From NCBI GenBank assembly GCA_029060215.1, contig JAIDUK010000006.1, positions 1 to 64,000 on the forward strand: 64,000 nt of DNA. The letters are read 5' to 3'. This stretch comes from Alistipes sp. (lineage in GTDB: Bacteria; Bacteroidota; Bacteroidia; Bacteroidales; Rikenellaceae). Positions 1 through 64,000 of this stretch are shown piece after piece (within the stretch, counting starts at the first letter, position 1; the number at the start of each line of letters is the position of its first letter). The notes below the pieces were generated by a model. It saw nothing but the letters and a program-made list of their open reading frames with translations, did not search any database and was not told where the DNA came from. A program made the position numbers and the translations under genes.

Positions 1-1
1 G

Positions 2-90
2 CGGAGAGAACGAGATTCGAACTCGTGGTACGGATTACTCCGTACGTCGGTTTAGCAAACCGGTGGTTTCAGCCACTCACCCATCTCTCC
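2..90 (-). tRNA. tRNA-Ser (anticodon GCT)
   Basis: Minus strand reads GGAGAGATGGGTGAGTGG...CCGGTTTGCTAAACCGG...GTTCGAATCTCGTTCTCTCCG; 7-bp acceptor GGAGAGA/TCTCTCC, long variable arm, anticodon GCT. Confidence 0.93.
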
Positions 91-128
91 GGGCACCCTC
101 GGCGCACCACAGCGCGTGAAAAGGTGTG

Positions 129-186
129 CAAATATAGAATCTTTTTGGCAAACGACAAAGAAATGCCGCCAAAATTTCTATATTTG
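129..186. promoter_or_regulatory. Divergent Bacteroidota-type -7 boxes (TATATTTG on both strands) for tRNA-Ser (-) and the esterase gene (+)
   Basis: CAAATATA at 129-136 (reverse of TATATTTG) and TATATTTG at 179-186; both fit TAnnTTTG and form an inverted pair. Confidence 0.6.
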
Positions 187-209
187 TCCTGCCGGAAAAC
201 CGAGAAAGG

Positions 210-1676
210 ATGAAAACGACGCTTTGCAGAATCTTTTTTGTCGTGGTGCTGTACTGCTGCGCGGGACGCTTGCCGTTGTGGTCGCAGGAGCTGCTGCCGC
301 TGTCGGTTCCGGAGGGTCCGGCGGAATGTCCGGATACCGTGCTGCTCCCTCGGGCGCGTCCGGCCGTTGTCGCGGCATCGCCTGCAATCGGAGCTCGGCC
401 GCTGTCCGAAATGCTGGGCCGCGCGGAAGCGCATTTCGGGGTGCGGATCCGGTGCAAGAAATTTTCGCCAGATACGCTGCGGGTCGCCTATGCCGATTCG
501 CGATGGAGGCCCTATTCGCTCGAGGAGACGCTCGACAATCTGTTGCGGCCGCTCGATCTGGTGTGGAGCGGCAGCGGCAAGATCACCATACAACCTTATG
601 AATATTACCGCCGTACGCCTGACGACGGTGACAAACTGCTGGCGTGGCTTTCGGCGCAGTATGCCGACCGGGAGCAGTGGGAGCGGCGCCGGGCCGTGCT
701 GCTCGAAGAAGCGAAGCAGGCGCTGGCGCTCGAACCTTTCGTGCGGGGGCTGGCCGCCGAGCCCGAGGTGCGGCTGGGGCGGAAAATCCGCCGCGACGGT
801 TATACGACGCAGAACTATGCGCTCGAAACTCTGCCGGGTCTCTATGTTTGCGGGACGATCTATGCGCCGACCGGCGGCAAGCGCCACCCGCTGATCGTCT
901 CCCCGGCGGGCCATTGGGAGGGCGGCCGTTGCAGGCCCGACCAGCAGCTGCGCATGGCGGCTTTCGCCCGCATGGGGGCCGTGGCGGTCGACATGGACAT
1001 CGTCGGCTGGGGCGATTCGGACCAGCAGATAGGCCGCGAAGCCCATACGGCGCCTTATGCCATGCAGTTGCAGGTGCTGTGGTCGAAAGCGGTCACCGAT
1101 TGGATCGTGGCCTCGCGCCGCGACATCGATACGGCCCGGATGGCCGCTACGGGCGGTTCGGGCGGCGCGACGCATGCGCTGCTGCTGGCGCTGGTCGACG
1201 GCCGTTTTGCCGCGTTGGCTCCTGTGGTTCACCTTGTGTCGCACTTCGACGGCGGTTGCCCGTGCGAAAGCGGCCGCCCGGTGACGCTGGCCGGGGGCGG
1301 GAGCTGCACGCCCGAACTGCTGGCGGCGGCGATGGCTCCGCGGCCCGTGCTGGCGGTGAGCGACGGCGGCGACTGGACGGCGACCTACCCGCAGCTGGAG
1401 TACCCTTTTCTGCGCCGCATATGGGACTTTTATGGGGCGGGGGAGTGCGTGCGCAACGTGCATCTGCCCGATGAACGCCACGACTACGGGCCCAACAAAC
1501 GCCGGGCGGTCTACCGGTTTTTGGCCGAAACGCTGGGGCTCGACCTTTCGCTGGCCGACGAATCGCGGGTGGAGCTGCTGCCCGAGGAGGCCTTGCGGAG
1601 TTTCGCCGATGGGCTGCCCGCCGGGGCCATCCGCTCGCGCGACGAACTGGAACGAATGATCGAAAAACTCGAATAA
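210..1676 (+). CDS. Secreted alpha/beta-hydrolase (acetylxylan-esterase-like) with N-terminal STN-like domain
   Basis: Signal peptide; N-terminal PLSEMLGRAEAHFGVRIRCKK...SLEETLDNLLRPLDLVWSGSGKITIQP resembles STN; C-terminal hydrolase with ATGGSGGA nucleophile-elbow-like motif; pectin PUL context. Confidence 0.7.
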   Translation: MKTTLCRIFFVVVLYCCAGRLPLWSQELLPLSVPEGPAECPDTVLLPRARPAVVAASPAIGARPLSEMLGRAEAHFGVRIRCKKFSPDTLRVAYADSRWRPYSLEETLDNLLRPLDLVWSGSGKITIQPYEYYRRTPDDGDKLLAWLSAQYADREQWERRRAVLLEEAKQALALEPFVRGLAAEPEVRLGRKIRRDGYTTQNYALETLPGLYVCGTIYAPTGGKRHPLIVSPAGHWEGGRCRPDQQLRMAAFARMGAVAVDMDIVGWGDSDQQIGREAHTAPYAMQLQVLWSKAVTDWIVASRRDIDTARMAATGGSGGATHALLLALVDGRFAALAPVVHLVSHFDGGCPCESGRPVTLAGGGSCTPELLAAAMAPRPVLAVSDGGDWTATYPQLEYPFLRRIWDFYGAGECVRNVHLPDERHDYGPNKRRAVYRFLAETLGLDLSLADESRVELLPEEALRSFADGLPAGAIRSRDELERMIEKLE

Positions 1677-1688
1677 CTCGAATAACTT

Positions 1689-3008
1689 ATGAAACGTATC
1701 TTATTGTTTGTGCTGGCGCTTTGTGCGGCCCTCGCCGTCGAAGCGAAGACCACGAGGGTGCATTACCGTCTTTCGGCCCCCTGCGAGGCTGCTGCGTGGG
1801 CCGTCGTGCGCGACGTTCCGGCCGATGCCAAGGGGGCGACGGTCTACATGCGCAAGGCGGCCTACGAGGGCGAATACGTCTATTCCGAAATCGTCGAGGT
1901 GCCCTCGCAGCTGGACGATCTGGACGGCGACGGGGTCTTCGACGAACTGGTCTTCGCGGTCGGGCTCAACCGGAACGAGCCCGTAGATGCGTGGGTCGAT
2001 TATTCGACCCGGCCCGTTGCGCACGGCTACAAACCGCTGGTCAATGCGCAGATGTGGTGGAAGAACCCCGACAAGACGCTCGCGGAGAAGTCGCAGCTTT
2101 CGTCGGACAAGGACGACATGTACCGCAAGCTGCACCACCACGGCCCGGCTTTCGAATCCGAATACGCCGCCTACCGCGTCTATTTCGACAAGAAACAGAG
2201 CATCGACACCTATGGCAAGAAGCGCCCGGGGCTGGAGTTGCGCGAAACGATGTGGTATCCGACCGACGAGCAGCTCGCGGCGGGTTACGGCCACGACAAT
2301 CTGCGTGTGTTCGGCACGGTGTCGGTGGGGGCGCTCAAGGGCTGGAACCCCGCGAAGCGCCGCATGGAGCACATCGTCGACATGCGCCGCCGTGAGGCGA
2401 CCATCCGCGCCTACGGTCCTCTGCGGACGGTGGTCGACATGCGGGTCGAGGGCTGGAACTACGGCGGCCGGGAGATCGACATGACTTCGCGCTACATTCT
2501 CTATGGCGGGGGCTCGGTCGTCAAGGTGGAAAACCGGATCTCGGGCGACGGGGTCGACACGCTGCTCTTCGCCACGGGCGTGATGAAGATGCGCGACAAC
2601 CGAACGTCGATTCGGCATTACGGCAAGGAAGAATATATGTATCCGGACTGCTGGGTGATGCAGACCGTCGGCTGCGACTATCCCGAGAACGATACGCTCA
2701 AGTGGGAGCGCGAAACGGTGGGGCTGGCTCTGTGGCTCCCGGACCGTCATGTGGTGTCGCGGATCGACGATGCGGGCAGCTACCTCTGTCAGGTGCGTCC
2801 GGTAGACGGGCGCATCGACTACTGGTTCGTCATGGGGTGGCGCAAGAGCGAGGGCAACGAATGCGCCGACGAAGACTTCGGAACGATGTTCGGGGCCAAC
2901 TATACTTCGTTCGAGTTTCCCCGCAGCGGCAACTATCCCTATGCCGAGGTGAGCGTCGAGCGGGTGGAGAAGCCGTCGGCAGGCCGCAGGGCTGCGGCGC
3001 GGCGGTGA
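1689..3008 (+). CDS. DUF4861 domain-containing protein
   Basis: 439 aa with signal peptide; sequence resembles DUF4861 proteins found in pectin PULs. Confidence 0.75.
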   Translation: MKRILLFVLALCAALAVEAKTTRVHYRLSAPCEAAAWAVVRDVPADAKGATVYMRKAAYEGEYVYSEIVEVPSQLDDLDGDGVFDELVFAVGLNRNEPVDAWVDYSTRPVAHGYKPLVNAQMWWKNPDKTLAEKSQLSSDKDDMYRKLHHHGPAFESEYAAYRVYFDKKQSIDTYGKKRPGLELRETMWYPTDEQLAAGYGHDNLRVFGTVSVGALKGWNPAKRRMEHIVDMRRREATIRAYGPLRTVVDMRVEGWNYGGREIDMTSRYILYGGGSVVKVENRISGDGVDTLLFATGVMKMRDNRTSIRHYGKEEYMYPDCWVMQTVGCDYPENDTLKWERETVGLALWLPDRHVVSRIDDAGSYLCQVRPVDGRIDYWFVMGWRKSEGNECADEDFGTMFGANYTSFEFPRSGNYPYAEVSVERVEKPSAGRRAAARR

Positions 3009-3012
3009 AAAA

Positions 3013-3067
3013 TCCCAGTTTTGCGTCAAAAAGTCCTATTGCGTCGTGCCGCCTTTGACTACATTTG
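3013..3067 (+). promoter_or_regulatory. Candidate PUL operator (TCCCAGTTTTGCGTCAAAAAGTCC, 3013-3036) plus -7 box TACATTTG (3060-3067)
   Basis: 22/24 identical to the element upstream of the PL1 gene (27431-27454, reverse strand), with the same 23-bp spacing to a TAnnTTTG box. Confidence 0.7.
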
Positions 3068-3113
3068 TATAGTCAAGCCGACAACCATCGAAACAACATA
3101 AACAACCTCGTAA

Positions 3114-4787
3114 ATGATGAATTTGAAACACCTTCTGATTTTCCCGGCTGCGGCGGCTCTGGCCACCGCCTGCTGCACTTCTTCCGCCGGCCGGAGCGGC
3201 TTGCCCGCAGACATGCCTTTCGAGATGCCTGCCGTGGTGCGGCCCGCCATTCCGGCGCGTTCGGTGAGCGTGGCCGATTTCGGCGGCCGGGGCGACGGCC
3301 ATACGCTTTCGACCGATGCGTTCGCTTCGGCGATCGAGGCGCTTTCGCAGCAGGGCGGCGGCCGCGTGGTGGTGCCTGCGGGCGTGTGGTATACCGGCCC
3401 CATCGTGTTGAAGGACAATATCGAGCTGCATCTGGCGCAGAATTCCATGATCGTTTTCAGCGACGACAAGTCGCTCTATCCGCTCGTGCAGATCACTTTC
3501 GAGGGGCTCAATACATGGCGTTGCCAGTCGCCCATCTCGGCCATGAATGCTAAGAACGTGGCTATCACGGGCAGCGGCGTCATCGACGGCAACGGCGATG
3601 CGTGGCGTGCCGTGAAACGCGGCAAGCTGACCGAGGGGCAGTGGAAGTCCAAGGTCCGCAGCGGCGGCATCGTCTCCGACGACGGCAATACGTGGTATCC
3701 TTCGGACAACTTCAAGTTCGGGGCTACGTCGGGTTCGGATCAGAACGTTTCGACTTGGGCCCGGACCCGCGAGGATTTCGCGAAGATGAAGGATTTCCTG
3801 CGCCCGGTGCTGGTGGCGATCCACCATTGCGAGAACGTGCTGCTCGAAGGGGTGACCTTCCAGAATTCGCCTTGCTGGCACATCCATCCGGCCATGTGCA
3901 CCAATCTGAGCGTCCATAACATCACGGTCCGCTGCCCGGACTACGCCCAGAACGGCGACGGCATCGACATCGAATCGTGCAAGAACGTGATTCTGACCGA
4001 TTCGCGTTTCGACGTGGGCGACGACGGCATCTGCATCAAGAGCGGCAAGGACAAGGCCGGACGCGACCGCGGCATTCCGTGCGAGAATATCTACGTGAAC
4101 AACTGCATCGTTTTCCACGGCCACGGCGGATTCGTGGTCGGCAGCGAAATGTCGGGCGGTGTGAAGAACGTGCTGGTTTCGGACTGCACCTTCTCGGGCA
4201 CCGACGTGGGGCTGCGTTTCAAGTCGACGCGCGGCCGCGGCGGGGTGGTGGAGAACATCCACATCCGCAACATCGCGATGAACAATATTTTGCAGGACGC
4301 CCTGTTGTTCGACCTCTTCTACGGGGGCAAGTCGGCTTCGGAAGCCGCCGAAGAGGGGGGTGAGCCGACCGATATGGCCTTGAAGCCCGTCGACGAAACG
4401 ACGCCCGCCTTCCGCGACATCCATATTGCCGACGTTTGGTGCCGCGGCGCCCGCCGGGCCATGTATTTCAATGGCCTGCCCGAGATGAACGTGGAGAAGG
4501 TCGTGGTGGAGAATGCTTGGATTCAGGCCCGCACGGGTGCTCAGATCTGCGAATCGACCGACGTCGTGCTGCGTAATGTGACGGTCGTTCCCGAAAAGGG
4601 CGCTGCGTTGATTCTCAACAATGTGAAGGAGTTCCGCGCCGAGGATTTCACCTGCCCCGCAGGATTGAAGTGCGCGCTGACCGTCACCGGAAGCCGCAAC
4701 CGCGACGTGCGGATCGCCTCGGAGGAGATCGCCGCCGCCAATGCCTGCCTTTCGGCCGGAGCTACTCCTGCCGTGACCATCGAATAG
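3114..4787 (+). CDS. Glycoside hydrolase family 28 (polygalacturonase-like)
   Basis: 557 aa lipoprotein-like N-terminus; NGDGIDIESCKNV, DVGDDGICIKSGKD, GHGGFVVGSEMSGGVKNV motifs typical of GH28. Confidence 0.92.
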   Translation: MMNLKHLLIFPAAAALATACCTSSAGRSGLPADMPFEMPAVVRPAIPARSVSVADFGGRGDGHTLSTDAFASAIEALSQQGGGRVVVPAGVWYTGPIVLKDNIELHLAQNSMIVFSDDKSLYPLVQITFEGLNTWRCQSPISAMNAKNVAITGSGVIDGNGDAWRAVKRGKLTEGQWKSKVRSGGIVSDDGNTWYPSDNFKFGATSGSDQNVSTWARTREDFAKMKDFLRPVLVAIHHCENVLLEGVTFQNSPCWHIHPAMCTNLSVHNITVRCPDYAQNGDGIDIESCKNVILTDSRFDVGDDGICIKSGKDKAGRDRGIPCENIYVNNCIVFHGHGGFVVGSEMSGGVKNVLVSDCTFSGTDVGLRFKSTRGRGGVVENIHIRNIAMNNILQDALLFDLFYGGKSASEAAEEGGEPTDMALKPVDETTPAFRDIHIADVWCRGARRAMYFNGLPEMNVEKVVVENAWIQARTGAQICESTDVVLRNVTVVPEKGAALILNNVKEFRAEDFTCPAGLKCALTVTGSRNRDVRIASEEIAAANACLSAGATPAVTIE

Positions 4788-4928
4788 CGTGTGCGGCGGC
4801 CGCGGGCTTCCGGTTCGCTGCCGGAGCAGGTCTGCCGGGTCCGCCGCACCGACCGGAACCCCTGCGAAATTCCATATCGTAAGGCGAGTGAGGGAGCGAT
4901 CCCTCATTCGTCGTATAACCCTGAGATT

Positions 4929-6602
4929 ATGAAACCGAGAAATATCCTGTCGGCTCTGCTGCTTGCCTGCGCGGTGCAGGCCGGGGCCGCCGAGCCTGCG
5001 GCGGAAGCTGCGGCCGATACTCTGCACGTCTACCTGATCGGCGATTCGACTTGCGCTACCAAGAAGCTCGACAAGCAGAATCCCGAGCGCGGATGGGGAC
5101 ACATGTTCCAGCCGCTGTTCGCCGAGGAGGTGGTCGTCGAGAACCATGCTACCAACGGCCGTTCCACCAAGTCGTTCCGCGACGAGGGGCGGTGGACCCG
5201 CGTTTTCGACAAATTGCGGCCGGGCGACTACGTCTTCATCCAGTTCGGCCACAACGACCAGAAAATCAAGGATTCGACCCGCTATTCGTCGCCTGCGCAG
5301 TATGCCGAGAACCTGCGGCGCTATGTGCGCGAGACGCGCGGGAAAGGGGCCACGCCCGTGTTGCTGACGCCCATCGTGCGACGCTGTTTCGTGGACGGCG
5401 TGCTGACCGATACCCATACCGATTACCCCGCGCAGATGCGCAGGGTGGCTGCCGAGGAGGGGGTCGTGCTGCTCGATATGGAGCCTGTGACCCGCGAGTG
5501 GGTGGCGTCGTTGGGCGACGAGGCGTCGAAAGCCTTTTTTATGTGGGTGGCGCCGGGCGTATGCCCGCTCTATCCCGACGGACGACAGGACGACACCCAT
5601 CTGAATGTCCGCGGTGCGCACGTCGTGGCCCGGATGATCGGCGAGCGGCTTTGCGAGCAGCTTCCCGAGTTGGGGCAGTACTACCGTCCGGCCGATTGGG
5701 TGGTGGCCAAAGACGGTTCGGGCGATTTCTTCACCGTGGGCGAAGCCATTGCCGCCATCCCCGATTATTGCGGTGCCGAAACCCGGGTCGTGGTTTGCGA
5801 GGGCGTGTACCGCGAGAAGGTGGCCATTCCTGCCACCAAACGCAACGTGGAGTTCGAGGGGCGCGGCGATGCTGTGATTTCGTGGGATGCCTATGCTTCG
5901 CAGATCGGGGCTACGGGCCATCCGACGGGCACTTCCGGTTCGTCGACCGTCTATTTCGGCGGCGACCATTGGACGGTGCGCAACCTCACGTTCGAGAATA
6001 CGGCCGGCCGTGTCGGACAGGCCGTGGCGGTGCAGTGTCTGGGCACCGATCTCCGTTTCTTCGGCTGCCGTTTCCTCGGCAATCAGGATACGCTCTACCT
6101 GCATGGCCGGGGCAACTGCGACGGGAAAAAGATAGACGAAAATTCGGTCTGCTTCTTTGAAGACTGTTATATAGAAGGTACGACCGACTTCATCTTCGGA
6201 GCCGCCGCCGCGCTGTTCCGCCGGTGCGAAATCCGCTCCAAGGCCGATTCCTACATCACGGCCGCTTCGACTTGCTTGGGGCAGTCCGCGGGGTTCGTCT
6301 TCTTGGATTGCCGGCTGACGGCCGACCAAGGGGTGAAAGCCTGCTATCTGGGCCGCCCGTGGCGGGACCATGCGCAGACTTGCTTCCTCCGCTGCGAGTT
6401 GGGCAGCCATATCCGTCCTGCGGGGTGGCACGACTGGAACAAGCCGCAGGCCCGCAAAACGGCCCGTTACGGCGAATTCGGCTGTACGGGCTCCGGCGCC
6501 TCGGCGGACGGACGGGTCAAGTGGGCACGGAAAATGAATGTCCGGGAAGCCGACGCAGCCGTGCGTTTCTTCGAAGTTTCGGAAGAATCCGCCCGGCATT
6601 GA
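4929..6602 (+). CDS. SGNH rhamnogalacturonan acetylesterase (CE12-like) fused to pectinesterase (CE8)
   Basis: N-terminal YLIGDSTCATK...GHNDQK...DDTHLN (SGNH blocks) and C-terminal pectin methylesterase motifs (QAVAVQ, GNQDTLY, DFIFGAAAALF, YLGRPWRDHAQTCFLRCELG). Start taken at MKPRNIL. Confidence 0.9.
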   Translation: MKPRNILSALLLACAVQAGAAEPAAEAAADTLHVYLIGDSTCATKKLDKQNPERGWGHMFQPLFAEEVVVENHATNGRSTKSFRDEGRWTRVFDKLRPGDYVFIQFGHNDQKIKDSTRYSSPAQYAENLRRYVRETRGKGATPVLLTPIVRRCFVDGVLTDTHTDYPAQMRRVAAEEGVVLLDMEPVTREWVASLGDEASKAFFMWVAPGVCPLYPDGRQDDTHLNVRGAHVVARMIGERLCEQLPELGQYYRPADWVVAKDGSGDFFTVGEAIAAIPDYCGAETRVVVCEGVYREKVAIPATKRNVEFEGRGDAVISWDAYASQIGATGHPTGTSGSSTVYFGGDHWTVRNLTFENTAGRVGQAVAVQCLGTDLRFFGCRFLGNQDTLYLHGRGNCDGKKIDENSVCFFEDCYIEGTTDFIFGAAAALFRRCEIRSKADSYITAASTCLGQSAGFVFLDCRLTADQGVKACYLGRPWRDHAQTCFLRCELGSHIRPAGWHDWNKPQARKTARYGEFGCTGSGASADGRVKWARKMNVREADAAVRFFEVSEESARH

Positions 6603-6650
6603 TTTCCGCAAGCCCGACTTTGCCGGAGCGGTTCCGTTCCGGCGAATGCC

Positions 6651-6683
6651 TTTGCACCCGCGCTCGATTTATTGCTATTTTTG
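6651..6683 (+). promoter_or_regulatory. Putative promoter of the hybrid two-component regulator gene
   Basis: TTTG (6651) - 21 bp - TATTTTTG (6676-6683), close to the TTTG-N19-TAnnTTTG consensus. Confidence 0.5.
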
Positions 6684-6705
6684 TTGCGAATCCGAATCCC
6701 GAACG

Positions 6706-9700
6706 ATGAAACGGTTTTTGTTCTTGCTTCTGCTGCTCTTCGGCGGGGCGCCCCGAGCCGGCGCTTCCGAGCCGCCGCAGTGTATGTTCCAGTGCTATAC
6801 TACTTTCGACGGGCTCACGCACGACCGCATCGCCGACATCTACACCGATTCGCGCGGTTTCGTGTGGGTCTGCACGTGGTACGGGGTGAGCCGTTTCGAC
6901 GGATATGCGTTCCGCAACTTCAACGCCGTGCCGGGCGATTTTTCGCCCCTGTCGCACCACCGTTTCGTGTCGGTGAGCGAGGACGCCAACGGGCACCTGT
7001 GGTTCACGACCTACAACTTGCATGTCTACCGCTTCAACCGCTTCACGGAGCAGTTCGAGGATGTCGCGACGCTGATCGAGGGCTTCGACGCCAAGCACTA
7101 CCGGACGACCCATTGTCTGCACGACCGCGAGGGCGGCACGTGGGTGGCCATCGCCGGATTGGGCGTGGTGCGTTTCGCCGGGCGTCCCGACGCATCGTCT
7201 GTGACGGTCGATGCGCTGCTCGATGCTCCGGTGTTGGGCGGCAATGTGACGGCCATGTTCGTCGATACGGCCGGTACGGCATGGATCGCTGCGGCCGACG
7301 GCCAGCTCAACCGGGTGGCGGCGGGCGACCGGAAAGATGTGCGCACCGTGTGCGAGCTCCCGGCCCGGGCGTTCGACTTCGCGGCCGATTCGCTGGGGGT
7401 CTATTGCGCTACGGCGCAGGGCGTGGTGCGTGTGGGACGGTACGACGGTCGGGCGGTGCGGCTGACGGGCGGTCGAAGCGCCCTGACGGCCATTGCGGCC
7501 GATACGGTCTGCCGCCGGATCTATGTGGGGTCGCGTTCGGGCGACTTGTACCGGGTGGCGGACGACCGGTTGGCGCTGCTGACGCCCCGCGGCCCGAAAC
7601 CCGGCCGCATCCGCAGCCTGACGGCCGATTCGCACGGCGTGGTGTGGGTCACCACGCCCGAGACCGGCATCACGCGCTACAATCCCGCCACCGACGACTA
7701 CAAGCATTTCGAGCAGCAGCCCTATACGGTCTCCTACAACCTCGATACCCTGACCAAGATCGCCGAAGGGGGCGGGCGGCTCTGGGTCAAGATGAACAAA
7801 TACGGGTTCGGCTATTACGACCGGAAGAAGGACCGCATCGAACCTTTCTACAACGACCCTCGGCGCCCCGACTGCCAGATGACCAATGCCGTGGTGCGCT
7901 TCGACGTGCAGGACGACGTGCTGTGGCTGTCGACCTACTATGAGCGCGGCCTGCGCAAGGCTGTGCTGTTGGAACAGCCGGCCGAGGTCTTCACCCTCGA
8001 ATCGCCTGCGGGGAATTCCCTGTCGGGCGAAATCCGCGCCCTGCTCAACGACAGCCGGGGGCGCATGTGGATCGGCACGCGCGACGGCGAGCTGCTGGCC
8101 TACGGGGCCGAAGGCCGCCCGGTCTACCGGCTGCCGCTGAAGAACCCCGGGATGGTCTACGCTCTGCGCGAGGACCGTGCGGGCAACATCTGGGTGGGTA
8201 CCAAGGGCGAGGGGCTCTACCGGCTGTCGCCCCGCGGCGGCGATTTTGCGGTGACCCGCTTCGCCCATTCCGCTGCCGACCCCTATTCGCTGAGCAACGA
8301 TCAGATCTATTCGATCGAGGAAGACGACCGCGGCCGCATCTGGGTGGCGACCTACGGCGGCGGCATCAACGTGCTGCCCGATCCGCACGGCGAGCGTTTC
8401 ATCCATGCCGGAAACAAGCTGGTCCACTATCCCCGCGACGAGGCGAGCCGGGTGCGGTGGCTGCTTTTCGACCGGGCCGACCGGATGTTCGCCGCGACGG
8501 TCGACGGTCTGCTGATTTTCGACCCCGGAGCGAACTACAAGCAGATGCGCTTCCGGCTGGTGCAGAAAATCCCGGGCGACGCCGCGTCGCTGGGCAACAA
8601 CGACATCATCCACATGCTCAAGGATTCGCAGGACCGCGTGTGGCTGGCGACCTACGGCGGCGGGCTGAACCGCATCGAGGGCTACGAAGCCGACGGAACG
8701 CCCCGTTTCCGCTGCTACGACCTTTCCGACGGGCTGCCGAGCAATATCTGCATGGCCATCGCCGAGGACCATGCAGGCGATCTGTGGGTCTCGACCCACA
8801 ACGCCGTGTCGCGCTTTTGTCCCGAGCGGGGCAGTTTCGATGCCTACAACCTCTACGACGGCATGCGCAACGCCGTTCTGAGCGAATCGACGGCGCAGAC
8901 CGCCGCCGACGGCAGCGTGCTTTTCGGCGGCGGACGCCGCATCTATCGCTTCGTGCCTGACCGTATCCGCTCGGCTCCGGTCGACTACAACCTGCGTTTC
9001 ACGTCGCTCGACGTGCGGAACAGGATGGCGGCCGTCGGCGAGAAAACACCTTTGAAGACCGCGGTGTCCGAAGCGCAGCGGATCGTGCTGCCCTACGACT
9101 ATACCAATTTCCGGGTGGGCTTCGCGTCGCTCAACCATGCGGTGCAGCATGCGGTCCGCTACATGTACAAACTGGAGGGCTACGACAGCGACTGGAACCT
9201 CTCGGGCGCGGTCAACCGGGCGTCCTATTCCAACGTGCCTGCGGGCGATTATACGTTGCATGTCAAGGCTTTCGTGGGTCATGCCGGCACGGCCGGCGAG
9301 GGCATCCGGATGGGGGTGAAAATTCTCCCCCCCCCTTGGTTTTCATGGTGGGCGAAGACGCTTTATGCCCTGCTGGTCTTGGGCCTCTTGCTGGTGCTTT
9401 TCCGGGTGTTCGGCTCTGTGGTGCGCATGCGCCGGGCCGCGAGCGTCGAACAGGACATGACCGACTTGAAGCTGCGTTTCTTCACGGATATTTCCCACGA
9501 ACTGCGTACGCCGCTCACGCTGATACTGGGCGGCATCGAGGATGTCCAGCGCCACGACAAACTTTCGCCGCGCGGCGAAAACAGCCTGACGCTGGCCCAC
9601 CGCAACGCCAAACGGATGCTCACGCTGATCAACCAGCTGCTCGACTTCCGCAAGATCGTGAAGGAGAAGATGGAGCTGAAGATTTCGCGTGTCGATCTGG

Positions 9701-11073
9701 TCCCGGTGGTCGAAGATGCGCTCGACGACTTCCGCGAAATGGCCGCCGAGCGGCGGATCGAACTGCTGTTCACCGTATCGCGGCGCTCGGTGCTGGTGTG
9801 GGTGGACCCCGAGCGGATCGAGAGCGTGATCTACAACCTGCTGTCCAATGCACTGAAATTCACTCCTGCGGGCGGCAAAATAGAAGTCATCATCGCCCAG
9901 CGCGATGCCGAGGAGTGCGTGACGCTGACCGTGCGCGACACGGGCATAGGCATCCCGCGCGACAAGCTGAGCCATATATTCGAACGTTTCGTGCAGGCTT
10001 CGCGGGCGGTGGACAGCAACATGAAAGGCTCCGGCATCGGTCTTTCGCTCTGCCGCGAAATCGTGGCGCTGCATCATGGCGAAATATCGGTGACGAGCGC
10101 GCCCGGCGAAGGTTCGGCCTTCACGGTCAAGCTCCGGATGGGCAACGCCCATTTCGGGATGGAGCAGATCGACTTCTCGGGCGCAGCGGGTCCCGACGGC
10201 AAACCGGCCTACATGGTCAGCGACTTCACGTCGGTCGACAGCCAGCGCCGCACCGACGTGCAGCCCCCGGCCGATGCGCAGAAGATATTGTTGGTCGAGG
10301 ACAACCGCGAGCTGCGCGTGTTCATCTATAACAGCCTGATCGAGACCTACAACGTCATCGAGGCCGACGACGGGGTGGAGGCGCTCGAAAAGATCCGCAG
10401 CGAGATGCCCGACGTCATAGTCACCGACCTGATGATGCCCCGCATGGACGGAATCGAACTGATCGACAAGGTGCGCCACGACTTCACGATGAGCCACATA
10501 CCCATCGTGATGCTGACGGCCCGGCATTCGCCCGACGACCGGCTGAAAGCCATGGAATTCGGTGCCGACGGCTACATCACCAAGCCTTTCAGCATCGAGC
10601 TGCTGCTGGCCCGGATCGACAACCTGCTCACGCGCCGCCGCACCCTCTTCGAGAAATACTCCGCCCAGTCGGCCCGCAACAAGATCGCCGAGCTGGTGGT
10701 CGATGACGTGGTGGTGACCGACCGCGACGAAGAGTTCTTGAAGGAAGTGATGTCGTGGCTGGGCGAGAACATCGAGAATTCCGACCTGACGATCGACCAG
10801 CTGGCCTCGCACCTCGGACTGGGCCGCACGACCATGTACAACAAGCTCAAGAGCCTGACGGGCAAGTCGCCTGTGGAGCTGCTCAAGGAATACCGCATCA
10901 CCAAGGCCAAACTGCTGCTGCACACGGGGCAGTTCTCCGTGTCGGAGGTGGCCTACAAGGTCGGATTCTCCGACCCGGGCTACTTCAGCCGCTGTTTCCG
11001 CGAGCAATTCCACATGTCGCCCGCCGAGTATCTGAAAACCCACAACCTCAAACCAAACCAAGACCCCAAATAA
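6706..11073 (+). CDS. Hybrid two-component system regulator (periplasmic two-component-propeller/Y_Y_Y sensor, histidine kinase, receiver, AraC-type HTH)
   Basis: Repeated propeller blades (IWVGTKGEGLYRLS); SHELRTPLTLILGG H-box; GSGIGLSLCREIV; receiver VTDLMMPRMDGIEL; AraC domain VAYKVGFSDPGYFSRCFRE. Confidence 0.95.
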   Translation: MKRFLFLLLLLFGGAPRAGASEPPQCMFQCYTTFDGLTHDRIADIYTDSRGFVWVCTWYGVSRFDGYAFRNFNAVPGDFSPLSHHRFVSVSEDANGHLWFTTYNLHVYRFNRFTEQFEDVATLIEGFDAKHYRTTHCLHDREGGTWVAIAGLGVVRFAGRPDASSVTVDALLDAPVLGGNVTAMFVDTAGTAWIAAADGQLNRVAAGDRKDVRTVCELPARAFDFAADSLGVYCATAQGVVRVGRYDGRAVRLTGGRSALTAIAADTVCRRIYVGSRSGDLYRVADDRLALLTPRGPKPGRIRSLTADSHGVVWVTTPETGITRYNPATDDYKHFEQQPYTVSYNLDTLTKIAEGGGRLWVKMNKYGFGYYDRKKDRIEPFYNDPRRPDCQMTNAVVRFDVQDDVLWLSTYYERGLRKAVLLEQPAEVFTLESPAGNSLSGEIRALLNDSRGRMWIGTRDGELLAYGAEGRPVYRLPLKNPGMVYALREDRAGNIWVGTKGEGLYRLSPRGGDFAVTRFAHSAADPYSLSNDQIYSIEEDDRGRIWVATYGGGINVLPDPHGERFIHAGNKLVHYPRDEASRVRWLLFDRADRMFAATVDGLLIFDPGANYKQMRFRLVQKIPGDAASLGNNDIIHMLKDSQDRVWLATYGGGLNRIEGYEADGTPRFRCYDLSDGLPSNICMAIAEDHAGDLWVSTHNAVSRFCPERGSFDAYNLYDGMRNAVLSESTAQTAADGSVLFGGGRRIYRFVPDRIRSAPVDYNLRFTSLDVRNRMAAVGEKTPLKTAVSEAQRIVLPYDYTNFRVGFASLNHAVQHAVRYMYKLEGYDSDWNLSGAVNRASYSNVPAGDYTLHVKAFVGHAGTAGEGIRMGVKILPPPWFSWWAKTLYALLVLGLLLVLFRVFGSVVRMRRAASVEQDMTDLKLRFFTDISHELRTPLTLILGGIEDVQRHDKLSPRGENSLTLAHRNAKRMLTLINQLLDFRKIVKEKMELKISRVDLVPVVEDALDDFREMAAERRIELLFTVSRRSVLVWVDPERIESVIYNLLSNALKFTPAGGKIEVIIAQRDAEECVTLTVRDTGIGIPRDKLSHIFERFVQASRAVDSNMKGSGIGLSLCREIVALHHGEISVTSAPGEGSAFTVKLRMGNAHFGMEQIDFSGAAGPDGKPAYMVSDFTSVDSQRRTDVQPPADAQKILLVEDNRELRVFIYNSLIETYNVIEADDGVEALEKIRSEMPDVIVTDLMMPRMDGIELIDKVRHDFTMSHIPIVMLTARHSPDDRLKAMEFGADGYITKPFSIELLLARIDNLLTRRRTLFEKYSAQSARNKIAELVVDDVVVTDRDEEFLKEVMSWLGENIENSDLTIDQLASHLGLGRTTMYNKLKSLTGKSPVELLKEYRITKAKLLLHTGQFSVSEVAYKVGFSDPGYFSRCFREQFHMSPAEYLKTHNLKPNQDPK

Positions 11074-11074
11074 G

Positions 11075-12298
11075 ATGAAACGAACCCTTTTCCTCGGATT
11101 CTTCGCATTGCTGTTCGTTGCCTGCACCGGACACCGCACGCTGCTCGATTCGCCCGTGCCGCTGGCCGTGCGGATGGCCGAAAGCGAAATCGCCCGCAAC
11201 CCGTCGGCCGTTTCGCTCGACGGAATCGCTCCGGGCAAAATCAAGTGGAACTACACCACGGGCCTCGAACTGCTGGCCATGATGGATGCGGCCGATGCCT
11301 ACGACCGTTCCGATTTCTACGAGTACGCCCGGCGCTATTATGACACCATCGTACGGCCCGACGCGTCGGTGATCACCTACAAGAAAGAGAAATACAACCT
11401 CGACCATATCTGCCCCGGCCGGCCGCTCTTCATCCTTGCCGAACGCACCGGCGAGGCTCGCTATGCGCAGGTGCTCGACACGCTGTTCTGCCAACTCGAA
11501 GAACACCCGCGCAACGACGACGGCGGGTTCTGGCACAAACAGGCCTATCCGCATCAGATGTGGCTCGACGGTCTCTACATGGCCGAACCTTTCTATGCCG
11601 AATATGTCGTGCGCAAGATGGGCGAAAGCGAGCTGTTCGAGAATCTGAAATACGACATTGTCAGCCAGTTCACGCTGGTCGGAAAACACACGTATGACCC
11701 TGCTACGGGGCTCTACCGCCATGCCTGCGACGTCTCGCGCCAAATGTTCTGGTGCGACAAGGCCACCGGGCAGACGCCCCATGCGTGGGGCAGGGCGATG
11801 GGGTGGTATGCCATGGCCATCATCGAGACGCTGCAATATCTGGGCGTGGACGAAACGACGCAGCCGATGGTCGACATCCTGAACCATATCTACAAAGTGC
11901 TCCCCAAATATGCCGACCCCAAAACGGACATGTGGTATCAGGTGCTGGACCAGCCCGGCCGCGAGGGCAACTATCTCGAAGCCACGGGCTCCATTATGTT
12001 CGTCTATGCTATGCTGAAAGGCGTCCGGCTGGGCTATCTTCCCGCCGGGATGGAGGCCAAGGCCATGCGGCTGTACGAACGGTTCGTGGAGCGGTTCGTA
12101 CGCGAAAACGGGGACGGAACGATCTCCATCACGGATTGTTGCGCCGTTGCCGGATTGGGTGGCAAGGACATGCGCGACGGATCGTTCGAATACTACATTT
12201 CCGAACCGATCATCGAGAACGACTGCAAGGGCGTAGGACCCTTTATCTGGGCATCGATGGAGTACGACCTCGCCCGGGGGCGCCTGACGAAAAAATAG
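11075..12298 (+). CDS. Glycoside hydrolase family 88/105 (unsaturated rhamnogalacturonyl hydrolase-like)
   Basis: 407 aa; FWHKQAYPHQMWLDGLYMAEPF, RAMGWYAMAIIETL, YLEATGSIMFVYAMLKGVRLGYL motifs. Confidence 0.9.
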   Translation: MKRTLFLGFFALLFVACTGHRTLLDSPVPLAVRMAESEIARNPSAVSLDGIAPGKIKWNYTTGLELLAMMDAADAYDRSDFYEYARRYYDTIVRPDASVITYKKEKYNLDHICPGRPLFILAERTGEARYAQVLDTLFCQLEEHPRNDDGGFWHKQAYPHQMWLDGLYMAEPFYAEYVVRKMGESELFENLKYDIVSQFTLVGKHTYDPATGLYRHACDVSRQMFWCDKATGQTPHAWGRAMGWYAMAIIETLQYLGVDETTQPMVDILNHIYKVLPKYADPKTDMWYQVLDQPGREGNYLEATGSIMFVYAMLKGVRLGYLPAGMEAKAMRLYERFVERFVRENGDGTISITDCCAVAGLGGKDMRDGSFEYYISEPIIENDCKGVGPFIWASMEYDLARGRLTKK

Positions 12299-12323
12299 CC
12301 TTTCCCTGTTTACGGCGGATATG

Positions 12324-12356
12324 AAAAGAGCACCGGAAACTCCGGTGCTCTTTTTT
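12324..12356. terminator. Bidirectional intrinsic terminator between convergent genes
   Basis: GAAAAGAGCACCGGA-aac-TCCGGTGCTCTTTTTT. Confidence 0.85.
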
Positions 12357-12377
12357 GCGAATACGGCCCGGTCGGCC

Positions 12378-13478
12378 TTATAAAATGTACCTGATGTCCT
12401 CGGCGCTGTAAGGGGGCGGCAGACGGCGGTTGTCGACCAGCACGGTGGGGGTCCCGGCGATGCCGATGCGGTTGCAATAGGCGATCTGCGCTTCCAAATC
12501 CTTGCGAGCCAAGGGATGCACGTCGGTCTGGGGCGGAAACGTGCGGGTGGCGTACCAACCGCTGATGATCCGGTCGGTCTCGGACCACGTATCCCGGATT
12601 CCGGACGACACGATCCGAAGGGCGGCATCGTAGGAACGGTTGTCGCCCTTGTTGACGATGAATATCAGGTCGATCCGGTAATTCTGCAACGAAGAGATGG
12701 CCCGATGCACCTTTGCGCATTGCGGGCAGGCAGGGTCCATGATGACGGTCAGCGTATGGTCGGCCTCCGCGTAATTGCTGACGGGCATGGCCTCGGTGCT
12801 GTCCGGCTGCGTCTCGGGCTGCCGGGCGAGCAGATGCCAGAAGGTGTCGGGCGAATTCAACAACTGCTCATGCTTGTATTTCAACTGTTTGGCCTGACGG
12901 TCCGTTACGGCTCTGTGCGCGAGCTGATAAATGATCCATGCGCCCAATATGCCGAGCAATCCGAGTGCGACCCAATCTACGGCGGCCGGAGCATGCAGGA
13001 GCATCCATCCAACAAGCACCAAGAAAAGTCCTGCCACCCAATATTCCGTAGTCCGGTCGATAAAGGCGACGCACTGCCGCATATAGTACGCGACTCGGGC
13101 TTCTTCTCTTACCTGTTCGTCCTTCCCGACCATCAGCACGGTTCCGTCCCAGCGATTGCGGAACTCCTCGAACGAAAGGACCGAAGTCTGCCCCGAGACC
13201 GACCGAAGCAGGATTTTCTGCGTGATCTCGTCCGATTTCTCGACTAAGAAGAACGGAAACTCGCTGTCCCCTGCCACCACGATGACGGGTTTGCCGATCG
13301 TGATGAGCTGTCTGAATTGCAACCGTCGCACCCTGTTCGGCACCTGCAAATCGTCCAGCGTATCGCTCAAGGCCCGGATGCTGTGCGGCAGAGGGTGTCT
13401 GTCGTAGATGGCTCGAATCCGCAGCTCGCTGATCCGGATGCCGACACGATACAACAAAAGGTAAAGCAGGTAGGACAT
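12378..13478 (-). CDS. Membrane protein: N-terminal C39-peptidase-like domain, two TM helices, C-terminal thioredoxin-like domain (CPQC)
   Basis: HPLPHSIRALSDTLDDLQVPNRVRR...KSDEITQKILLRSVSG...SFEEFRNRWDGTVLMV resembles a non-catalytic C39-like domain; DPACPQCAKVHRAISSL thioredoxin motif and cis-Pro GTPTVLVD. Start taken at MSYLLYLLL. Confidence 0.65.
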   Translation of the reverse strand: MSYLLYLLLYRVGIRISELRIRAIYDRHPLPHSIRALSDTLDDLQVPNRVRRLQFRQLITIGKPVIVVAGDSEFPFFLVEKSDEITQKILLRSVSGQTSVLSFEEFRNRWDGTVLMVGKDEQVREEARVAYYMRQCVAFIDRTTEYWVAGLFLVLVGWMLLHAPAAVDWVALGLLGILGAWIIYQLAHRAVTDRQAKQLKYKHEQLLNSPDTFWHLLARQPETQPDSTEAMPVSNYAEADHTLTVIMDPACPQCAKVHRAISSLQNYRIDLIFIVNKGDNRSYDAALRIVSSGIRDTWSETDRIISGWYATRTFPPQTDVHPLARKDLEAQIAYCNRIGIAGTPTVLVDNRRLPPPYSAEDIRYIL

Positions 13479-13514
13479 AACGGAAAGTTTGATTGAAAAA
13501 TGGATATGAAACCC

Positions 13515-13570
13515 TTTCAGGCACATTCTTATGCCTGAAAATCGGCAGCGGCAAATTATTTGCCGCTGCC
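13515..13570 (-). other. Two tandem perfect hairpins between the DUF3244-like and thioredoxin genes
   Basis: TTTCAGGCA/TGCCTGAAA (13515-13540, 9 bp) and GGCAGCGGCAAA-TTA-TTTGCCGCTGCC (13544-13570, 12 bp). Confidence 0.75.
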
Positions 13571-13603
13571 CTGAAAACATGAAAGATGGAAGCTTTGCGG
13601 CCG

Positions 13604-13993
13604 CTAATTACGGCTGTACTCTCCGTATCCCTTCAGAAAGGCGCCCTCCAGATCGATCCGATAAAAACCGGCGTCGGTCGGGACGCTCAGAACGACCATC
13701 GGCTCGAAATCCGAATTGCAGGTGGCCGCGCTGACGACTTGTCCGAAAGAATCGGTTACGGTAATGGCAACCTCGCCCACAGGATCGTCGAAATAGAAGA
13801 ACAACTGGTCTGCGAACAATTCTGCCGTGATAGCCGGCTCCGGTTGCATGGAGCGGGGACGAAAGTTGGGTTTACTATCAACAGAAAGTTCTACTTTCGT
13901 TTTGGAACTTTGGTCTGGTCCATCGTAATATAGCGATCCGAAGCACCAAGTACTAAGTAGTAAATTTAAGAGAAGGATAGAGATCTTCTTCAT
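13604..13993 (-). CDS. Small secreted protein, DUF3244-like
   Basis: 129 aa with signal peptide; FYFDDPVGEVAITVTDSFGQVV...FYRIDLEG resembles DUF3244 proteins. Confidence 0.65.
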   Translation of the reverse strand: MKKISILLLNLLLSTWCFGSLYYDGPDQSSKTKVELSVDSKPNFRPRSMQPEPAITAELFADQLFFYFDDPVGEVAITVTDSFGQVVSAATCNSDFEPMVVLSVPTDAGFYRIDLEGAFLKGYGEYSRN

Positions 13994-14248
13994 CTTACTT
14001 TTGAATTAGGTTAGTAAAATCTTTCGGTGCAAAAGTAGTAGATATGGACGAAATATGCTACGGATTTTTGTTTATTTTGATATGATAGGGCGTTTTGCAA
14101 ATCGTTATAAATAAGTTGATTAGAAATAAACAATCATATAGGCCCGAGAGTTTCTGTGAAAGGTATTGATTATCAATTAGATATGTTGTTTGCGTGCGTT
14201 TGGGGCTGCTTGTATGGTATATTGCGTTGATTTATAGTGTGTTGCTTT

Positions 14249-15982
14249 TTATTGCATGTTGCGGCCTAAATTTTTCATTAGGTACAAGATGTGTTCTTCC
14301 AAATTTTGGACTTGATTGGTGAGCCCCAGCTTGCTGCGGATTTTGCTCCGCATCGTATAGATGCTGTAGACATTCGTATGGTTGTAGAGAATACGGATGC
14401 TTTCCGACGAGAATCCCAAACAGATAAAACCGCAATAGCACAACTCGTGGAGCGAAAGCATCGGATAGTTTGCCTGCAGGTGATCGATGATTCCGTTGCA
14501 CGACAAGTTGGCTATGGCAATCACATCTTCCGCCAGTTCGCGGTTTTTACCTGCGGCAACCTTGATATGATCTTTGAAATGTTTGTAAAAGCTATCCGTA
14601 TTTTTCTCGTAGACGGATGCCCATTCCAGCAATTGCTGCAAACTTCTGATTCGATTGCCTAACAGCGTGAACAGGGTTTGCGCCCGTTCGTCCTGCACAT
14701 GGATGTCTCTTTTGATTTCATCGTATTGCTTGGACAACCTTATATAATGGTCGTTGCCTTCTTCGATATATCGTTTGTATTCTGCGAGTTTCCGATTCTT
14801 CCTTCGTATGGCCTTTCTGTGAGAGACGATCAGAAAACAGCATCCGACTATAAGAAGAAAGGAGATCAATACCAAAGAAAGCAATTCGTATCTTTGGACA
14901 ATTCGGGATGCTGCGTATTCTTTTTTCAAATATTCGATCTCTAATTTTCCTTCTTGTTGAGAAACTAAATTCTTACGTAATATCGCATCTATTGAATCTG
15001 AGTACTGAATATATAGTTGTTTATATTCCAGTGCTTTTTCATGATTTTTCGCCAAATTTTCGATTTCGGACATTACTGAAAAAATTCCAACATTCAGACT
15101 TGTAATTTTCGGATGCTGGCGATAATAATTTGTATAGTACCATCGGGCAGAGTCAAGATTGCCTTCATTATAATAGATATAACCGATTGTAGGGTAATGG
15201 CTCAGTGGAATGACATTTTCAGTATATTGTGTGTAAATATTAAGCAGTTCTTGTTTATAAGATGCTTGCAACGTTTTTTCCGCTAAGAATAATTGTATGC
15301 TCCCCAATGAAGCCATAACATCTAACAACGACGTTGTATCTTTTGCTTCGAGCGCTATCTGTTTGGCTTCGGAGAGGCATTCGAGGGCTTCGGGCTTTTT
15401 GTCGATAAGGCTGAGAGAAACTCCTTTGCGCCGCATGGCGTAAAGGAGATAGAAAGTCTGTCCGGTGCTTTTGAATGCGTCGACAGCTTCGGAATAAGCC
15501 GTGGCGGCATCGCCGAAGCAGAATTGTTCGTAGTACAGATTGCCGAGATAGGTGTAGACAAGCCCTTTCATCCGGGCGTCATCGGTCTTTTCGACATATT
15601 CGCGGGCGGTCAGCAGCGCCTTGATGGCGGTTCCCGATTCGGCGGCATTGCCTTTGACCACCGCGTAATAGTAGTGGGCTTTCGCCCGTTCGACGTCGCT
15701 GCCGCAGCGGGAGTAGTAGCGGACCGCTTCGCCTATGAGCGAATCGTTGTCGACGTCGATGTAGTTTTTGTCGAGGGCCTGCGATAGCAGCAGCGCGTGG
15801 CGGGCTTTCGTTCGCGGGTTTTCCAGCGTTCGGCGATCCATCGGGTTCAGAATCTTCAGCGCGCTGTCCGGATGTTCGTCCATCAGTATTTCTGCACGGT
15901 CCAGCTGCTGTCTGATGTGCCTCGGGCCTCCGCAGGCCACGGCCAAAATCGTAAAGAGCAATAGGGTCAAAGATTTTTTCAT
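14249..15982 (-). CDS. TPR lipoprotein/membrane regulator with C-terminal HTH-like region
   Basis: Lipobox AVACGG, TPR region, one TM helix (LLSLVLISFLLIVGCCFLIV), coiled coil, C-terminal LSLHELCYCGFICLGFSSESIRILYNHTNVYSIYTMRSKIRSKLG. Start taken at MKKSLTLLL. Confidence 0.7.
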   Translation of the reverse strand: MKKSLTLLLFTILAVACGGPRHIRQQLDRAEILMDEHPDSALKILNPMDRRTLENPRTKARHALLLSQALDKNYIDVDNDSLIGEAVRYYSRCGSDVERAKAHYYYAVVKGNAAESGTAIKALLTAREYVEKTDDARMKGLVYTYLGNLYYEQFCFGDAATAYSEAVDAFKSTGQTFYLLYAMRRKGVSLSLIDKKPEALECLSEAKQIALEAKDTTSLLDVMASLGSIQLFLAEKTLQASYKQELLNIYTQYTENVIPLSHYPTIGYIYYNEGNLDSARWYYTNYYRQHPKITSLNVGIFSVMSEIENLAKNHEKALEYKQLYIQYSDSIDAILRKNLVSQQEGKLEIEYLKKEYAASRIVQRYELLSLVLISFLLIVGCCFLIVSHRKAIRRKNRKLAEYKRYIEEGNDHYIRLSKQYDEIKRDIHVQDERAQTLFTLLGNRIRSLQQLLEWASVYEKNTDSFYKHFKDHIKVAAGKNRELAEDVIAIANLSCNGIIDHLQANYPMLSLHELCYCGFICLGFSSESIRILYNHTNVYSIYTMRSKIRSKLGLTNQVQNLEEHILYLMKNLGRNMQ

Positions 15983-16009
15983 GGTACCAACTCTGTATCC
16001 TACCGAATA

Positions 16010-16017
16010 CAAAGATA
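16010..16017 (-). promoter_or_regulatory. -7 box (TATCTTTG) for the TPR regulator gene
   Basis: Reverse strand TATCTTTG about 28 nt upstream of the assigned start. Confidence 0.5.
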
Positions 16018-16107
16018 GAAAACATATCGGTCTTTTTCTGCTGCCAGCTTGGTTTTTATTTGCTACTTACCGGAAGTTTTGTTGGATTCGGCATCGAAAT
16101 ATAAATA

Positions 16108-16141
16108 TAAAAGAGGGCTGCCATACAGCAGCCCTCTTTTA
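16108..16141 (-). terminator. Intrinsic terminator of the SusC/SusD/DUF5123 operon
   Basis: AAAAGAGGGCTGC-catacA-GCAGCCCTCTTTT just past the stop of the 16167..19193 gene. Confidence 0.8.
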
Positions 16142-16166
16142 TGGAGTGTTTTTACGATTCTGGTAA

Positions 16167-19100
16167 TCAGTCAAATACGTATTTGATGCTGAAGAAACGC
16201 AATCCGTTGCCCGAAGGATAAACGTAAATCGTCGTCTCTTCGGAGATGTCTATGGTGAATTCGCAGGTCGTAGTCGTGCTCGATGCAACACCGCCGAATT
16301 TCGTTTGCTCTACTCCGTTAACGGTTACTGCTACAAAACGGGCTGTATCTTCGGAACCGCCGGTATTCGATGCTACGACATAAAGTTTGCCGGGAGCCGA
16401 TGCCTTGAAGTAGCACGAGCGGTCTTTGTTGGCAGCGCCTTTACCGCCCCATTGGATGAAGCGCATCGTTTCCCCGTTGATAGTTGCCGTACCGTATTTG
16501 GTTTTGCCTCCGTTCAGAATCGTAAGCCCGTCCCAGATCAAATCGGGAATTGTTGCGGTAACGCTTCCTTCTGTACCTAATTTATTGGCGATTGCATCGA
16601 AGCTGCTTGCATTGCAATCCCACAGCAGAGGTTCTTTGACGCTGGCATTGGGATCCTTGATCCTGAATTTGGCTTCCCCGGCTTCGGATTGGAGATACTT
16701 GGTCGAAGTCGCGGTCGGTTTGGCTATTACCGAAATCGTGTATTCGCCGATGGCCAGCGCAGCGACCGTTTCTGCGGCGATTACAAATTCGGAATCGGTA
16801 ACTTCGGTGGTCGTGCCGTTGAACGTTACTGCATAGGTCGCTGCATGGGCATTGTGTTCCCAAGTAGCGGTTATGGCTGTCGACGAGCCTTGTTCGATGC
16901 TGGTTGCATCGATGGTCAGTTCGGGCGTTGCCAATTGTTGGGTTACCACTTCGGGCGTGGTGTCCTTGGTCCAAGCGATTCGAGTGAACGTGATGTTGGG
17001 CACGCTGGGCAGCACATAGATGTCGTTGGCACCGACGAGGTCGCCGAGTACAATCTTGTGCGGTTTGCCGTCGGCGTTGATCGAGTAGGCGTCGCCGCCT
17101 GCGATGATCTGAACCGTCGACGTGATGCCCGTACCTTGTGCCGTCACTTCGATGGAGCCGTAGCCCTCGGCGTTGAACGCCAGCGCGCTGGTCAGAGGCA
17201 CGCCCTTGGTGCTGACGGTGGCGGCCGCACCGAAGGTGATACCCTCGGACATGACTACCTCGGCAGGAGCATAGATACGGATGTTCTCGATGATCTGATT
17301 GCTCTCGATGGTTTCGGTGTCGAACTTGGTCTTGTCGGTGAAATTCCACGTCGTGGCTTCCGTAACGGTTTCCAGTTCGGTCGGACGAACGATGACCGGA
17401 GCCGAGGCGTTCCACCAGCGGGGGTCACCTACCTTGTTGGCTGTGATGGCTCCGTTTTTCAGATACATCTTGCCTGCGATCGAGTTGGTGCAGGGGTCGT
17501 CGTCGAGAATCATGCCGCCTTCTTCCAGTGCCAGTTCCTGCGAGAGGGTTTTGCCTGCAAGATTGACGGACGGTTGATTGAAGAAGAAGTTTTTCCCGTC
17601 TTTGTCAGTGGTGCCGACATTGTAGAAATAGTTGCCTACGCAGGTCGGAGCGATGCTCGTCGTTTTGTTGCTGGTCAGTTTTACCCACTGCTGACCATTT
17701 TGAGAAGCTACCTCGTTGGGGTTGTTCTCATTGAGGAACAGGCATTTCGTCAGTTTGACGGCCGAAGGTTCGAATTTCTGCAATTCGAAGATGCCCGAGT
17801 TGTTGGATGCCGAGTTGGTTGCCGTAACTTGGTTGAAAGTACAATTTTCGACGTTGACGCTGCCGATGCTTCCGCCTTCGCGGCAACGGATGAATGTACG
17901 AGCGCAGGCATAGAACGTGGAGTTCTTGATGTCTATCGTGCCGTATTGGGAACCGGCTTTGATGCGGAGGTCGATGAAGTCGCCGCCGCCGGCACCTACC
18001 GGATTGATGTCGTGAGCGTAAATTTCATCGTAAATCAGGTTATCGACATTGAATGTGTCCGCGCCGCTCCAGATACCTTTGGTGAAGCCGGTGATCTCGC
18101 AGTTGATGAATTCGGCATCGGTCAGCGAGCCGCCCGTGGTAACGAACACGCCGCACTGGTTGCCGCCGTCGATCAAAACGTCTTCGAAGTGGAGTTTGCC
18201 GCTCTTAGGTTTGATAGCGAGCTTGATGGCCGGTTTCGCACCTTCGGCGGTCGATTCGCCGTAGATCTCGAGACCGTAAGCGAACTCGAACGGATCGTAG
18301 ATGTTTTCTTTCTCATTGAGCGTCATCAGGGGCGAGAGGTCGTAGAGCTCGCCGTTGTTGTATTCGAGCAGAAGTTCCAGATCCCCCGTAGCGCTGCTGA
18401 TGGCATTGACGAGTTCTCCGCTGTTTTTGATCACTTGAGTACCCTCGGTGCTGGGGCGCGTGTAGGCTGTCAGAATGCCGCGCGAACCCGATTTGCCGAA
18501 CAGCAGCGTGAACTTGTAGTTGGTGCCGGGTTCGAGTGCGTCGATCTTGGCCTCGCAGTCTTCGATCTGCTCCTTGCTCAGAGCCAAGGTCGTAGCCGTG
18601 ACCCCCTCGACCGGAACTACCAGTTCATAGCGGACCGAAGTCAGATCTTCCTTGTCGTCGGCATTGTCCCACGAAAGGGTGACCGACGTCGAGGTGCGCT
18701 CCTTGGCCTGCGGGTTGAGTGCCTTGCGCACGGCCGAAGTCGAAACGGCTTCGGCAAGACATGCCCAGTTGGAGCTTTCGATCTTGGCGTTGACACCCTG
18801 CACACGAGCCCAGAACGTCTTGTCTACAGCCAAATCCTTGACCGTGTAGGGCACGGCATCCTTGGCTACCTCGATGGTTTTGTAGGCATTGGCCGAATCG
18901 AAGTATTCGGGCATTTCGTACACTTCGACTTCGTTGCCCTTGTCATCGGTGGTGATGGTGGGCACAGCTTCGAAAAGTTCGAGCAGGTAGGCGTCGGCGT
19001 TGGAGACGGCGCTCCACGAGAATTTGATGTCCGTGCCGACCGCGGCGTCGACATCCGCCTCGAAGTTCAGCGGTGTCAGCACGCGGGTATACGGAATCTC

Positions 19101-19193
19101 GTCCATGGCATCTTCGACATCCGAGCAGGATGCGGCGAACGCACCTGCGCAGAGCAAGAGCCCGAATTTCAGATTTCTGAATATCTTTTTCAT
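16167..19193 (-). CDS. DUF5123/DUF4957-like lipoprotein (Fn3 plus right-handed beta-helix), putative surface glycan-binding protein
   Basis: Lipobox AASCSD, Fn3-like repeats, beta-helix region; position directly downstream of SusD. Confidence 0.7.
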   Translation of the reverse strand: MKKIFRNLKFGLLLCAGAFAASCSDVEDAMDEIPYTRVLTPLNFEADVDAAVGTDIKFSWSAVSNADAYLLELFEAVPTITTDDKGNEVEVYEMPEYFDSANAYKTIEVAKDAVPYTVKDLAVDKTFWARVQGVNAKIESSNWACLAEAVSTSAVRKALNPQAKERTSTSVTLSWDNADDKEDLTSVRYELVVPVEGVTATTLALSKEQIEDCEAKIDALEPGTNYKFTLLFGKSGSRGILTAYTRPSTEGTQVIKNSGELVNAISSATGDLELLLEYNNGELYDLSPLMTLNEKENIYDPFEFAYGLEIYGESTAEGAKPAIKLAIKPKSGKLHFEDVLIDGGNQCGVFVTTGGSLTDAEFINCEITGFTKGIWSGADTFNVDNLIYDEIYAHDINPVGAGGGDFIDLRIKAGSQYGTIDIKNSTFYACARTFIRCREGGSIGSVNVENCTFNQVTATNSASNNSGIFELQKFEPSAVKLTKCLFLNENNPNEVASQNGQQWVKLTSNKTTSIAPTCVGNYFYNVGTTDKDGKNFFFNQPSVNLAGKTLSQELALEEGGMILDDDPCTNSIAGKMYLKNGAITANKVGDPRWWNASAPVIVRPTELETVTEATTWNFTDKTKFDTETIESNQIIENIRIYAPAEVVMSEGITFGAAATVSTKGVPLTSALAFNAEGYGSIEVTAQGTGITSTVQIIAGGDAYSINADGKPHKIVLGDLVGANDIYVLPSVPNITFTRIAWTKDTTPEVVTQQLATPELTIDATSIEQGSSTAITATWEHNAHAATYAVTFNGTTTEVTDSEFVIAAETVAALAIGEYTISVIAKPTATSTKYLQSEAGEAKFRIKDPNASVKEPLLWDCNASSFDAIANKLGTEGSVTATIPDLIWDGLTILNGGKTKYGTATINGETMRFIQWGGKGAANKDRSCYFKASAPGKLYVVASNTGGSEDTARFVAVTVNGVEQTKFGGVASSTTTTCEFTIDISEETTIYVYPSGNGLRFFSIKYVFD

Positions 19194-19213
19194 AATTGTA
19201 CTGTATTAACCGA

Positions 19214-21247
19214 TTATAAGTTCGCGTAACCGAAGTCGTTGACCAGCGAACCCTGTGCGTTGCTCAGGTTGTGCCGGAACAAAGGCCATGTCGAACGCGG
19301 ATAGGGGTCGTTGAAGTCGTTGTTGTAGAAATACATCCAGCGGTAGCTCTTCTCGTCCTTGTAAGTCTCTTCCGTGGCTTTTCCGGACGGTACTTGGTGG
19401 AAAATACCCTGCGAAAGGAAGTCGAGACGGTTCCAGCCGCCGTTGTCGGCCTCGCTGTTGTAGCCTGCGGGCGTCTTGCCGATTTCGTCTTTCTCCAGAC
19501 CGAAGATTTCGATGCCCTGACCTTTCTGACGCCAGAATGCGTAGTAGGTGTCGAACGTAGCGATGACCACGTTCTTGGAGTTCTTGAAATCCTTGGGCTC
19601 GGTGAGCTTGGCGTAGTCGGCGTAGTTGCCGCGCATGCAGGCCAGATCCTTCATGTCGTCGCGGGCTTGATTGAGTTTCTTGGTGAGCAGGCCCCAGCGG
19701 ATCAGGTCCTGTTTGCGGAGGAACTCGCCTGCGAACTCCAAGGCGCGTTCGTCGATGATGGCCTTCATGATGGTGCCTTCGGTTTCGAAATCGTCGATGG
19801 CGGCATCGTCGCTGTTGACGGCCGTACCGGCGGTCAGCGCATCGACATAGGCGTCGACCATCCCTTCGTTACCCTTGTAGGCACGTTTGCGGACTTCCTT
19901 GAGACAAATCTTGGCGTAGTCCAGATCGCCGGTCCAAGCTGCGATTTCGGCAGCCATCAGGTAGACGTCAGCATAGCGCATGACAATGGGCTTGCAGCCG
20001 TCGCCCGTACCGCCGGGATAGTCGATCATCCACTCGTAGCGATACTTGCCCCAATAGAAGCTGGATGCGTTGCGCATCTCCCAGCCGCCTTTGGTGCCGT
20101 CTTCGTTCTCGACATCTTGGTTCCAGCGCATAGGCACGCAGGTGATGTCGCGACGAACGTCCTGCTTCTCGTACTTCCACCACAGCGTGGGGTTGGGGCC
20201 CGTTGCGCCGCCCTTGGACGATTTGTCCTTGATGAAGGGCGAGTTGGCGGTGTGAGGATAGGCGTGGGCGTAGTTCCAGCGGCCGCGGGCGTTGCCGAAC
20301 GGCTGTACGAACATCACTTCGCGCGAAGCGGTGACATGCGAGAAATCGTTGAACTTATGCCAAAGCGATTCGAAGCTGGGGTCGAGCGAGAGCGAACCGC
20401 TGTCGATGACTTCCTTGAGGTAGGCCAGCGCCTTGGGATAGAGTTCGGCTTTGGACATGGTTTCGCGGGTCGAGAGACGCAGCGAACCGGGGTCGCCGGT
20501 GCCGGTCTTGCCGTCGGCGGGGCGCCATGCGTAACCGGCGGCGTTCAGCGCGATGCGGGCATAGAGACCCATGGCGAAAGCCTTGTTCATACGGTCGGTG
20601 CGCATGGTCTGCGTAGCCTCGTAGGGCCAGTAGAGCAGCGGAATGGCCGTGTCCAGATCGGCGAGCATGGCGGCATAGACATCGTCGCGCTCGGCCTTGG
20701 GATCGTAGAGGGTGGCGGAAGTCAGCGGCTCGAGGTGCAGAGGCACGTCGCCCCACATCTTGATGAGCTCGTAGTAGTAGAGCGCACGGTAGGTGAGCGC
20801 TTCGCCGAGCAGATAAGCCATGTCGCGGTTGTTGGTCGTATTGCCGTAGGCACGCAGGTTCTGGATGGCGAGGTTGGCACGCTCGATACCGATCATGATT
20901 TCGTTGTAGCCGTTGTTGGACGTATCCAACGAACCGTTGTCGGGTTTCGTGTTGTACTCGGACAAGGTGTATTCGTCGACCTTGGCGTCCGAAGCCTGAG
21001 ATCCCATCTTGAGTTCGATGTCGGTATTGTAACCGTACATGTGGTTCAGACGGGCGTTGTAGGAATTGGTATGGGCGAAGATCTCGCCGATGCCGATCAC
21101 CGCGAATTCAGCGGTCTGGTACTGCGAGAATACCTTCTTTCCGTCGAACGACGATTGATTTTCGACTTCCAGCGCATCGTTCAGACACGAGGTCAGAAGA
21201 CCTCCCATCAGCAGAAGCGCGGAAATGCTATATAATGTCTTTTTCAT
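19214..21247 (-). CDS. RagB/SusD family nutrient-uptake outer-membrane lipoprotein
   Basis: Lipobox LTSCLN; ALTYRALYYYELIKMWGDVPL, YADVYLMAAEIA, ERALEFAGEFLRKQDLIRWG motifs. Confidence 0.95.
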   Translation of the reverse strand: MKKTLYSISALLLMGGLLTSCLNDALEVENQSSFDGKKVFSQYQTAEFAVIGIGEIFAHTNSYNARLNHMYGYNTDIELKMGSQASDAKVDEYTLSEYNTKPDNGSLDTSNNGYNEIMIGIERANLAIQNLRAYGNTTNNRDMAYLLGEALTYRALYYYELIKMWGDVPLHLEPLTSATLYDPKAERDDVYAAMLADLDTAIPLLYWPYEATQTMRTDRMNKAFAMGLYARIALNAAGYAWRPADGKTGTGDPGSLRLSTRETMSKAELYPKALAYLKEVIDSGSLSLDPSFESLWHKFNDFSHVTASREVMFVQPFGNARGRWNYAHAYPHTANSPFIKDKSSKGGATGPNPTLWWKYEKQDVRRDITCVPMRWNQDVENEDGTKGGWEMRNASSFYWGKYRYEWMIDYPGGTGDGCKPIVMRYADVYLMAAEIAAWTGDLDYAKICLKEVRKRAYKGNEGMVDAYVDALTAGTAVNSDDAAIDDFETEGTIMKAIIDERALEFAGEFLRKQDLIRWGLLTKKLNQARDDMKDLACMRGNYADYAKLTEPKDFKNSKNVVIATFDTYYAFWRQKGQGIEIFGLEKDEIGKTPAGYNSEADNGGWNRLDFLSQGIFHQVPSGKATEETYKDEKSYRWMYFYNNDFNDPYPRSTWPLFRHNLSNAQGSLVNDFGYANL

Positions 21248-21279
21248 ATGTGTTGTATATCGCTTGAAGTTTTAGGCTT

Positions 21280-24200
21280 TTAGAACGAGAGGTTGAGACC
21301 GAACACCCACGAGCGGCTCTTCGGGAAGGCCGAGTAGTCGACGCCGGGGGTCAGCGGGGTCGAACGGCGCGTGTCGACCTCGGGGTCGTAGCCCGAGTAG
21401 GGGGTCCAGCAGAAGAGGTTGGTGCCCGTAGCGTAGACGCGTACGCGGGTCAGCCGGATCTTGCGGGTCAGATGCTCGGGGATGGTGTAGCCGATCGTCA
21501 GCGACGACAGACGCAGGAACGAACCGTCTTCGATGGCCCAGCTCTGAGCGATGCGCTTGTTCGAGTAGGGGGTCCACATGGTCTTGCCTGCGTTCATTGC
21601 AGCCAGCGTTGCGGGATCGTTCACCAGTTCGCCGGTAGCCCAGTCGATGTTGGTCCAGCGGTTGGAGGGCGAAACGGTGTTCAGTGCGTTCTGACCTTGG
21701 TTGGTCTTGGTGGTCGAGAATTCGATCTTGTTGGCGTTGTAGATCTGGTTGCCGTACGAGTAGGTGAAGTTGGCAGCCACGTCGAAGCCGTAGGCATAGG
21801 CCGTCAGCGAGAAACCGCCGGTGAAGAGCGGCTGCGTGTTGCCGATGCGGGTGATGTCGTTGGCCGTGATCTTCGTCGGGTCGTCGTCGCTCAGTTTGGC
21901 CAGACGGGGAGCGCCCGGACGAAGTTCGGCGCCGGTGATGGGCGACGAATCGGCGATGCCCTCCTTCAAAGTCCACGTGCCGTTGTTGTAGTCGAAGTCG
22001 TCGACGGTATACATGCCTTGGTTGACATAACCGTAGATGTCGCCTAAGGGACGGCCTTCCTGTACGATGTAGTCATAGCCGATTTCGGTCGAGAACATGC
22101 CTGCGCTGGCCGTGATGCGGTCCAGACTGCCGAGGTCCATGACACGGTTCTGGTTGAAAGCGATGTTGGCGTCGAAGTTGATGCCCCACTTCTCCTTGCG
22201 GACGATGGCCGCACCCAGCGTAACCTCGATACCGCGGTTGCGCACCTCGCCGAGGTTGCGGTACTGGGTCGAGTAGCCGCCCGTCACGGGGAAGTTGATC
22301 AGCAGGTCCTTGGTGTTCGACTGGTAAACCTCGACGCTACCGGTCAGACGGCTGTTCCAGAAACCGAAGTCGACACCCAAGTTGTGCGAATAGGTGGTTT
22401 CCCACTTCAGATCGGGGTTGGTCATGGTCGTACCGCCGGTCCAGATCACCGTGCCCTGCGAAATCCACGAAGTCTGCGACGAGCTGAACAGGGTTTCGGT
22501 CTGACCCGAGGGGATGTTGTTGTTACCCGCCGTACCGAAGCTGTAGCGGATCTTCAGGTTGTCGATCCACGTTTCGTTCTTGAGCCATTCCTCGCCCGAG
22601 AGACGCCACGAAGCGGCTACCGAGGGGAAGTAGCCCCATTGGTTGCCCTTGGCGAACTTCGACGAGCCGTCGGCACGCATCGTGGCCGATACCATATACT
22701 TGCCTTTGTAGTCGTAGTTCACACGTCCGAAGAACGAGAAGAGCACATCGTCGTTGGCATATTTGTTCGATACCGACAGCGGGTGTTCGCCCGAGGACAT
22801 GAACTTCCAAGCCATCTCCGAATCGAAGAAGTCGGGCAGACCTTCGACTACGGTGTTCATCGTGTTCTGGCTCGTGCGCAGATACTCCATACCGACCAGC
22901 ACGTTCAGATTGTGGTCCTTGGACAGTACGTCCTTGAAATCGTATTGCAGCGTGTTGGTGTTGCGGATCTTCTCGCGATAGATGCCTTCCCACTCGGCCA
23001 GCGGCTTGTTCTGATAGCCTGCCGACGCATAGCGCGAAGCGTAGGACGAAATGCCGTAGAAGCGGTCTTTGGTTTGTTTGTAGTCGTCCAGACCTGCTTC
23101 TACACGCAGACGCAGGTTGTCGATGATCTCCCATTGGAAAGCGGCGTTGGCGTTCCACGTCGTACGGTTGTAGCGCGAATCGTTCTCGCGTACGGCCTGA
23201 ATGGGGTGTACGTAGTTGTTGTAGTCATCGGGGTTGTCTTCTTCGACGATTGCTGCATAGCGCGGAATCGGCGAGTAGACGATGGCGTTCTTCAGACGCG
23301 AATTCGACGACGAGCCGCGGTCGTTCAGACCGTTGGCGCCCGAGCCGGTCACGTCTACGTCCGAGTAGCGGATGTTGACATCGATCGACACGCGCTTCAC
23401 GGGTTTGAACTGGCCTTTGAAGTTGAGGTTGTTACGCTTGTAGTCCGAGCCGATCATGATGGTCTTTTCGTCGTGGTGCGAGTAGCTGGCCGTCCACTTG
23501 TACTTGTCGCCGCTGCCCGATACCGAAAGGTTGTGATCGAACACCGTACCCGTGCGGCCGAACACCTGCTCCACCCAGTCGTTGCCGGGCATGTTGCGAT
23601 AGAGGTCCATGTCTTCCCATACGCCGTAGTTGGGCGTGTAGTAGCTCTTCGTGTTGCCCTTGATCATCGAATATTCATACTGCGTGCGTACGAAGTCGTA
23701 GACGTTCTGGGGCTCCAGCGCATCCTTGTTGGCCATGTTCTTCACACCGCCGTAGATGTTGTAGTTGACCGTGATGCGGCCCGATTCGCCGCTCTTGGTC
23801 GTCACGATGATTACACCGTTGGCACCGCGCGAACCGTAGATAGCCGTCGAGAAGGCGTCTTTCAGCACGTCGATCGACTGGATGTCCGAAGCCGGGATGT
23901 CGGAGATGCTCTCCACCGGGAAGCCGTCTACAATATAAAGAGGCGAGCTGTCCTGCGTGATGGAGCCCGTACCGCGTACGCGGATCTTCACATCGGCATC
24001 GGGGTCGCCCTCGGTCGAGGTCACCTGCACACCGGCCATACGGCCCGACATGGCTTCGCTCACCGATGCCACGGGCATCTGGGTCAGCGCTTCGTTGCTG
24101 ATGGACGATACCGAACCCACTACGTCGCGGCGCTTGACGGTGGCATAGCCGACCACCACCACGTCGTCCAGTTGGTTGGAGCTCTCCACGAGGGTTATAT

Positions 24201-24507
24201 CATAGGAGGTCTGCGACGCATGCAGCGTCACGTATGCGTCATCGTAGCCGATGAAGCTCACTTTGAGCTGCTTGGCCGATGCAGGAACGTCTATTCTGAA
24301 CTTTCCGTCCATGTCGGTGCTCACACCGATAGTCGTTCCTTCCACCACGACCGACGCGGCCAGCACAGGCCCCATGGAATCCTTGACAGTACCGGTGACG
24401 ACTCGGCTTTGGGCCGAAGCGCTTCCCGCTGCCAAAGAAACGAACGCCAAAACGAGCGCTAAGCGTAGCGCTGCCGTCTTGGTGAATGCGTAGAATTTCT
24501 CTGTCAT
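21280..24507 (-). CDS. SusC/RagA family TonB-linked outer-membrane protein
   Basis: CarboxypepD-reg-like N-terminus, VVVVGYATVKRRDVVGSVSSI, DVLKDAFSTAIYGSRGANGVIIVTTKSG. Confidence 0.97.
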   Translation of the reverse strand: MTEKFYAFTKTAALRLALVLAFVSLAAGSASAQSRVVTGTVKDSMGPVLAASVVVEGTTIGVSTDMDGKFRIDVPASAKQLKVSFIGYDDAYVTLHASQTSYDITLVESSNQLDDVVVVGYATVKRRDVVGSVSSISNEALTQMPVASVSEAMSGRMAGVQVTSTEGDPDADVKIRVRGTGSITQDSSPLYIVDGFPVESISDIPASDIQSIDVLKDAFSTAIYGSRGANGVIIVTTKSGESGRITVNYNIYGGVKNMANKDALEPQNVYDFVRTQYEYSMIKGNTKSYYTPNYGVWEDMDLYRNMPGNDWVEQVFGRTGTVFDHNLSVSGSGDKYKWTASYSHHDEKTIMIGSDYKRNNLNFKGQFKPVKRVSIDVNIRYSDVDVTGSGANGLNDRGSSSNSRLKNAIVYSPIPRYAAIVEEDNPDDYNNYVHPIQAVRENDSRYNRTTWNANAAFQWEIIDNLRLRVEAGLDDYKQTKDRFYGISSYASRYASAGYQNKPLAEWEGIYREKIRNTNTLQYDFKDVLSKDHNLNVLVGMEYLRTSQNTMNTVVEGLPDFFDSEMAWKFMSSGEHPLSVSNKYANDDVLFSFFGRVNYDYKGKYMVSATMRADGSSKFAKGNQWGYFPSVAASWRLSGEEWLKNETWIDNLKIRYSFGTAGNNNIPSGQTETLFSSSQTSWISQGTVIWTGGTTMTNPDLKWETTYSHNLGVDFGFWNSRLTGSVEVYQSNTKDLLINFPVTGGYSTQYRNLGEVRNRGIEVTLGAAIVRKEKWGINFDANIAFNQNRVMDLGSLDRITASAGMFSTEIGYDYIVQEGRPLGDIYGYVNQGMYTVDDFDYNNGTWTLKEGIADSSPITGAELRPGAPRLAKLSDDDPTKITANDITRIGNTQPLFTGGFSLTAYAYGFDVAANFTYSYGNQIYNANKIEFSTTKTNQGQNALNTVSPSNRWTNIDWATGELVNDPATLAAMNAGKTMWTPYSNKRIAQSWAIEDGSFLRLSSLTIGYTIPEHLTRKIRLTRVRVYATGTNLFCWTPYSGYDPEVDTRRSTPLTPGVDYSAFPKSRSWVFGLNLSF

Positions 24508-24602
24508 AGTTAGAAGTTTTTAGATTAGAGTTTTGGAAAATTTTTATTAATTCGCTTGGTTTCGGTAAACGAAATTAAGGATTCCGGGGCGGGCAGGCGG
24601 GT

Positions 24603-24630
24603 AAATTTTATCAATTATCTGGTAAAATTT
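24603..24630. repeat. 8-bp inverted repeat AAATTTTA/TAAAATTT upstream of susC-like gene
   Basis: aaatttta tcaattatctgg taaaattt read directly. Confidence 0.6.
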
Positions 24631-24741
24631 GTCAGGCTTGTCTGGACGGATATTCCTCTTTCGGGCCGTTCGTGCGGTCGTTCCGGGGCGTATCTGTCTC
24701 TTTTTTAGCGGAAAACCTTGTTTCGGGGACGGTAATTCGAT

Positions 24742-24790
24742 CGCGGCATAGGGAAATGTACGTTGTCGCGCAATATTTCCCTATGCCGCG
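24742..24790. repeat. 16-bp perfect inverted repeat between PL1 and susC-like genes
   Basis: CGCGGCATAGGGAAAT (24742-24757) and ATTTCCCTATGCCGCG (24775-24790), 17-nt loop, no U tract on either side. Confidence 0.8.
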
Positions 24791-24802
24791 GTCGGATTCT
24801 TC

Positions 24803-27355
24803 TTACTTGATTTCGGCGTAGCTGCCCGTTGCGGTCTGCGCCTTGGTGATGTCTTTCACCAGATAGTGGAGATAGATTTCCAGATTGGTGTAGAGACCTT
24901 GCGGGTCGAGCGTCTTTTCGTTGCCGTCGGCCTTGTTGTCGCTGTCCAGACCGAACAGGTCTTCATAGTAGTCCGGAATTCCGTCGCCGTCGCCGTCGGT
25001 CGCAGCCCGGACAATTTCATCGTCGGTAGCCGTCAGCGTCGGATAGCCGCCTTTGTCTTCCGGCGTGTCTATCAGACCGTACCAGCTTCTCTTCAGTCCG
25101 TTGGCGTTGGTCGTATTCGTGTTTTCACCCGAAGTGCCCGTGCCGTTCTTTACGTCGGCCAGTACGCGGGCGTCGGCGTCATCCTGTCGGAGCGAAGCAC
25201 CGCAGAGCTGCGTCATCAGGTTGAATGCTTCGTTGGCCGTGTGGGTCGTTACGCTGCAAACCTTGCCATTGCTCTCTACAGGGTACGCACTACTCGAATA
25301 GATGAATTCTTGCGGAACCGTTGATGCACTGTTGGCATTGACAACCATCGCTTTTTTGTTGTCGGCCGTCAATGCTTCGCCTTTGGATGCGTCGCCGATC
25401 GTCGTGTCGAACTTGTTGTTTCGGTTGTCTCCGATATAGATGTGCGGCTGTCCCTGAACGGGAGTTGCCAGACCGTTGCCATTATAATAAGTATCGGCAT
25501 AGAAGAACCACAGCCGCTGACAAGCCTTGCTTGCGCTTTCTACGCCATTTTTGTAGCTCGGTCCAGTACCTTTGTACGAAGCGGGTCCCCATTTGTAGTA
25601 GTTGCCGATGTAGTTCATCTTGATGCCTACGCCGCCGTATCCGGGGAAGTTGCAGAAGTTGTAGACCACGTTGTTGCGGAAGTCTACCAGACGTTTGTCG
25701 GAGGTGATGCCTTTCTGTTTGGACGCATCGCGGCCCTGTTCTTGATCGCCATACTGCTCGGGCCCGTCGAATCTCGGGTTGCGGGAGTCATGATGCGCAA
25801 GGATATTGTGGTGGAACGAGGCCGGAGCACCTCCCCAGATGCCGCCGTATCCGTGCGAGCCTTTGCCGTGTTTCCCGTTCCGCAGCGATTCGTACATCAT
25901 GCACCACTGCATGGTCATGTTCTTGTTCACGTAGAACGACGCGCACTCGTCCGTGGACCACGACATCGAGCAGTGGTCGATGATGATGTTCTGCATGTCG
26001 CGGGCCCCGATGGCATCGAGCCCGTCGTTGCCGGCCATATCTCCCGGACGGATGCGGATATAACGGATGATGACGTTGTCGGCAGCAATGCTCAGCTCGT
26101 AGTTCTTCAGGCAGATGCCGTCGCCCGGTGCGGTCTGTCCGGCGATGGTCAGGTCGCCGCGCTGGATCTTCAGCGTGGACTTCAGTTCGATGGTTCCCGC
26201 TACGTCGAAGACGATGGTGCGGGCACCGGACTTGCCTACGGCTTCGCGCAGCGAGCCCGGGCCGCTGTCATTGAGATTCGTAACATGGTAGACGGCACCT
26301 CCGCGGCCGCCCGTGGTGAACATGCCTGCGCCCTCGGCACCCGGGAATGCACGCAGGATGCCGTCCATTTCGTGTTCGGGCAGTTCGGCGTCGAATTCGA
26401 CGGTTGCCGACGATTTGGTGCGGAAGCGCACCGGTTCGGCTTCTTCCGAATCGCTCATGTAGGGATCGGCTTCGTCGGCCACGGCCCGGATCACGAACAG
26501 ATAGTCGGTCAGTTCTTTCAGATCGCCGATCGTGACGCTCGTTTCTGCGGTCTCGCTTTCCTTCACGGGCGTGCTTTCGACCGTTGCTTCGTAGAGTTTA
26601 TAGGCGTATTTCTTGGCGCCGGTCACTGCGGCCCAGCTGATTTCGGCCGATGCGGCCGTGCGGTTTTTGACCACGGCTGCCGGAGTTCTCAGCTGTTCGT
26701 GCGCCCGGGTCTTGAAGCTCACGTAGGCCGACCACGGCGAATCGGTCTTGCCCGTTTCCTTGGAGACGGTCATCGCCCGGAATCGGTATTCGGTGCCTTC
26801 GGTCAGTTCGTCGAACGTCACGCTCAGCGCCGTTTCCGACCCTTCGGCGACGATCTCGCCGCTCCTGTCGGTCAGCTGGTATTTGTAGCTTCCGGCTCCT
26901 TCGACGGCTTCCCATGCCAGCGTCGCCGAGGTGTCGGTCAGCGTCTTTTCGTCTACGACGGGTTTCGGGGCCGGGAGCATGTTGCTCGATGCGGTCACGT
27001 ATTCCGACCACTCCGAATCCTTGTATTCCGAGTTGGGCCGTGCTTTTGCCATCACGCGGAATGAGTAGATCGTCTCTTCTTCCATTGTGAACGAGTAGGC
27101 TGCGGCGAAGACGGTGCCGCTTTCGACGCTTTCGCTGGCATCCGTTTTCAGTTCCCAGCCGTATTGATGGGCATTTTCCACGGCGCTCCAGCGCACCGTA
27201 GCCGTGTTGCCCTCCACCGCGACCACAGGGGTCGGGGCGGCAAGCGGGGTGTTCCCGTTCATGGGATCGGTTCCGTCCGAGCCGCACCCTGCCAGCAGGG
27301 CCAGCATGCAGGCTCCGAAGAGCCGTTCGATCGATTTTTTCATAGGTTCGTACAT
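24803..27355 (-). CDS. Secreted pectate lyase (PL1-like) lipoprotein with N-terminal Fn3 domains
   Basis: Lipobox LLAGCG; three Fn3-like modules; GGRGGAVYHVTNLNDSGPGSLREAV, IIIDHCSMSWSTDE, beta-helix catalytic region. Confidence 0.9.
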   Translation of the reverse strand: MYEPMKKSIERLFGACMLALLAGCGSDGTDPMNGNTPLAAPTPVVAVEGNTATVRWSAVENAHQYGWELKTDASESVESGTVFAAAYSFTMEEETIYSFRVMAKARPNSEYKDSEWSEYVTASSNMLPAPKPVVDEKTLTDTSATLAWEAVEGAGSYKYQLTDRSGEIVAEGSETALSVTFDELTEGTEYRFRAMTVSKETGKTDSPWSAYVSFKTRAHEQLRTPAAVVKNRTAASAEISWAAVTGAKKYAYKLYEATVESTPVKESETAETSVTIGDLKELTDYLFVIRAVADEADPYMSDSEEAEPVRFRTKSSATVEFDAELPEHEMDGILRAFPGAEGAGMFTTGGRGGAVYHVTNLNDSGPGSLREAVGKSGARTIVFDVAGTIELKSTLKIQRGDLTIAGQTAPGDGICLKNYELSIAADNVIIRYIRIRPGDMAGNDGLDAIGARDMQNIIIDHCSMSWSTDECASFYVNKNMTMQWCMMYESLRNGKHGKGSHGYGGIWGGAPASFHHNILAHHDSRNPRFDGPEQYGDQEQGRDASKQKGITSDKRLVDFRNNVVYNFCNFPGYGGVGIKMNYIGNYYKWGPASYKGTGPSYKNGVESASKACQRLWFFYADTYYNGNGLATPVQGQPHIYIGDNRNNKFDTTIGDASKGEALTADNKKAMVVNANSASTVPQEFIYSSSAYPVESNGKVCSVTTHTANEAFNLMTQLCGASLRQDDADARVLADVKNGTGTSGENTNTTNANGLKRSWYGLIDTPEDKGGYPTLTATDDEIVRAATDGDGDGIPDYYEDLFGLDSDNKADGNEKTLDPQGLYTNLEIYLHYLVKDITKAQTATGSYAEIK

Positions 27356-27399
27356 AGGTTATTTGTTCGTTTCGGATTTCATCCTTGGTTTCGGGTATA

Positions 27400-27454
27400 C
27401 AAAATTATCCATTACCCCCCCCCGCATATTGGATTTTTTGACGCAAAACAGGGA
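27400..27454 (-). promoter_or_regulatory. Candidate PUL operator (27431-27454) plus -7 box TAATTTTG (27400-27407) with a G9 tract in the spacer
   Basis: Reverse strand TCCCTGTTTTGCGTCAAAAAATCC-N23-TAATTTTG; the spacer contains nine consecutive G (27415-27423 as C on +). Confidence 0.7.
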
Positions 27455-27650
27455 CTTTTTTTTAATCGCGAATCCGGTTCCGGCCCTTGTTGTTATATTA
27501 TATATAGGTGTATTCCTATCTCCGAATGGGCCGGGCGCTCCGTTTTTCGGGTCCGGCTGCGGTGCGTCGCTTCGGAGTTGACGCTCCGGGCAGGCTCCGT
27601 TCCGGCCGCAGATTTGCTGTTGCGCATTATGAAATTGCGAATTCATTTCG

Positions 27651-27658
27651 TACCTTTG
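27651..27658 (+). promoter_or_regulatory. -7 box (TACCTTTG) for suf operon
   Basis: TACCTTTG 18 bp upstream of the sufB ATG. Confidence 0.5.
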
Positions 27659-27675
27659 CGTGTTATTTCGTAGCT

Positions 27676-29121
27676 ATGGCTGAAAACGAAAAAGAGTTGT
27701 TGGAGCATATCGGCGGGCAGGAGTACAAGTACGGCTTCACCACGCAGATCGACACCGAGCTGATCCGCAAGGGGCTCGACGAGGAGGTCGTGCGTCTGAT
27801 TTCCGCCAAGAAGGGCGAGCCCGGGTGGATGACCGAGCGGCGCGTGGCGGCTTTCCGTCATTGGCTCACGCTCGACCCGCCCGTGTGGGCCCATTTGTCG
27901 ATTCCCGATATCGATTTCCAGAATATCATCTACTATGCGGCTCCCAAGCCCAAGAAGCGCTTGGAGTCGATGGACGAGGTCGACCCCGAGTTGAAGCGGA
28001 CGTTCGACAAGTTGGGCATTCCGCTCGAGGAGCAGATGGCGTTGGCCGGCGTGGCGGTCGATGCCGTCATGGATTCCGTCTCGGTCAAGACCACTTTCAA
28101 GGAGACCCTCGCCGGGATGGGCATCATCTTCTGTTCGATTTCCGAGGCACTGCGCGATTATCCCGAGTTGGTGCGCAAGTATCTCGGCAGCGTCGTGCCC
28201 CATACCGATAATTTCTACGCCGCATTGAATGCCGCCGTCTTCTCCGACGGGTCGTTCTGCTACATCCCCAAAGGGGTGCGGTGTCCCATGGAGCTCTCTA
28301 CCTATTTCCGCATCAACGCCGCGGGTACGGGGCAGTTCGAGCGTACGCTCATCGTCGCCGACGAGGGTTCCTACGTCAGTTATCTGGAGGGTTGCACCGC
28401 TCCGCAGCGCGACGAGAACCAGTTGCACGCCGCCGTGGTCGAAATCGTTGTCGAGAAGAACGCCGAAGTCAAGTATTCCACCGTCCAGAATTGGTATCCC
28501 GGCGACCGCGAGGGTCGGGGCGGCATCTACAATTTCGTCACCAAGCGCGGTATCTGCTGCGAGAACGCGCGCCTGTCGTGGACGCAGGTCGAGACCGGTT
28601 CGGCCATTACATGGAAGTATCCGAGCTGCATTCTTGCGGGCGATAACTCCGTCGGCGAGTTCTACTCCGTGGCCATGACCAACAACCGCCAGCAGGCCGA
28701 TACTGGCACTAAGATGATCCATATCGGGCGCAACACCCGCAGCCGCATCGTCTCCAAGGGTATTTCGGCCGGGCGCAGCGAGAATTCCTACCGCGGGCTG
28801 GTCCGCGTGGGCAAGGGGGCCGAGGGGGCGCGCAATTATTCGCAGTGCGATTCGCTTTTGATAGGCGACAAGTGCGGGGCCCATACGTTCCCCGAGATCG
28901 ATTGCCGCAACCGGTCGGCGGTTGTGGAGCACGAGGCCACCACGTCGAAGATCTCCGACGACCAGCTCTTCTACTGCAACCAGCGCGGTCTCTCAACCGA
29001 GGATGCCGTCGGCCTGATCGTCAACGGCTATGCCCGCGAGGTGTTGGCCAAGCTGCCTATGGAGTTCGCCGTCGAGGCGCAGAAATTGTTGTCCCTCAGT
29101 CTGGAGGGCAGTGTCGGATAG
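27676..29121 (+). CDS. sufB: Fe-S cluster assembly protein SufB
   Basis: Highly conserved SufB sequence ([62 protein letters not shown]). Start at MAENEK. Confidence 0.97.
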
Positions 29122-29138
29122 AAAAAAGCAAGTAAGAT

Positions 29139-29891
29139 ATGTTGAGCGTTAAAAATCTGCATGCGTCGGTCGACGGCAAGGAGATTCTGCGGGGCATCGA
29201 CCTCGAGGTCCGGCCCGGCGAGGTGCATGCCATCATGGGCCCCAACGGTTCGGGCAAGTCGACGTTGGCTTCGGTGCTGGCCGGCAACGAGAAGTTCACC
29301 GTCACCGAGGGTTCGGCTTCGTTCATGGGGCACGACCTGCTGGCCATGTCCATCGAGGACCGTGCACGGTTGGGATTATTTCTCGGCTTCCAGTATCCGG
29401 TCGAGATTCCCGGTGTCACGATGGCCAATTTCATGAAGCTCGCCGTCAACGAGCAGCGCAAGTTCCGCGGCGAAGAACCGCTGTCGGCCGCCGAGTTCCT
29501 CAAGCTCATGCGCGAGAAGAGCGCCGTGGTGGAGCTGGACGCCAAACTGACGTCGCGCGCCGTCAACGAGGGTTTCTCGGGCGGCGAGAAGAAGAAGAAC
29601 GAGATTTTCCAGATGGCCATGCTCGACCCCAAGCTCGCCATCCTCGACGAGACCGATTCGGGTCTGGACATCGACGCCCTGCGCATCGTCGCCACGGGCG
29701 TGACGAAGTTGCATACGCCGCAGAACGCTACGGTCGTCATCACCCATTACCAGCGTTTGTTGGATTACATCGTGCCCGACGTGGTGCATGTCCTCTACCG
29801 GGGGCGGATCATCCATTCGGGCGACAAGTCGTTGGCGCTCAAGCTCGAAAAAGAGGGTTACGATTGGCTCATAAACGATTACAAGGAGTAA
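29139..29891 (+). CDS. sufC: Fe-S cluster assembly ATPase SufC
   Basis: MGPNGSGKSTLASVLAG Walker A, FSGGEKKKNEIFQMAMLDPKLAILDETDSGLD. Confidence 0.97.
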   Translation: MLSVKNLHASVDGKEILRGIDLEVRPGEVHAIMGPNGSGKSTLASVLAGNEKFTVTEGSASFMGHDLLAMSIEDRARLGLFLGFQYPVEIPGVTMANFMKLAVNEQRKFRGEEPLSAAEFLKLMREKSAVVELDAKLTSRAVNEGFSGGEKKKNEIFQMAMLDPKLAILDETDSGLDIDALRIVATGVTKLHTPQNATVVITHYQRLLDYIVPDVVHVLYRGRIIHSGDKSLALKLEKEGYDWLINDYKE

Positions 29892-30712
29892 TGGCCGCCC
29901 TTACCGATATTCTCCGCGGGTTCGCGGCCGTCGAGGGCGCTTCGCTCGAAATCGGCGCGGCCGCCGCTCAGCCGTTCGTCGCTTTCGATCCGCAGAAACT
30001 GCGGGTCGGGGTCGCGGCCGGGGCTTCGGCGCGGTTGGTCGTCGTGCATGAAAAGCCGGTTGCGTCGTCGCTCTCGTTCTTGCTCGAGCGCGGGGCCCGG
30101 TTGGAGTTCACCCAGATCTTTTTGGGCGAGGCTTTCGCCGAGGTCCATGCCGTGCAGGCGGCCGACAGTTCGTGTTGCGCCACGCTCGTCCAGTTGGCCG
30201 GGGCCAACGTCTCTTGCCGGTTCGATCTTGACGGAGCGCATGCCCGAAACCGTTTGGGCGGGCTCTTTCTCGCCGCCGACAGCGAGCATTGCGTCATGGA
30301 TTTGCGTACGGGGCACAACGTGGCCGATTGCGCCAGCGATTCGTTGGTCAAGGGAATTGCGGGCGGCAATGCCGTCGGCGAGTTCCGCGGGTTGGTCTAT
30401 GTGGCGCCCGATGCCCAGCGGACCGATGCCCGGCAGCAGAGCCGCAACATCTTGTTGAGCGACGCGGCGCGCATCGTCGCCAAACCGCAGCTGGAGATTT
30501 ACGCCGATGATGTCAAGTGTTCGCACGGCGCTACGGTGGGGCAGATGGATGCCGATGCGATTCTCTACATGCGGCAGCGCGGATTGAGCCTTGCGCAGGC
30601 CCGGCGGTTGCAGATCGAGGGTTTCGCGGGCGACGTCGTGCGCCGTTGCGGGATCGAGGATTTGGGCGAGACGCTCATGGAGTGCGTCGCCCGTAAAATG
30701 GAAAGGATGTAG
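29891..30712 (+). CDS. sufD: Fe-S cluster assembly protein SufD
   Basis: Position between sufC and sufS; DARQQSRNILLSDAARIVAKPQLEIYADDVKCSHGATVGQMD. ATG overlaps sufC stop (TAATG). Confidence 0.95.
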   Translation: MAALTDILRGFAAVEGASLEIGAAAAQPFVAFDPQKLRVGVAAGASARLVVVHEKPVASSLSFLLERGARLEFTQIFLGEAFAEVHAVQAADSSCCATLVQLAGANVSCRFDLDGAHARNRLGGLFLAADSEHCVMDLRTGHNVADCASDSLVKGIAGGNAVGEFRGLVYVAPDAQRTDARQQSRNILLSDAARIVAKPQLEIYADDVKCSHGATVGQMDADAILYMRQRGLSLAQARRLQIEGFAGDVVRRCGIEDLGETLMECVARKMERM

Positions 30713-30714
30713 CC

Positions 30715-31932
30715 ATGTTCGATGTCGACGCCATACGTCGGGAGTTCCCGCTCCTCGGCCGCGAGGTCTACGGCAAGCCGCTCGTCTATCTGGACAGCGG
30801 CGCCACGGCTCAGAAGCCTTTGCAGGTGATCGAGACCCTCGACCGGCTGCACCGCGAGCAGAACGCCAACATCCACCGCGGCGTGCATTTGCTGGCCGAG
30901 GAGATGACCGAGCGCTACGAGGAGGCCCGGGCCCGGATCGCCGCATGGATCGGTGCCGCCGAAAAGGAGGAGATCGTCTTCACCGCCGGGGCTACGGCAT
31001 CGCTCAATACGGTGGCTCATGCGTGGGGCGAGAAGTTCGTCGGTCCGGGCGACAACATCGTCGTCAGCGAGTTGGAGCACCATTCCAACATCGTCCCGTG
31101 GCAGCTGCTCGCCGAGCGCAAGGGGGCCGAAATCCGCGTCCTGCCTTTCGACGACGAGGGGGCGCTGCGCATCGACCTGCTGCCTTCGTTGATCGACGAC
31201 AGGACCCGCGCCGTCGCCGTCACGCAGGCTTCCAATACGTTGGGTACGCGGCCCGATTTGCGGCCCGTGGTCGAGGCGGCCCATGCCGCCGGGGCCGTCG
31301 TCGTGGTCGACGGGTGTCAGGGTGCGGTGCATGGCGGCATCGACGTGCAGGCGCTCGGCTGCGATTTCTACGCTTTTTCCGGCCACAAGCTCTACGGTCC
31401 TACCGGCATCGGGGTGCTCTACGGCAAGCGCTCTCTCTTGGAAGCGATGCCCCCGTTCATGGGGGGCGGCGACATGGTCGACCGGGTGACTTTCGCCCGC
31501 ACGACGTTCGCTCCCGTGCCGCTCAAGTTCGAGGCCGGGACAGCCAATTTCATCGGCGCCATCGGGTTGGGCGAGGCCGTCCGGTTCATGCAGCGGTTCG
31601 ACCCGGCCGAGATCGATGCCCACGAGACTGCTTTGTTGCATCGCGCCGAGGTTCGTCTGCGCGAAGTCGACGGGCTCCGGATCTACGGCAGTGTTCCCGG
31701 CAAGTGCGCCATCCTTTCGTTCAACGTCGAGGGGGTGCATCCCTACGATATGGGGATGATCCTCGACAAGCTCGGCATCGCCGTCCGCACCGGACAGCAT
31801 TGCGCCGAACCGGTGATGGACCATTTCGGCGTCACAGGCATGTGCCGCGCGTCGCTGGCCCTCTACAATACGCTCTCCGAGGTCGACGCGTTGGCCGACG
31901 GCGTGCAGCGGGCGGTGCGGATGCTGCGCTGA
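30715..31932 (+). CDS. sufS: Cysteine desulfurase SufS
   Basis: YLDSGATAQKP, SGHKLYGPTGIGVLYGK, RTGQHCAEPVM (catalytic Cys). Confidence 0.96.
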   Translation: MFDVDAIRREFPLLGREVYGKPLVYLDSGATAQKPLQVIETLDRLHREQNANIHRGVHLLAEEMTERYEEARARIAAWIGAAEKEEIVFTAGATASLNTVAHAWGEKFVGPGDNIVVSELEHHSNIVPWQLLAERKGAEIRVLPFDDEGALRIDLLPSLIDDRTRAVAVTQASNTLGTRPDLRPVVEAAHAAGAVVVVDGCQGAVHGGIDVQALGCDFYAFSGHKLYGPTGIGVLYGKRSLLEAMPPFMGGGDMVDRVTFARTTFAPVPLKFEAGTANFIGAIGLGEAVRFMQRFDPAEIDAHETALLHRAEVRLREVDGLRIYGSVPGKCAILSFNVEGVHPYDMGMILDKLGIAVRTGQHCAEPVMDHFGVTGMCRASLALYNTLSEVDALADGVQRAVRMLR

Positions 31933-31968
31933 CCCCGCATACCTTACATCATATAAAGGAAGAATCCC

Positions 31969-32661
31969 ATGTTCATCGTTCTCGAAGGTTTGGATGGCGC
32001 CGGCAAGTCGACGCAGATCGCTCTGCTGCGCGATTTCTTCGCCCGGCAGGGCATCGAAAGCGCCTACATCCATTTTCCGCGTTTCGACGCTCCCGTCTAC
32101 GGCGAGCTCATCGCCCGGTTTCTGCGGGGCGAGTTGGGCGGCGTCGGGCAGGTCGATCCCTATCTGGTCGCGCTGCTCTTCGCCGGCGACCGGGCCGAGG
32201 CCGCGCCGCAGATCCGGGAGTGGATCGCTCAGGGCAAGGCCGTGATCTTCGACCGTTACGTCTATTCGAACGTGGGGTACCAGTGCGCCAAGTTGCCCGC
32301 GGGCGAGGAGCGGCGGCGGTTGGCCCGGTGGATTCTCGACCTCGAGTTCCGGCATAACGCTCTCCCGAAGCCCGATTTGTCGCTCTTTCTCGACGTCCCG
32401 TTCTCCTTTACCGAGCGTAAGCTCTCCGCAGCGCGCGAGGGCGACGACCGCAGTTATTTGCAGGGCGCCGACGATATCCACGAGGCGTCGCTCGCCTTGC
32501 AGCGCAGCGTCCGCGACGTTTATCTCGACGTCGCCGTTTCCGATCCGGCCTTGCAGGTCGTCGATTGCAGCGATGCCTGCGGCGGCATGGCGGCTCCCGA
32601 GGTCGTTTTCGCCCGCATATGCGATTTGTTGAACCCTTTGTTTGCGAGCGATGCGAAGTAA
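31969..32661 (+). CDS. tmk: Thymidylate kinase
   Basis: MFIVLEGLDGAGKSTQIALL P-loop, FDRYVYSNVGYQ motif. Confidence 0.9.
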   Translation: MFIVLEGLDGAGKSTQIALLRDFFARQGIESAYIHFPRFDAPVYGELIARFLRGELGGVGQVDPYLVALLFAGDRAEAAPQIREWIAQGKAVIFDRYVYSNVGYQCAKLPAGEERRRLARWILDLEFRHNALPKPDLSLFLDVPFSFTERKLSAAREGDDRSYLQGADDIHEASLALQRSVRDVYLDVAVSDPALQVVDCSDACGGMAAPEVVFARICDLLNPLFASDAK

Positions 32662-33757
32662 CCGGATTTTCAAGTTCATAGCCCGTCTGTGCCGGTTGGT
32701 GCTGGCCTGCACCTTCGTCTTCTCGGGTTTCACCAAGGTGATCGACCCGTGGGGCACTTCGCTCAAGGTCAACGAGTACCTCTCGATTTACGGGTTGGAC
32801 TACTTGCAAGGTGCCAGCATGGCCTTTTCGATCTGGTTGTGCGGCGCCGAACTGATGATGGGGTGCATGTTGCTTTTCAAGGTGCGTATCCGGTTGATTT
32901 CGATCTTCGCTTTGTTGTCGATGACTTTCTTCACCGTGCTCACCTTGCTCAGTGCGACGTTTCTTCCCGTCGAGGATTGCGGGTGCTTCGGCGAGGCCGT
33001 CAAGCTCACCCCGTGGCAGACTTTCTTCAAGAATCTGGCCTTGCTGCCCTTGGCCGTCGTCGTGTGGTGGCGTTATCGTCCCGACAAGATTTTTGCTTTC
33101 AATGCGGTGGAGATCGCGCTGACTTGTTCGTTCTTCATCATGTCGATGTATCTGGGCTATTATTGTTACCGCCATCTGCCGCTCATCGATTTCTTGCCCT
33201 ACAAGGTCGGGGTCAACATCCGCGAGGCGATGCAGGAGTTCGAGACCGAGACCGATGCGGCGGAGACGGTGCTCGTCTACCGCAACCGTCGTACGGGCAA
33301 GTTGCAGGAGTTTTCGCTCGACGACACCCGCTGGCAGGACGGCGACGAGTGGGAGTGGGTCGATACCCGCATTTCGGGCGACGTGCCTGCCGTGCGGTCG
33401 ATGATCGGCGAGTTCGCGCTGCACGATGCCGAGGGCGACGCCACCGAGCAGGTGCTTTCTACGCCCGGACGGCTCTACATGTTGTGCGTCACGCGGTTCG
33501 ACCGTCTTTCCCGGCGTTGCGCCCGGCGCATGGAGTTGTTGGCCGCCGCAGCTGCCGAGCAGGGGGCCGAGGTCGTCTGCCTGACGCCCGATCCGCTTCA
33601 CGACCGGATGTGGCACATGTTCGGCGGGCAGCGGGTGCGGTGTTACAACATCGACGCTTCGACCATGAAGACCATGCTGCGGGCTCGCAACGGGTTGGTG
33701 GTGCTCGACGACGGCACCATCTCGGCTAAGATGAATTGTCGGGATATTCGTCCGTAG
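32651..33757 (+). CDS. DoxX-like / BT_3928-type membrane protein
   Basis: N-terminal DoxX/MauE-like four-TM region (FSGFTKVIDPWGTSLKVNEYL, EDCGCFGEAVKLT), hydrophilic C-terminal domain. Confidence 0.75.
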   Translation: MRSNRIFKFIARLCRLVLACTFVFSGFTKVIDPWGTSLKVNEYLSIYGLDYLQGASMAFSIWLCGAELMMGCMLLFKVRIRLISIFALLSMTFFTVLTLLSATFLPVEDCGCFGEAVKLTPWQTFFKNLALLPLAVVVWWRYRPDKIFAFNAVEIALTCSFFIMSMYLGYYCYRHLPLIDFLPYKVGVNIREAMQEFETETDAAETVLVYRNRRTGKLQEFSLDDTRWQDGDEWEWVDTRISGDVPAVRSMIGEFALHDAEGDATEQVLSTPGRLYMLCVTRFDRLSRRCARRMELLAAAAAEQGAEVVCLTPDPLHDRMWHMFGGQRVRCYNIDASTMKTMLRARNGLVVLDDGTISAKMNCRDIRP

Positions 33758-33781
33758 GGGCGCCCGGCGGGATGTGGTATG

Positions 33782-33815
33782 AAAGTTGACTTCGGTGCAG
33801 AAAGTCAACTTTTTT
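33782..33815 (+). terminator. Intrinsic terminator after the DoxX-like gene
   Basis: AAAGTTGACTT-cggtgcaga-AAGTCAACTTTTTT. Confidence 0.8.
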
Positions 33816-33818
33816 CGT

Positions 33819-34853
33819 ATGCGCCTGTTCCCCGTCTTGCTTCTGTTGTCGGTGTCGGCCGGCTGCGGCCGCCGTCCGGACGGAGCCGCCGTTTCCGCCG
33901 TGCGGCCCGTCAAGGTGACCGAGGCTTCCGGTGCCGCGTTCCTGCGCAAGGATTTCGCCGGGATGGCTACGCCCGACGATGCCGTGACCCTCGCTTTCAA
34001 GCTCTCGGGACAGGTGTCCGAGCTCCCCGTGGCGCAGGGCATGCAGGTGCTGCGCGGGGATTTGTTGGCCGAGTTGGACCCCCGCGATGTCGAGTTGCAG
34101 GTGTCGGCCACCCGCTCCGCTTTCGAGGAGGCCCGTTCGCAGCAGCAGCGCATGGAGCGCTTGTTGGCCCACGAGGCCGTTTCGCGGCAGGATGCCGAGG
34201 CGGCCCGGACCCGTTTCGCGCAGGCTCGGGCGGCGTACAACAATGCGCTCGATCTGTTGAACGACACCAAGCTCAAGGCTCCGTTCGCCGGGGTCATCGA
34301 GGCTACCTATGTCGACAATTACGAGCGCGTGCAGGCCGGACAGGCCATTTTGCGGCTCGTCGCTCCGCGTACCACCACCGTCAAGTTCACCATGCCCGAG
34401 CGCGGTCTGGCTTCGCTGGCCGATTCTTCCACCCGGTTCGAGGTCGAGTTCGACAATTTCCGCGGCATGCGTTTCCCCGCCCGTCTGAAGGATTACGCCC
34501 GTACTTCGTCCGACGCGTCGGGTTTCCCCGTGTCGCTGACCCTCGGCGGCACCGATACGCTCCGCTACGACATTTCGCCCGGCATGTCGTGCACCGTCAC
34601 CATGTTCTCGGCCGACCCCGTGCCCGATGCCGTGTCGCTGCCCTTGTCGGCCATCTACGCTCCCACCGAGGGCGGTACTTACGTCTGGGTCGTCACCGCC
34701 GGGGATCGGGTCGAGCGGCGCACCGTTGTGCTCGGCGAGTTGTTCGGCAGCGACCGGGTCGTGATCGACAGCGGGGTAGCCCCCGGCGAAACGGTCGTCA
34801 CGGCCGGGGTGTATCGGTTGCACTCCGGCGACGAGGTGCGGATTCTCAGATGA
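33819..34853 (+). CDS. RND efflux periplasmic adaptor lipoprotein
   Basis: Lipobox VSAGCG; membrane-fusion-protein pattern VSELPVAQGMQVLRGDLLAELDPRD...LKAPFAGVIEATYVDNYERVQAGQ. ATG at 33819. Confidence 0.9.
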   Translation: MRLFPVLLLLSVSAGCGRRPDGAAVSAVRPVKVTEASGAAFLRKDFAGMATPDDAVTLAFKLSGQVSELPVAQGMQVLRGDLLAELDPRDVELQVSATRSAFEEARSQQQRMERLLAHEAVSRQDAEAARTRFAQARAAYNNALDLLNDTKLKAPFAGVIEATYVDNYERVQAGQAILRLVAPRTTTVKFTMPERGLASLADSSTRFEVEFDNFRGMRFPARLKDYARTSSDASGFPVSLTLGGTDTLRYDISPGMSCTVTMFSADPVPDAVSLPLSAIYAPTEGGTYVWVVTAGDRVERRTVVLGELFGSDRVVIDSGVAPGETVVTAGVYRLHSGDEVRILR

Positions 34854-34860
34854 TACGGCC

Positions 34861-37800
34861 ATGACCCTTCCCCAATATTCGTTGCGTTATCCGAAAGTCG
34901 TCTGGTTCTTTCTGCTGGTCTTGCTCTTGGGCGGCGTCGCCGGATTTTTCTCCTTGGGCAAGAAAGAGGATTCGGTCTTCGTCATCAAGAGTGCGTCGCT
35001 CGTCTGTTCCTATCCCGGGGCCGATCCGTTGGAGGTCGAATCGCTCGTCACCGAGCCCATCGAGCGCGAGGTGCAGTCGATGCGCAACGTCTACAAGGTC
35101 ACGTCCGAATCTTATTACGGGCTCTCCAAAATCCTTGTCGAGCTCGATCCGGCCACTTCCGCCCGCGAGATTCCCCAGCTTTGGGACGAGTTGCGGCGCA
35201 AGGTGCTCAACATCCAGCCCAGCCTGCCCGAGGGGGCTTCGCCGATCACCGTGGCCGACGATTTCGGCGACGTCTACGGCATTTATTACGCCTTGTCGGT
35301 CGACGAAGGGTTCACTTGGGACGAGTTGCGCCGACAGGCCCAGCGGTTGAAAACTTTGCTCGTGACGGTCGACGGCGTGCAGAAGGTCACCCTTTTCGGC
35401 GAGCAGACGCCCGTGGTCGATGTCTACGTGGGGTTGGCTTCGCTGGCCAATTTCTCCATCCGGCCCGAGACCATCGTCGCGACGGTCCGTCAGCAGAACG
35501 CCGTGGTCAGCAGCGGCGAAAAGCAGGCCGGGGCGCTCGAAATCCGGATTTTGGAGGAGGGCGCCTACCGCAGTCTCGACGACATCGCCGATCAGCTGCT
35601 CATCTCCTCTTCGGGCAAGCAGTATCGGTTGGGCGACATCGCGCGCGTGGAGCGGGGCTATGCCGAGCCGCCCCGGACCCTCATGCGGGTCAACGGCCGC
35701 CGGGCCGTCGGCATCGGCATCTCGACCGAGGCGCAGGCCGACGTGGTGAAGACCGGCGACCGGATCGGCCGCCTGCTCGACGCCGAGACAGCCCGCATGC
35801 CCGTGGGGATGGAGCTCACGGTCCTCTACCCCGAAAACCGCATCGCGCGCGAGGCCAATACGACGTTTCTCGTCAATCTGGCCGAATCCGTGGCTATCGT
35901 CGTGGCCATCATCATGTTGGTCATGGGGTTCCGGGCCGGGGTGCTGATCGGCAGTTCGCTGCTCTTCTCCATCGGCGGGACATTGTTTCTGATGCAGTTT
36001 CTCGGCGAGGGGCTCAACCGCACTTCGCTCGCCGGGTTCATCATCGCCATGGGGATGTTGGTCGACAATGCCATCGTCGTCACCGACAACGCCCGGCAGG
36101 CCATGTCGCGGGGCGTCGGGCGGCAGCAGGCTTTGATCGACGCCGCCATCGCTCCCCGCTGGAGTTTGCTGGGGGCTACGTTGATCGGCATCTTTTCGTT
36201 TCTGCCTTTGTATCTCGCTCCGTCGTCTGTGGCCGAAATCGTCAAGCCGCTCTTCGTTGTGCTGGCTTTGTCGCTGTTGCTCAGTTGGGTGCTCGCCCTT
36301 TCGCAGACCCCGTTGTTCGGCAGTTTCATGTTGCGCGTCGAACCGCGTGCTTCGGACCCTTACGACACACCTTTCTACCGGGCGTTCGACCGGCTGCTGG
36401 GGTGGCTGTTGCGTTGGCGGTGGGGTGTCGTCGCGGGTGTCGTAGGCCTTTTCTTCGTGTCGCTCGTGGTCATGGGGCGGATGCCGCAGAATTTCTTTCC
36501 GGCGCTCGACAAGCCTTATTTCCGGGCCGACGTGTTGTTGCCCGAGGGTTTTTCCATTCGCCAGACCGAGCGCGACATGTTGCAGATGGAAAGTTGGCTC
36601 CGCCGGCAGCCCGAGGTGAAGAACGTTTCCATGACCTTGGGTTCTTCTCCGCCGCGTTATTATCTGGCCAGCAGTTCCGTGTCGTTGCGCCCCAATTTCG
36701 GCAACATCCTCGTCGAGTTGTTCGACAAAAGGCAGACGGCCGCCGTCGAGGAGCGTTTCGACGCCTATGTCTCGGCCGAGTTTCCCGACGTGTGGCTCCG
36801 TTCGTCGTTGTTCAAGCTCTCGCCCGTGCCCGATGCGGCCATCGAGTTCGGGTTCATCGGCGACGATATCAACACCCTCTGCCGCCTTGTCGCCGAGGCC
36901 CGGCAGATCATGTGGCATACGCCGGGTGCCGTGCGCATCCGCAACAGCTGGGGCAACCGCCTGCCTGTGTGGGCGCCCCATTATTCGCAGATGAAGGGGC
37001 AGCGCATCGGCATCGGCCGCAGCCAGATGGCGCAGGGGATCACCATCGCCACCCAAGGGTATGCCTTGGGCGAGTTCCGCGAGGACGATCTCTTCATGCC
37101 CATCTTGCTCAAGGACGAAAACGTCGATTCCTACAACCTTACCAATTTGCAGGCCCTGCCCATCTTCAATTCCGCCGGCCGCGTCTTTTCGCTCGGGCAG
37201 GCCGTCGAGGACTTCCGTTTCGGATTCCGGCGGGGTGCCGTCAAGCGCTTCGACCGCCAGCGGGTCATGAAGGCGCAGTGCGACCCCGGCCGCGGGGTCA
37301 ATACCATGCGGTTGTTCGCCGCCTTGCGCGATTCGATCGCCCGGCGGATCGTCTTGCCCGAGGGTTATTCGTTGAAGGTCTTCGGCGAGCAGGAGAGCCA
37401 GCAGGAGTCCAACGAGGCTTTGGCCCGTTACATGCCTTTGACTTTGGTGTTGATTCTGATCGTGTTGCTGCTCTTGTTCCGCAATTATCGCGAGCCTGCC
37501 GTCATCTTGTCGATGATTCCTTTGATTTTCATCGGGGTGGTGCTCGGACTGGCCGTTTCGGGCAAGGTCTTCAATTTCTTTTCGTTGCTCGGCTTGCTCG
37601 GGCTCGTGGGGATGAATATCAAGAACGCCGTGGTCCTCGTCGAGCAGATCGGGGTTCTGCGCAGCGGGGGAGCCGCTCCCTACGAGGCGGTCGTGTCGGC
37701 CGCCCGCAGCCGCATCGTTCCCGTGGCCATGGCTTCCGGAACCACCATTCTGGGCATGCTGCCCCTGTTGTTCGATTCGATGTTCGGGGCCATGGCCGCT

Positions 37801-37893
37801 ACCATCATGGGCGGACTTTTCGTGGCTACGCTCCTGACCGTCTGCGTCTTGCCCGTCGTCTATGCACTCTTCTACAACATCCGTCAGTCATGA
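34861..37893 (+). CDS. RND efflux transporter permease (AcrB/HAE1 family)
   Basis: 1010 aa, 12-TM RND architecture; GMLVDNAIVVTDNARQAM, LLGLVGMNIKNAVVLVEQI. Confidence 0.96.
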   Translation: MTLPQYSLRYPKVVWFFLLVLLLGGVAGFFSLGKKEDSVFVIKSASLVCSYPGADPLEVESLVTEPIEREVQSMRNVYKVTSESYYGLSKILVELDPATSAREIPQLWDELRRKVLNIQPSLPEGASPITVADDFGDVYGIYYALSVDEGFTWDELRRQAQRLKTLLVTVDGVQKVTLFGEQTPVVDVYVGLASLANFSIRPETIVATVRQQNAVVSSGEKQAGALEIRILEEGAYRSLDDIADQLLISSSGKQYRLGDIARVERGYAEPPRTLMRVNGRRAVGIGISTEAQADVVKTGDRIGRLLDAETARMPVGMELTVLYPENRIAREANTTFLVNLAESVAIVVAIIMLVMGFRAGVLIGSSLLFSIGGTLFLMQFLGEGLNRTSLAGFIIAMGMLVDNAIVVTDNARQAMSRGVGRQQALIDAAIAPRWSLLGATLIGIFSFLPLYLAPSSVAEIVKPLFVVLALSLLLSWVLALSQTPLFGSFMLRVEPRASDPYDTPFYRAFDRLLGWLLRWRWGVVAGVVGLFFVSLVVMGRMPQNFFPALDKPYFRADVLLPEGFSIRQTERDMLQMESWLRRQPEVKNVSMTLGSSPPRYYLASSSVSLRPNFGNILVELFDKRQTAAVEERFDAYVSAEFPDVWLRSSLFKLSPVPDAAIEFGFIGDDINTLCRLVAEARQIMWHTPGAVRIRNSWGNRLPVWAPHYSQMKGQRIGIGRSQMAQGITIATQGYALGEFREDDLFMPILLKDENVDSYNLTNLQALPIFNSAGRVFSLGQAVEDFRFGFRRGAVKRFDRQRVMKAQCDPGRGVNTMRLFAALRDSIARRIVLPEGYSLKVFGEQESQQESNEALARYMPLTLVLILIVLLLLFRNYREPAVILSMIPLIFIGVVLGLAVSGKVFNFFSLLGLLGLVGMNIKNAVVLVEQIGVLRSGGAAPYEAVVSAARSRIVPVAMASGTTILGMLPLLFDSMFGAMAATIMGGLFVATLLTVCVLPVVYALFYNIRQS

Positions 37894-39131
37894 AACGTTT
37901 GCTTCTCCTTTTCGGTGCGTGTTTTTCGTGGCCGCTCGCGGCTCAGACGGCGCTCGGCGATTACCGGCAGGCCGTGGTCGACTACAGTTTGCAGCTCAAG
38001 GCTGCGGCCGCCCGGAGCCAAGCCGCCGCGCAGACGCTCGGACAGGCTCGTACGGGGTATCTGCCGCGCCTGTCCATGGACGGAAGTTTCACGGTTGCCG
38101 CCCGCCATTACAACGGGGTCGAGCATTGGACGTTCAGCGTGTTGCCGCAGTTGGTGCAGACCCTCTACGGCGGCGGTTCGGTGCGGGCCGGGGTCGAGCA
38201 CGCCGAGGCCGGTTACGGCGCGGCGCTTTGCGACGAGGAGTTTTCGCGGCTTCAGGTCTTCTATGCCGCAGACTATGCTTATTGGAGCCTTTCGGCCTTG
38301 AACCTCTACGTCGACGCCATGCAGCAGTACGTGGCGTTGATCGCGTCGCTCAAGGAGGTGGTCGATCGGCGTTTCGAAGAGGGTTACATCGCCAAGGGCG
38401 ACGTGCTGATGACCGATGCCCGATTGAGCGAGGCCCGTTACCAGCTCGTCACGGCCCGGCAGCGGGCCGAGGTGGCGTTGCATAATTTCAATATCCTGCG
38501 GGGAGCCGATGCGGCCGCCGAGGTGCGGCTCGCCCAGAGCATCCGCGATTCGATCCCCATGCCGCAGCGGGTTCCTTTCGTCGAGGCGGTTGCGCGGCGA
38601 CCCGATTATGCGGCGGCTGAGTTGCGGTCCGGACAGGCCGAAGCCGGGGTGCGGTTGGCGCGGGCGCCTTTCAATCCGCAGGTGAGTGCAGGGATCGGCG
38701 GTTCGTGGCAGCCCTATACCCCCAACCGCACCGGCGCTACGGTGGTCGACGCTTCGGCTTTCGTCAAGCTCTCGGTGCCGATTTTCCACGGCGGGGAGCG
38801 TCGGCGCGCCGTGGGTGCGGCGCGGGCTCTTCTGCTCGAAAGCGAGTGGAACGCCGCGCAGGTCCGCGACGACATCGAGCGCGAGGAGATGAACGGTTGG
38901 ACGGCCATCGTCCAAAGCCGCGCTCAGGTCGACGCTTCGGAGCGCACCTTGCGCATCGCCGCCGAGAACCTCGAAATCAGCACCTATTCCTACCGCGAGG
39001 GGCTGGTGACGATTCTCGACGTCCTGCAAGCGCAGTTGAGTTGGATCCAGCTCTACACCAGCGACCTTACGGCCCGTTACAATTACGCCGTCGCCGTCGC
39101 CGATTATCGGCGCATCACGGCGTCCGAATAA
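37890..39131 (+). CDS. TolC family outer-membrane efflux protein
   Basis: Signal peptide, TolC-like helical repeats (ARTGYLPRLSMDGSF, YSYREGLVTILDVLQAQLSW); ATGA overlap with permease stop. Confidence 0.92.
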   Translation: MKRLLLLFGACFSWPLAAQTALGDYRQAVVDYSLQLKAAAARSQAAAQTLGQARTGYLPRLSMDGSFTVAARHYNGVEHWTFSVLPQLVQTLYGGGSVRAGVEHAEAGYGAALCDEEFSRLQVFYAADYAYWSLSALNLYVDAMQQYVALIASLKEVVDRRFEEGYIAKGDVLMTDARLSEARYQLVTARQRAEVALHNFNILRGADAAAEVRLAQSIRDSIPMPQRVPFVEAVARRPDYAAAELRSGQAEAGVRLARAPFNPQVSAGIGGSWQPYTPNRTGATVVDASAFVKLSVPIFHGGERRRAVGAARALLLESEWNAAQVRDDIEREEMNGWTAIVQSRAQVDASERTLRIAAENLEISTYSYREGLVTILDVLQAQLSWIQLYTSDLTARYNYAVAVADYRRITASE

Positions 39132-39170
39132 CCGGCGAAGAATCTTTCGGCGGCAACGTTCTGTGCGGGG

Positions 39171-39581
39171 TTATCTCACCGCTTCCGGTTCGGTGGTCAC
39201 GATGGCCGTTTCGTGCGAGACGGGGGCTATGCGGCGCAGCATCTGCGTCAGTCCGCAGTGTTTTTCGTGCGTGAGCCCGATGGCCCGGCTTGCCTTTTCC
39301 TGATCGCTTCCCGTGGCGCATTCCACATTGTAGAGAACATGGAACGAGCGGAACATGCTTTCGGCTTGTACTTCGTCGGTGTCGAGGTCGCCCGAGTAGC
39401 TTATTTCCAGCCCCTTGGGTTGCATGCGCATCTTCTGCATCACCAGCATCGCCGTGCGTCCCGAGCATTGGGCCGCGGCGTAGAGCAGCAGTTCCTTGGG
39501 GTTCATCGCGTCGCAGTCCGGTCCGTCGATGGGCCGGAACTTTCCTTCTTCGGTCAGTCGTACCGTTACTTTTTCGATCAT
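39171..39581 (-). CDS. OsmC family protein
   Basis: 136 aa; PKELLLYAAAQCSGRTAMLVMQKMRMQPKGLEI and SRAIGLTHEKHCGLTQML. Confidence 0.9.
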   Translation of the reverse strand: MIEKVTVRLTEEGKFRPIDGPDCDAMNPKELLLYAAAQCSGRTAMLVMQKMRMQPKGLEISYSGDLDTDEVQAESMFRSFHVLYNVECATGSDQEKASRAIGLTHEKHCGLTQMLRRIAPVSHETAIVTTEPEAVR

Positions 39582-39718
39582 TGTTCTTTCGGTTTTTTAG
39601 TGGTTTTTTCCGCTTCCGGGCAAATTTCGTTCCCCGCCGGCGGTCGGCATATTTTTTCCGGGTTGTTCCGAAGTCTCTGTTGCGTTTCGTTTTTCGGGCG
39701 GTTCAATGTTCAAATAAA

Positions 39719-39750
39719 TTTGGCATTGCGTTCGACTTGCGCTATCTTTG
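39719..39750 (+). promoter_or_regulatory. Promoter of the TPR / OM-barrel operon
   Basis: TTTG (39719-39722) - 20 bp - TATCTTTG (39743-39750). Confidence 0.6.
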
Positions 39751-39850
39751 TGACCAATAAACTGCTGCCGCGGCGGGCGGTGTTCCGGTCGCGAGGGCCC
39801 GGCCCTCTCCGATCTCCGTTTTGCCTTGGCCGCTTTCGGTTACGGTTTCT

Positions 39851-42829
39851 ATGCGAAAATATCTTTTGTCGTTCTTCTTCGCGGTGTGGGGCGCCTCCGG
39901 TCTTCAGGCCGCACCCGGTTCTCCGCGCGAGTTCATCGTGCGCGGGCACGAGTTGTTCGATCTGGGGCGTTGGACCGAGGCCCGGCACGAGTTTCTGGCA
40001 GCGCGCGCTGCGCTGCGCCCCGACCAGCGGGGCGATGCCGAGGAGATCGCTTTCTTTTTGGCCGCCTGCGCCGTCGAGTTGGGCAGCGACGATGCCGAGG
40101 GGGCGTTGATGCGTTTCGTCAACGATTATCCCCGCTCCGTCTTCAACAACAATGTCCACTTCGCGCTCGGTTCCTATTATTGCGCCAAGGGCGACATGGT
40201 CCTTGCCCGGCAGGCGTTCGGCCAGACCGATTACAAGGCCTTGAGCGCTTCGCGGCGCGAGCAGTTCGACATCCGCATGGGGTGCGTCGAGTTCGCCGAC
40301 GGCAACTACGATCTGGCCTACGATTATTTCGACCGCATCGGTCCGCGCAGCAAGTATGCCGACCATGCGCTTTATTACAAGGCTTATATCGATTATGCTT
40401 CGGAGCGGACGGGGCGTGCCCGGCAGGGATTCCAGCTTTTGGAGAAAAGCGACGCTTACAAGGACCTCGTGCCTTATTACTTGCTTCAGATCGAGTTCCG
40501 CGAGGAGAATTACCGCGCCGTCGTGGAGCGGGGCGAGGAGTTGGCGCAGCGTTCCGTGCCCGAGCGGCGGGCGGAGTTGGAACGCGTGATCGCCGAATCG
40601 TGGTTCCGGCTCGAAGATTATCCGCAGGCCATCGAGCATCTCGAGGCTTTCGGCCGGTCGGGCGGGGAGTTCGACCGCGAGGCTTGTTATCTGATGGGTT
40701 TTTCGCTCTATCGGACCGCCCGTTATCCCGAGGCTGCCGACTGGTTGCGCAAGGCGTGCGGTCCCGAGGATGCGCTCACGCAGAATGCGTCGTACCATTT
40801 GGCCGATTGTTATCTGCGGGTCGGCGACAAGCAGAGCGCCATGCAGTCGTTCGCCATGGCCAACGACGAGCGTTTCAATGCCGACATCGCCGAGGATGCT
40901 TTGTTCAATTACGCTAAGTTGCAGTACGAGCTCGGCGGCGGGGCTTTCAACGGTGCCATCAACATGCTGACCCAGTATGCCGAGCGTTATCCCTCTTCGC
41001 CCCGGGCCGAAGAGGCGCGTACGCTGCTCGTGGCCGCTTATTACAATTCGCGCGATTACGATGCGGCTTACAATGCCATCAAGGCTTCTTCATCCCGGGA
41101 TGGCGATATCCGCGCCGCTTTGCAGAAGATCGCCTACTTCCGGGGATTGGAGGCCTATGCCGCCGGAAACCTGACCGAGGCCCAGCGTTATCTCGAGGAG
41201 TCGGCGGCCGTGGGCGTCAGTTCCAAATATACGGCGCTCAACCACTTCTGGCAGGGCGAGATCGCTTTCGCCAAGGGCGATAAGGTCACGGCTACGGCCA
41301 AATACAATGCTTACCTCAAGCGGGCTCCCAAAACCGAGCGGGAGTACGCTTTCGCGTGGTACAACCTCGGTTATTGCGCTTTTTCGCGCAGCCGGCTGTC
41401 GTCGGCCGGGGAGGCTTTCGCCAATTTCCTGCGCTACCATTCCGACCGCGACCGTTACCGGGCTGATGCCTACAACCGGCAGGGCGATATCTGCTATGCC
41501 GAGCGGTTGTTCGAGGCGGCGGTCGAGGCCTACGACAAGGCCATCGCCATAGGCACCGTTCCCGAAAAGCATTACGCGGCTTATAAGCGTGCCGTCACCT
41601 TCGGGTTGCAGGGGCTCACGGACCAGAAGCTCAAGGCGCTCCGACAGATCGCCGACGCCCGGGACGGGGAGTATGCCGATGCCGCTTCCTGCGAGTTGGG
41701 GCGTTCCTGCATCGCTTTGGGCCGTTATGCCGAGGGGGCCCGTCAGCTCGAAAAGTTCTTGGCCGATTATCCTTCGTCGCCCCACCGCGTGCAGGCTTGT
41801 TCCGATCTGGGGCTCGCTTATTTCAATCTGGGCGATCAGAAGAAGTCGATGCACTACTACGACATGGTCGTCAAGGCGGCTCCCCATTCGCCCGAAGCCC
41901 GCGAAGCCATGCAGGGCATCCGCGAGATCTACGTCTCCGACGGCGACATCGACGGTTATTTCAAATATGCCGCTCAGGAGGGGTTGGAGAGCGACGTGAC
42001 TTCCATTTCGCGCGATTCGCTTTCGTTCGCCGCGGCTCAAAAGCTCTACCTCACCAACCGCCACGAGGTGGCGGCCCGGTCGTTGCGCAGCTACATCCGC
42101 AGTTATCCCAAGGGCAGTTACCGCGCCGATGCGCTTTATTACCTCTCCGATTGCTATCTGCGGCTCGGACAGCGCAAGGAGGCGATCGGCACCCTCTCCG
42201 AGTTGGCCGATCTGGGTACCAACAAGTATAGCGTCACCGTGTTGGAGCGTCTTTCCGAAATGACATGGGCCGACCGGCAGTACGACAAGGCCGCGGCCGC
42301 TTACCGGAAGTTCTACGACGTGGCTCCCACCGCCGCCGACCGGCAGAAGGCCATGACCGGGTATGTCCGCGCCACGGTCGCCGGGGGCGATCCGCAGAAA
42401 ATCGCCGACATGGCCGCCGACGTCTGCGCCCGGTCCGATGCCGGGGCCGTCGCTCTGCGCGAGGCCCGTTTCGCTTGGGCCGAGCAGTTGAGAGCCTCGA
42501 AACAGCAGGACGAGGCCTTGAAGCTCTACCGGATTCTCGCTGCCGACGTGCACACCCGCGAGGGTTCGGCCGCAGCTTATTATCTGATCGAAGATACGTT
42601 CGCCGGGGGCGATTCGGAGCAGACCGAGAAGGAGATCTTCGCCTTCTCCGAGCGTGAGCCGCAGGCCTATTGGCTCGCCAAGGCCTACATCCTCTTGGGC
42701 GACGTCTACGCCCGCCGCGGCGACGGATTCCAAGCGCGCGCTACTTGGCAGAGCGTGGCCGACGGTTATTCGCCCGCCGACGACGGCATCGTCGCCGAGG
42801 CCAAGGCCCGGATCCAAAAAATGAATTGA
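39851..42829 (+). CDS. Large secreted tetratricopeptide-repeat protein
   Basis: Signal peptide then about 950 aa of TPR motifs (e.g. SCIALGRYAEGARQLEKFLADYPSSP). Confidence 0.85.
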   Translation: MRKYLLSFFFAVWGASGLQAAPGSPREFIVRGHELFDLGRWTEARHEFLAARAALRPDQRGDAEEIAFFLAACAVELGSDDAEGALMRFVNDYPRSVFNNNVHFALGSYYCAKGDMVLARQAFGQTDYKALSASRREQFDIRMGCVEFADGNYDLAYDYFDRIGPRSKYADHALYYKAYIDYASERTGRARQGFQLLEKSDAYKDLVPYYLLQIEFREENYRAVVERGEELAQRSVPERRAELERVIAESWFRLEDYPQAIEHLEAFGRSGGEFDREACYLMGFSLYRTARYPEAADWLRKACGPEDALTQNASYHLADCYLRVGDKQSAMQSFAMANDERFNADIAEDALFNYAKLQYELGGGAFNGAINMLTQYAERYPSSPRAEEARTLLVAAYYNSRDYDAAYNAIKASSSRDGDIRAALQKIAYFRGLEAYAAGNLTEAQRYLEESAAVGVSSKYTALNHFWQGEIAFAKGDKVTATAKYNAYLKRAPKTEREYAFAWYNLGYCAFSRSRLSSAGEAFANFLRYHSDRDRYRADAYNRQGDICYAERLFEAAVEAYDKAIAIGTVPEKHYAAYKRAVTFGLQGLTDQKLKALRQIADARDGEYADAASCELGRSCIALGRYAEGARQLEKFLADYPSSPHRVQACSDLGLAYFNLGDQKKSMHYYDMVVKAAPHSPEAREAMQGIREIYVSDGDIDGYFKYAAQEGLESDVTSISRDSLSFAAAQKLYLTNRHEVAARSLRSYIRSYPKGSYRADALYYLSDCYLRLGQRKEAIGTLSELADLGTNKYSVTVLERLSEMTWADRQYDKAAAAYRKFYDVAPTAADRQKAMTGYVRATVAGGDPQKIADMAADVCARSDAGAVALREARFAWAEQLRASKQQDEALKLYRILAADVHTREGSAAAYYLIEDTFAGGDSEQTEKEIFAFSEREPQAYWLAKAYILLGDVYARRGDGFQARATWQSVADGYSPADDGIVAEAKARIQKMN

Positions 42830-42831
42830 CC

Positions 42832-44571
42832 ATGAGAAAATGTTTCATAGCCGCCGCCTTCGTCGCGGCGTTCCACGGGGTGGTTTCGGCGCAGGTCGAG
42901 AAGGTCGTCGAGGTGACCAAGACCTACGTCCCCAGTCTGGAGAGCGCCGTCAAGCTCTCCGTCGCGCCCAACATGACCGATACGGTGCAGATGTATCCCG
43001 ACATCGATTATTCCATCGCGCCGCTTTCGATCGAGACTTCGTTCCGTACGCGCCCCATCCGTCCCGCTTCGGTCACTTATTGGGAGTTCAACCGTCCGCG
43101 GAGTTGTTATCTTAAGGCCGGGGCCGGTTATCCGCTCAATTCCGAGGTCGATTTCTACGCTTCGTCGCAGAACCACGATACGGGTTACGTCATCGGGTAT
43201 CTCAACCACGAGGGGCGTTACGCCAATATCCGCAACGATTTCGGGAACCTTCGGAATTCCATCCGCTTGGCCAACCGCGCAGGCGCTGCCGCCGGGCTCT
43301 ACCTCGGCCGGCATGTTTTCGAGGGCGAGGTGAGCTACGACAATAGGTTGTATCATCGTTACGGCCGTCATATTCCCTTGGGCGTGGCGTTCGACGATCT
43401 CTATGCCGGGGCCGTCGTCGATTACGGCGATGCGAATCTGAAGTTGCGCATCGGCGACGATTTTCTCGACCTGAGCCGCGTCAACTTCGAGATCGCGCTC
43501 TCGGGCGGTCTCTTCTTCGACCATTCGGATGTCGCGCAGCGCGCCGGGCAGAATCTGCTCGGGGCAAGCGGCCGCATCGGCAAGGCGTTCGGACGGCATC
43601 GGTTTACGCTCGATGCCGGTTACGAGCGGTTCGGGGGCAGCAAGAACCTCAAGGGGTTGCGTCAGCAGCAGATCCATGCCGGGGTGCGTTACGGCCACGA
43701 CGGCGAGGCGGTGCGGCTCGAGGTCGGCGCCGAGTATTACCGCGATGAAATAAAGGGCCAGACCAGCGGCGATTACATCTTGCCGTTCGCCCGCGTCCAC
43801 TTCACGCTCGGGGCTCGCGAGTTCCGGCCCTTCGTCGAGGCCGACGGCAAGGTGCAGGACAACAGTTTCCGTTCGCTCGCCCGGCAGAATCCCTATGTCG
43901 CCGGGGGTGTCCAGACCGAAGAGGGGACAGGGCTTTGGCTGGATAAAAGTTCGGTCGACTACAACGTGCGGCTCGGTTTGGGCGGTACGCTTTGGCGCAA
44001 TCGGTTCGATTATCGGGTCTATGTCGGCTTCTCCATCCGCGACCACCACGTCTATTGGTACGGCAATCTGGCCGCCGACCGGCAGCAGGAGGGTTTTTCC
44101 GGGGCTTTGATGCCCGTCTTGTCGCGGCAGACGGTCTCTTCGTTGCACGGCGAGATCATCTATCGGCCCGTCAGCCAGTTGCGCATCGACCTCGGCGTGC
44201 ACGGCTTCATCTACAACGACGACCGCCTGCGTATGTATGGCCGGCGGATCGGGTTGGGCAACGGCGAGCCCCAGTTCCGGGCCAATGCCGCCATCCGTTA
44301 TCAGGGGCGTAAGATCGCCTTCGGCGTCAATGCCCTCGCTGAGAGCAAGCGGCTTTGGAGCGTCTTCGTCTCCCGTGGCGACGAGCATTCGGCCGAGCGT
44401 TATTCCGTGCCTTTCGCCGTCAACCTCGGGGCCGATTTCGAGTGGAAGATCTCGGGGCGGGTCGCCGTCTTCGTCGAGGGGCGCAACTTGCTTGACCGCA
44501 AGCTCTACGAGTATCCGTGGTATCCCGAGTACCGCATCAACTTCACCGCTGGTGCCAAGGTCGTCTTTTAG
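42832..44571 (+). CDS. Outer-membrane beta-barrel protein (TonB-receptor-like barrel without obvious plug)
   Basis: Signal peptide, alternating beta strands, C-terminal YRINFTAGAKVVF; no recognisable plug domain. Confidence 0.7.
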   Translation: MRKCFIAAAFVAAFHGVVSAQVEKVVEVTKTYVPSLESAVKLSVAPNMTDTVQMYPDIDYSIAPLSIETSFRTRPIRPASVTYWEFNRPRSCYLKAGAGYPLNSEVDFYASSQNHDTGYVIGYLNHEGRYANIRNDFGNLRNSIRLANRAGAAAGLYLGRHVFEGEVSYDNRLYHRYGRHIPLGVAFDDLYAGAVVDYGDANLKLRIGDDFLDLSRVNFEIALSGGLFFDHSDVAQRAGQNLLGASGRIGKAFGRHRFTLDAGYERFGGSKNLKGLRQQQIHAGVRYGHDGEAVRLEVGAEYYRDEIKGQTSGDYILPFARVHFTLGAREFRPFVEADGKVQDNSFRSLARQNPYVAGGVQTEEGTGLWLDKSSVDYNVRLGLGGTLWRNRFDYRVYVGFSIRDHHVYWYGNLAADRQQEGFSGALMPVLSRQTVSSLHGEIIYRPVSQLRIDLGVHGFIYNDDRLRMYGRRIGLGNGEPQFRANAAIRYQGRKIAFGVNALAESKRLWSVFVSRGDEHSAERYSVPFAVNLGADFEWKISGRVAVFVEGRNLLDRKLYEYPWYPEYRINFTAGAKVVF

Positions 44572-44590
44572 AGCGGTTCTCTTATAGCGT

Positions 44591-44624
44591 CAATGGCGGA
44601 ATTCCCAAGGGAATTCCGCCATTG
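44591..44624 (+). terminator. Strong hairpin downstream of the OM-barrel gene
   Basis: CAATGGCGGAATTCC-caag-GGAATTCCGCCATTG, 15-bp perfect stem; no long U tract. Confidence 0.65.
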
Positions 44625-44643
44625 CGTTATGGGCATGAAAAAA

Positions 44644-44740
44644 GGGTGAGCTACTTATATCGCACCGCTGCGACCGCATACCCTTGCTCGATTCCTCGCC
44701 TAGGGGGGTTCTGCAGGAGCTGGTCGTATAAGACTCACCC
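44644..44740 (-). ncRNA. ffs: Small bacterial signal recognition particle RNA (4.5S-like)
   Basis: Minus strand GGGTGAGTCTTATACGACC...TAGG-CGA-GGAA-TCG-AGCA...GGTCG...TATAAGTAGCTCACCC: terminal helix GGGTGAG/CTCACCC, GGAA apical loop flanked by (C/U)AGG and AGCA of the Ffh-binding domain; followed by a T-run; preceded by TACTTTTG -7 box and TTTG 19 bp upstream. Confidence 0.88.
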
Positions 44741-44789
44741 GACCGCAAAAGTAGGAAAATTTTATATCTTTGCAAAAATTTCGCAAGCA

Positions 44790-45800
44790 ATGCGTAAAAA
44801 AATCGTCTATCTTCTCTCGGCTGTCGGGGCTGCCGTGCTCCTCGCCGCGACGATCGTCTTCGTTCAGTTCCGGGGCAATGCCGTGCGCGGCAAGAGCGAG
44901 TTGTTCGTGGCTTCGAAGGCCGATTACGGGCAGCTCGTCGATTCGTTGATGCCTCGTATCAGGCATCGGGCGGCGTTCCGTTTCTACGCCCGGCGGATCG
45001 GGTTGGCCGATAGTTTCAAGCCGGGCCATTATGTGCTCGACCGCGGTATGAACGTCATCCGTATCGCCCGCATGCTCAAGTTGGGTTTGCAGACTCCCGT
45101 CCGGGTCACCATCAACAACGTGCGTACTCCGGCCCAGCTGGCTCAGAAGCTCGCCCGGCAGCTCGATGCCGATTCCGCCGCTCTCATGCAGGCGCTCGTC
45201 TCCCGCGAGTCGGCCGAGCGGGTCGGTTTCGACAGCGTCGCGTTCTTCTCGATGTTCATCCCCGATTCCTACGAGTTCTATTGGACCGTTTCGCCCGAGG
45301 AGTTCGTGTCGAGTATGAAGCGGGAGTACGACCGTTTCTGGACCCCCGAGCGCGATTCGCTGCGCAAGCGCAGCGGGCTGAGCCGGCTGGGAGTATTGAC
45401 GCTGGCTTCCATCGTCTACGAGGAGACCCGCAAGAGCGACGAGATGCCGCGCGTCGCAGGCGTCTACATCAACCGGTTGAGGCGGGGCATTCCGCTTCAG
45501 GCCGATCCTACGGTCAAGTTCGCCATGCAGGACTTCGCTTTGCGGCGCATCCTCTACAAGCATCTCAAGTTTCCGTCGCCCTACAATACCTATATTAATA
45601 GGGGCCTTCCGCCGTCGCCCATCTGCATGCCCGGCAAGAACGCCATCGACGCCGTGCTCAATTTCGAGAAGCACGATTACATCTTCTTCTGCGCCCGGCC
45701 CGAGTTCGACGGCTACCACAATTTCGCCCGTACGTTCGCCGAGCACATGAACAACGCCCGCGCTTACAGCGCCGAGCTCAACCGGCGCAATATCAAGTAG
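44790..45800 (+). CDS. mltG: Endolytic transglycosylase MltG (YceG-like)
   Basis: TM anchor, LASIVYEETRKSDEMPRVAGVYINRLRRGIPLQADPTVKFA, YNTYINRGLPPSPICMPG. Confidence 0.95.
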   Translation: MRKKIVYLLSAVGAAVLLAATIVFVQFRGNAVRGKSELFVASKADYGQLVDSLMPRIRHRAAFRFYARRIGLADSFKPGHYVLDRGMNVIRIARMLKLGLQTPVRVTINNVRTPAQLAQKLARQLDADSAALMQALVSRESAERVGFDSVAFFSMFIPDSYEFYWTVSPEEFVSSMKREYDRFWTPERDSLRKRSGLSRLGVLTLASIVYEETRKSDEMPRVAGVYINRLRRGIPLQADPTVKFAMQDFALRRILYKHLKFPSPYNTYINRGLPPSPICMPGKNAIDAVLNFEKHDYIFFCARPEFDGYHNFARTFAEHMNNARAYSAELNRRNIK

Positions 45801-45823
45801 CCGCTCCCGCCGTTCCGATTGCA

Positions 45824-45850
45824 AAAGCCCGCCGTTCGAAGGCGGGCTTT
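45824..45850. terminator. Bidirectional terminator between mltG and the NTF2-like gene
   Basis: AAAGCCCGCC-gttcgaa-GGCGGGCTTT. Confidence 0.8.
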
Positions 45851-45874
45851 CGTCGTTTCCGGGCGTCGGACAGC

Positions 45875-46258
45875 TTATTTCGCGATCGTATCCGAGTTTT
45901 GGTTGTAGGCTTTCGCCACGCATTTCCACTGTCCGTCCATTTTCAGCAGAAGCAGATAGTCGGTGAAGTCGATGCGGTCGCCCCAGCCTTCTTCGAGCAC
46001 CCGTACTACCGCAAGCGTCTCTTCGACGGCCATCACATCGATTCGGGCCTTGAATTTTTCGCCGCCGCCCACCGTGTCTACATTGCGGTAGAATTGTTCG
46101 ATGGAGCCGCGTTCCGGGGTTTCGTCCAGACAGCCGAACAGAACGGCATCTTCGGTGAAGAGTTCGCGGGCATGGCGGCTGTCGCCTTCCGCTACGCTTC
46201 TCACAAATTTCATGGCGGCTTCTTCTACGGCCGCATATTCCTTGATCGGGTCGCGCAT
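45875..46258 (-). CDS. Nuclear transport factor 2 / putative lumazine-binding-like family protein
   Basis: 127 aa from MRDPIKEYAAVEEAAMKFVRSVAEGDSRHARELFTEDAVLFG...; fold-typical pattern. Confidence 0.7.
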   Translation of the reverse strand: MRDPIKEYAAVEEAAMKFVRSVAEGDSRHARELFTEDAVLFGCLDETPERGSIEQFYRNVDTVGGGEKFKARIDVMAVEETLAVVRVLEEGWGDRIDFTDYLLLLKMDGQWKCVAKAYNQNSDTIAK

Positions 46259-46417
46259 GGTGTTTGTGTGTGTTGGTTTGACTGCTGCAAAGTTAGCGGG
46301 CGGTTGCGGTCGGTGCAAGTACCGAAAAATGATTCGGGTACCGAAAATTTTTTCGGTATACTTTCTGTTCTGTGGATTATCTTTATTTTTGCAGCATACA
46401 ACCGAACCGTTCTGCCA

Positions 46418-46771
46418 ATGTACCAACGAAAAATTCCGGTCGATCTGAGTTGTCCTCTGCGGTTGACCATGAGCCTGATCAATTCCAAATGGAAGTCCTG
46501 CATCCTCGACGAGCTGCGCCACGGGCCCATGCGGCCCAGCTGCCTGCACCGGGCCTTGCCCGAGGCAGCGCCGCGCGTGTTGGATTTGCAGCTCCGGGAG
46601 TTGGCCGAGGACGGGCTCGTTGTCAAGACGATCTTTCCCGAGCTTCCGCCGCGGTCGGAGTATGCCATTACCGCATTGGGGCGTTCGTTGCTCCCGATCA
46701 TCGATGCCATGATCGCGTGGGGCGAGCAGAACAGGAGTTTGTTCGAGCGGAAGTTTCCGCCCCTCGATTGA
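46418..46771 (+). CDS. HxlR family winged-helix transcriptional regulator
   Basis: CPLRLTMSLINSKWKSCILDELRHGPMRPSCLHRALPEAAPRVLDLQLRELAEDGLV. Confidence 0.92.
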   Translation: MYQRKIPVDLSCPLRLTMSLINSKWKSCILDELRHGPMRPSCLHRALPEAAPRVLDLQLRELAEDGLVVKTIFPELPPRSEYAITALGRSLLPIIDAMIAWGEQNRSLFERKFPPLD

Positions 46772-46847
46772 GCCTGCCGCCGCTTCGGGCGCTTATTTTT
46801 CGGGCTATGCGTCCGTTTTCCGGCCTTTTTTCGTACATTTGTTCCCT

Positions 46848-47444
46848 ATGCTTACCAGAATCTTCGGGCAGAATCCTTCGGAGCGGGAGTTGCAGCGGGT
46901 CGTTGCGGCGCTCGAGAGCGACGATCTGATCATCTATCCCACCGACAGCGTCTATGCTTTCGGGTGTTCGGTCCGTTCGGCCCGGGCCATTGAGCGGCTG
47001 CGGCGTCTGAAGGGCAAGGACGAGTTCGCGTTGGTCTTCGCCGATCTCGCGCAGGCCGCCGAGTTCTGCCGCATCGACAATGCCGCGTTCCGGATTCTGC
47101 GGCGCAATCTTCCCGGTCCGTTCACGTTCGTGCTGCCCGCTTCGTCGCTCGTGCCCGACAAGACGCTCGGCCGGCGCAAGACCATCGGCGTGCGGATTCC
47201 CGCCCATCCCGTCGCCCGGGCCATCGTCGGGGCGTTGAGGTGTCCGCTGGTCACCGCTTCGGTGCGCGAGGACAGCGAGGAGACCGAGTACATGACTGAT
47301 CCCGAGCTCATCCACGAGCGTTACGGCCGCGAGGTCGCTTGGGTCGTCGACGGCGGGGCGGGGGACCTCGTGCCTACTTCGGTCGTCGACCTTTCCGGTC
47401 CGGAGCCCGAGATCCTGCGCGAGGGCAAAGGCGAGTTGAATTAG
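46848..47444 (+). CDS. L-threonylcarbamoyladenylate synthase (Sua5/YrdC/YwlC family)
   Basis: LIIYPTDSVYAFGC, RRKTIGVRIPAHPVARAIVGAL. Confidence 0.92.
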   Translation: MLTRIFGQNPSERELQRVVAALESDDLIIYPTDSVYAFGCSVRSARAIERLRRLKGKDEFALVFADLAQAAEFCRIDNAAFRILRRNLPGPFTFVLPASSLVPDKTLGRRKTIGVRIPAHPVARAIVGALRCPLVTASVREDSEETEYMTDPELIHERYGREVAWVVDGGAGDLVPTSVVDLSGPEPEILREGKGELN

Positions 47445-47470
47445 TACTTATATATAAATACGGTTTTGTC

Positions 47471-48010
47471 ATGAAAAATTCTTTTTGGGGCGATGCGGCC
47501 CTTTACGGTGCTTTCCTCGGGTTGGCCGAGATCCTTTTCACTACCTTGGAGCTCGCCGTGCCCTTCACCGGGCTCGGTTTGTTGCACTTCGCCGTCTTCG
47601 TGGCGTTGTTGGTCTTCTTCACCAAGCGCCGCGTCCGTTTGTGCGCTTCCGAGGAGACGGGTTACGGTTACGGCGAGTGCTTGAAGTATATCTTGGCCAT
47701 GTCGCTCTTCGCCGGGGTGCTCGTGGGGGCTTATTCGGCCGTCGCCGCCAATTTCCTCTTCCCCGAGAAATATCAGGCCGTCATCGACCAGTCGCTTTCC
47801 GTTCTTTCGCAGACCGGGGTCTATACTTCCGACATGCTTCGGCAGATGCAGTCCATGTTGCGGCGGATGATCTTCTCGCCGGTGTGGGCGCTCTTTTCCA
47901 ACCTCTTTTCCTACGCTTTCAAAGGGGTGTTCTGCGGGTTGATCGTCGCGGCGTTCACCAAGCGTAACCCGCAGTTGTTCGGGTCCGAGCCTTCTTCCGA
48001 CCATGAGTAG
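47471..48010 (+). CDS. DUF4199 domain-containing membrane protein
   Basis: Multi-TM 179 aa protein, operon with GT2 and DUF4293-like genes. Confidence 0.75.
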   Translation: MKNSFWGDAALYGAFLGLAEILFTTLELAVPFTGLGLLHFAVFVALLVFFTKRRVRLCASEETGYGYGECLKYILAMSLFAGVLVGAYSAVAANFLFPEKYQAVIDQSLSVLSQTGVYTSDMLRQMQSMLRRMIFSPVWALFSNLFSYAFKGVFCGLIVAAFTKRNPQLFGSEPSSDHE

Positions 48011-48959
48011 CCCCGATATTTCGGTTGTCGTGCCCCTCTACAACGAGGAGCAGTCGCTGCCCGAGCTCGCCGCATGGATCGACCGCGTCGCTGTCGCCCA
48101 TAGCCTTTCCTACGAGATTATTTTCGTCGACGACGGGTCGTCCGACGGGTCGTGGAACGTCATCGAGCAGCTTCGGGCACAGTTTCCCGCTGTGCGGGGC
48201 ATCCGTTTCGCCCGTAATTACGGCAAGTCCGCCGCGCTTTTTTGCGGGTTCGAGGCCGCTCAGGGCGAGGTCGTTTTCACCATGGACGCCGATTTGCAGG
48301 ATTCGCCCGACGAGATTCCCGCCATGCGGAGCATGATTCTCGACGAGGGCTACGACCTCGTTTCCGGGTGGAAGCGGAAGCGTTTCGACCCCGTCGGCAA
48401 GCGGTGGCCCAGCAAGTTCTTCAATTGGACCGCGCGCGTCGCTTCCGGCATCCGGCTCCACGATTTCAATTGCGGGCTCAAGGCCTACCGGCGCAAGGTC
48501 GTCAAGTCCATCGAGGTCTACGGCGAGATGCACCGGTTCATCCCCATCCTCGCCCGCAAGGCCGGGTTCCGCCGCATCGGCGAGAAGGTCGTCGAGCATC
48601 ATCCCCGCAAGTACGGGTGTTCCAAGTTCGGGCTCGAGCGCATGGTCAAGGGCTACCTCGACCTCATCACCGTCTTGTTCATGTCCCATTTCGGACGGTC
48701 GCCCATGTATTTCTTCGGCGGGCTCGGGACCCTCATGTTCTTTTTCGGCGGCGTCACTACCGTGTGGGTCATCGCCGCCAAGCTCTGGAAGCAGGCCCAC
48801 GGCCTGCCTTTGCGGCCCGTCGCCGACCAGCCGTTGTTCTACCTCGCCATGCTCGCGGTCGTCCTCGGCGTCCAGCTCTTTTTGGCCGGGTTTCTCGGCG
48901 AGCTCGTCAACCGGGGTTCTTCCGACCGCAACAAGTATTTGATCGATAAACAATTGTAG
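48003..48959 (+). CDS. Glycosyltransferase family 2 (DPM1/GtrB-like, two C-terminal TM helices)
   Basis: ISVVVPLYNEEQSLPEL, IIFVDDGSSDGSW, FTMDADLQDSPDEIP, FNCGLKAYRR. Confidence 0.95.
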   Translation: MSSPDISVVVPLYNEEQSLPELAAWIDRVAVAHSLSYEIIFVDDGSSDGSWNVIEQLRAQFPAVRGIRFARNYGKSAALFCGFEAAQGEVVFTMDADLQDSPDEIPAMRSMILDEGYDLVSGWKRKRFDPVGKRWPSKFFNWTARVASGIRLHDFNCGLKAYRRKVVKSIEVYGEMHRFIPILARKAGFRRIGEKVVEHHPRKYGCSKFGLERMVKGYLDLITVLFMSHFGRSPMYFFGGLGTLMFFFGGVTTVWVIAAKLWKQAHGLPLRPVADQPLFYLAMLAVVLGVQLFLAGFLGELVNRGSSDRNKYLIDKQL

Positions 48960-48961
48960 TT

Positions 48962-49426
48962 ATGATACAGCGTATCCAGTCCCTCTATCTGCTCGCCGTG
49001 TCGGTTTTCATGGCCGTCGCGCTCTTCGCTCCGCTCGCTTGGTTCGCCGGCGATGCCGGGGAGTTCCGGCTCCATGCCTTCGCGCTTCGCGAGGTCGGCG
49101 GCGAGGCCGTGCATTCCGCGGTCTATATGGGCGTGCTCTTCGTCCTCGCCGGTGTGTTGCCGTTCGTCTCGATTTTCTTGTTCCGGCGGCGTTTGTTGCA
49201 GATCCGTCTCTGCGTCGTCGAGGCCGTGTTGCTCATCGGGTGCGTCGTCATGGAGGGCGTCTATTACTTTCTCGGTTGGCGGGTCTTTTCCGTCTTGACA
49301 TTCCATTTGCAGGGTCCGCGCGTCGCCGCTGCGTTGCCCGTCGTTTGTCTCGTCTTCGTGTGGTTGGCTGCCCGCGCCATCTTGCACGACGAGTTGCTCG
49401 TCCGCGCCGCCGACCGCATCCGTTAG
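48962..49426 (+). CDS. DUF4293 family membrane protein
   Basis: MIQRIQSLYLLAVSVFMAVALF...; four TM helices; position after DUF4199-GT2. Confidence 0.8.
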   Translation: MIQRIQSLYLLAVSVFMAVALFAPLAWFAGDAGEFRLHAFALREVGGEAVHSAVYMGVLFVLAGVLPFVSIFLFRRRLLQIRLCVVEAVLLIGCVVMEGVYYFLGWRVFSVLTFHLQGPRVAAALPVVCLVFVWLAARAILHDELLVRAADRIR

Positions 49427-49444
49427 GAGCCTTCTTTTTCGTTC

Positions 49445-49480
49445 GGCACCGGTCCGTTTCCGCGGATCGGTGCTTTTTTT
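49445..49480 (+). terminator. Intrinsic terminator of DUF4199-GT2-DUF4293 operon
   Basis: GCACCGGTCCG-tttccg-CGGATCGGTGC followed by a run of T. Confidence 0.8.
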
Positions 49481-49522
49481 TTGTCCGTCAGCCTTTTTTA
49501 TTATAAAAAAGGTGGCAGGAAC

Positions 49523-49553
49523 TTTGTTCGTAAATAAAAAAAGTTTATCTTTG
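49523..49553 (+). promoter_or_regulatory. Consensus Bacteroidota promoter
   Basis: TTTG (49523-49526)-N19-TATCTTTG (49546-49553), exact match to TTTG-N19-TAnnTTTG. Confidence 0.8.
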
Positions 49554-49697
49554 AGGTACGTTTTCTTAGTCGGATGCGATGCCGGATTCGCCTGTTTTTG
49601 CCGAGACTGGAAAACCTGCATATAGTTGAACAATATTGTTATTATGTAATGGTATTGGCTGTGTAGACGGAAATCTCAAGTTGTTTTATTAAAATTC

Positions 49698-52115
49698 ATG
49701 GTTATGAAAAATTTCAATTTCTGGCGTTCGCTGTTTTTCGCAGCGTTGGCAGTTGTCGGGTTCGCCGCTTGTTCGGACGACGACGACAACAACGGCAATG
49801 GGAACGGGGATTCCTTGACTGTCAATGGCAAGCCGTCCGTCACTATCGGCGTGAATGGCGAGGCTGGCGAGACCGAGGCCGTCGAGGTTGTTTCGCCCGG
49901 TCAGTGGACCCTTGCTTTCGAGGAGGAGCAGGATTGGTGCGTGCCCAGCGTTACGGCCGGCAAGGGCGGTACTTCGGCGCTCAAGTTTACGGTCGAGGCT
50001 TTGCCCGAGGGTGTCGAGGAGCGTTCCGCTACGGCCGTTCTTTCGTCTCAGATCGAAATTCTCGGCGGGTTGTATCCGGTCACTGCCAAGGTCACCGTGC
50101 GTCAGTCGCCTTCCGGGTCGGCTACTCCCGATACCAACGTTGCTGCCGTCCGTGCGTTGCTTGTGGCTATGAATCCCACTTCGACTAAAGTCGATGTTAC
50201 CGAGGAAATCGCTGCCATGACCCTCACGGGTATCGTCGTTTCCAATTCGGAGGGTAAGAATACCGGCAGCACTTGGAATGTTTCTGTGCAGGACGGTATC
50301 GTTGCCAAGAATTCCGGTCTGACTATTTCCAACTCGAAATTCGCCGCAGGCACTTATACTCCCGGTATGTGCGTGACGGTTGCATTGACCGGTGCACAGG
50401 TTCAGTCCTACAACGGCTTGCTCCAGCTCAACATCGCCGATGCAGCTGCCGAGGCCATTACGAATGTGGCTACCGATGCTCCGGAACCTGTAGTTATTTC
50501 TTCCGAGGAGTTGTTCGATTACGAGTCCATGCTCGTGCAGATCGACAATTGTTATCCGACTGCCGGTTACGGCGCAGGTTGGAACACAACCACCAACAAG
50601 GGCAATGTCAATTTCGCTACTGCCGATGGGTTGTCGTTCGTTTGCCGCACGGGTTCTTCGGCGGTTTTCAAGGATCAGACTATCCCTGAGAAGATGGGTT
50701 CGTTGATCGGTATCGCAGGGCGTTACAATAACGACAAGCAGGTTTCGCCCCGTACTATCGACGACATCAAGCTCACCGAGGCCATTCCCGAGCCTGAGTA
50801 TACCAAGGCTACCATCGCTGAGCTGAAAGCCGGTAACTACGAGGTGGAAGCTACGCTTCTCGCTGTTTATCAGAAAGGTTTGTTGTTGGGCGATGAGACC
50901 GGCTATACGCTCGTCTTTTTCAACGACTGGAACACGCAGACGTCCAATCCCTATCAGAACGATGTAAACAAGAAGATTACCGTCAAGGGCGCTGTGTCCG
51001 AATACAATGGTCTGCTTCAGTTCTCGGCTCCCAAGACTGAAAATATCACTATCGGTGCCGCCAATCCGGATTACAAGTTGCCGGAGCCTATTGTTTTCGA
51101 TGCTGCCGGGTTGACCGCTTACGAGAGCGACAAGAAGTATGAGTACGTTTCGCTTACGGGGACCTTGGTTGTTACGCAGGGAACCAGCGGCGCCAATACT
51201 TATAATTCCTATACGGTTATCGTTCCCGGTTATACTGCCAAGACCGTCACGATGGCTTACGGTTTGGATTCTTACTATACGGGGCTCGTTACGGGCGACG
51301 TGGTCGATGTCAAGGGCTTTGCGCTCGGTTTCGATACTTCCAAAGTCAATATCATGGTTCGTGAGGTCGCTAAAAACACCACTACCCCCGCTTTGACTTT
51401 CACTTCGACTGTCAAGCCTTTTGCAGGCAGTAACCCCGAGGCTCAGACGCTCAATTTCGAGGCCCGTAACATTTCGGCTCTGGCGCTTGAAATGTTCTCG
51501 TTCACGGGTGCTGACGCCGATAAGTTCAATGTCGATTCTCAGAGCGATGATTCCGTGACCATCAGTGCAAAAGGTGATAATGATAGCGGTGTTACTTACT
51601 CGGCTACGCTCGTCGTTACGCTTGATGGTACGGTGTTGGACGAGATAGATGTAAAACAAACGAGTAAACCGGCGGCAGGAACAGGAACGTCTTATGTTTG
51701 GACTTTGGCAAAAGGAGATCTGACAACGAGTGGTGGCAATGTTGCTGGTAAGGGCACTCCTGCATTGACTTGGACTTCGACTGCAGCTACCTATATCGGA
51801 TTCGATACTGCGAGCAGTGCAAGAGGTGTACAAATTGGTTCTGCTAAGAATCCGACAAGCTCCTTTACACTTTCTACAGAGGGTTATACAGAAAAGATTG
51901 CAGCAATTGCAGTAAATGCCGCGACCACAGGAACGGCTACATTGACCGTTAAAGTGGGAGGGGTGCAAATCGGTGAGAAAGCGAATTTGACAACTGTTGC
52001 GACGCTTTATAAATTTGAAAGCGCTTCTCTTGTTGAGGGAAAGGTTGAAATTATTTTGGAAGCTACCGAAAAAGCGATGTATTTATCATCGGTAAGCATT
52101 AATCCAACTGAGTAA
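49698..52115 (+). CDS. Surface lipoprotein with BACON-like and two DUF5689-like (OB-fold-like) modules
   Basis: Lipobox GFAACSD, acidic linker DDDDNNGNGNGD; two repeats with AELKAGNYEVEATLLAVYQKGLLLGDETGYTLVFF...VSEYNGLLQFS pattern; Ig-like C-terminus. Confidence 0.7.
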   Translation: MVMKNFNFWRSLFFAALAVVGFAACSDDDDNNGNGNGDSLTVNGKPSVTIGVNGEAGETEAVEVVSPGQWTLAFEEEQDWCVPSVTAGKGGTSALKFTVEALPEGVEERSATAVLSSQIEILGGLYPVTAKVTVRQSPSGSATPDTNVAAVRALLVAMNPTSTKVDVTEEIAAMTLTGIVVSNSEGKNTGSTWNVSVQDGIVAKNSGLTISNSKFAAGTYTPGMCVTVALTGAQVQSYNGLLQLNIADAAAEAITNVATDAPEPVVISSEELFDYESMLVQIDNCYPTAGYGAGWNTTTNKGNVNFATADGLSFVCRTGSSAVFKDQTIPEKMGSLIGIAGRYNNDKQVSPRTIDDIKLTEAIPEPEYTKATIAELKAGNYEVEATLLAVYQKGLLLGDETGYTLVFFNDWNTQTSNPYQNDVNKKITVKGAVSEYNGLLQFSAPKTENITIGAANPDYKLPEPIVFDAAGLTAYESDKKYEYVSLTGTLVVTQGTSGANTYNSYTVIVPGYTAKTVTMAYGLDSYYTGLVTGDVVDVKGFALGFDTSKVNIMVREVAKNTTTPALTFTSTVKPFAGSNPEAQTLNFEARNISALALEMFSFTGADADKFNVDSQSDDSVTISAKGDNDSGVTYSATLVVTLDGTVLDEIDVKQTSKPAAGTGTSYVWTLAKGDLTTSGGNVAGKGTPALTWTSTAATYIGFDTASSARGVQIGSAKNPTSSFTLSTEGYTEKIAAIAVNAATTGTATLTVKVGGVQIGEKANLTTVATLYKFESASLVEGKVEIILEATEKAMYLSSVSINPTE

Positions 52116-52130
52116 GAACTTTATTATCCA

Positions 52131-52167
52131 AACTCTTGACGGGAGTAACATCTCGTCAAGAGTTTGT
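52131..52167 (+). terminator. Intrinsic terminator/attenuator between lipoprotein and nuclease genes
   Basis: AACTCTTGACG...CGTCAAGAGTT then TTGTTTTC. Confidence 0.7.
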
Positions 52168-52276
52168 TTTCTCGTAGCTTTTCTTGTCTCGACATAGCTC
52201 AGATTGTCTGACTTTGCGCTTGACTTACGAAAAGTTTCGGTTTCTTTGAAACTCTTTTCTATTTTTTGTTTTTCGG

Positions 52277-53479
52277 ATGTCTCTTTTCAAGAATTTCCAT
52301 TTGCCTGCATGGGTATTTGCAGGTATCCTTTTTCTTTTCGCGGGATGCGGCGACAGCGACAGCGGACCTTCGGTTTCCGTGCGGCTCGACGCAGAGACCG
52401 TGAATTGCAATGCTACAACGAACCGGATCATCGCTACCGGCGAGGCCATGACTTTCCTCGCCACCATTCTCTCGCAGGGCGACGGCGATGCTTGGTGTTC
52501 GTTTTCTTCGTTCGATACGTCGGCCGAGCCTCAGTTGTCCAAGGAGGGGCATGTCAGCATCCCGATGAAACTCTACCTCTTGCGGAATCAGACCGACGAA
52601 GCCCGCGAGGCTCTTATCCGTGTCGTTTTTGCCAACGGTTTTAGTGCCGACCTCGTTTTGCGGCAGGGTGCTTTTTCGCCCCATCCCGACTACGACCGGC
52701 AGTGGGGCGAGCAGCCTTTCTTCCGCGAGGACGATGCTTATATATATAAGACTTATTATACAACACTCACCCGCGGCGGTTACGTCCGCAATTATTCCGT
52801 TTGTTTCGATACCGGGAAGCGTGTGTCGCATTGGGTGGCTTATCCGTTGACTATCAATTATGTGACGCCTAATCTCGGGCGGCCTAATCCCGAGCCGTGG
52901 GCCTACGATCCGAATAAGTATTTGCCTGCTATTCCGGAATCGGCGCAAGCCTATATTCTCCAAGGTTATGGTTCCGGCGCTGTGCGCGGCCACCAACTCC
53001 CGTCGGCCGATCGGTACAGTACTAAGGAGACCAATGCCATGACTTATTATGCGGTCAACATCATGCCCCAGAACTACGATTTCAATGGCGGTGTTTGGTT
53101 GGAGCTGGAGAATAAGGTTCGCGATAACATGACTCGCAATCCGTCCGATACGATCTTTGTTGTCACCGGGACTTATTTCGGCACCGGCAAGACCCTCACC
53201 GACCGCACGGGCAAGACCGTATCCGTTCCTTCCAATTGTTGGAAGGTCTTGTTGCGCGGTTCCAGCGGCAAGGCTGTCTGGGATTGTTCTGCCGACGAGC
53301 TCCACGGCATCGGTTTCTGGTTCGCCAACGATGCGTCCAACACGGCGTCGTTGCGCAGCTACGCCACCACCATCGCCGATATCGAGCAGAGAACCGGCTT
53401 CACATTTTTCCGCAACCTTCCCGCCGATGCGGCCGATGCCGTCAAGGCGCAGAATTCTCCTTCCGATTGGAACCTTTGA
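52277..53479 (+). CDS. DNA/RNA non-specific endonuclease lipoprotein (NUC/beta-beta-alpha-Me family)
   Basis: Lipobox LFAGCG; SGAVRGHQLPSADR matches (D)RGH catalytic motif; NIMPQNYDFNGGVWLELENKVR. Confidence 0.88.
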   Translation: MSLFKNFHLPAWVFAGILFLFAGCGDSDSGPSVSVRLDAETVNCNATTNRIIATGEAMTFLATILSQGDGDAWCSFSSFDTSAEPQLSKEGHVSIPMKLYLLRNQTDEAREALIRVVFANGFSADLVLRQGAFSPHPDYDRQWGEQPFFREDDAYIYKTYYTTLTRGGYVRNYSVCFDTGKRVSHWVAYPLTINYVTPNLGRPNPEPWAYDPNKYLPAIPESAQAYILQGYGSGAVRGHQLPSADRYSTKETNAMTYYAVNIMPQNYDFNGGVWLELENKVRDNMTRNPSDTIFVVTGTYFGTGKTLTDRTGKTVSVPSNCWKVLLRGSSGKAVWDCSADELHGIGFWFANDASNTASLRSYATTIADIEQRTGFTFFRNLPADAADAVKAQNSPSDWNL

Positions 53480-53511
53480 CCGAACGTCTGAATCTAAAAT
53501 CATAAACCGCC

Positions 53512-54546
53512 ATGAAGAAAATCCTTTTCACAGGTCTGTTCGTCGTCTTGTTCGCGGCGGGCATCGCGCAGAAGCCGTATAAGATCGTCTTCTACAACTT
53601 CGAGAACCTCTTCGACACCATCCGCGATCCCGACATCTACGACGAGGAGTTCACTCCCGAAGGGGCTAAAAACTGGAATTCGGCCAAGTACAGCAAGAAG
53701 ATCGGCAATCTCGGGCGCGTGTTGTTCGACATTGCCGCCGCCGACCGCGATTTCCCCATCGTCATCGGCGTTTCCGAGATCGAGAACCGCAACGTCATGG
53801 AGGACGTCATCGCACAGCCCAAGCTCTTGCCCGCCAATTACCGCATCGTCCACTTCGATTCGCCCGATGCCCGCGGCGTCGACGTCGGTTTTTATTACCG
53901 GCCCGACCGGTTCAAGTTGGAGGGCAGCGCTCCCATTCCGTTCCGCATGCCTGAGTTGCCCAATTTCCGTACGCGCGATTTCGTCACCATGTGGGGCACC
54001 ATCGACGGCGAGCCTTTCTTCTTCCTCGTCTCCCACTGGCCTTCGCGTCTGGGCGGTAAGGAGGCTTCCGATCCCAAGCGTCTGTCCGCAGCCCGGCAGG
54101 TCCGTGCCATCGTCGATTCCGTTCAGCAGGCCAATCCCGCTACCAAGGTCGTCGTCATGGGCGACATGAACGACGACGCTACCGACGCCAGCATCGTCGA
54201 GGGGCTCAGCGCCAAGGGCCGGATCAAGGATTTGCAGCCCGGCGACATGTTCAATCCTTATATCGCTTTGCTCAAGGCCGGTTACGGAACGTTGGCTTAC
54301 CGCGATGCGTGGAACCTCTTCGACAACATCATCGTCTCAGAGAACCTCGTCGACGCGCCCGCCGGGACTTTGCGTCTGCTCTCCGTCGGCTCTTCGTCCA
54401 AGTTCTACGGCGGGATTTTCCAGCGGCCCTATATGCTTCAGCGCGAGGGGCAGTACAAGGGTTATCCCCTGCGTACGTTCGTCGGCAACAATTTCCAAGG
54501 CGGTTTCAGCGACCACTTCCCCGTCTACATCTTCATCGGTAAATAA
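53512..54546 (+). CDS. Endonuclease/exonuclease/phosphatase (EEP) family protein, secreted
   Basis: Signal peptide; FYNFENLFDT, VIGVSEIENRNV, VVVMGDMNDDATD, FSDHFPVYI motifs. Confidence 0.93.
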   Translation: MKKILFTGLFVVLFAAGIAQKPYKIVFYNFENLFDTIRDPDIYDEEFTPEGAKNWNSAKYSKKIGNLGRVLFDIAAADRDFPIVIGVSEIENRNVMEDVIAQPKLLPANYRIVHFDSPDARGVDVGFYYRPDRFKLEGSAPIPFRMPELPNFRTRDFVTMWGTIDGEPFFFLVSHWPSRLGGKEASDPKRLSAARQVRAIVDSVQQANPATKVVVMGDMNDDATDASIVEGLSAKGRIKDLQPGDMFNPYIALLKAGYGTLAYRDAWNLFDNIIVSENLVDAPAGTLRLLSVGSSSKFYGGIFQRPYMLQREGQYKGYPLRTFVGNNFQGGFSDHFPVYIFIGK

Positions 54547-54566
54547 ACAGTGCAAACAATAACCTT

Positions 54567-57443
54567 ATGAAACTGAAATCTTTACTCTTCCTTTTCCTCG
54601 CTTCGGCCGTTTGCTCCGTCGCTTATGCGCAGGAGGGCGGCATCCGGGGCAAGGTCGTTTCGCGCGGCAGCCGCGAGGCGTTGGGCAACGTCAAGGTGAC
54701 GCTCGAATCCACCGGGCTCTCCGCCGTTACCGACCGCGACGGCAATTTCCTCTTCGAGAATCTGCCGCAGGGCGATTATCGCGTTGCTTTCGAGGCGCCC
54801 GATTTCGAGGACCTCGAGTTGCGCGTGCGCGTCGGGCAGAACATGCGCGACTTGGCTTCCGTCGTCGTCTCGCCTTTGATGACTTCCGCCGGGTTCGACG
54901 ATTCGGTTTTCGCCGAGTTCGACAGCGATTCGTCGGGTTCCGACGAGCAGGCGTTGCCTTCGTCGCTTTCGTCGTCCAAGGACCTTTATAACAGCGTCGC
55001 GTCGTATCGTTTCTCCGAGATGCGTTTCAACGTCCGGGGTTACGATTCGCAGTATTCGGATATTTACCTCAATGGCATCCGGTTCAACGACGCCATGACC
55101 GGTTACGGTCCGTGGTCGTTGTGGAGCGGTCTCAACGACGCTACCCGCAACCAGAATACCGTCGCCGGGCTCGGTTCTTCCGATTTCGGCATCGGGGGTA
55201 TCGCCGGTATGACCAACGTCAACGCCCGTGCTTCGCAGATGCGCAAGGGTTTGCGCGTCAGCGTCTCCAACGGCAACCAGATGTACCGGTTCCGCGCCAT
55301 GGTTTCCTACGCTTCCGGGCAGTTGGACAACGGTTGGTCCTATGGTATCTCCGTCGGTACGCGTCAGGGCGGCAACGGTTACGTCGACGGGGTTTATTAC
55401 AATTCCTACTCCTACTTCCTCTCCGCCGAGAAGCTCTTCCGCGACAACCATCGGTTGGCGCTCACCGTCTTCGCGTCGCCTTCCGAGCGCGGTGCCCAGC
55501 AGGCTTCCACCGACGAGGCTTACCAGCTCTTCGGCAGTAATTTCTACAATCCCAACGTCGGTTATCAGGACGGCAAGTTGCGCAATTCCCGCGTGCGCAA
55601 TACCCACGAGCCCGTCGTCATGCTCAATTATACGTGGGATGCTTCCGACAAAACCCGTTTGAACGCCGCCACGGCTCTGCGTTTCGGCAAGAACGGTTAT
55701 TCTGCCCTCACTTGGAAAGACGCCAGCGATCCCCGCGGCGATTACTACCGTTATCTGCCTTCGTCGCTCCTCAGCCAGATCGTGCCGGGCGTCACTTCCG
55801 AAGAGACCATCTACGAGTATAACTACCGTGCTCAGCAGTTGGCTCAGAATTTCACCGGCATGTTGCAGTACGACCGTTTCTTCCGCGAGAACCGTTTCAT
55901 CGACAATACGCTCGTCGACCAGTTCGCTTCCAGCAAGGATGAGCAGTTCAAGCAGACCATCGGTTCGCAGTACCGTTCCAACATCATCCTCGAGGAGCGT
56001 CATACCGACCAGCTCGATTACAACCTCGCTCTCGACGTCTCGCACCAGATCCGCAACAACATGCAGATTACCGCCGGCGCCAACCTCCGCGTCAACCGCA
56101 CGTGGTATTACGACGAGGTCAAGGACCTGCTCGGCGGCGATTATTGGTACGACATCGACAAGTTCGCCGAGCGCGACATGTCGCACAGCGCCATCAATTA
56201 CCAGAACGATCTGGATTATTATTACCAGACCGGCCACGCCCGCATCGCCCGCGTCGGCGACAAGATCAGTTACAACTATCGCGCGCATTTGCTCGAAACT
56301 TCCGCTTGGGCTCTCTACAACTATGCGATCGGCGGTTTCGCCATGAACGTCGGCGGCAAGATCGGTTATTCGTCCATGCACCGCGAGGGTCTTTGGCGCA
56401 AGGGGCTCTTCCCCGATAATTCGCAGGGCGATTCCAAGTCGCTCGATTACCTGATCTACAGCGCCAAGCTCAACTTGTCCTACCGTTTCTCCGGCGCCCA
56501 TTCGCTCGAGGCAGGTGTCGTTTATATGCAGAACGCGCCCAAGTTCGTCAATGCGTTCGTCTCGCCCCGCACCCGCAACACCACTACGCCCGGCATCTCC
56601 GCCGAGCAGATTTTCGGCGTCGACCTCACTTACAACCTCAATCTGCCTTATGTCAAGGGCCGCGTCTCGGGGTATTACACCACCATGACCAACCAGACCA
56701 AGGTCATTTCGTTCTACGACGACGTCGAGCGTTCGTTCACCAACTTCGCCATGAGCGGCATCGACAAGCGTTACTACGGCGTCGAGGCTGCCGTCTCCGT
56801 GCCCATCTGGAACGGTATTTCGGCCGTCGGCGCCGTCAGCTGGGGCGATTATACCTATACGTCCAATCCCGACTTCATCCAGACCATCGACAACAGCGAG
56901 GTCATCGCCCGCGGCGACAAGGTCAATTGGAAGGGCATGCACGTCGAGAGTTCGCCGCAGTTGGCTTTCAACATCGGTCTCGATTATCGCGGTCCGCGCA
57001 ATTGGTTCGCTTCGATCAACTTCAACTACTACGACAACCTCTACCTCTCGATGAACCCGCTTTACCGGACCAAGCAGGCGTCGCAGTATTATTCCAACAT
57101 CATCACCGACGAGATACAGAAGGGCAGCGGCATGGACATCGCCAAGATCAAGGAGGCCGCTCAGGGTATCGAGCGGATGCGCGCTCAGGAGAAGTTCGGC
57201 GGGTTCTATACCCTCAGCGCCAGCCTCGGCAAGAATTGGTACATCCACCGTAAGTACATGTTGGGTTTCAGCCTCGAGGTCAAGAACATCCTCAACGATC
57301 AGGACATCCGCACCGGCGGTTACGAGCAGATGCGTCTGCGCCGCGTCCGTACTCCCGAGGGCGTCAAGTTCTCCCGTTTCGATTCCAAGTATTTCTACAT
57401 GCTCGGGACCAATTATTATCTCAACCTCTATTTCCGTTTCTAA
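54567..57443 (+). CDS. TonB-dependent receptor with CarboxypepD-reg-like domain
   Basis: Signal peptide, GGIRGKVVSRGSREALGNVKVTLESTGLSAVTDRDGNFLFENLPQGDYRVAFEAP, plug and barrel, C-terminal YYLNLYFRF. Confidence 0.92.
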   Translation: MKLKSLLFLFLASAVCSVAYAQEGGIRGKVVSRGSREALGNVKVTLESTGLSAVTDRDGNFLFENLPQGDYRVAFEAPDFEDLELRVRVGQNMRDLASVVVSPLMTSAGFDDSVFAEFDSDSSGSDEQALPSSLSSSKDLYNSVASYRFSEMRFNVRGYDSQYSDIYLNGIRFNDAMTGYGPWSLWSGLNDATRNQNTVAGLGSSDFGIGGIAGMTNVNARASQMRKGLRVSVSNGNQMYRFRAMVSYASGQLDNGWSYGISVGTRQGGNGYVDGVYYNSYSYFLSAEKLFRDNHRLALTVFASPSERGAQQASTDEAYQLFGSNFYNPNVGYQDGKLRNSRVRNTHEPVVMLNYTWDASDKTRLNAATALRFGKNGYSALTWKDASDPRGDYYRYLPSSLLSQIVPGVTSEETIYEYNYRAQQLAQNFTGMLQYDRFFRENRFIDNTLVDQFASSKDEQFKQTIGSQYRSNIILEERHTDQLDYNLALDVSHQIRNNMQITAGANLRVNRTWYYDEVKDLLGGDYWYDIDKFAERDMSHSAINYQNDLDYYYQTGHARIARVGDKISYNYRAHLLETSAWALYNYAIGGFAMNVGGKIGYSSMHREGLWRKGLFPDNSQGDSKSLDYLIYSAKLNLSYRFSGAHSLEAGVVYMQNAPKFVNAFVSPRTRNTTTPGISAEQIFGVDLTYNLNLPYVKGRVSGYYTTMTNQTKVISFYDDVERSFTNFAMSGIDKRYYGVEAAVSVPIWNGISAVGAVSWGDYTYTSNPDFIQTIDNSEVIARGDKVNWKGMHVESSPQLAFNIGLDYRGPRNWFASINFNYYDNLYLSMNPLYRTKQASQYYSNIITDEIQKGSGMDIAKIKEAAQGIERMRAQEKFGGFYTLSASLGKNWYIHRKYMLGFSLEVKNILNDQDIRTGGYEQMRLRRVRTPEGVKFSRFDSKYFYMLGTNYYLNLYFRF

Positions 57444-57465
57444 CCTCGTTTAGCGATTGTGCATT

Positions 57466-58755
57466 ATGAAAAATTATAGATTGTTTCTGGTTGCGGCGCT
57501 CGGCATTCTGTTGGCCGGGTGTTACAACGATTTCGATACGCCCGCTCCCGCCAAGGTCTGGACCGACGAGGATTTGGCCCAGCAGGGGTTGACGCCCATG
57601 ACTATCAAGGAAATGAAGGCTGTCTTCATCTCCGAGTTCGGGTCGTTGGAGAATACAGGGTCCAACAACAGTTGGTCCGATACCAAGACCGTCAAGTTCG
57701 GTGCTCCGTCGACATTCGTCGAGAAAGAGTTCCCCAATATCAATTTCCGCGAGGACATCGCCGACCGTTATATCAAGGGCAAGGTCATTTCCAGCGATGC
57801 GCAGGGCAACGTCTACAAGTCGCTTTACATCGACGACGGTACGGCCGCCATCGAGCTCAAGCTCTGCGGTACGTTGTACACTACTTTCAAGCTCAACCTC
57901 GCTACGATGGAAAGTACGTGGGTCTACGTCAAGCTCAAGGATTTCTACCTCGGCAACTACCGTATGATGCTTTCGTTGGGCGACGCTCCGTCCAACGCGC
58001 TCAATACGGGTTTGCGCAATAAGTACTACGCCAATTCCAACTTCGAGAGCGTCGATCTGTGGGCCAATCTCAGCAATCCCGCTTTCAACCGCGTGCTCGT
58101 GGGCGGTCCCTGCCGGTTGGACGAGACCAATATCAAGGTCGTCAATTCTTCCAATTATGCTCAGTTGGGGCAGGACGATTACGGGCGTCTGATTCGTTTC
58201 GAGGGTGTCAAGATCCGTTATGCCAACGTCACTTATCAGGACGAGGAGCGCGACGACGAGGGTAATATCAAGCGCGACGACGAGGGTAATATCATTTGGG
58301 GGCCCGACATCACCGCTCCCGCGTTCGGTACCAACGGCGATCCGTTCCCCAATTGGATCGTCACCGATTCGGGTTCGCCCGTGTTCAGCGCGTGGTATCA
58401 TTGGGCTTACACCCGTAATAATGTCAGCCTTTACGGTTCCGTGCTCATGACGTTGAACGACAGCGCCACCGGATCGGCTTCTCCCGGGGCTTATTCCATC
58501 CGTACCAGCGGTTATGCGCGTTTCTCCATGCGTCCCGTGCCACGCAACGGGACCGTCGGCAACGTGTTGGGTATCTACAGCATCTATTCCACTCGGTTGA
58601 ACGATTACGCTCAGTACCAGATCACCGTCAGCCGGATGGAAGACCTCGATTTCCCCAAGGAGTCGTTGCTCTCGCAGGAGTGGATCGACCACAATACGCC
58701 TGCTTCTTCTTATAATCCGCCCGTCAAGGACGGCGCCGGCGAGTACGACGATTAG
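57466..58755 (+). CDS. DUF5689 domain-containing lipoprotein
   Basis: Lipobox LLAGCYN; IADRYIKGKVISSDAQGNVYKSLYIDDGTAAIELKL OB-fold-like DUF5689 pattern. Confidence 0.85.
   Translation: MKNYRLFLVAALGILLAGCYNDFDTPAPAKVWTDEDLAQQGLTPMTIKEMKAVFISEFGSLENTGSNNSWSDTKTVKFGAPSTFVEKEFPNINFREDIADRYIKGKVISSDAQGNVYKSLYIDDGTAAIELKLCGTLYTTFKLNLATMESTWVYVKLKDFYLGNYRMMLSLGDAPSNALNTGLRNKYYANSNFESVDLWANLSNPAFNRVLVGGPCRLDETNIKVVNSSNYAQLGQDDYGRLIRFEGVKIRYANVTYQDEERDDEGNIKRDDEGNIIWGPDITAPAFGTNGDPFPNWIVTDSGSPVFSAWYHWAYTRNNVSLYGSVLMTLNDSATGSASPGAYSIRTSGYARFSMRPVPRNGTVGNVLGIYSIYSTRLNDYAQYQITVSRMEDLDFPKESLLSQEWIDHNTPASSYNPPVKDGAGEYDD
58248..58295 (+). repeat. In-frame 24-bp tandem duplication inside DUF5689 gene
   Basis: GCGCGACGACGAGGGTAATATCA(A/T) twice in tandem, encoding RDDEGNIK/RDDEGNII. 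Confidence 0.85.
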
Positions 58756-58804
58756 TCCCGTTTTCCCGGAACTGCGGTCTTTCCGCCGTGTCCCCCTTTT
58801 CTCC

Positions 58805-58833
58805 AAGAGGTGCCCCTCGGGCACCTCTTTTTT
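58805..58833 (+). terminator. Intrinsic terminator of nuclease/TonB/DUF5689 operon
   Basis: AAGAGGTGCC-cctcg-GGCACCTCTTTTTT. Confidence 0.85.
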
Positions 58834-58950
58834 CGTGTTCTTATCTTTCCGCTGATTCCGACCGCCTCGTCCTGTTACCTCTTCTTCTGCCATTCCGGGT
58901 TCTCATCCACGTCATCCCGGGTGCCCTTTCAGCCTGTCCCCCTCTCTCTT

Positions 58951-58976
58951 GTCATTCTGAGCGCAGCGAAGAATCT
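58951..58976. repeat. Dispersed repeat GTCATTCTGAGCGCAGCGAAGAATCT
   Basis: Spurious translations CHSERSEES and SVILSAAKNLFS are recognisable signatures of a short intergenic repeat seen in many bacterial genomes. Confidence 0.6.
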
Positions 58977-59068
58977 GTTTTCCTGCCCTGCCATTGCCGG
59001 AAGCAAAAGTGCGGGCGCCGTCGTAAAATATTTTTCGTCTCTCGCGGCCGGATTCGGCGTAAAATCGT

Positions 59069-59076
59069 TACCTTTG
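59069..59076 (+). promoter_or_regulatory. -7 box (TACCTTTG) for the structured ncRNA
   Basis: Exact TAnnTTTG match about 7 nt before the inferred RNA 5' end. Confidence 0.55.
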
Positions 59077-59082
59077 TCTCCG

Positions 59083-59285
59083 GCAGCCTTGTTCAGGGTT
59101 GCCGACATTCGGACATAAAGCGCATCGGCTTTACTTTCTTACTGATGAAACTTGGCGGTTTTTGAAGGTGTAGGAGTAGCAAGGTTGGTGCTCGCGTCGT
59201 TTTTCGGCGTGGGCATTCGTATCGTTCTCTACACCGGGTACGCCAAGACCTCATCAGTGGTTCGTGCGAAGTGCTCGCGCTTTTT
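59083..59285 (+). ncRNA. Unannotated structured small RNA, rod-like (6S-like / Bacteroidales-1-like is speculative)
   Basis: Nested helices ACTGATGA/TCATCAGT, CTTGGCG/CGCCAAG, GGTGTAG/CTACACC and apical 11-bp hairpin TGCTCGCGTCG-ttttt-CGGCGTGGGCA; followed by terminator GTGCGA-agtgc-TCGCGC-TTTTT; 5' end inferred from TACCTTTG. Confidence 0.7.
59264..59285 (+). terminator. Intrinsic terminator of the structured small RNA
   Basis: GTGCGA/TCGCGC stem followed by TTTTT. Confidence 0.65.
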
Positions 59286-59320
59286 GTTGTCCGGGAAACG
59301 ATGAACCTGATCCGAATTCT

Positions 59321-60502
59321 ATGAAGTTTTCCGTTTGTTTGCTGGCCCTCGCTTGTTTGTGGGCGCCCGGCCGTTCCCTCGCCGCGCAGCGCGACAGTCT
59401 CGGCCACGGCCGGTTGGCCATCGCCGCGGTTCCGTTGGTTTTGGGCGGTGCCGCCATGACTTTTTGCGACCGCGATTTCCGCGAGTTGCGCAATAGTTAC
59501 GCCGTCGGGTTCCGTCACGACTACGACGATTATCTCCAGTACGCTCCCTTGGCTTTGACTTGGGGATTGAAGGCTTGCGGCGTTAAGAGCCGCAGTTCTT
59601 GGGGGCGGATGATCGTTTCCAACGCGTTTTCCGCCGCCGTGATGGCCGCTTCGGTCAATTCGCTCAAATATTCCGTGCGGGTCGAGCGGCCCGACGGTTC
59701 CACCCGCAATTCCTTTCCGTCGGGCCATGCCGCCACAGCTTTCATGGCGGCCGCCATCCTTCATAAGGAGTACGGCCATCGCAGTCCGTGGTTCAGCGTC
59801 GGGGGTTATGCGGCCGCCGCCGCTACCGGCATCACCCGTCAGCTCAACAACCGCCATTGGATGAGCGACATCTTGGTCGGTGCCGGCATCGGTATTCTTT
59901 CCGTCGAGTTGGGCTATTTCTTCGCCGATTTGATTTACCGCGACCGGGGGCTCTCGGTTCTCGACATGCCCGCCGAGTTCGATAGGTTGCGGCGGCCGTC
60001 GTTTTTGTCGTTGCACGTCGGGGCCGCCGCTGCTTTGGGCAGTTATTCGGTGTTGTCCGGCCATGAGGTCCGTTTCGCCGCCGGTCCGGTGGCCGGGATC
60101 CGGGGTGCTTGGTTCGCTACGCCTTACGTCGGGGTCGGCGGGCGTCTCGGGGTCGGCAGCATGCGGTTGGCCATCGATGCCGCGACACAGGACGAGGCGC
60201 AGTACAGTGCTTCGGTCTCTGCCGGGCCTTGTTTTTCCTATCCCCTCACGGATCGTTGCGCTGTCGGGTCGCATTTGTCCGGCGGGTACGAGTATTTCAA
60301 GCGGATGCGCAGTTCGGTCGGCGACTTGGGCGATCGCGGCGGTGCGTCGATCGGCACCGGACTTTCCGTCACTTGCCTTGTCTCCACCGGTTTCGGCGTC
60401 CGCTTCGCGGTCGATTACGACATCGTCTCGCCCGTGTTGCGCGGGTCGGCCGAGTGGTTGCATAAGTTGACCGTCGGCATGGAAGTCTGCACGCTTTTCT
60501 GA
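59321..60502 (+). CDS. PAP2 family phosphatase with C-terminal barrel-like domain
   Basis: Signal peptide; KYSVRVERPDGSTRNSFPSGHAATAFMAA and LNNRHWMSDILVGAGIG (PAP2 motifs); C-terminal about 180 aa of amphipathic beta strands ending in TVGMEVCTLF. Confidence 0.85.
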   Translation: MKFSVCLLALACLWAPGRSLAAQRDSLGHGRLAIAAVPLVLGGAAMTFCDRDFRELRNSYAVGFRHDYDDYLQYAPLALTWGLKACGVKSRSSWGRMIVSNAFSAAVMAASVNSLKYSVRVERPDGSTRNSFPSGHAATAFMAAAILHKEYGHRSPWFSVGGYAAAAATGITRQLNNRHWMSDILVGAGIGILSVELGYFFADLIYRDRGLSVLDMPAEFDRLRRPSFLSLHVGAAAALGSYSVLSGHEVRFAAGPVAGIRGAWFATPYVGVGGRLGVGSMRLAIDAATQDEAQYSASVSAGPCFSYPLTDRCAVGSHLSGGYEYFKRMRSSVGDLGDRGGASIGTGLSVTCLVSTGFGVRFAVDYDIVSPVLRGSAEWLHKLTVGMEVCTLF

Positions 60503-60513
60503 TTTCCAGTCAT

Positions 60514-60545
60514 AAAAAAACAGCCGCTTTCGAGCGGCTGTTTTT
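60514..60545. terminator. Bidirectional terminator between PAP2 and M16 genes
   Basis: AAAAAAACAGCCGCT-ttcg-AGCGGCTGTTTTT. Confidence 0.9.
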
Positions 60546-60564
60546 GTTCGTGTCGGCAGGGGTT

Positions 60565-63393
60565 TTATTCTGCCTGTTCCGGGCGCATGATTACCTTCAC
60601 GAGGTTCCCGTCTTCAAGAATCTTCTTCGCCATGGTTTGTACGTCGGCGTTGGTCAGGTCGCGCAGCGCCTTTTCGTAGTCGGCCAGATAGTCGGCGCCC
60701 GAAGTGTACTTCGATTGGATGTAGCGCATCCATTGGTTGTTTTGTTCAAGGCTGTTCTTCCAGCTCTTGAGCATGAATTCGCGGTTCTTCTCGATGTCTT
60801 CGGTCAGCGGGCCTTCGGCGGCTATCTTCTCGATTTCCGCCATCACGATCTCCAGCAGTTCGTCGGCCATCTCTTCGTTGGTGTCGAATGCGATGTGCAT
60901 TTTGTAGCTCTCCTGCGGGAGATATTCGGCTCCGCCGTATACCTGTACGCCGTAGGTGCCGCCTTTCTCTTCGCGGATCGAGATCAGATAGCGCGAGTCG
61001 AGCGCCTGCGTCAGGAACGTCAGGGCCAGCCGGTTCTTGAACGTGTAGGGCATCTGGCCCGAGAACAGGTAGTGTACCGATACCTTGGGTTGCTGCATCG
61101 CCGTGCGGAAGTCTCCGGTCGTTTCGCCCGTTACCGGTGCGCTGTGGTCGTCGATGGCTTTCGTCTTGGTTTTGGCTGTGGGCAGCGAGCCGATGTATTT
61201 CTCAACCAGCGGCTTGAGCGTCTCCATGTCTACGTTGCCTACGAAGGTGAACGTGAAGTCGTTGGCGTTGCGATAGAGTTTGTCATGGATAAGGGGCAGC
61301 AGTTCGAACCGGAAGCCGTCCATCGTCTTCGCGGTCGTCACTTGGCGGCGGGGATTGTGGCCGTAGGCTACGTCCATGAAGCGTTTTTGCATCACGAAGT
61401 CGGGGTTCGATTCGGCGTTCTCCAGTTGCGAGCGCAGCATCTTCGTCAGCGTCGCGTAGTCCGTCTCGTCGTAGCGCGGTTGTACGAAGTTCAGATAGAG
61501 CAGTTGGAGCATCGTCTCTACGTCCTTGGGCGAGCATACTCCGTTGATGCCGGTCTGATAGTTGTCTGCATTGAGTTCTACCGATGCCGAGATTCCTGCC
61601 AGTTGCTTGCGCAGTTCCGTGGCCGAGAATTTGCCCGTTCCCATCATCGAGTTGTAGACGGGCAGCCATTCGGCCATCAGCAGTTCTTCGTCGGTCAGGA
61701 TCGAGAGGCCGCCTTCCGCTATGGCGTTCATGCGTACTTCGTCGGCTTTGTAGGTCGTGGGTTTCACCACGATCTTCACTCCGTTCTTCAGCGTCCATTC
61801 CGTCGTGCCGTAGGCCGCGTCTTCCGTCGTTTTCTTCACCGGCGAGCCTTTCAGTTTCGTCTCCGCAGGCAGCAGGGGTTCTTTCACCGCCGTGTCTTCG
61901 TAGGCTTCCAGTTCCGAGGCCGCCACCCGGTCGCGGATGGCCAGTATTTCGGCTTCGGTCGGGGTTTCAAGCCCTTCTTTTTCGGGTGCCGTGACGGCTA
62001 TGACTTGGTTCTTCGGCGTGATCAGTTGGTGAGCGACTGCGTTCACCGTGTTCACGTCGATCGATTTCAGCAGCATGCTGTCGATGCGCCATTCGGTTTC
62101 GGCGGCAGGCATGGGGGTGTTCTTGCTGAAGTTCGACAGGTAGGTGCGTACGTATTCGCCGTTGGTGCGGTCGTTGCGGTTGGTGTATTTGCGTTCCGCA
62201 CTGCGCAGCAGGTCGTTCTGGGCGCGTTCGAATTCGCCTTGCGTGAATCCGAAGCGGCGGATCTTTTCCATCTCGCCGTAGAGTGCTTCGAAGCCTTCCG
62301 GGAGTTTGCCGTCCTGCGTCATCGCAATGAATACCGTCAGGTTCATCGTCGGGATCACGCCCAAGATGTCGCCCGCGCTCATGCCCGCACCGAGGAACGG
62401 GGCGTCGGGTTGCATCGCGATTTCTTGCAGCCGGGCGTTGGTCATCGTCGTCATGTAGGCTTGCGCTACGTCCAGCATTTCGGCTTGCAGCGTGTTGTTC
62501 AGTTCTTTGGGCAGCGCTTCGCGTTTGATGAACAGTTGGACGCGCGAGCCTTGCATTTCCGGGTCGGTCGTGATGCTCACGATCGGGGCTTCGTTGTCGG
62601 GTACTGCGATCCGTTCCTTGTGCGAGGCGTCCGTTTCCGGGGCCGGAATGTCGTTCATCAGGTTCTTCACCTTCGCTTCGACCGCGTCTACATCCACGTC
62701 GCCTACAACGATTACCGCTTGGTAGTCAGGGCGGTACCATTGGTGGTAGAAGTCGCGCAGCACTTGGTGGTCGAAGCTCTTCAGGTAGTCGAGATAGCCG
62801 ATCAGGTTGCGGTGTTCGTACTTCGTGCCTTTGCCCAGCGCCTTGATCATCGCCATCATCGAGCGCCATTGGGCTCCGTCGCGGGTGCGGAGTTCTTCGC
62901 AGATCACACCGCGTTCCGAGTCGATTTCGTCGCCTTCCAGCGCTATGAAGTGCGACCAGTCGTGCAGGATCAGCAGCGCCGAGTCGATCACTCCTTCGCG
63001 CAGCGTCGGCACGTCCTTGATCTGGTAGGTCGTCTGGTCCCAGCCCGTCGAGGCGTTCAGGTTGTAGCCGAATTTCACGCCCACGGTCTCCAAATACTCC
63101 GTCAGCATCTTGCCCGGCAGGTTCTTCGTGCCGTTGAAGGCCATGTGTTCGAGGAAGTGGGCCAGACCTTGTTGGTCGTCGTTTTCCTGAATCGCGCCTA
63201 CATCGTGCAGGATGTAGAAGTCGGCTTGTCCCTTCGGTTTTTCGTTGTGGCGGATGTAGTAGGTCATGCCGTTTTCCAGCTTGCCCGTGCGCACCGCTTC
63301 GTCGGCCGGTATCGGGGTCATCATGCCCGGTTGGGCCGCCATGTTCCCTGCGGTCAGGACCGCAAGAAGCAGGAACATCAGTTTTTTCTTCAT
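60565..63393 (-). CDS. M16 (insulinase/pitrilysin) family metallopeptidase
   Basis: HFLEHMAFNG (HxxEH zinc motif), two M16 half-repeats, signal peptide MKKKLMFLLLAVLTAGNMAAQ. Confidence 0.95.
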   Translation of the reverse strand: MKKKLMFLLLAVLTAGNMAAQPGMMTPIPADEAVRTGKLENGMTYYIRHNEKPKGQADFYILHDVGAIQENDDQQGLAHFLEHMAFNGTKNLPGKMLTEYLETVGVKFGYNLNASTGWDQTTYQIKDVPTLREGVIDSALLILHDWSHFIALEGDEIDSERGVICEELRTRDGAQWRSMMAMIKALGKGTKYEHRNLIGYLDYLKSFDHQVLRDFYHQWYRPDYQAVIVVGDVDVDAVEAKVKNLMNDIPAPETDASHKERIAVPDNEAPIVSITTDPEMQGSRVQLFIKREALPKELNNTLQAEMLDVAQAYMTTMTNARLQEIAMQPDAPFLGAGMSAGDILGVIPTMNLTVFIAMTQDGKLPEGFEALYGEMEKIRRFGFTQGEFERAQNDLLRSAERKYTNRNDRTNGEYVRTYLSNFSKNTPMPAAETEWRIDSMLLKSIDVNTVNAVAHQLITPKNQVIAVTAPEKEGLETPTEAEILAIRDRVAASELEAYEDTAVKEPLLPAETKLKGSPVKKTTEDAAYGTTEWTLKNGVKIVVKPTTYKADEVRMNAIAEGGLSILTDEELLMAEWLPVYNSMMGTGKFSATELRKQLAGISASVELNADNYQTGINGVCSPKDVETMLQLLYLNFVQPRYDETDYATLTKMLRSQLENAESNPDFVMQKRFMDVAYGHNPRRQVTTAKTMDGFRFELLPLIHDKLYRNANDFTFTFVGNVDMETLKPLVEKYIGSLPTAKTKTKAIDDHSAPVTGETTGDFRTAMQQPKVSVHYLFSGQMPYTFKNRLALTFLTQALDSRYLISIREEKGGTYGVQVYGGAEYLPQESYKMHIAFDTNEEMADELLEIVMAEIEKIAAEGPLTEDIEKNREFMLKSWKNSLEQNNQWMRYIQSKYTSGADYLADYEKALRDLTNADVQTMAKKILEDGNLVKVIMRPEQAE

Positions 63394-63422
63394 ATGCGTT
63401 TTGTTTTGTGGAAGTTGTCGGT

Positions 63423-63650
63423 TCATTGCGTCGGCGCGTCGGGTCGGTCGGCGCGGTATTCGATGATGTCTCCCGGTTGGCATTCCAGTTCGCGGCAGAT
63501 CGCTTCGAGGGTCGAGAAGCGGATCGCCTTGGCCTTGCCGTTCTTCAGTATCGAGAGGTTGGCCGGGGTGATCTCCACGCGTTCGGCCAGTTCGCCGAGC
63601 GACATTTTGCGGCGGGCCATCATCACGTCTATGTTGATGATTATAGCCAT
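63423..63650 (-). CDS. Small HTH (XRE/YozG-like) transcriptional regulator
   Basis: 75 aa; MSLGELAERVEITPANLSILKNGKAKAIRFSTLEAICRELECQPGDIIEY. Confidence 0.9.
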   Translation of the reverse strand: MAIIINIDVMMARRKMSLGELAERVEITPANLSILKNGKAKAIRFSTLEAICRELECQPGDIIEYRADRPDAPTQ

Positions 63651-63691
63651 TTCCCCCCCCCTTTCAGTTCGTTATTGATTGTCATGGTGCG

Positions 63692-64000
63692 TCAGATCGT
63701 TAGTTTCTGTTCTTCGCTCAGGTTCTGGCCGATGGCGAATACTTCCGCCGCAAAGATGATCAGTATGCCGATGATGATCGTCGAGTAGGAGAGGTGGAGC
63801 GCCGTGTCTACCGTGTAGGGGCTTTCTGCCAGCAGTTCGGCCGCACGGCGGTTCATCGTCCAGCCTACCAGCCCGTCCGTCAGTTCCGTCAGGATGGCCA
63901 GTGCGCCGATGGCTCGCAGATACCATACGTTGCGTTTGTCCAGCGTGCGTTCTTCGCGGATCGAGCGGCGCACCGAGTTTATTATCAGGAACATCAGTAC
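63692..64000 (-). CDS. DUF2975-like membrane protein, probably continuing past the window edge
   Basis: TM helices, FAIGQNLSEEQKLTI C-terminus; usual partner of YozG-like HTH; 5' end not in window. Confidence 0.75.
   Translation of the reverse strand, partial: VLMFLIINSVRRSIREERTLDKRNVWYLRAIGALAILTELTDGLVGWTMNRRAAELLAESPYTVDTALHLSYSTIIIGILIIFAAEVFAIGQNLSEEQKLTI

Follow-up and report, generated by a model that had tools for sequence, protein, structure and literature searches.

A receptor-type outer-membrane barrel that shares a gene block with nuclease-family proteins and DUF5689 lipoproteins, and has no SusD beside it (Pfam), raises the question of what it imports, and to what end. The block lies in a 64,000-nucleotide stretch of Alistipes sp. 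DNA (contig JAIDUK010000006.1, positions 1 to 64,000 of the forward strand; the whole stretch analysed is referred to as the window). A sequence-only reading of these five genes had proposed a single co-directional unit that binds, cuts, trims and imports extracellular nucleic acid, with emphasis on nutrition, and had also raised a role in natural transformation as a point to check. We consider it probable that the core of the block – an EEP nuclease, the barrel and the adjacent DUF5689 lipoprotein – is an outer-membrane DNA-import module for natural transformation in Bacteroidota.

All five open reading frames were found on the + strand where that reading had placed them, and the features of the region are as follows.

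49445..49474, + strand: terminator-like stem-loop with a T-run (13 pairs, 8 of them GC; T8), closing the preceding unit
49698..52115, + strand: accessory BACON/DUF5689 lipoprotein, 805 aa (Pfam, lipobox), in a separate transcription unit
52129..52166, + strand: terminator-like stem-loop (16 pairs) in the gap between the first lipoprotein gene and the operon
52277..53479, + strand: PF01223 lipoprotein (DNA/RNA non-specific endonuclease family), with VRGH for DRGH (Pfam, motif)
53512..54546, + strand: EEP nuclease (PF19580) with a Sec-type signal, member of the core module (Pfam, motifs, adjacency)
54567..57443, + strand: outer-membrane barrel of TonB-dependent-receptor fold with a CarboxypepD_reg N-domain, proposed DNA gate (Pfam, orthology, fold model)
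57466..58755, + strand: DUF5689 OB-fold lipoprotein, 429 aa, proposed surface DNA receptor or lid (Pfam, position, model)
58805..58829, + strand: terminator-like stem-loop (11 pairs) at the end of the operon

The three terminator-like stems divide what had been taken for one transcription unit into a lone lipoprotein gene and a four-gene operon (52277-58755) with intergenic gaps of about 20-32 nt. These stems are the longest found and all are intergenic, in a scan whose total number of matches was no higher than in shuffled sequence. Comparison with PHROGs gave no phage link except a weak match for the EEP protein.

The 958-aa barrel protein matches only CarboxypepD_reg-type domains in Pfam, with no Plug domain detected, and a sequence search of solved structures matched just its small N-terminal CarboxypepD_reg domain. 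Its earlier assignment as a TonB-dependent receptor is nevertheless borne out by an AlphaFold2 model (61-row alignment; pLDDT 87.9), which depicts a full receptor with plug; the best-matching PDB folds are PqqU, Fiu, YncD and FecA (probability 1.00, E down to 4e-33), and the model aligns along its whole length with FecA, YncD and PqqU. Many homologs carry an xITL-like stretch ahead of the plug, which is indistinct in the window barrel. The receptor fold, the N-terminal CarboxypepD_reg domain and a downstream surface lipoprotein are features shared with SusCD nutrient importers. However, we rejected a SusCD system, since the block encodes no SusD-family lipoprotein and the barrel has no SusC-family model match; the SusD position, just downstream of the barrel, is occupied by an OB-fold DUF5689 protein, as had been proposed. 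A TonB-dependent receptor working with a non-SusD surface lipoprotein is exemplified, as far as the cited account goes, by the BtuB-BtuG vitamin B12 complexes of Bacteroides, whose substrate and lipoprotein family differ from those of the window pair (PMC10404256).

Genetic evidence on such a pair comes from the duck pathogen Riemerella anatipestifer, in which markerless deletion of either RA0C_RS04915, encoding an outer-membrane protein with CarboxypepD_reg, or RS04920, encoding a DUF5689+DUF5017 protein, abolishes natural transformation (Huang et al. 2021, PMC8459023): no transformants were obtained at a detection limit of about 4e-10, against 5e-5 for the wild type. ComEC, DprA, RecA, ComF and an HHH protein were also essential, and other envelope genes in the screen gave partial changes in transformation frequency. 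The same study reported RS04915 homologs from Flavobacteriaceae only and left the dsDNA-to-ssDNA step unexplained, an EEP gene being outside the set tested for transformation (PMC8459023).

Among the loci we compared, L126 (genome G414, about 1.016 Mb) encodes ComEC, the products of two further genes, an EEP protein, a barrel and a DUF5689+DUF5017 protein with a weak DUF5017 match. We take it to be the R. anatipestifer RS04895-RS04920 locus, because its gene order and spacing correspond to the offsets of tags RS04895/04910/04915/04920 and because its barrel is 66% identical to that of Chryseobacterium and 41% to that of Empedobacter, the published values for RS04915 being 65.9% and 42.5% (PMC8459023). 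The barrels of the window and of L126 are each other's best match, with 27% identity in a full-length alignment, and on these sequence measures the window barrel qualifies as an ortholog of RA0C_RS04915. A barrel tree keeps a flavobacterial paralog clade apart; a second receptor-like gene of the Alistipes genome (contig C38) sits on a long branch, its placement uncertain. The two EEP proteins are 38% identical over their full length, and the window DUF5689 lipoprotein, weakly similar to its RS04920 counterpart in pairwise BLAST, is related to it by family and by position.

Both loci have an orthologous CarboxypepD_reg barrel with a DUF5689 gene directly downstream and an EEP gene (the RS04910 match) directly upstream. 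They differ in that the EEP gene is co-directional in the window and divergent in Riemerella, and in two additions of the window: its operon includes a PF01223 lipoprotein gene, and another DUF5689 lipoprotein is encoded next to that operon. The window, from Bacteroidales rather than Flavobacteriales, also has a partner that lacks DUF5017 (no DUF5017 or choice-of-anchor J C-terminus was found with Pfam), and its genome lacks the DUF1343 gene that is essential in Riemerella; these two absences, and the weak pairwise similarity to RS04920, count against a DNA gate. We favor a natural-transformation gate because the orthologous barrel and the adjacent DUF5689 protein are each essential for transformation in R. 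anatipestifer (PMC8459023), and from sequence we infer the same role in the Alistipes genome itself. The broad theme of the earlier reading, nucleic-acid acquisition without SusD, is therefore retained, with feeding no longer the best-supported use.

Is this arrangement peculiar to a few lineages? Strong barrel matches were found in 53 of 119 Bacteroidales genomes from different genera. Gene neighbourhoods were compared at 159 loci, drawn from Bacteroidales, the Riemerella family, named GTDB genomes and a sample of the phylum (some genomes being in more than one set). In 154 of these, the first or second gene downstream of the barrel encodes a DUF5689 protein. Upstream sequence was present at 154 loci, and in 118 of them the gene next to the barrel on that side is EEP, usually divergent; contig ends and simple gene calling lower this count. 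With about 1-3 copies of PF19580 per genome, chance alone would place one next to the barrel in well below 1% of cases, yet it is found there in roughly three-quarters of loci, a linkage far beyond random expectation. EEP, barrel and DUF5689 form the conserved core, present in Bacteroidales, Flavobacteriales and metagenome-assembled genomes of Chitinophagaceae, Saprospiraceae and others. The receptor-DUF5689-EEP linkage suggested by the sequence-only reading is confirmed by this survey, in which the PF01223 nuclease is no constant part: of 39 Bacteroidales loci, just 6 have it near the core, at times together with a lipoprotein of the BACON/DUF5689/LTD kind. In the window, the PF01223 lipoprotein and the DUF5689 lipoprotein at 49698-52115 are lineage accessories, outside the core.

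The EEP protein (Exo_endo_phos_3, PF19580; E 3.5e-113) has a Sec-type signal, as expected of the secreted nuclease it had been called; having no lipobox, it is probably periplasmic rather than released. A signal peptide is usual among its homologs, a lipobox being present in 9 of 132, and 127-131 of 131 homologs, like the window copy, keep the metal-site and histidine motifs ExEN, GDxN and SDHxP. Identity with the extracellular nucleases ExeM/NucH was rejected on an NF033681 score of 20.4 bits against a curated cut-off of 300; those nucleases share the EEP fold, and OB/LTD modules occur in some neighbours, whereas EEP here is a separate and probably periplasmic protein.

In many ComECs, as far as the cited source describes them, nuclease activity is provided by a lactamase-type domain (PMC8579336). 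No such Pfam domain was found in the ComECs of the Alistipes genome, of L126 (602 aa) or of three other Bacteroidales. This makes a separate nuclease plausible, and EEP, conserved and bearing a signal peptide, is the natural candidate: it may be the third part of the DNA-import module and could fill the nuclease step.

For the DUF5689 lipoprotein at 57466-58755, in which DUF5689 (PF18942) is the sole Pfam domain and the lipobox cysteine is Cys19, the OB-like fold proposed earlier is supported by a model of pLDDT 75, with no specific ligand implied. Among PDB folds the closest is that of an RPA subunit in complex with ssDNA (E 3e-4, probability 0.69, low TM), the single match under 1e-3 overall, and further matches are mainly MCM OB proteins; DNA binding by this lipoprotein is suggested by the model. 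The acidic nature of DUF5689 lipoproteins (median pI 4.8), unusual in a DNA binder, counts against a DNA gate. OB folds also bind ligands other than nucleic acid, a further point against it.

The Alistipes genome encodes ComEC (490 aa) and DprA, both on contig C30, and an N-terminally anchored, multi-HHH, ComEA-like protein (contig C32) that can be aligned to the Riemerella HHH protein. Phylogenetic profiling against ComEC, DprA, DUF1343 and HHH carried no information, since all four are near universal in the order; co-occurrence of ComEC, DprA and HHH with the barrel does not discriminate. ComEC was undetected in 4 of the 53 barrel-bearing Bacteroidales genomes (one of them 99% complete), and five lacked an HHH match, both of which count against a DNA gate. 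By the cited account, Flavobacterium johnsoniae was not transformable under conditions where R. columbina was (PMC7965970), which also speaks against a DNA gate.

In the route that we propose, the DUF5689 lipoprotein would sit on the cell surface atop the barrel and capture DNA through its OB fold, and the receptor-type barrel would act as the gate by which DNA passes to the periplasm. There EEP would process the incoming duplex, either yielding a transportable strand or clearing surplus DNA. The inner-membrane-anchored multi-HHH protein would hold the DNA while ComEC moves one strand inward, to be handled by DprA and RecA. The PF01223-family protein at the surface and the second DUF5689 lipoprotein could be lineage-specific extras for DNA capture or fragmentation. 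We infer from the parts both the task given to EEP and the placing of DUF5689 as a lid on the barrel.

The main rival, which we judge unlikely, is nutrient scavenging: surface nucleases would cut DNA or RNA, the barrel with its DUF5689 lid would import oligonucleotides, and EEP would degrade these to nucleotides as a source of phosphate, nitrogen or nucleosides. It draws on the recurrence of PF01223 and BACON/DUF5689/LTD lipoproteins beside the core in several Bacteroidales, and the barrel-bearing genomes in which ComEC was undetectable give room for such a role in some lineages. The PF01223 protein of the window does belong to the endonuclease family it had been assigned to (Endonuclease_NS; E 4.9e-38), but its activity is doubtful, because residues 236-239 read VRGH, without the catalytic-motif Asp, where all seven related copies have DRGH. 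In Streptococcus pneumoniae, the PF01223-related nuclease EndA stands beside DNA-uptake machinery. The likeness of the window protein to EndA and NucA-type nucleases lies in that shared family and setting; it differs as a lipoprotein, in lying outside the conserved core and in its altered motif. Most loci keep the core without a PF01223 nuclease, and the operon encodes no nucleoside transporter, nucleotidase or kinase (Pfam). The sole genetic data on the orthologs are loss of transformation (PMC8459023). The nutritional emphasis of the bind, cut, trim and import scheme is not supported in that form, its nuclease and first lipoprotein being accessory, the nuclease lacking its DRGH Asp and EEP being probably periplasmic.

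It is improbable, to a greater degree, that the barrel imports another ligand, such as a nucleotide, peptide or glycan, and that the effect in Riemerella is an indirect one of envelope change. TonB-dependent receptors are generic, and further envelope genes altered transformation frequency in that screen; yet the loss was complete for two adjacent genes and partial for the envelope genes (PMC8459023), and across the phylum the barrel is linked to a nuclease and an OB-fold protein. A matrix- or trap-degrading nuclease cluster with an unrelated barrel is very improbable: in one oral member of the Bacteroidales, secreted nuclease activity has an effect on biofilm and neutrophil-trap DNA, as far as the cited source goes (PMC12568770), but most lineages, many of them environmental, have the EEP-barrel-DUF5689 linkage without a surface nuclease.

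Natural transformation through this core would extend a module for outer-membrane DNA passage beyond Flavobacteriaceae to Bacteroidales and other lineages; the OB-fold model gives structural grounds for DNA binding, and EEP is named as a concrete nuclease partner, as a prediction. With slightly less than even confidence, we further suggest a phylum-wide receptor-type DNA gate in which DUF5689 replaces capture by pilus and secretin, and EEP replaces the nuclease domain missing from the ComECs examined. If true, such a gate would operate in many environmental and animal-associated Bacteroidota, with a bearing on gene flow and genetic tools. New here are the phylum-wide extent of the EEP-barrel-DUF5689 unit and the prediction of EEP as a working part; our literature search found no later papers on the RS04915/RS04920 pair, and as preprints lay outside it, a prior description of the phylum-wide module is possible.

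The lipoproteins of the locus show some further variation. Two DUF5689 modules had been proposed for the 49698-52115 protein, which by Pfam has a weak BACON domain, one DUF5689 (PF18942) and an unclassified C-terminal region; hhalign against DUF5689 gave 98% for approximately residues 145-359 and 0.9% for the next 212 residues, and the second module was rejected. After its lipobox the protein reads CSDDDD, the very signal for surface export reported from B. fragilis (PMC5080379). The length of the DUF5689 partners of the barrel varies between about 236 and 875 aa, and DUF5017 is no constant among them. After the lipid Cys, the family commonly has V-K-(D/K/E)-(D/E)-F-D, approximating the Capnocytophaga surface-export signal C-x-K-(D/E)2 (PMC5080379), a point in favor of the DNA gate; with C-Y-N-D-F-D, the window copy fits this signal less well.

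Encoded by the first gene of the operon, the PF01223-family lipoprotein NUC departs from its family at the catalytic motif:

window 52982-52993: NUC residues 236-239, VRGH in place of the catalytic DRGH

The first codon of this motif is GTG, and VRGH sets NUC apart from every PF01223 relative found adjoining the module; judged from its sequence, NUC may possibly have lost activity. Downstream, a terminator-like stem stands between the operon and a further gene:

window 59264-60502: phosphatase of the PAP2 family, extended at its C-terminus by a long additional region

The window's own genome (G000) encodes another receptor-like barrel, which is very divergent; at a distance of ∼5 kb, the opposite strand codes for a tandem DUF5689 protein (neighbourhood L036, G000:C38:21679-41678):

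L036 10477-12951, +: second receptor-like barrel
L036 17980-19998, -: tandem DUF5689 protein

A metallo-beta-lactamase nuclease domain was not detected in the Bacteroidota ComEC proteins examined (L232, L126, L233, L234, L235), and that of G000 reaches its C-terminal end directly after the Competence domain:

L232:1994-3466: ComEC of G000
L126:3905-5713: ComEC of L126, taken as the Riemerella anatipestifer barrel region

Within Flavobacteriales, a paralogous barrel occurs no more than ∼15 kb from the DNA-uptake-type barrel (L106, L107, L108, L109, L110, L111), with conserved neighbours of ∼540 and ∼145 amino acids in several of these loci. One genome of the Riemerella family (G424) contains the module twice (L140 and L141), one copy having a 530-amino acid PF01223 nuclease upstream and an EEP nuclease downstream.
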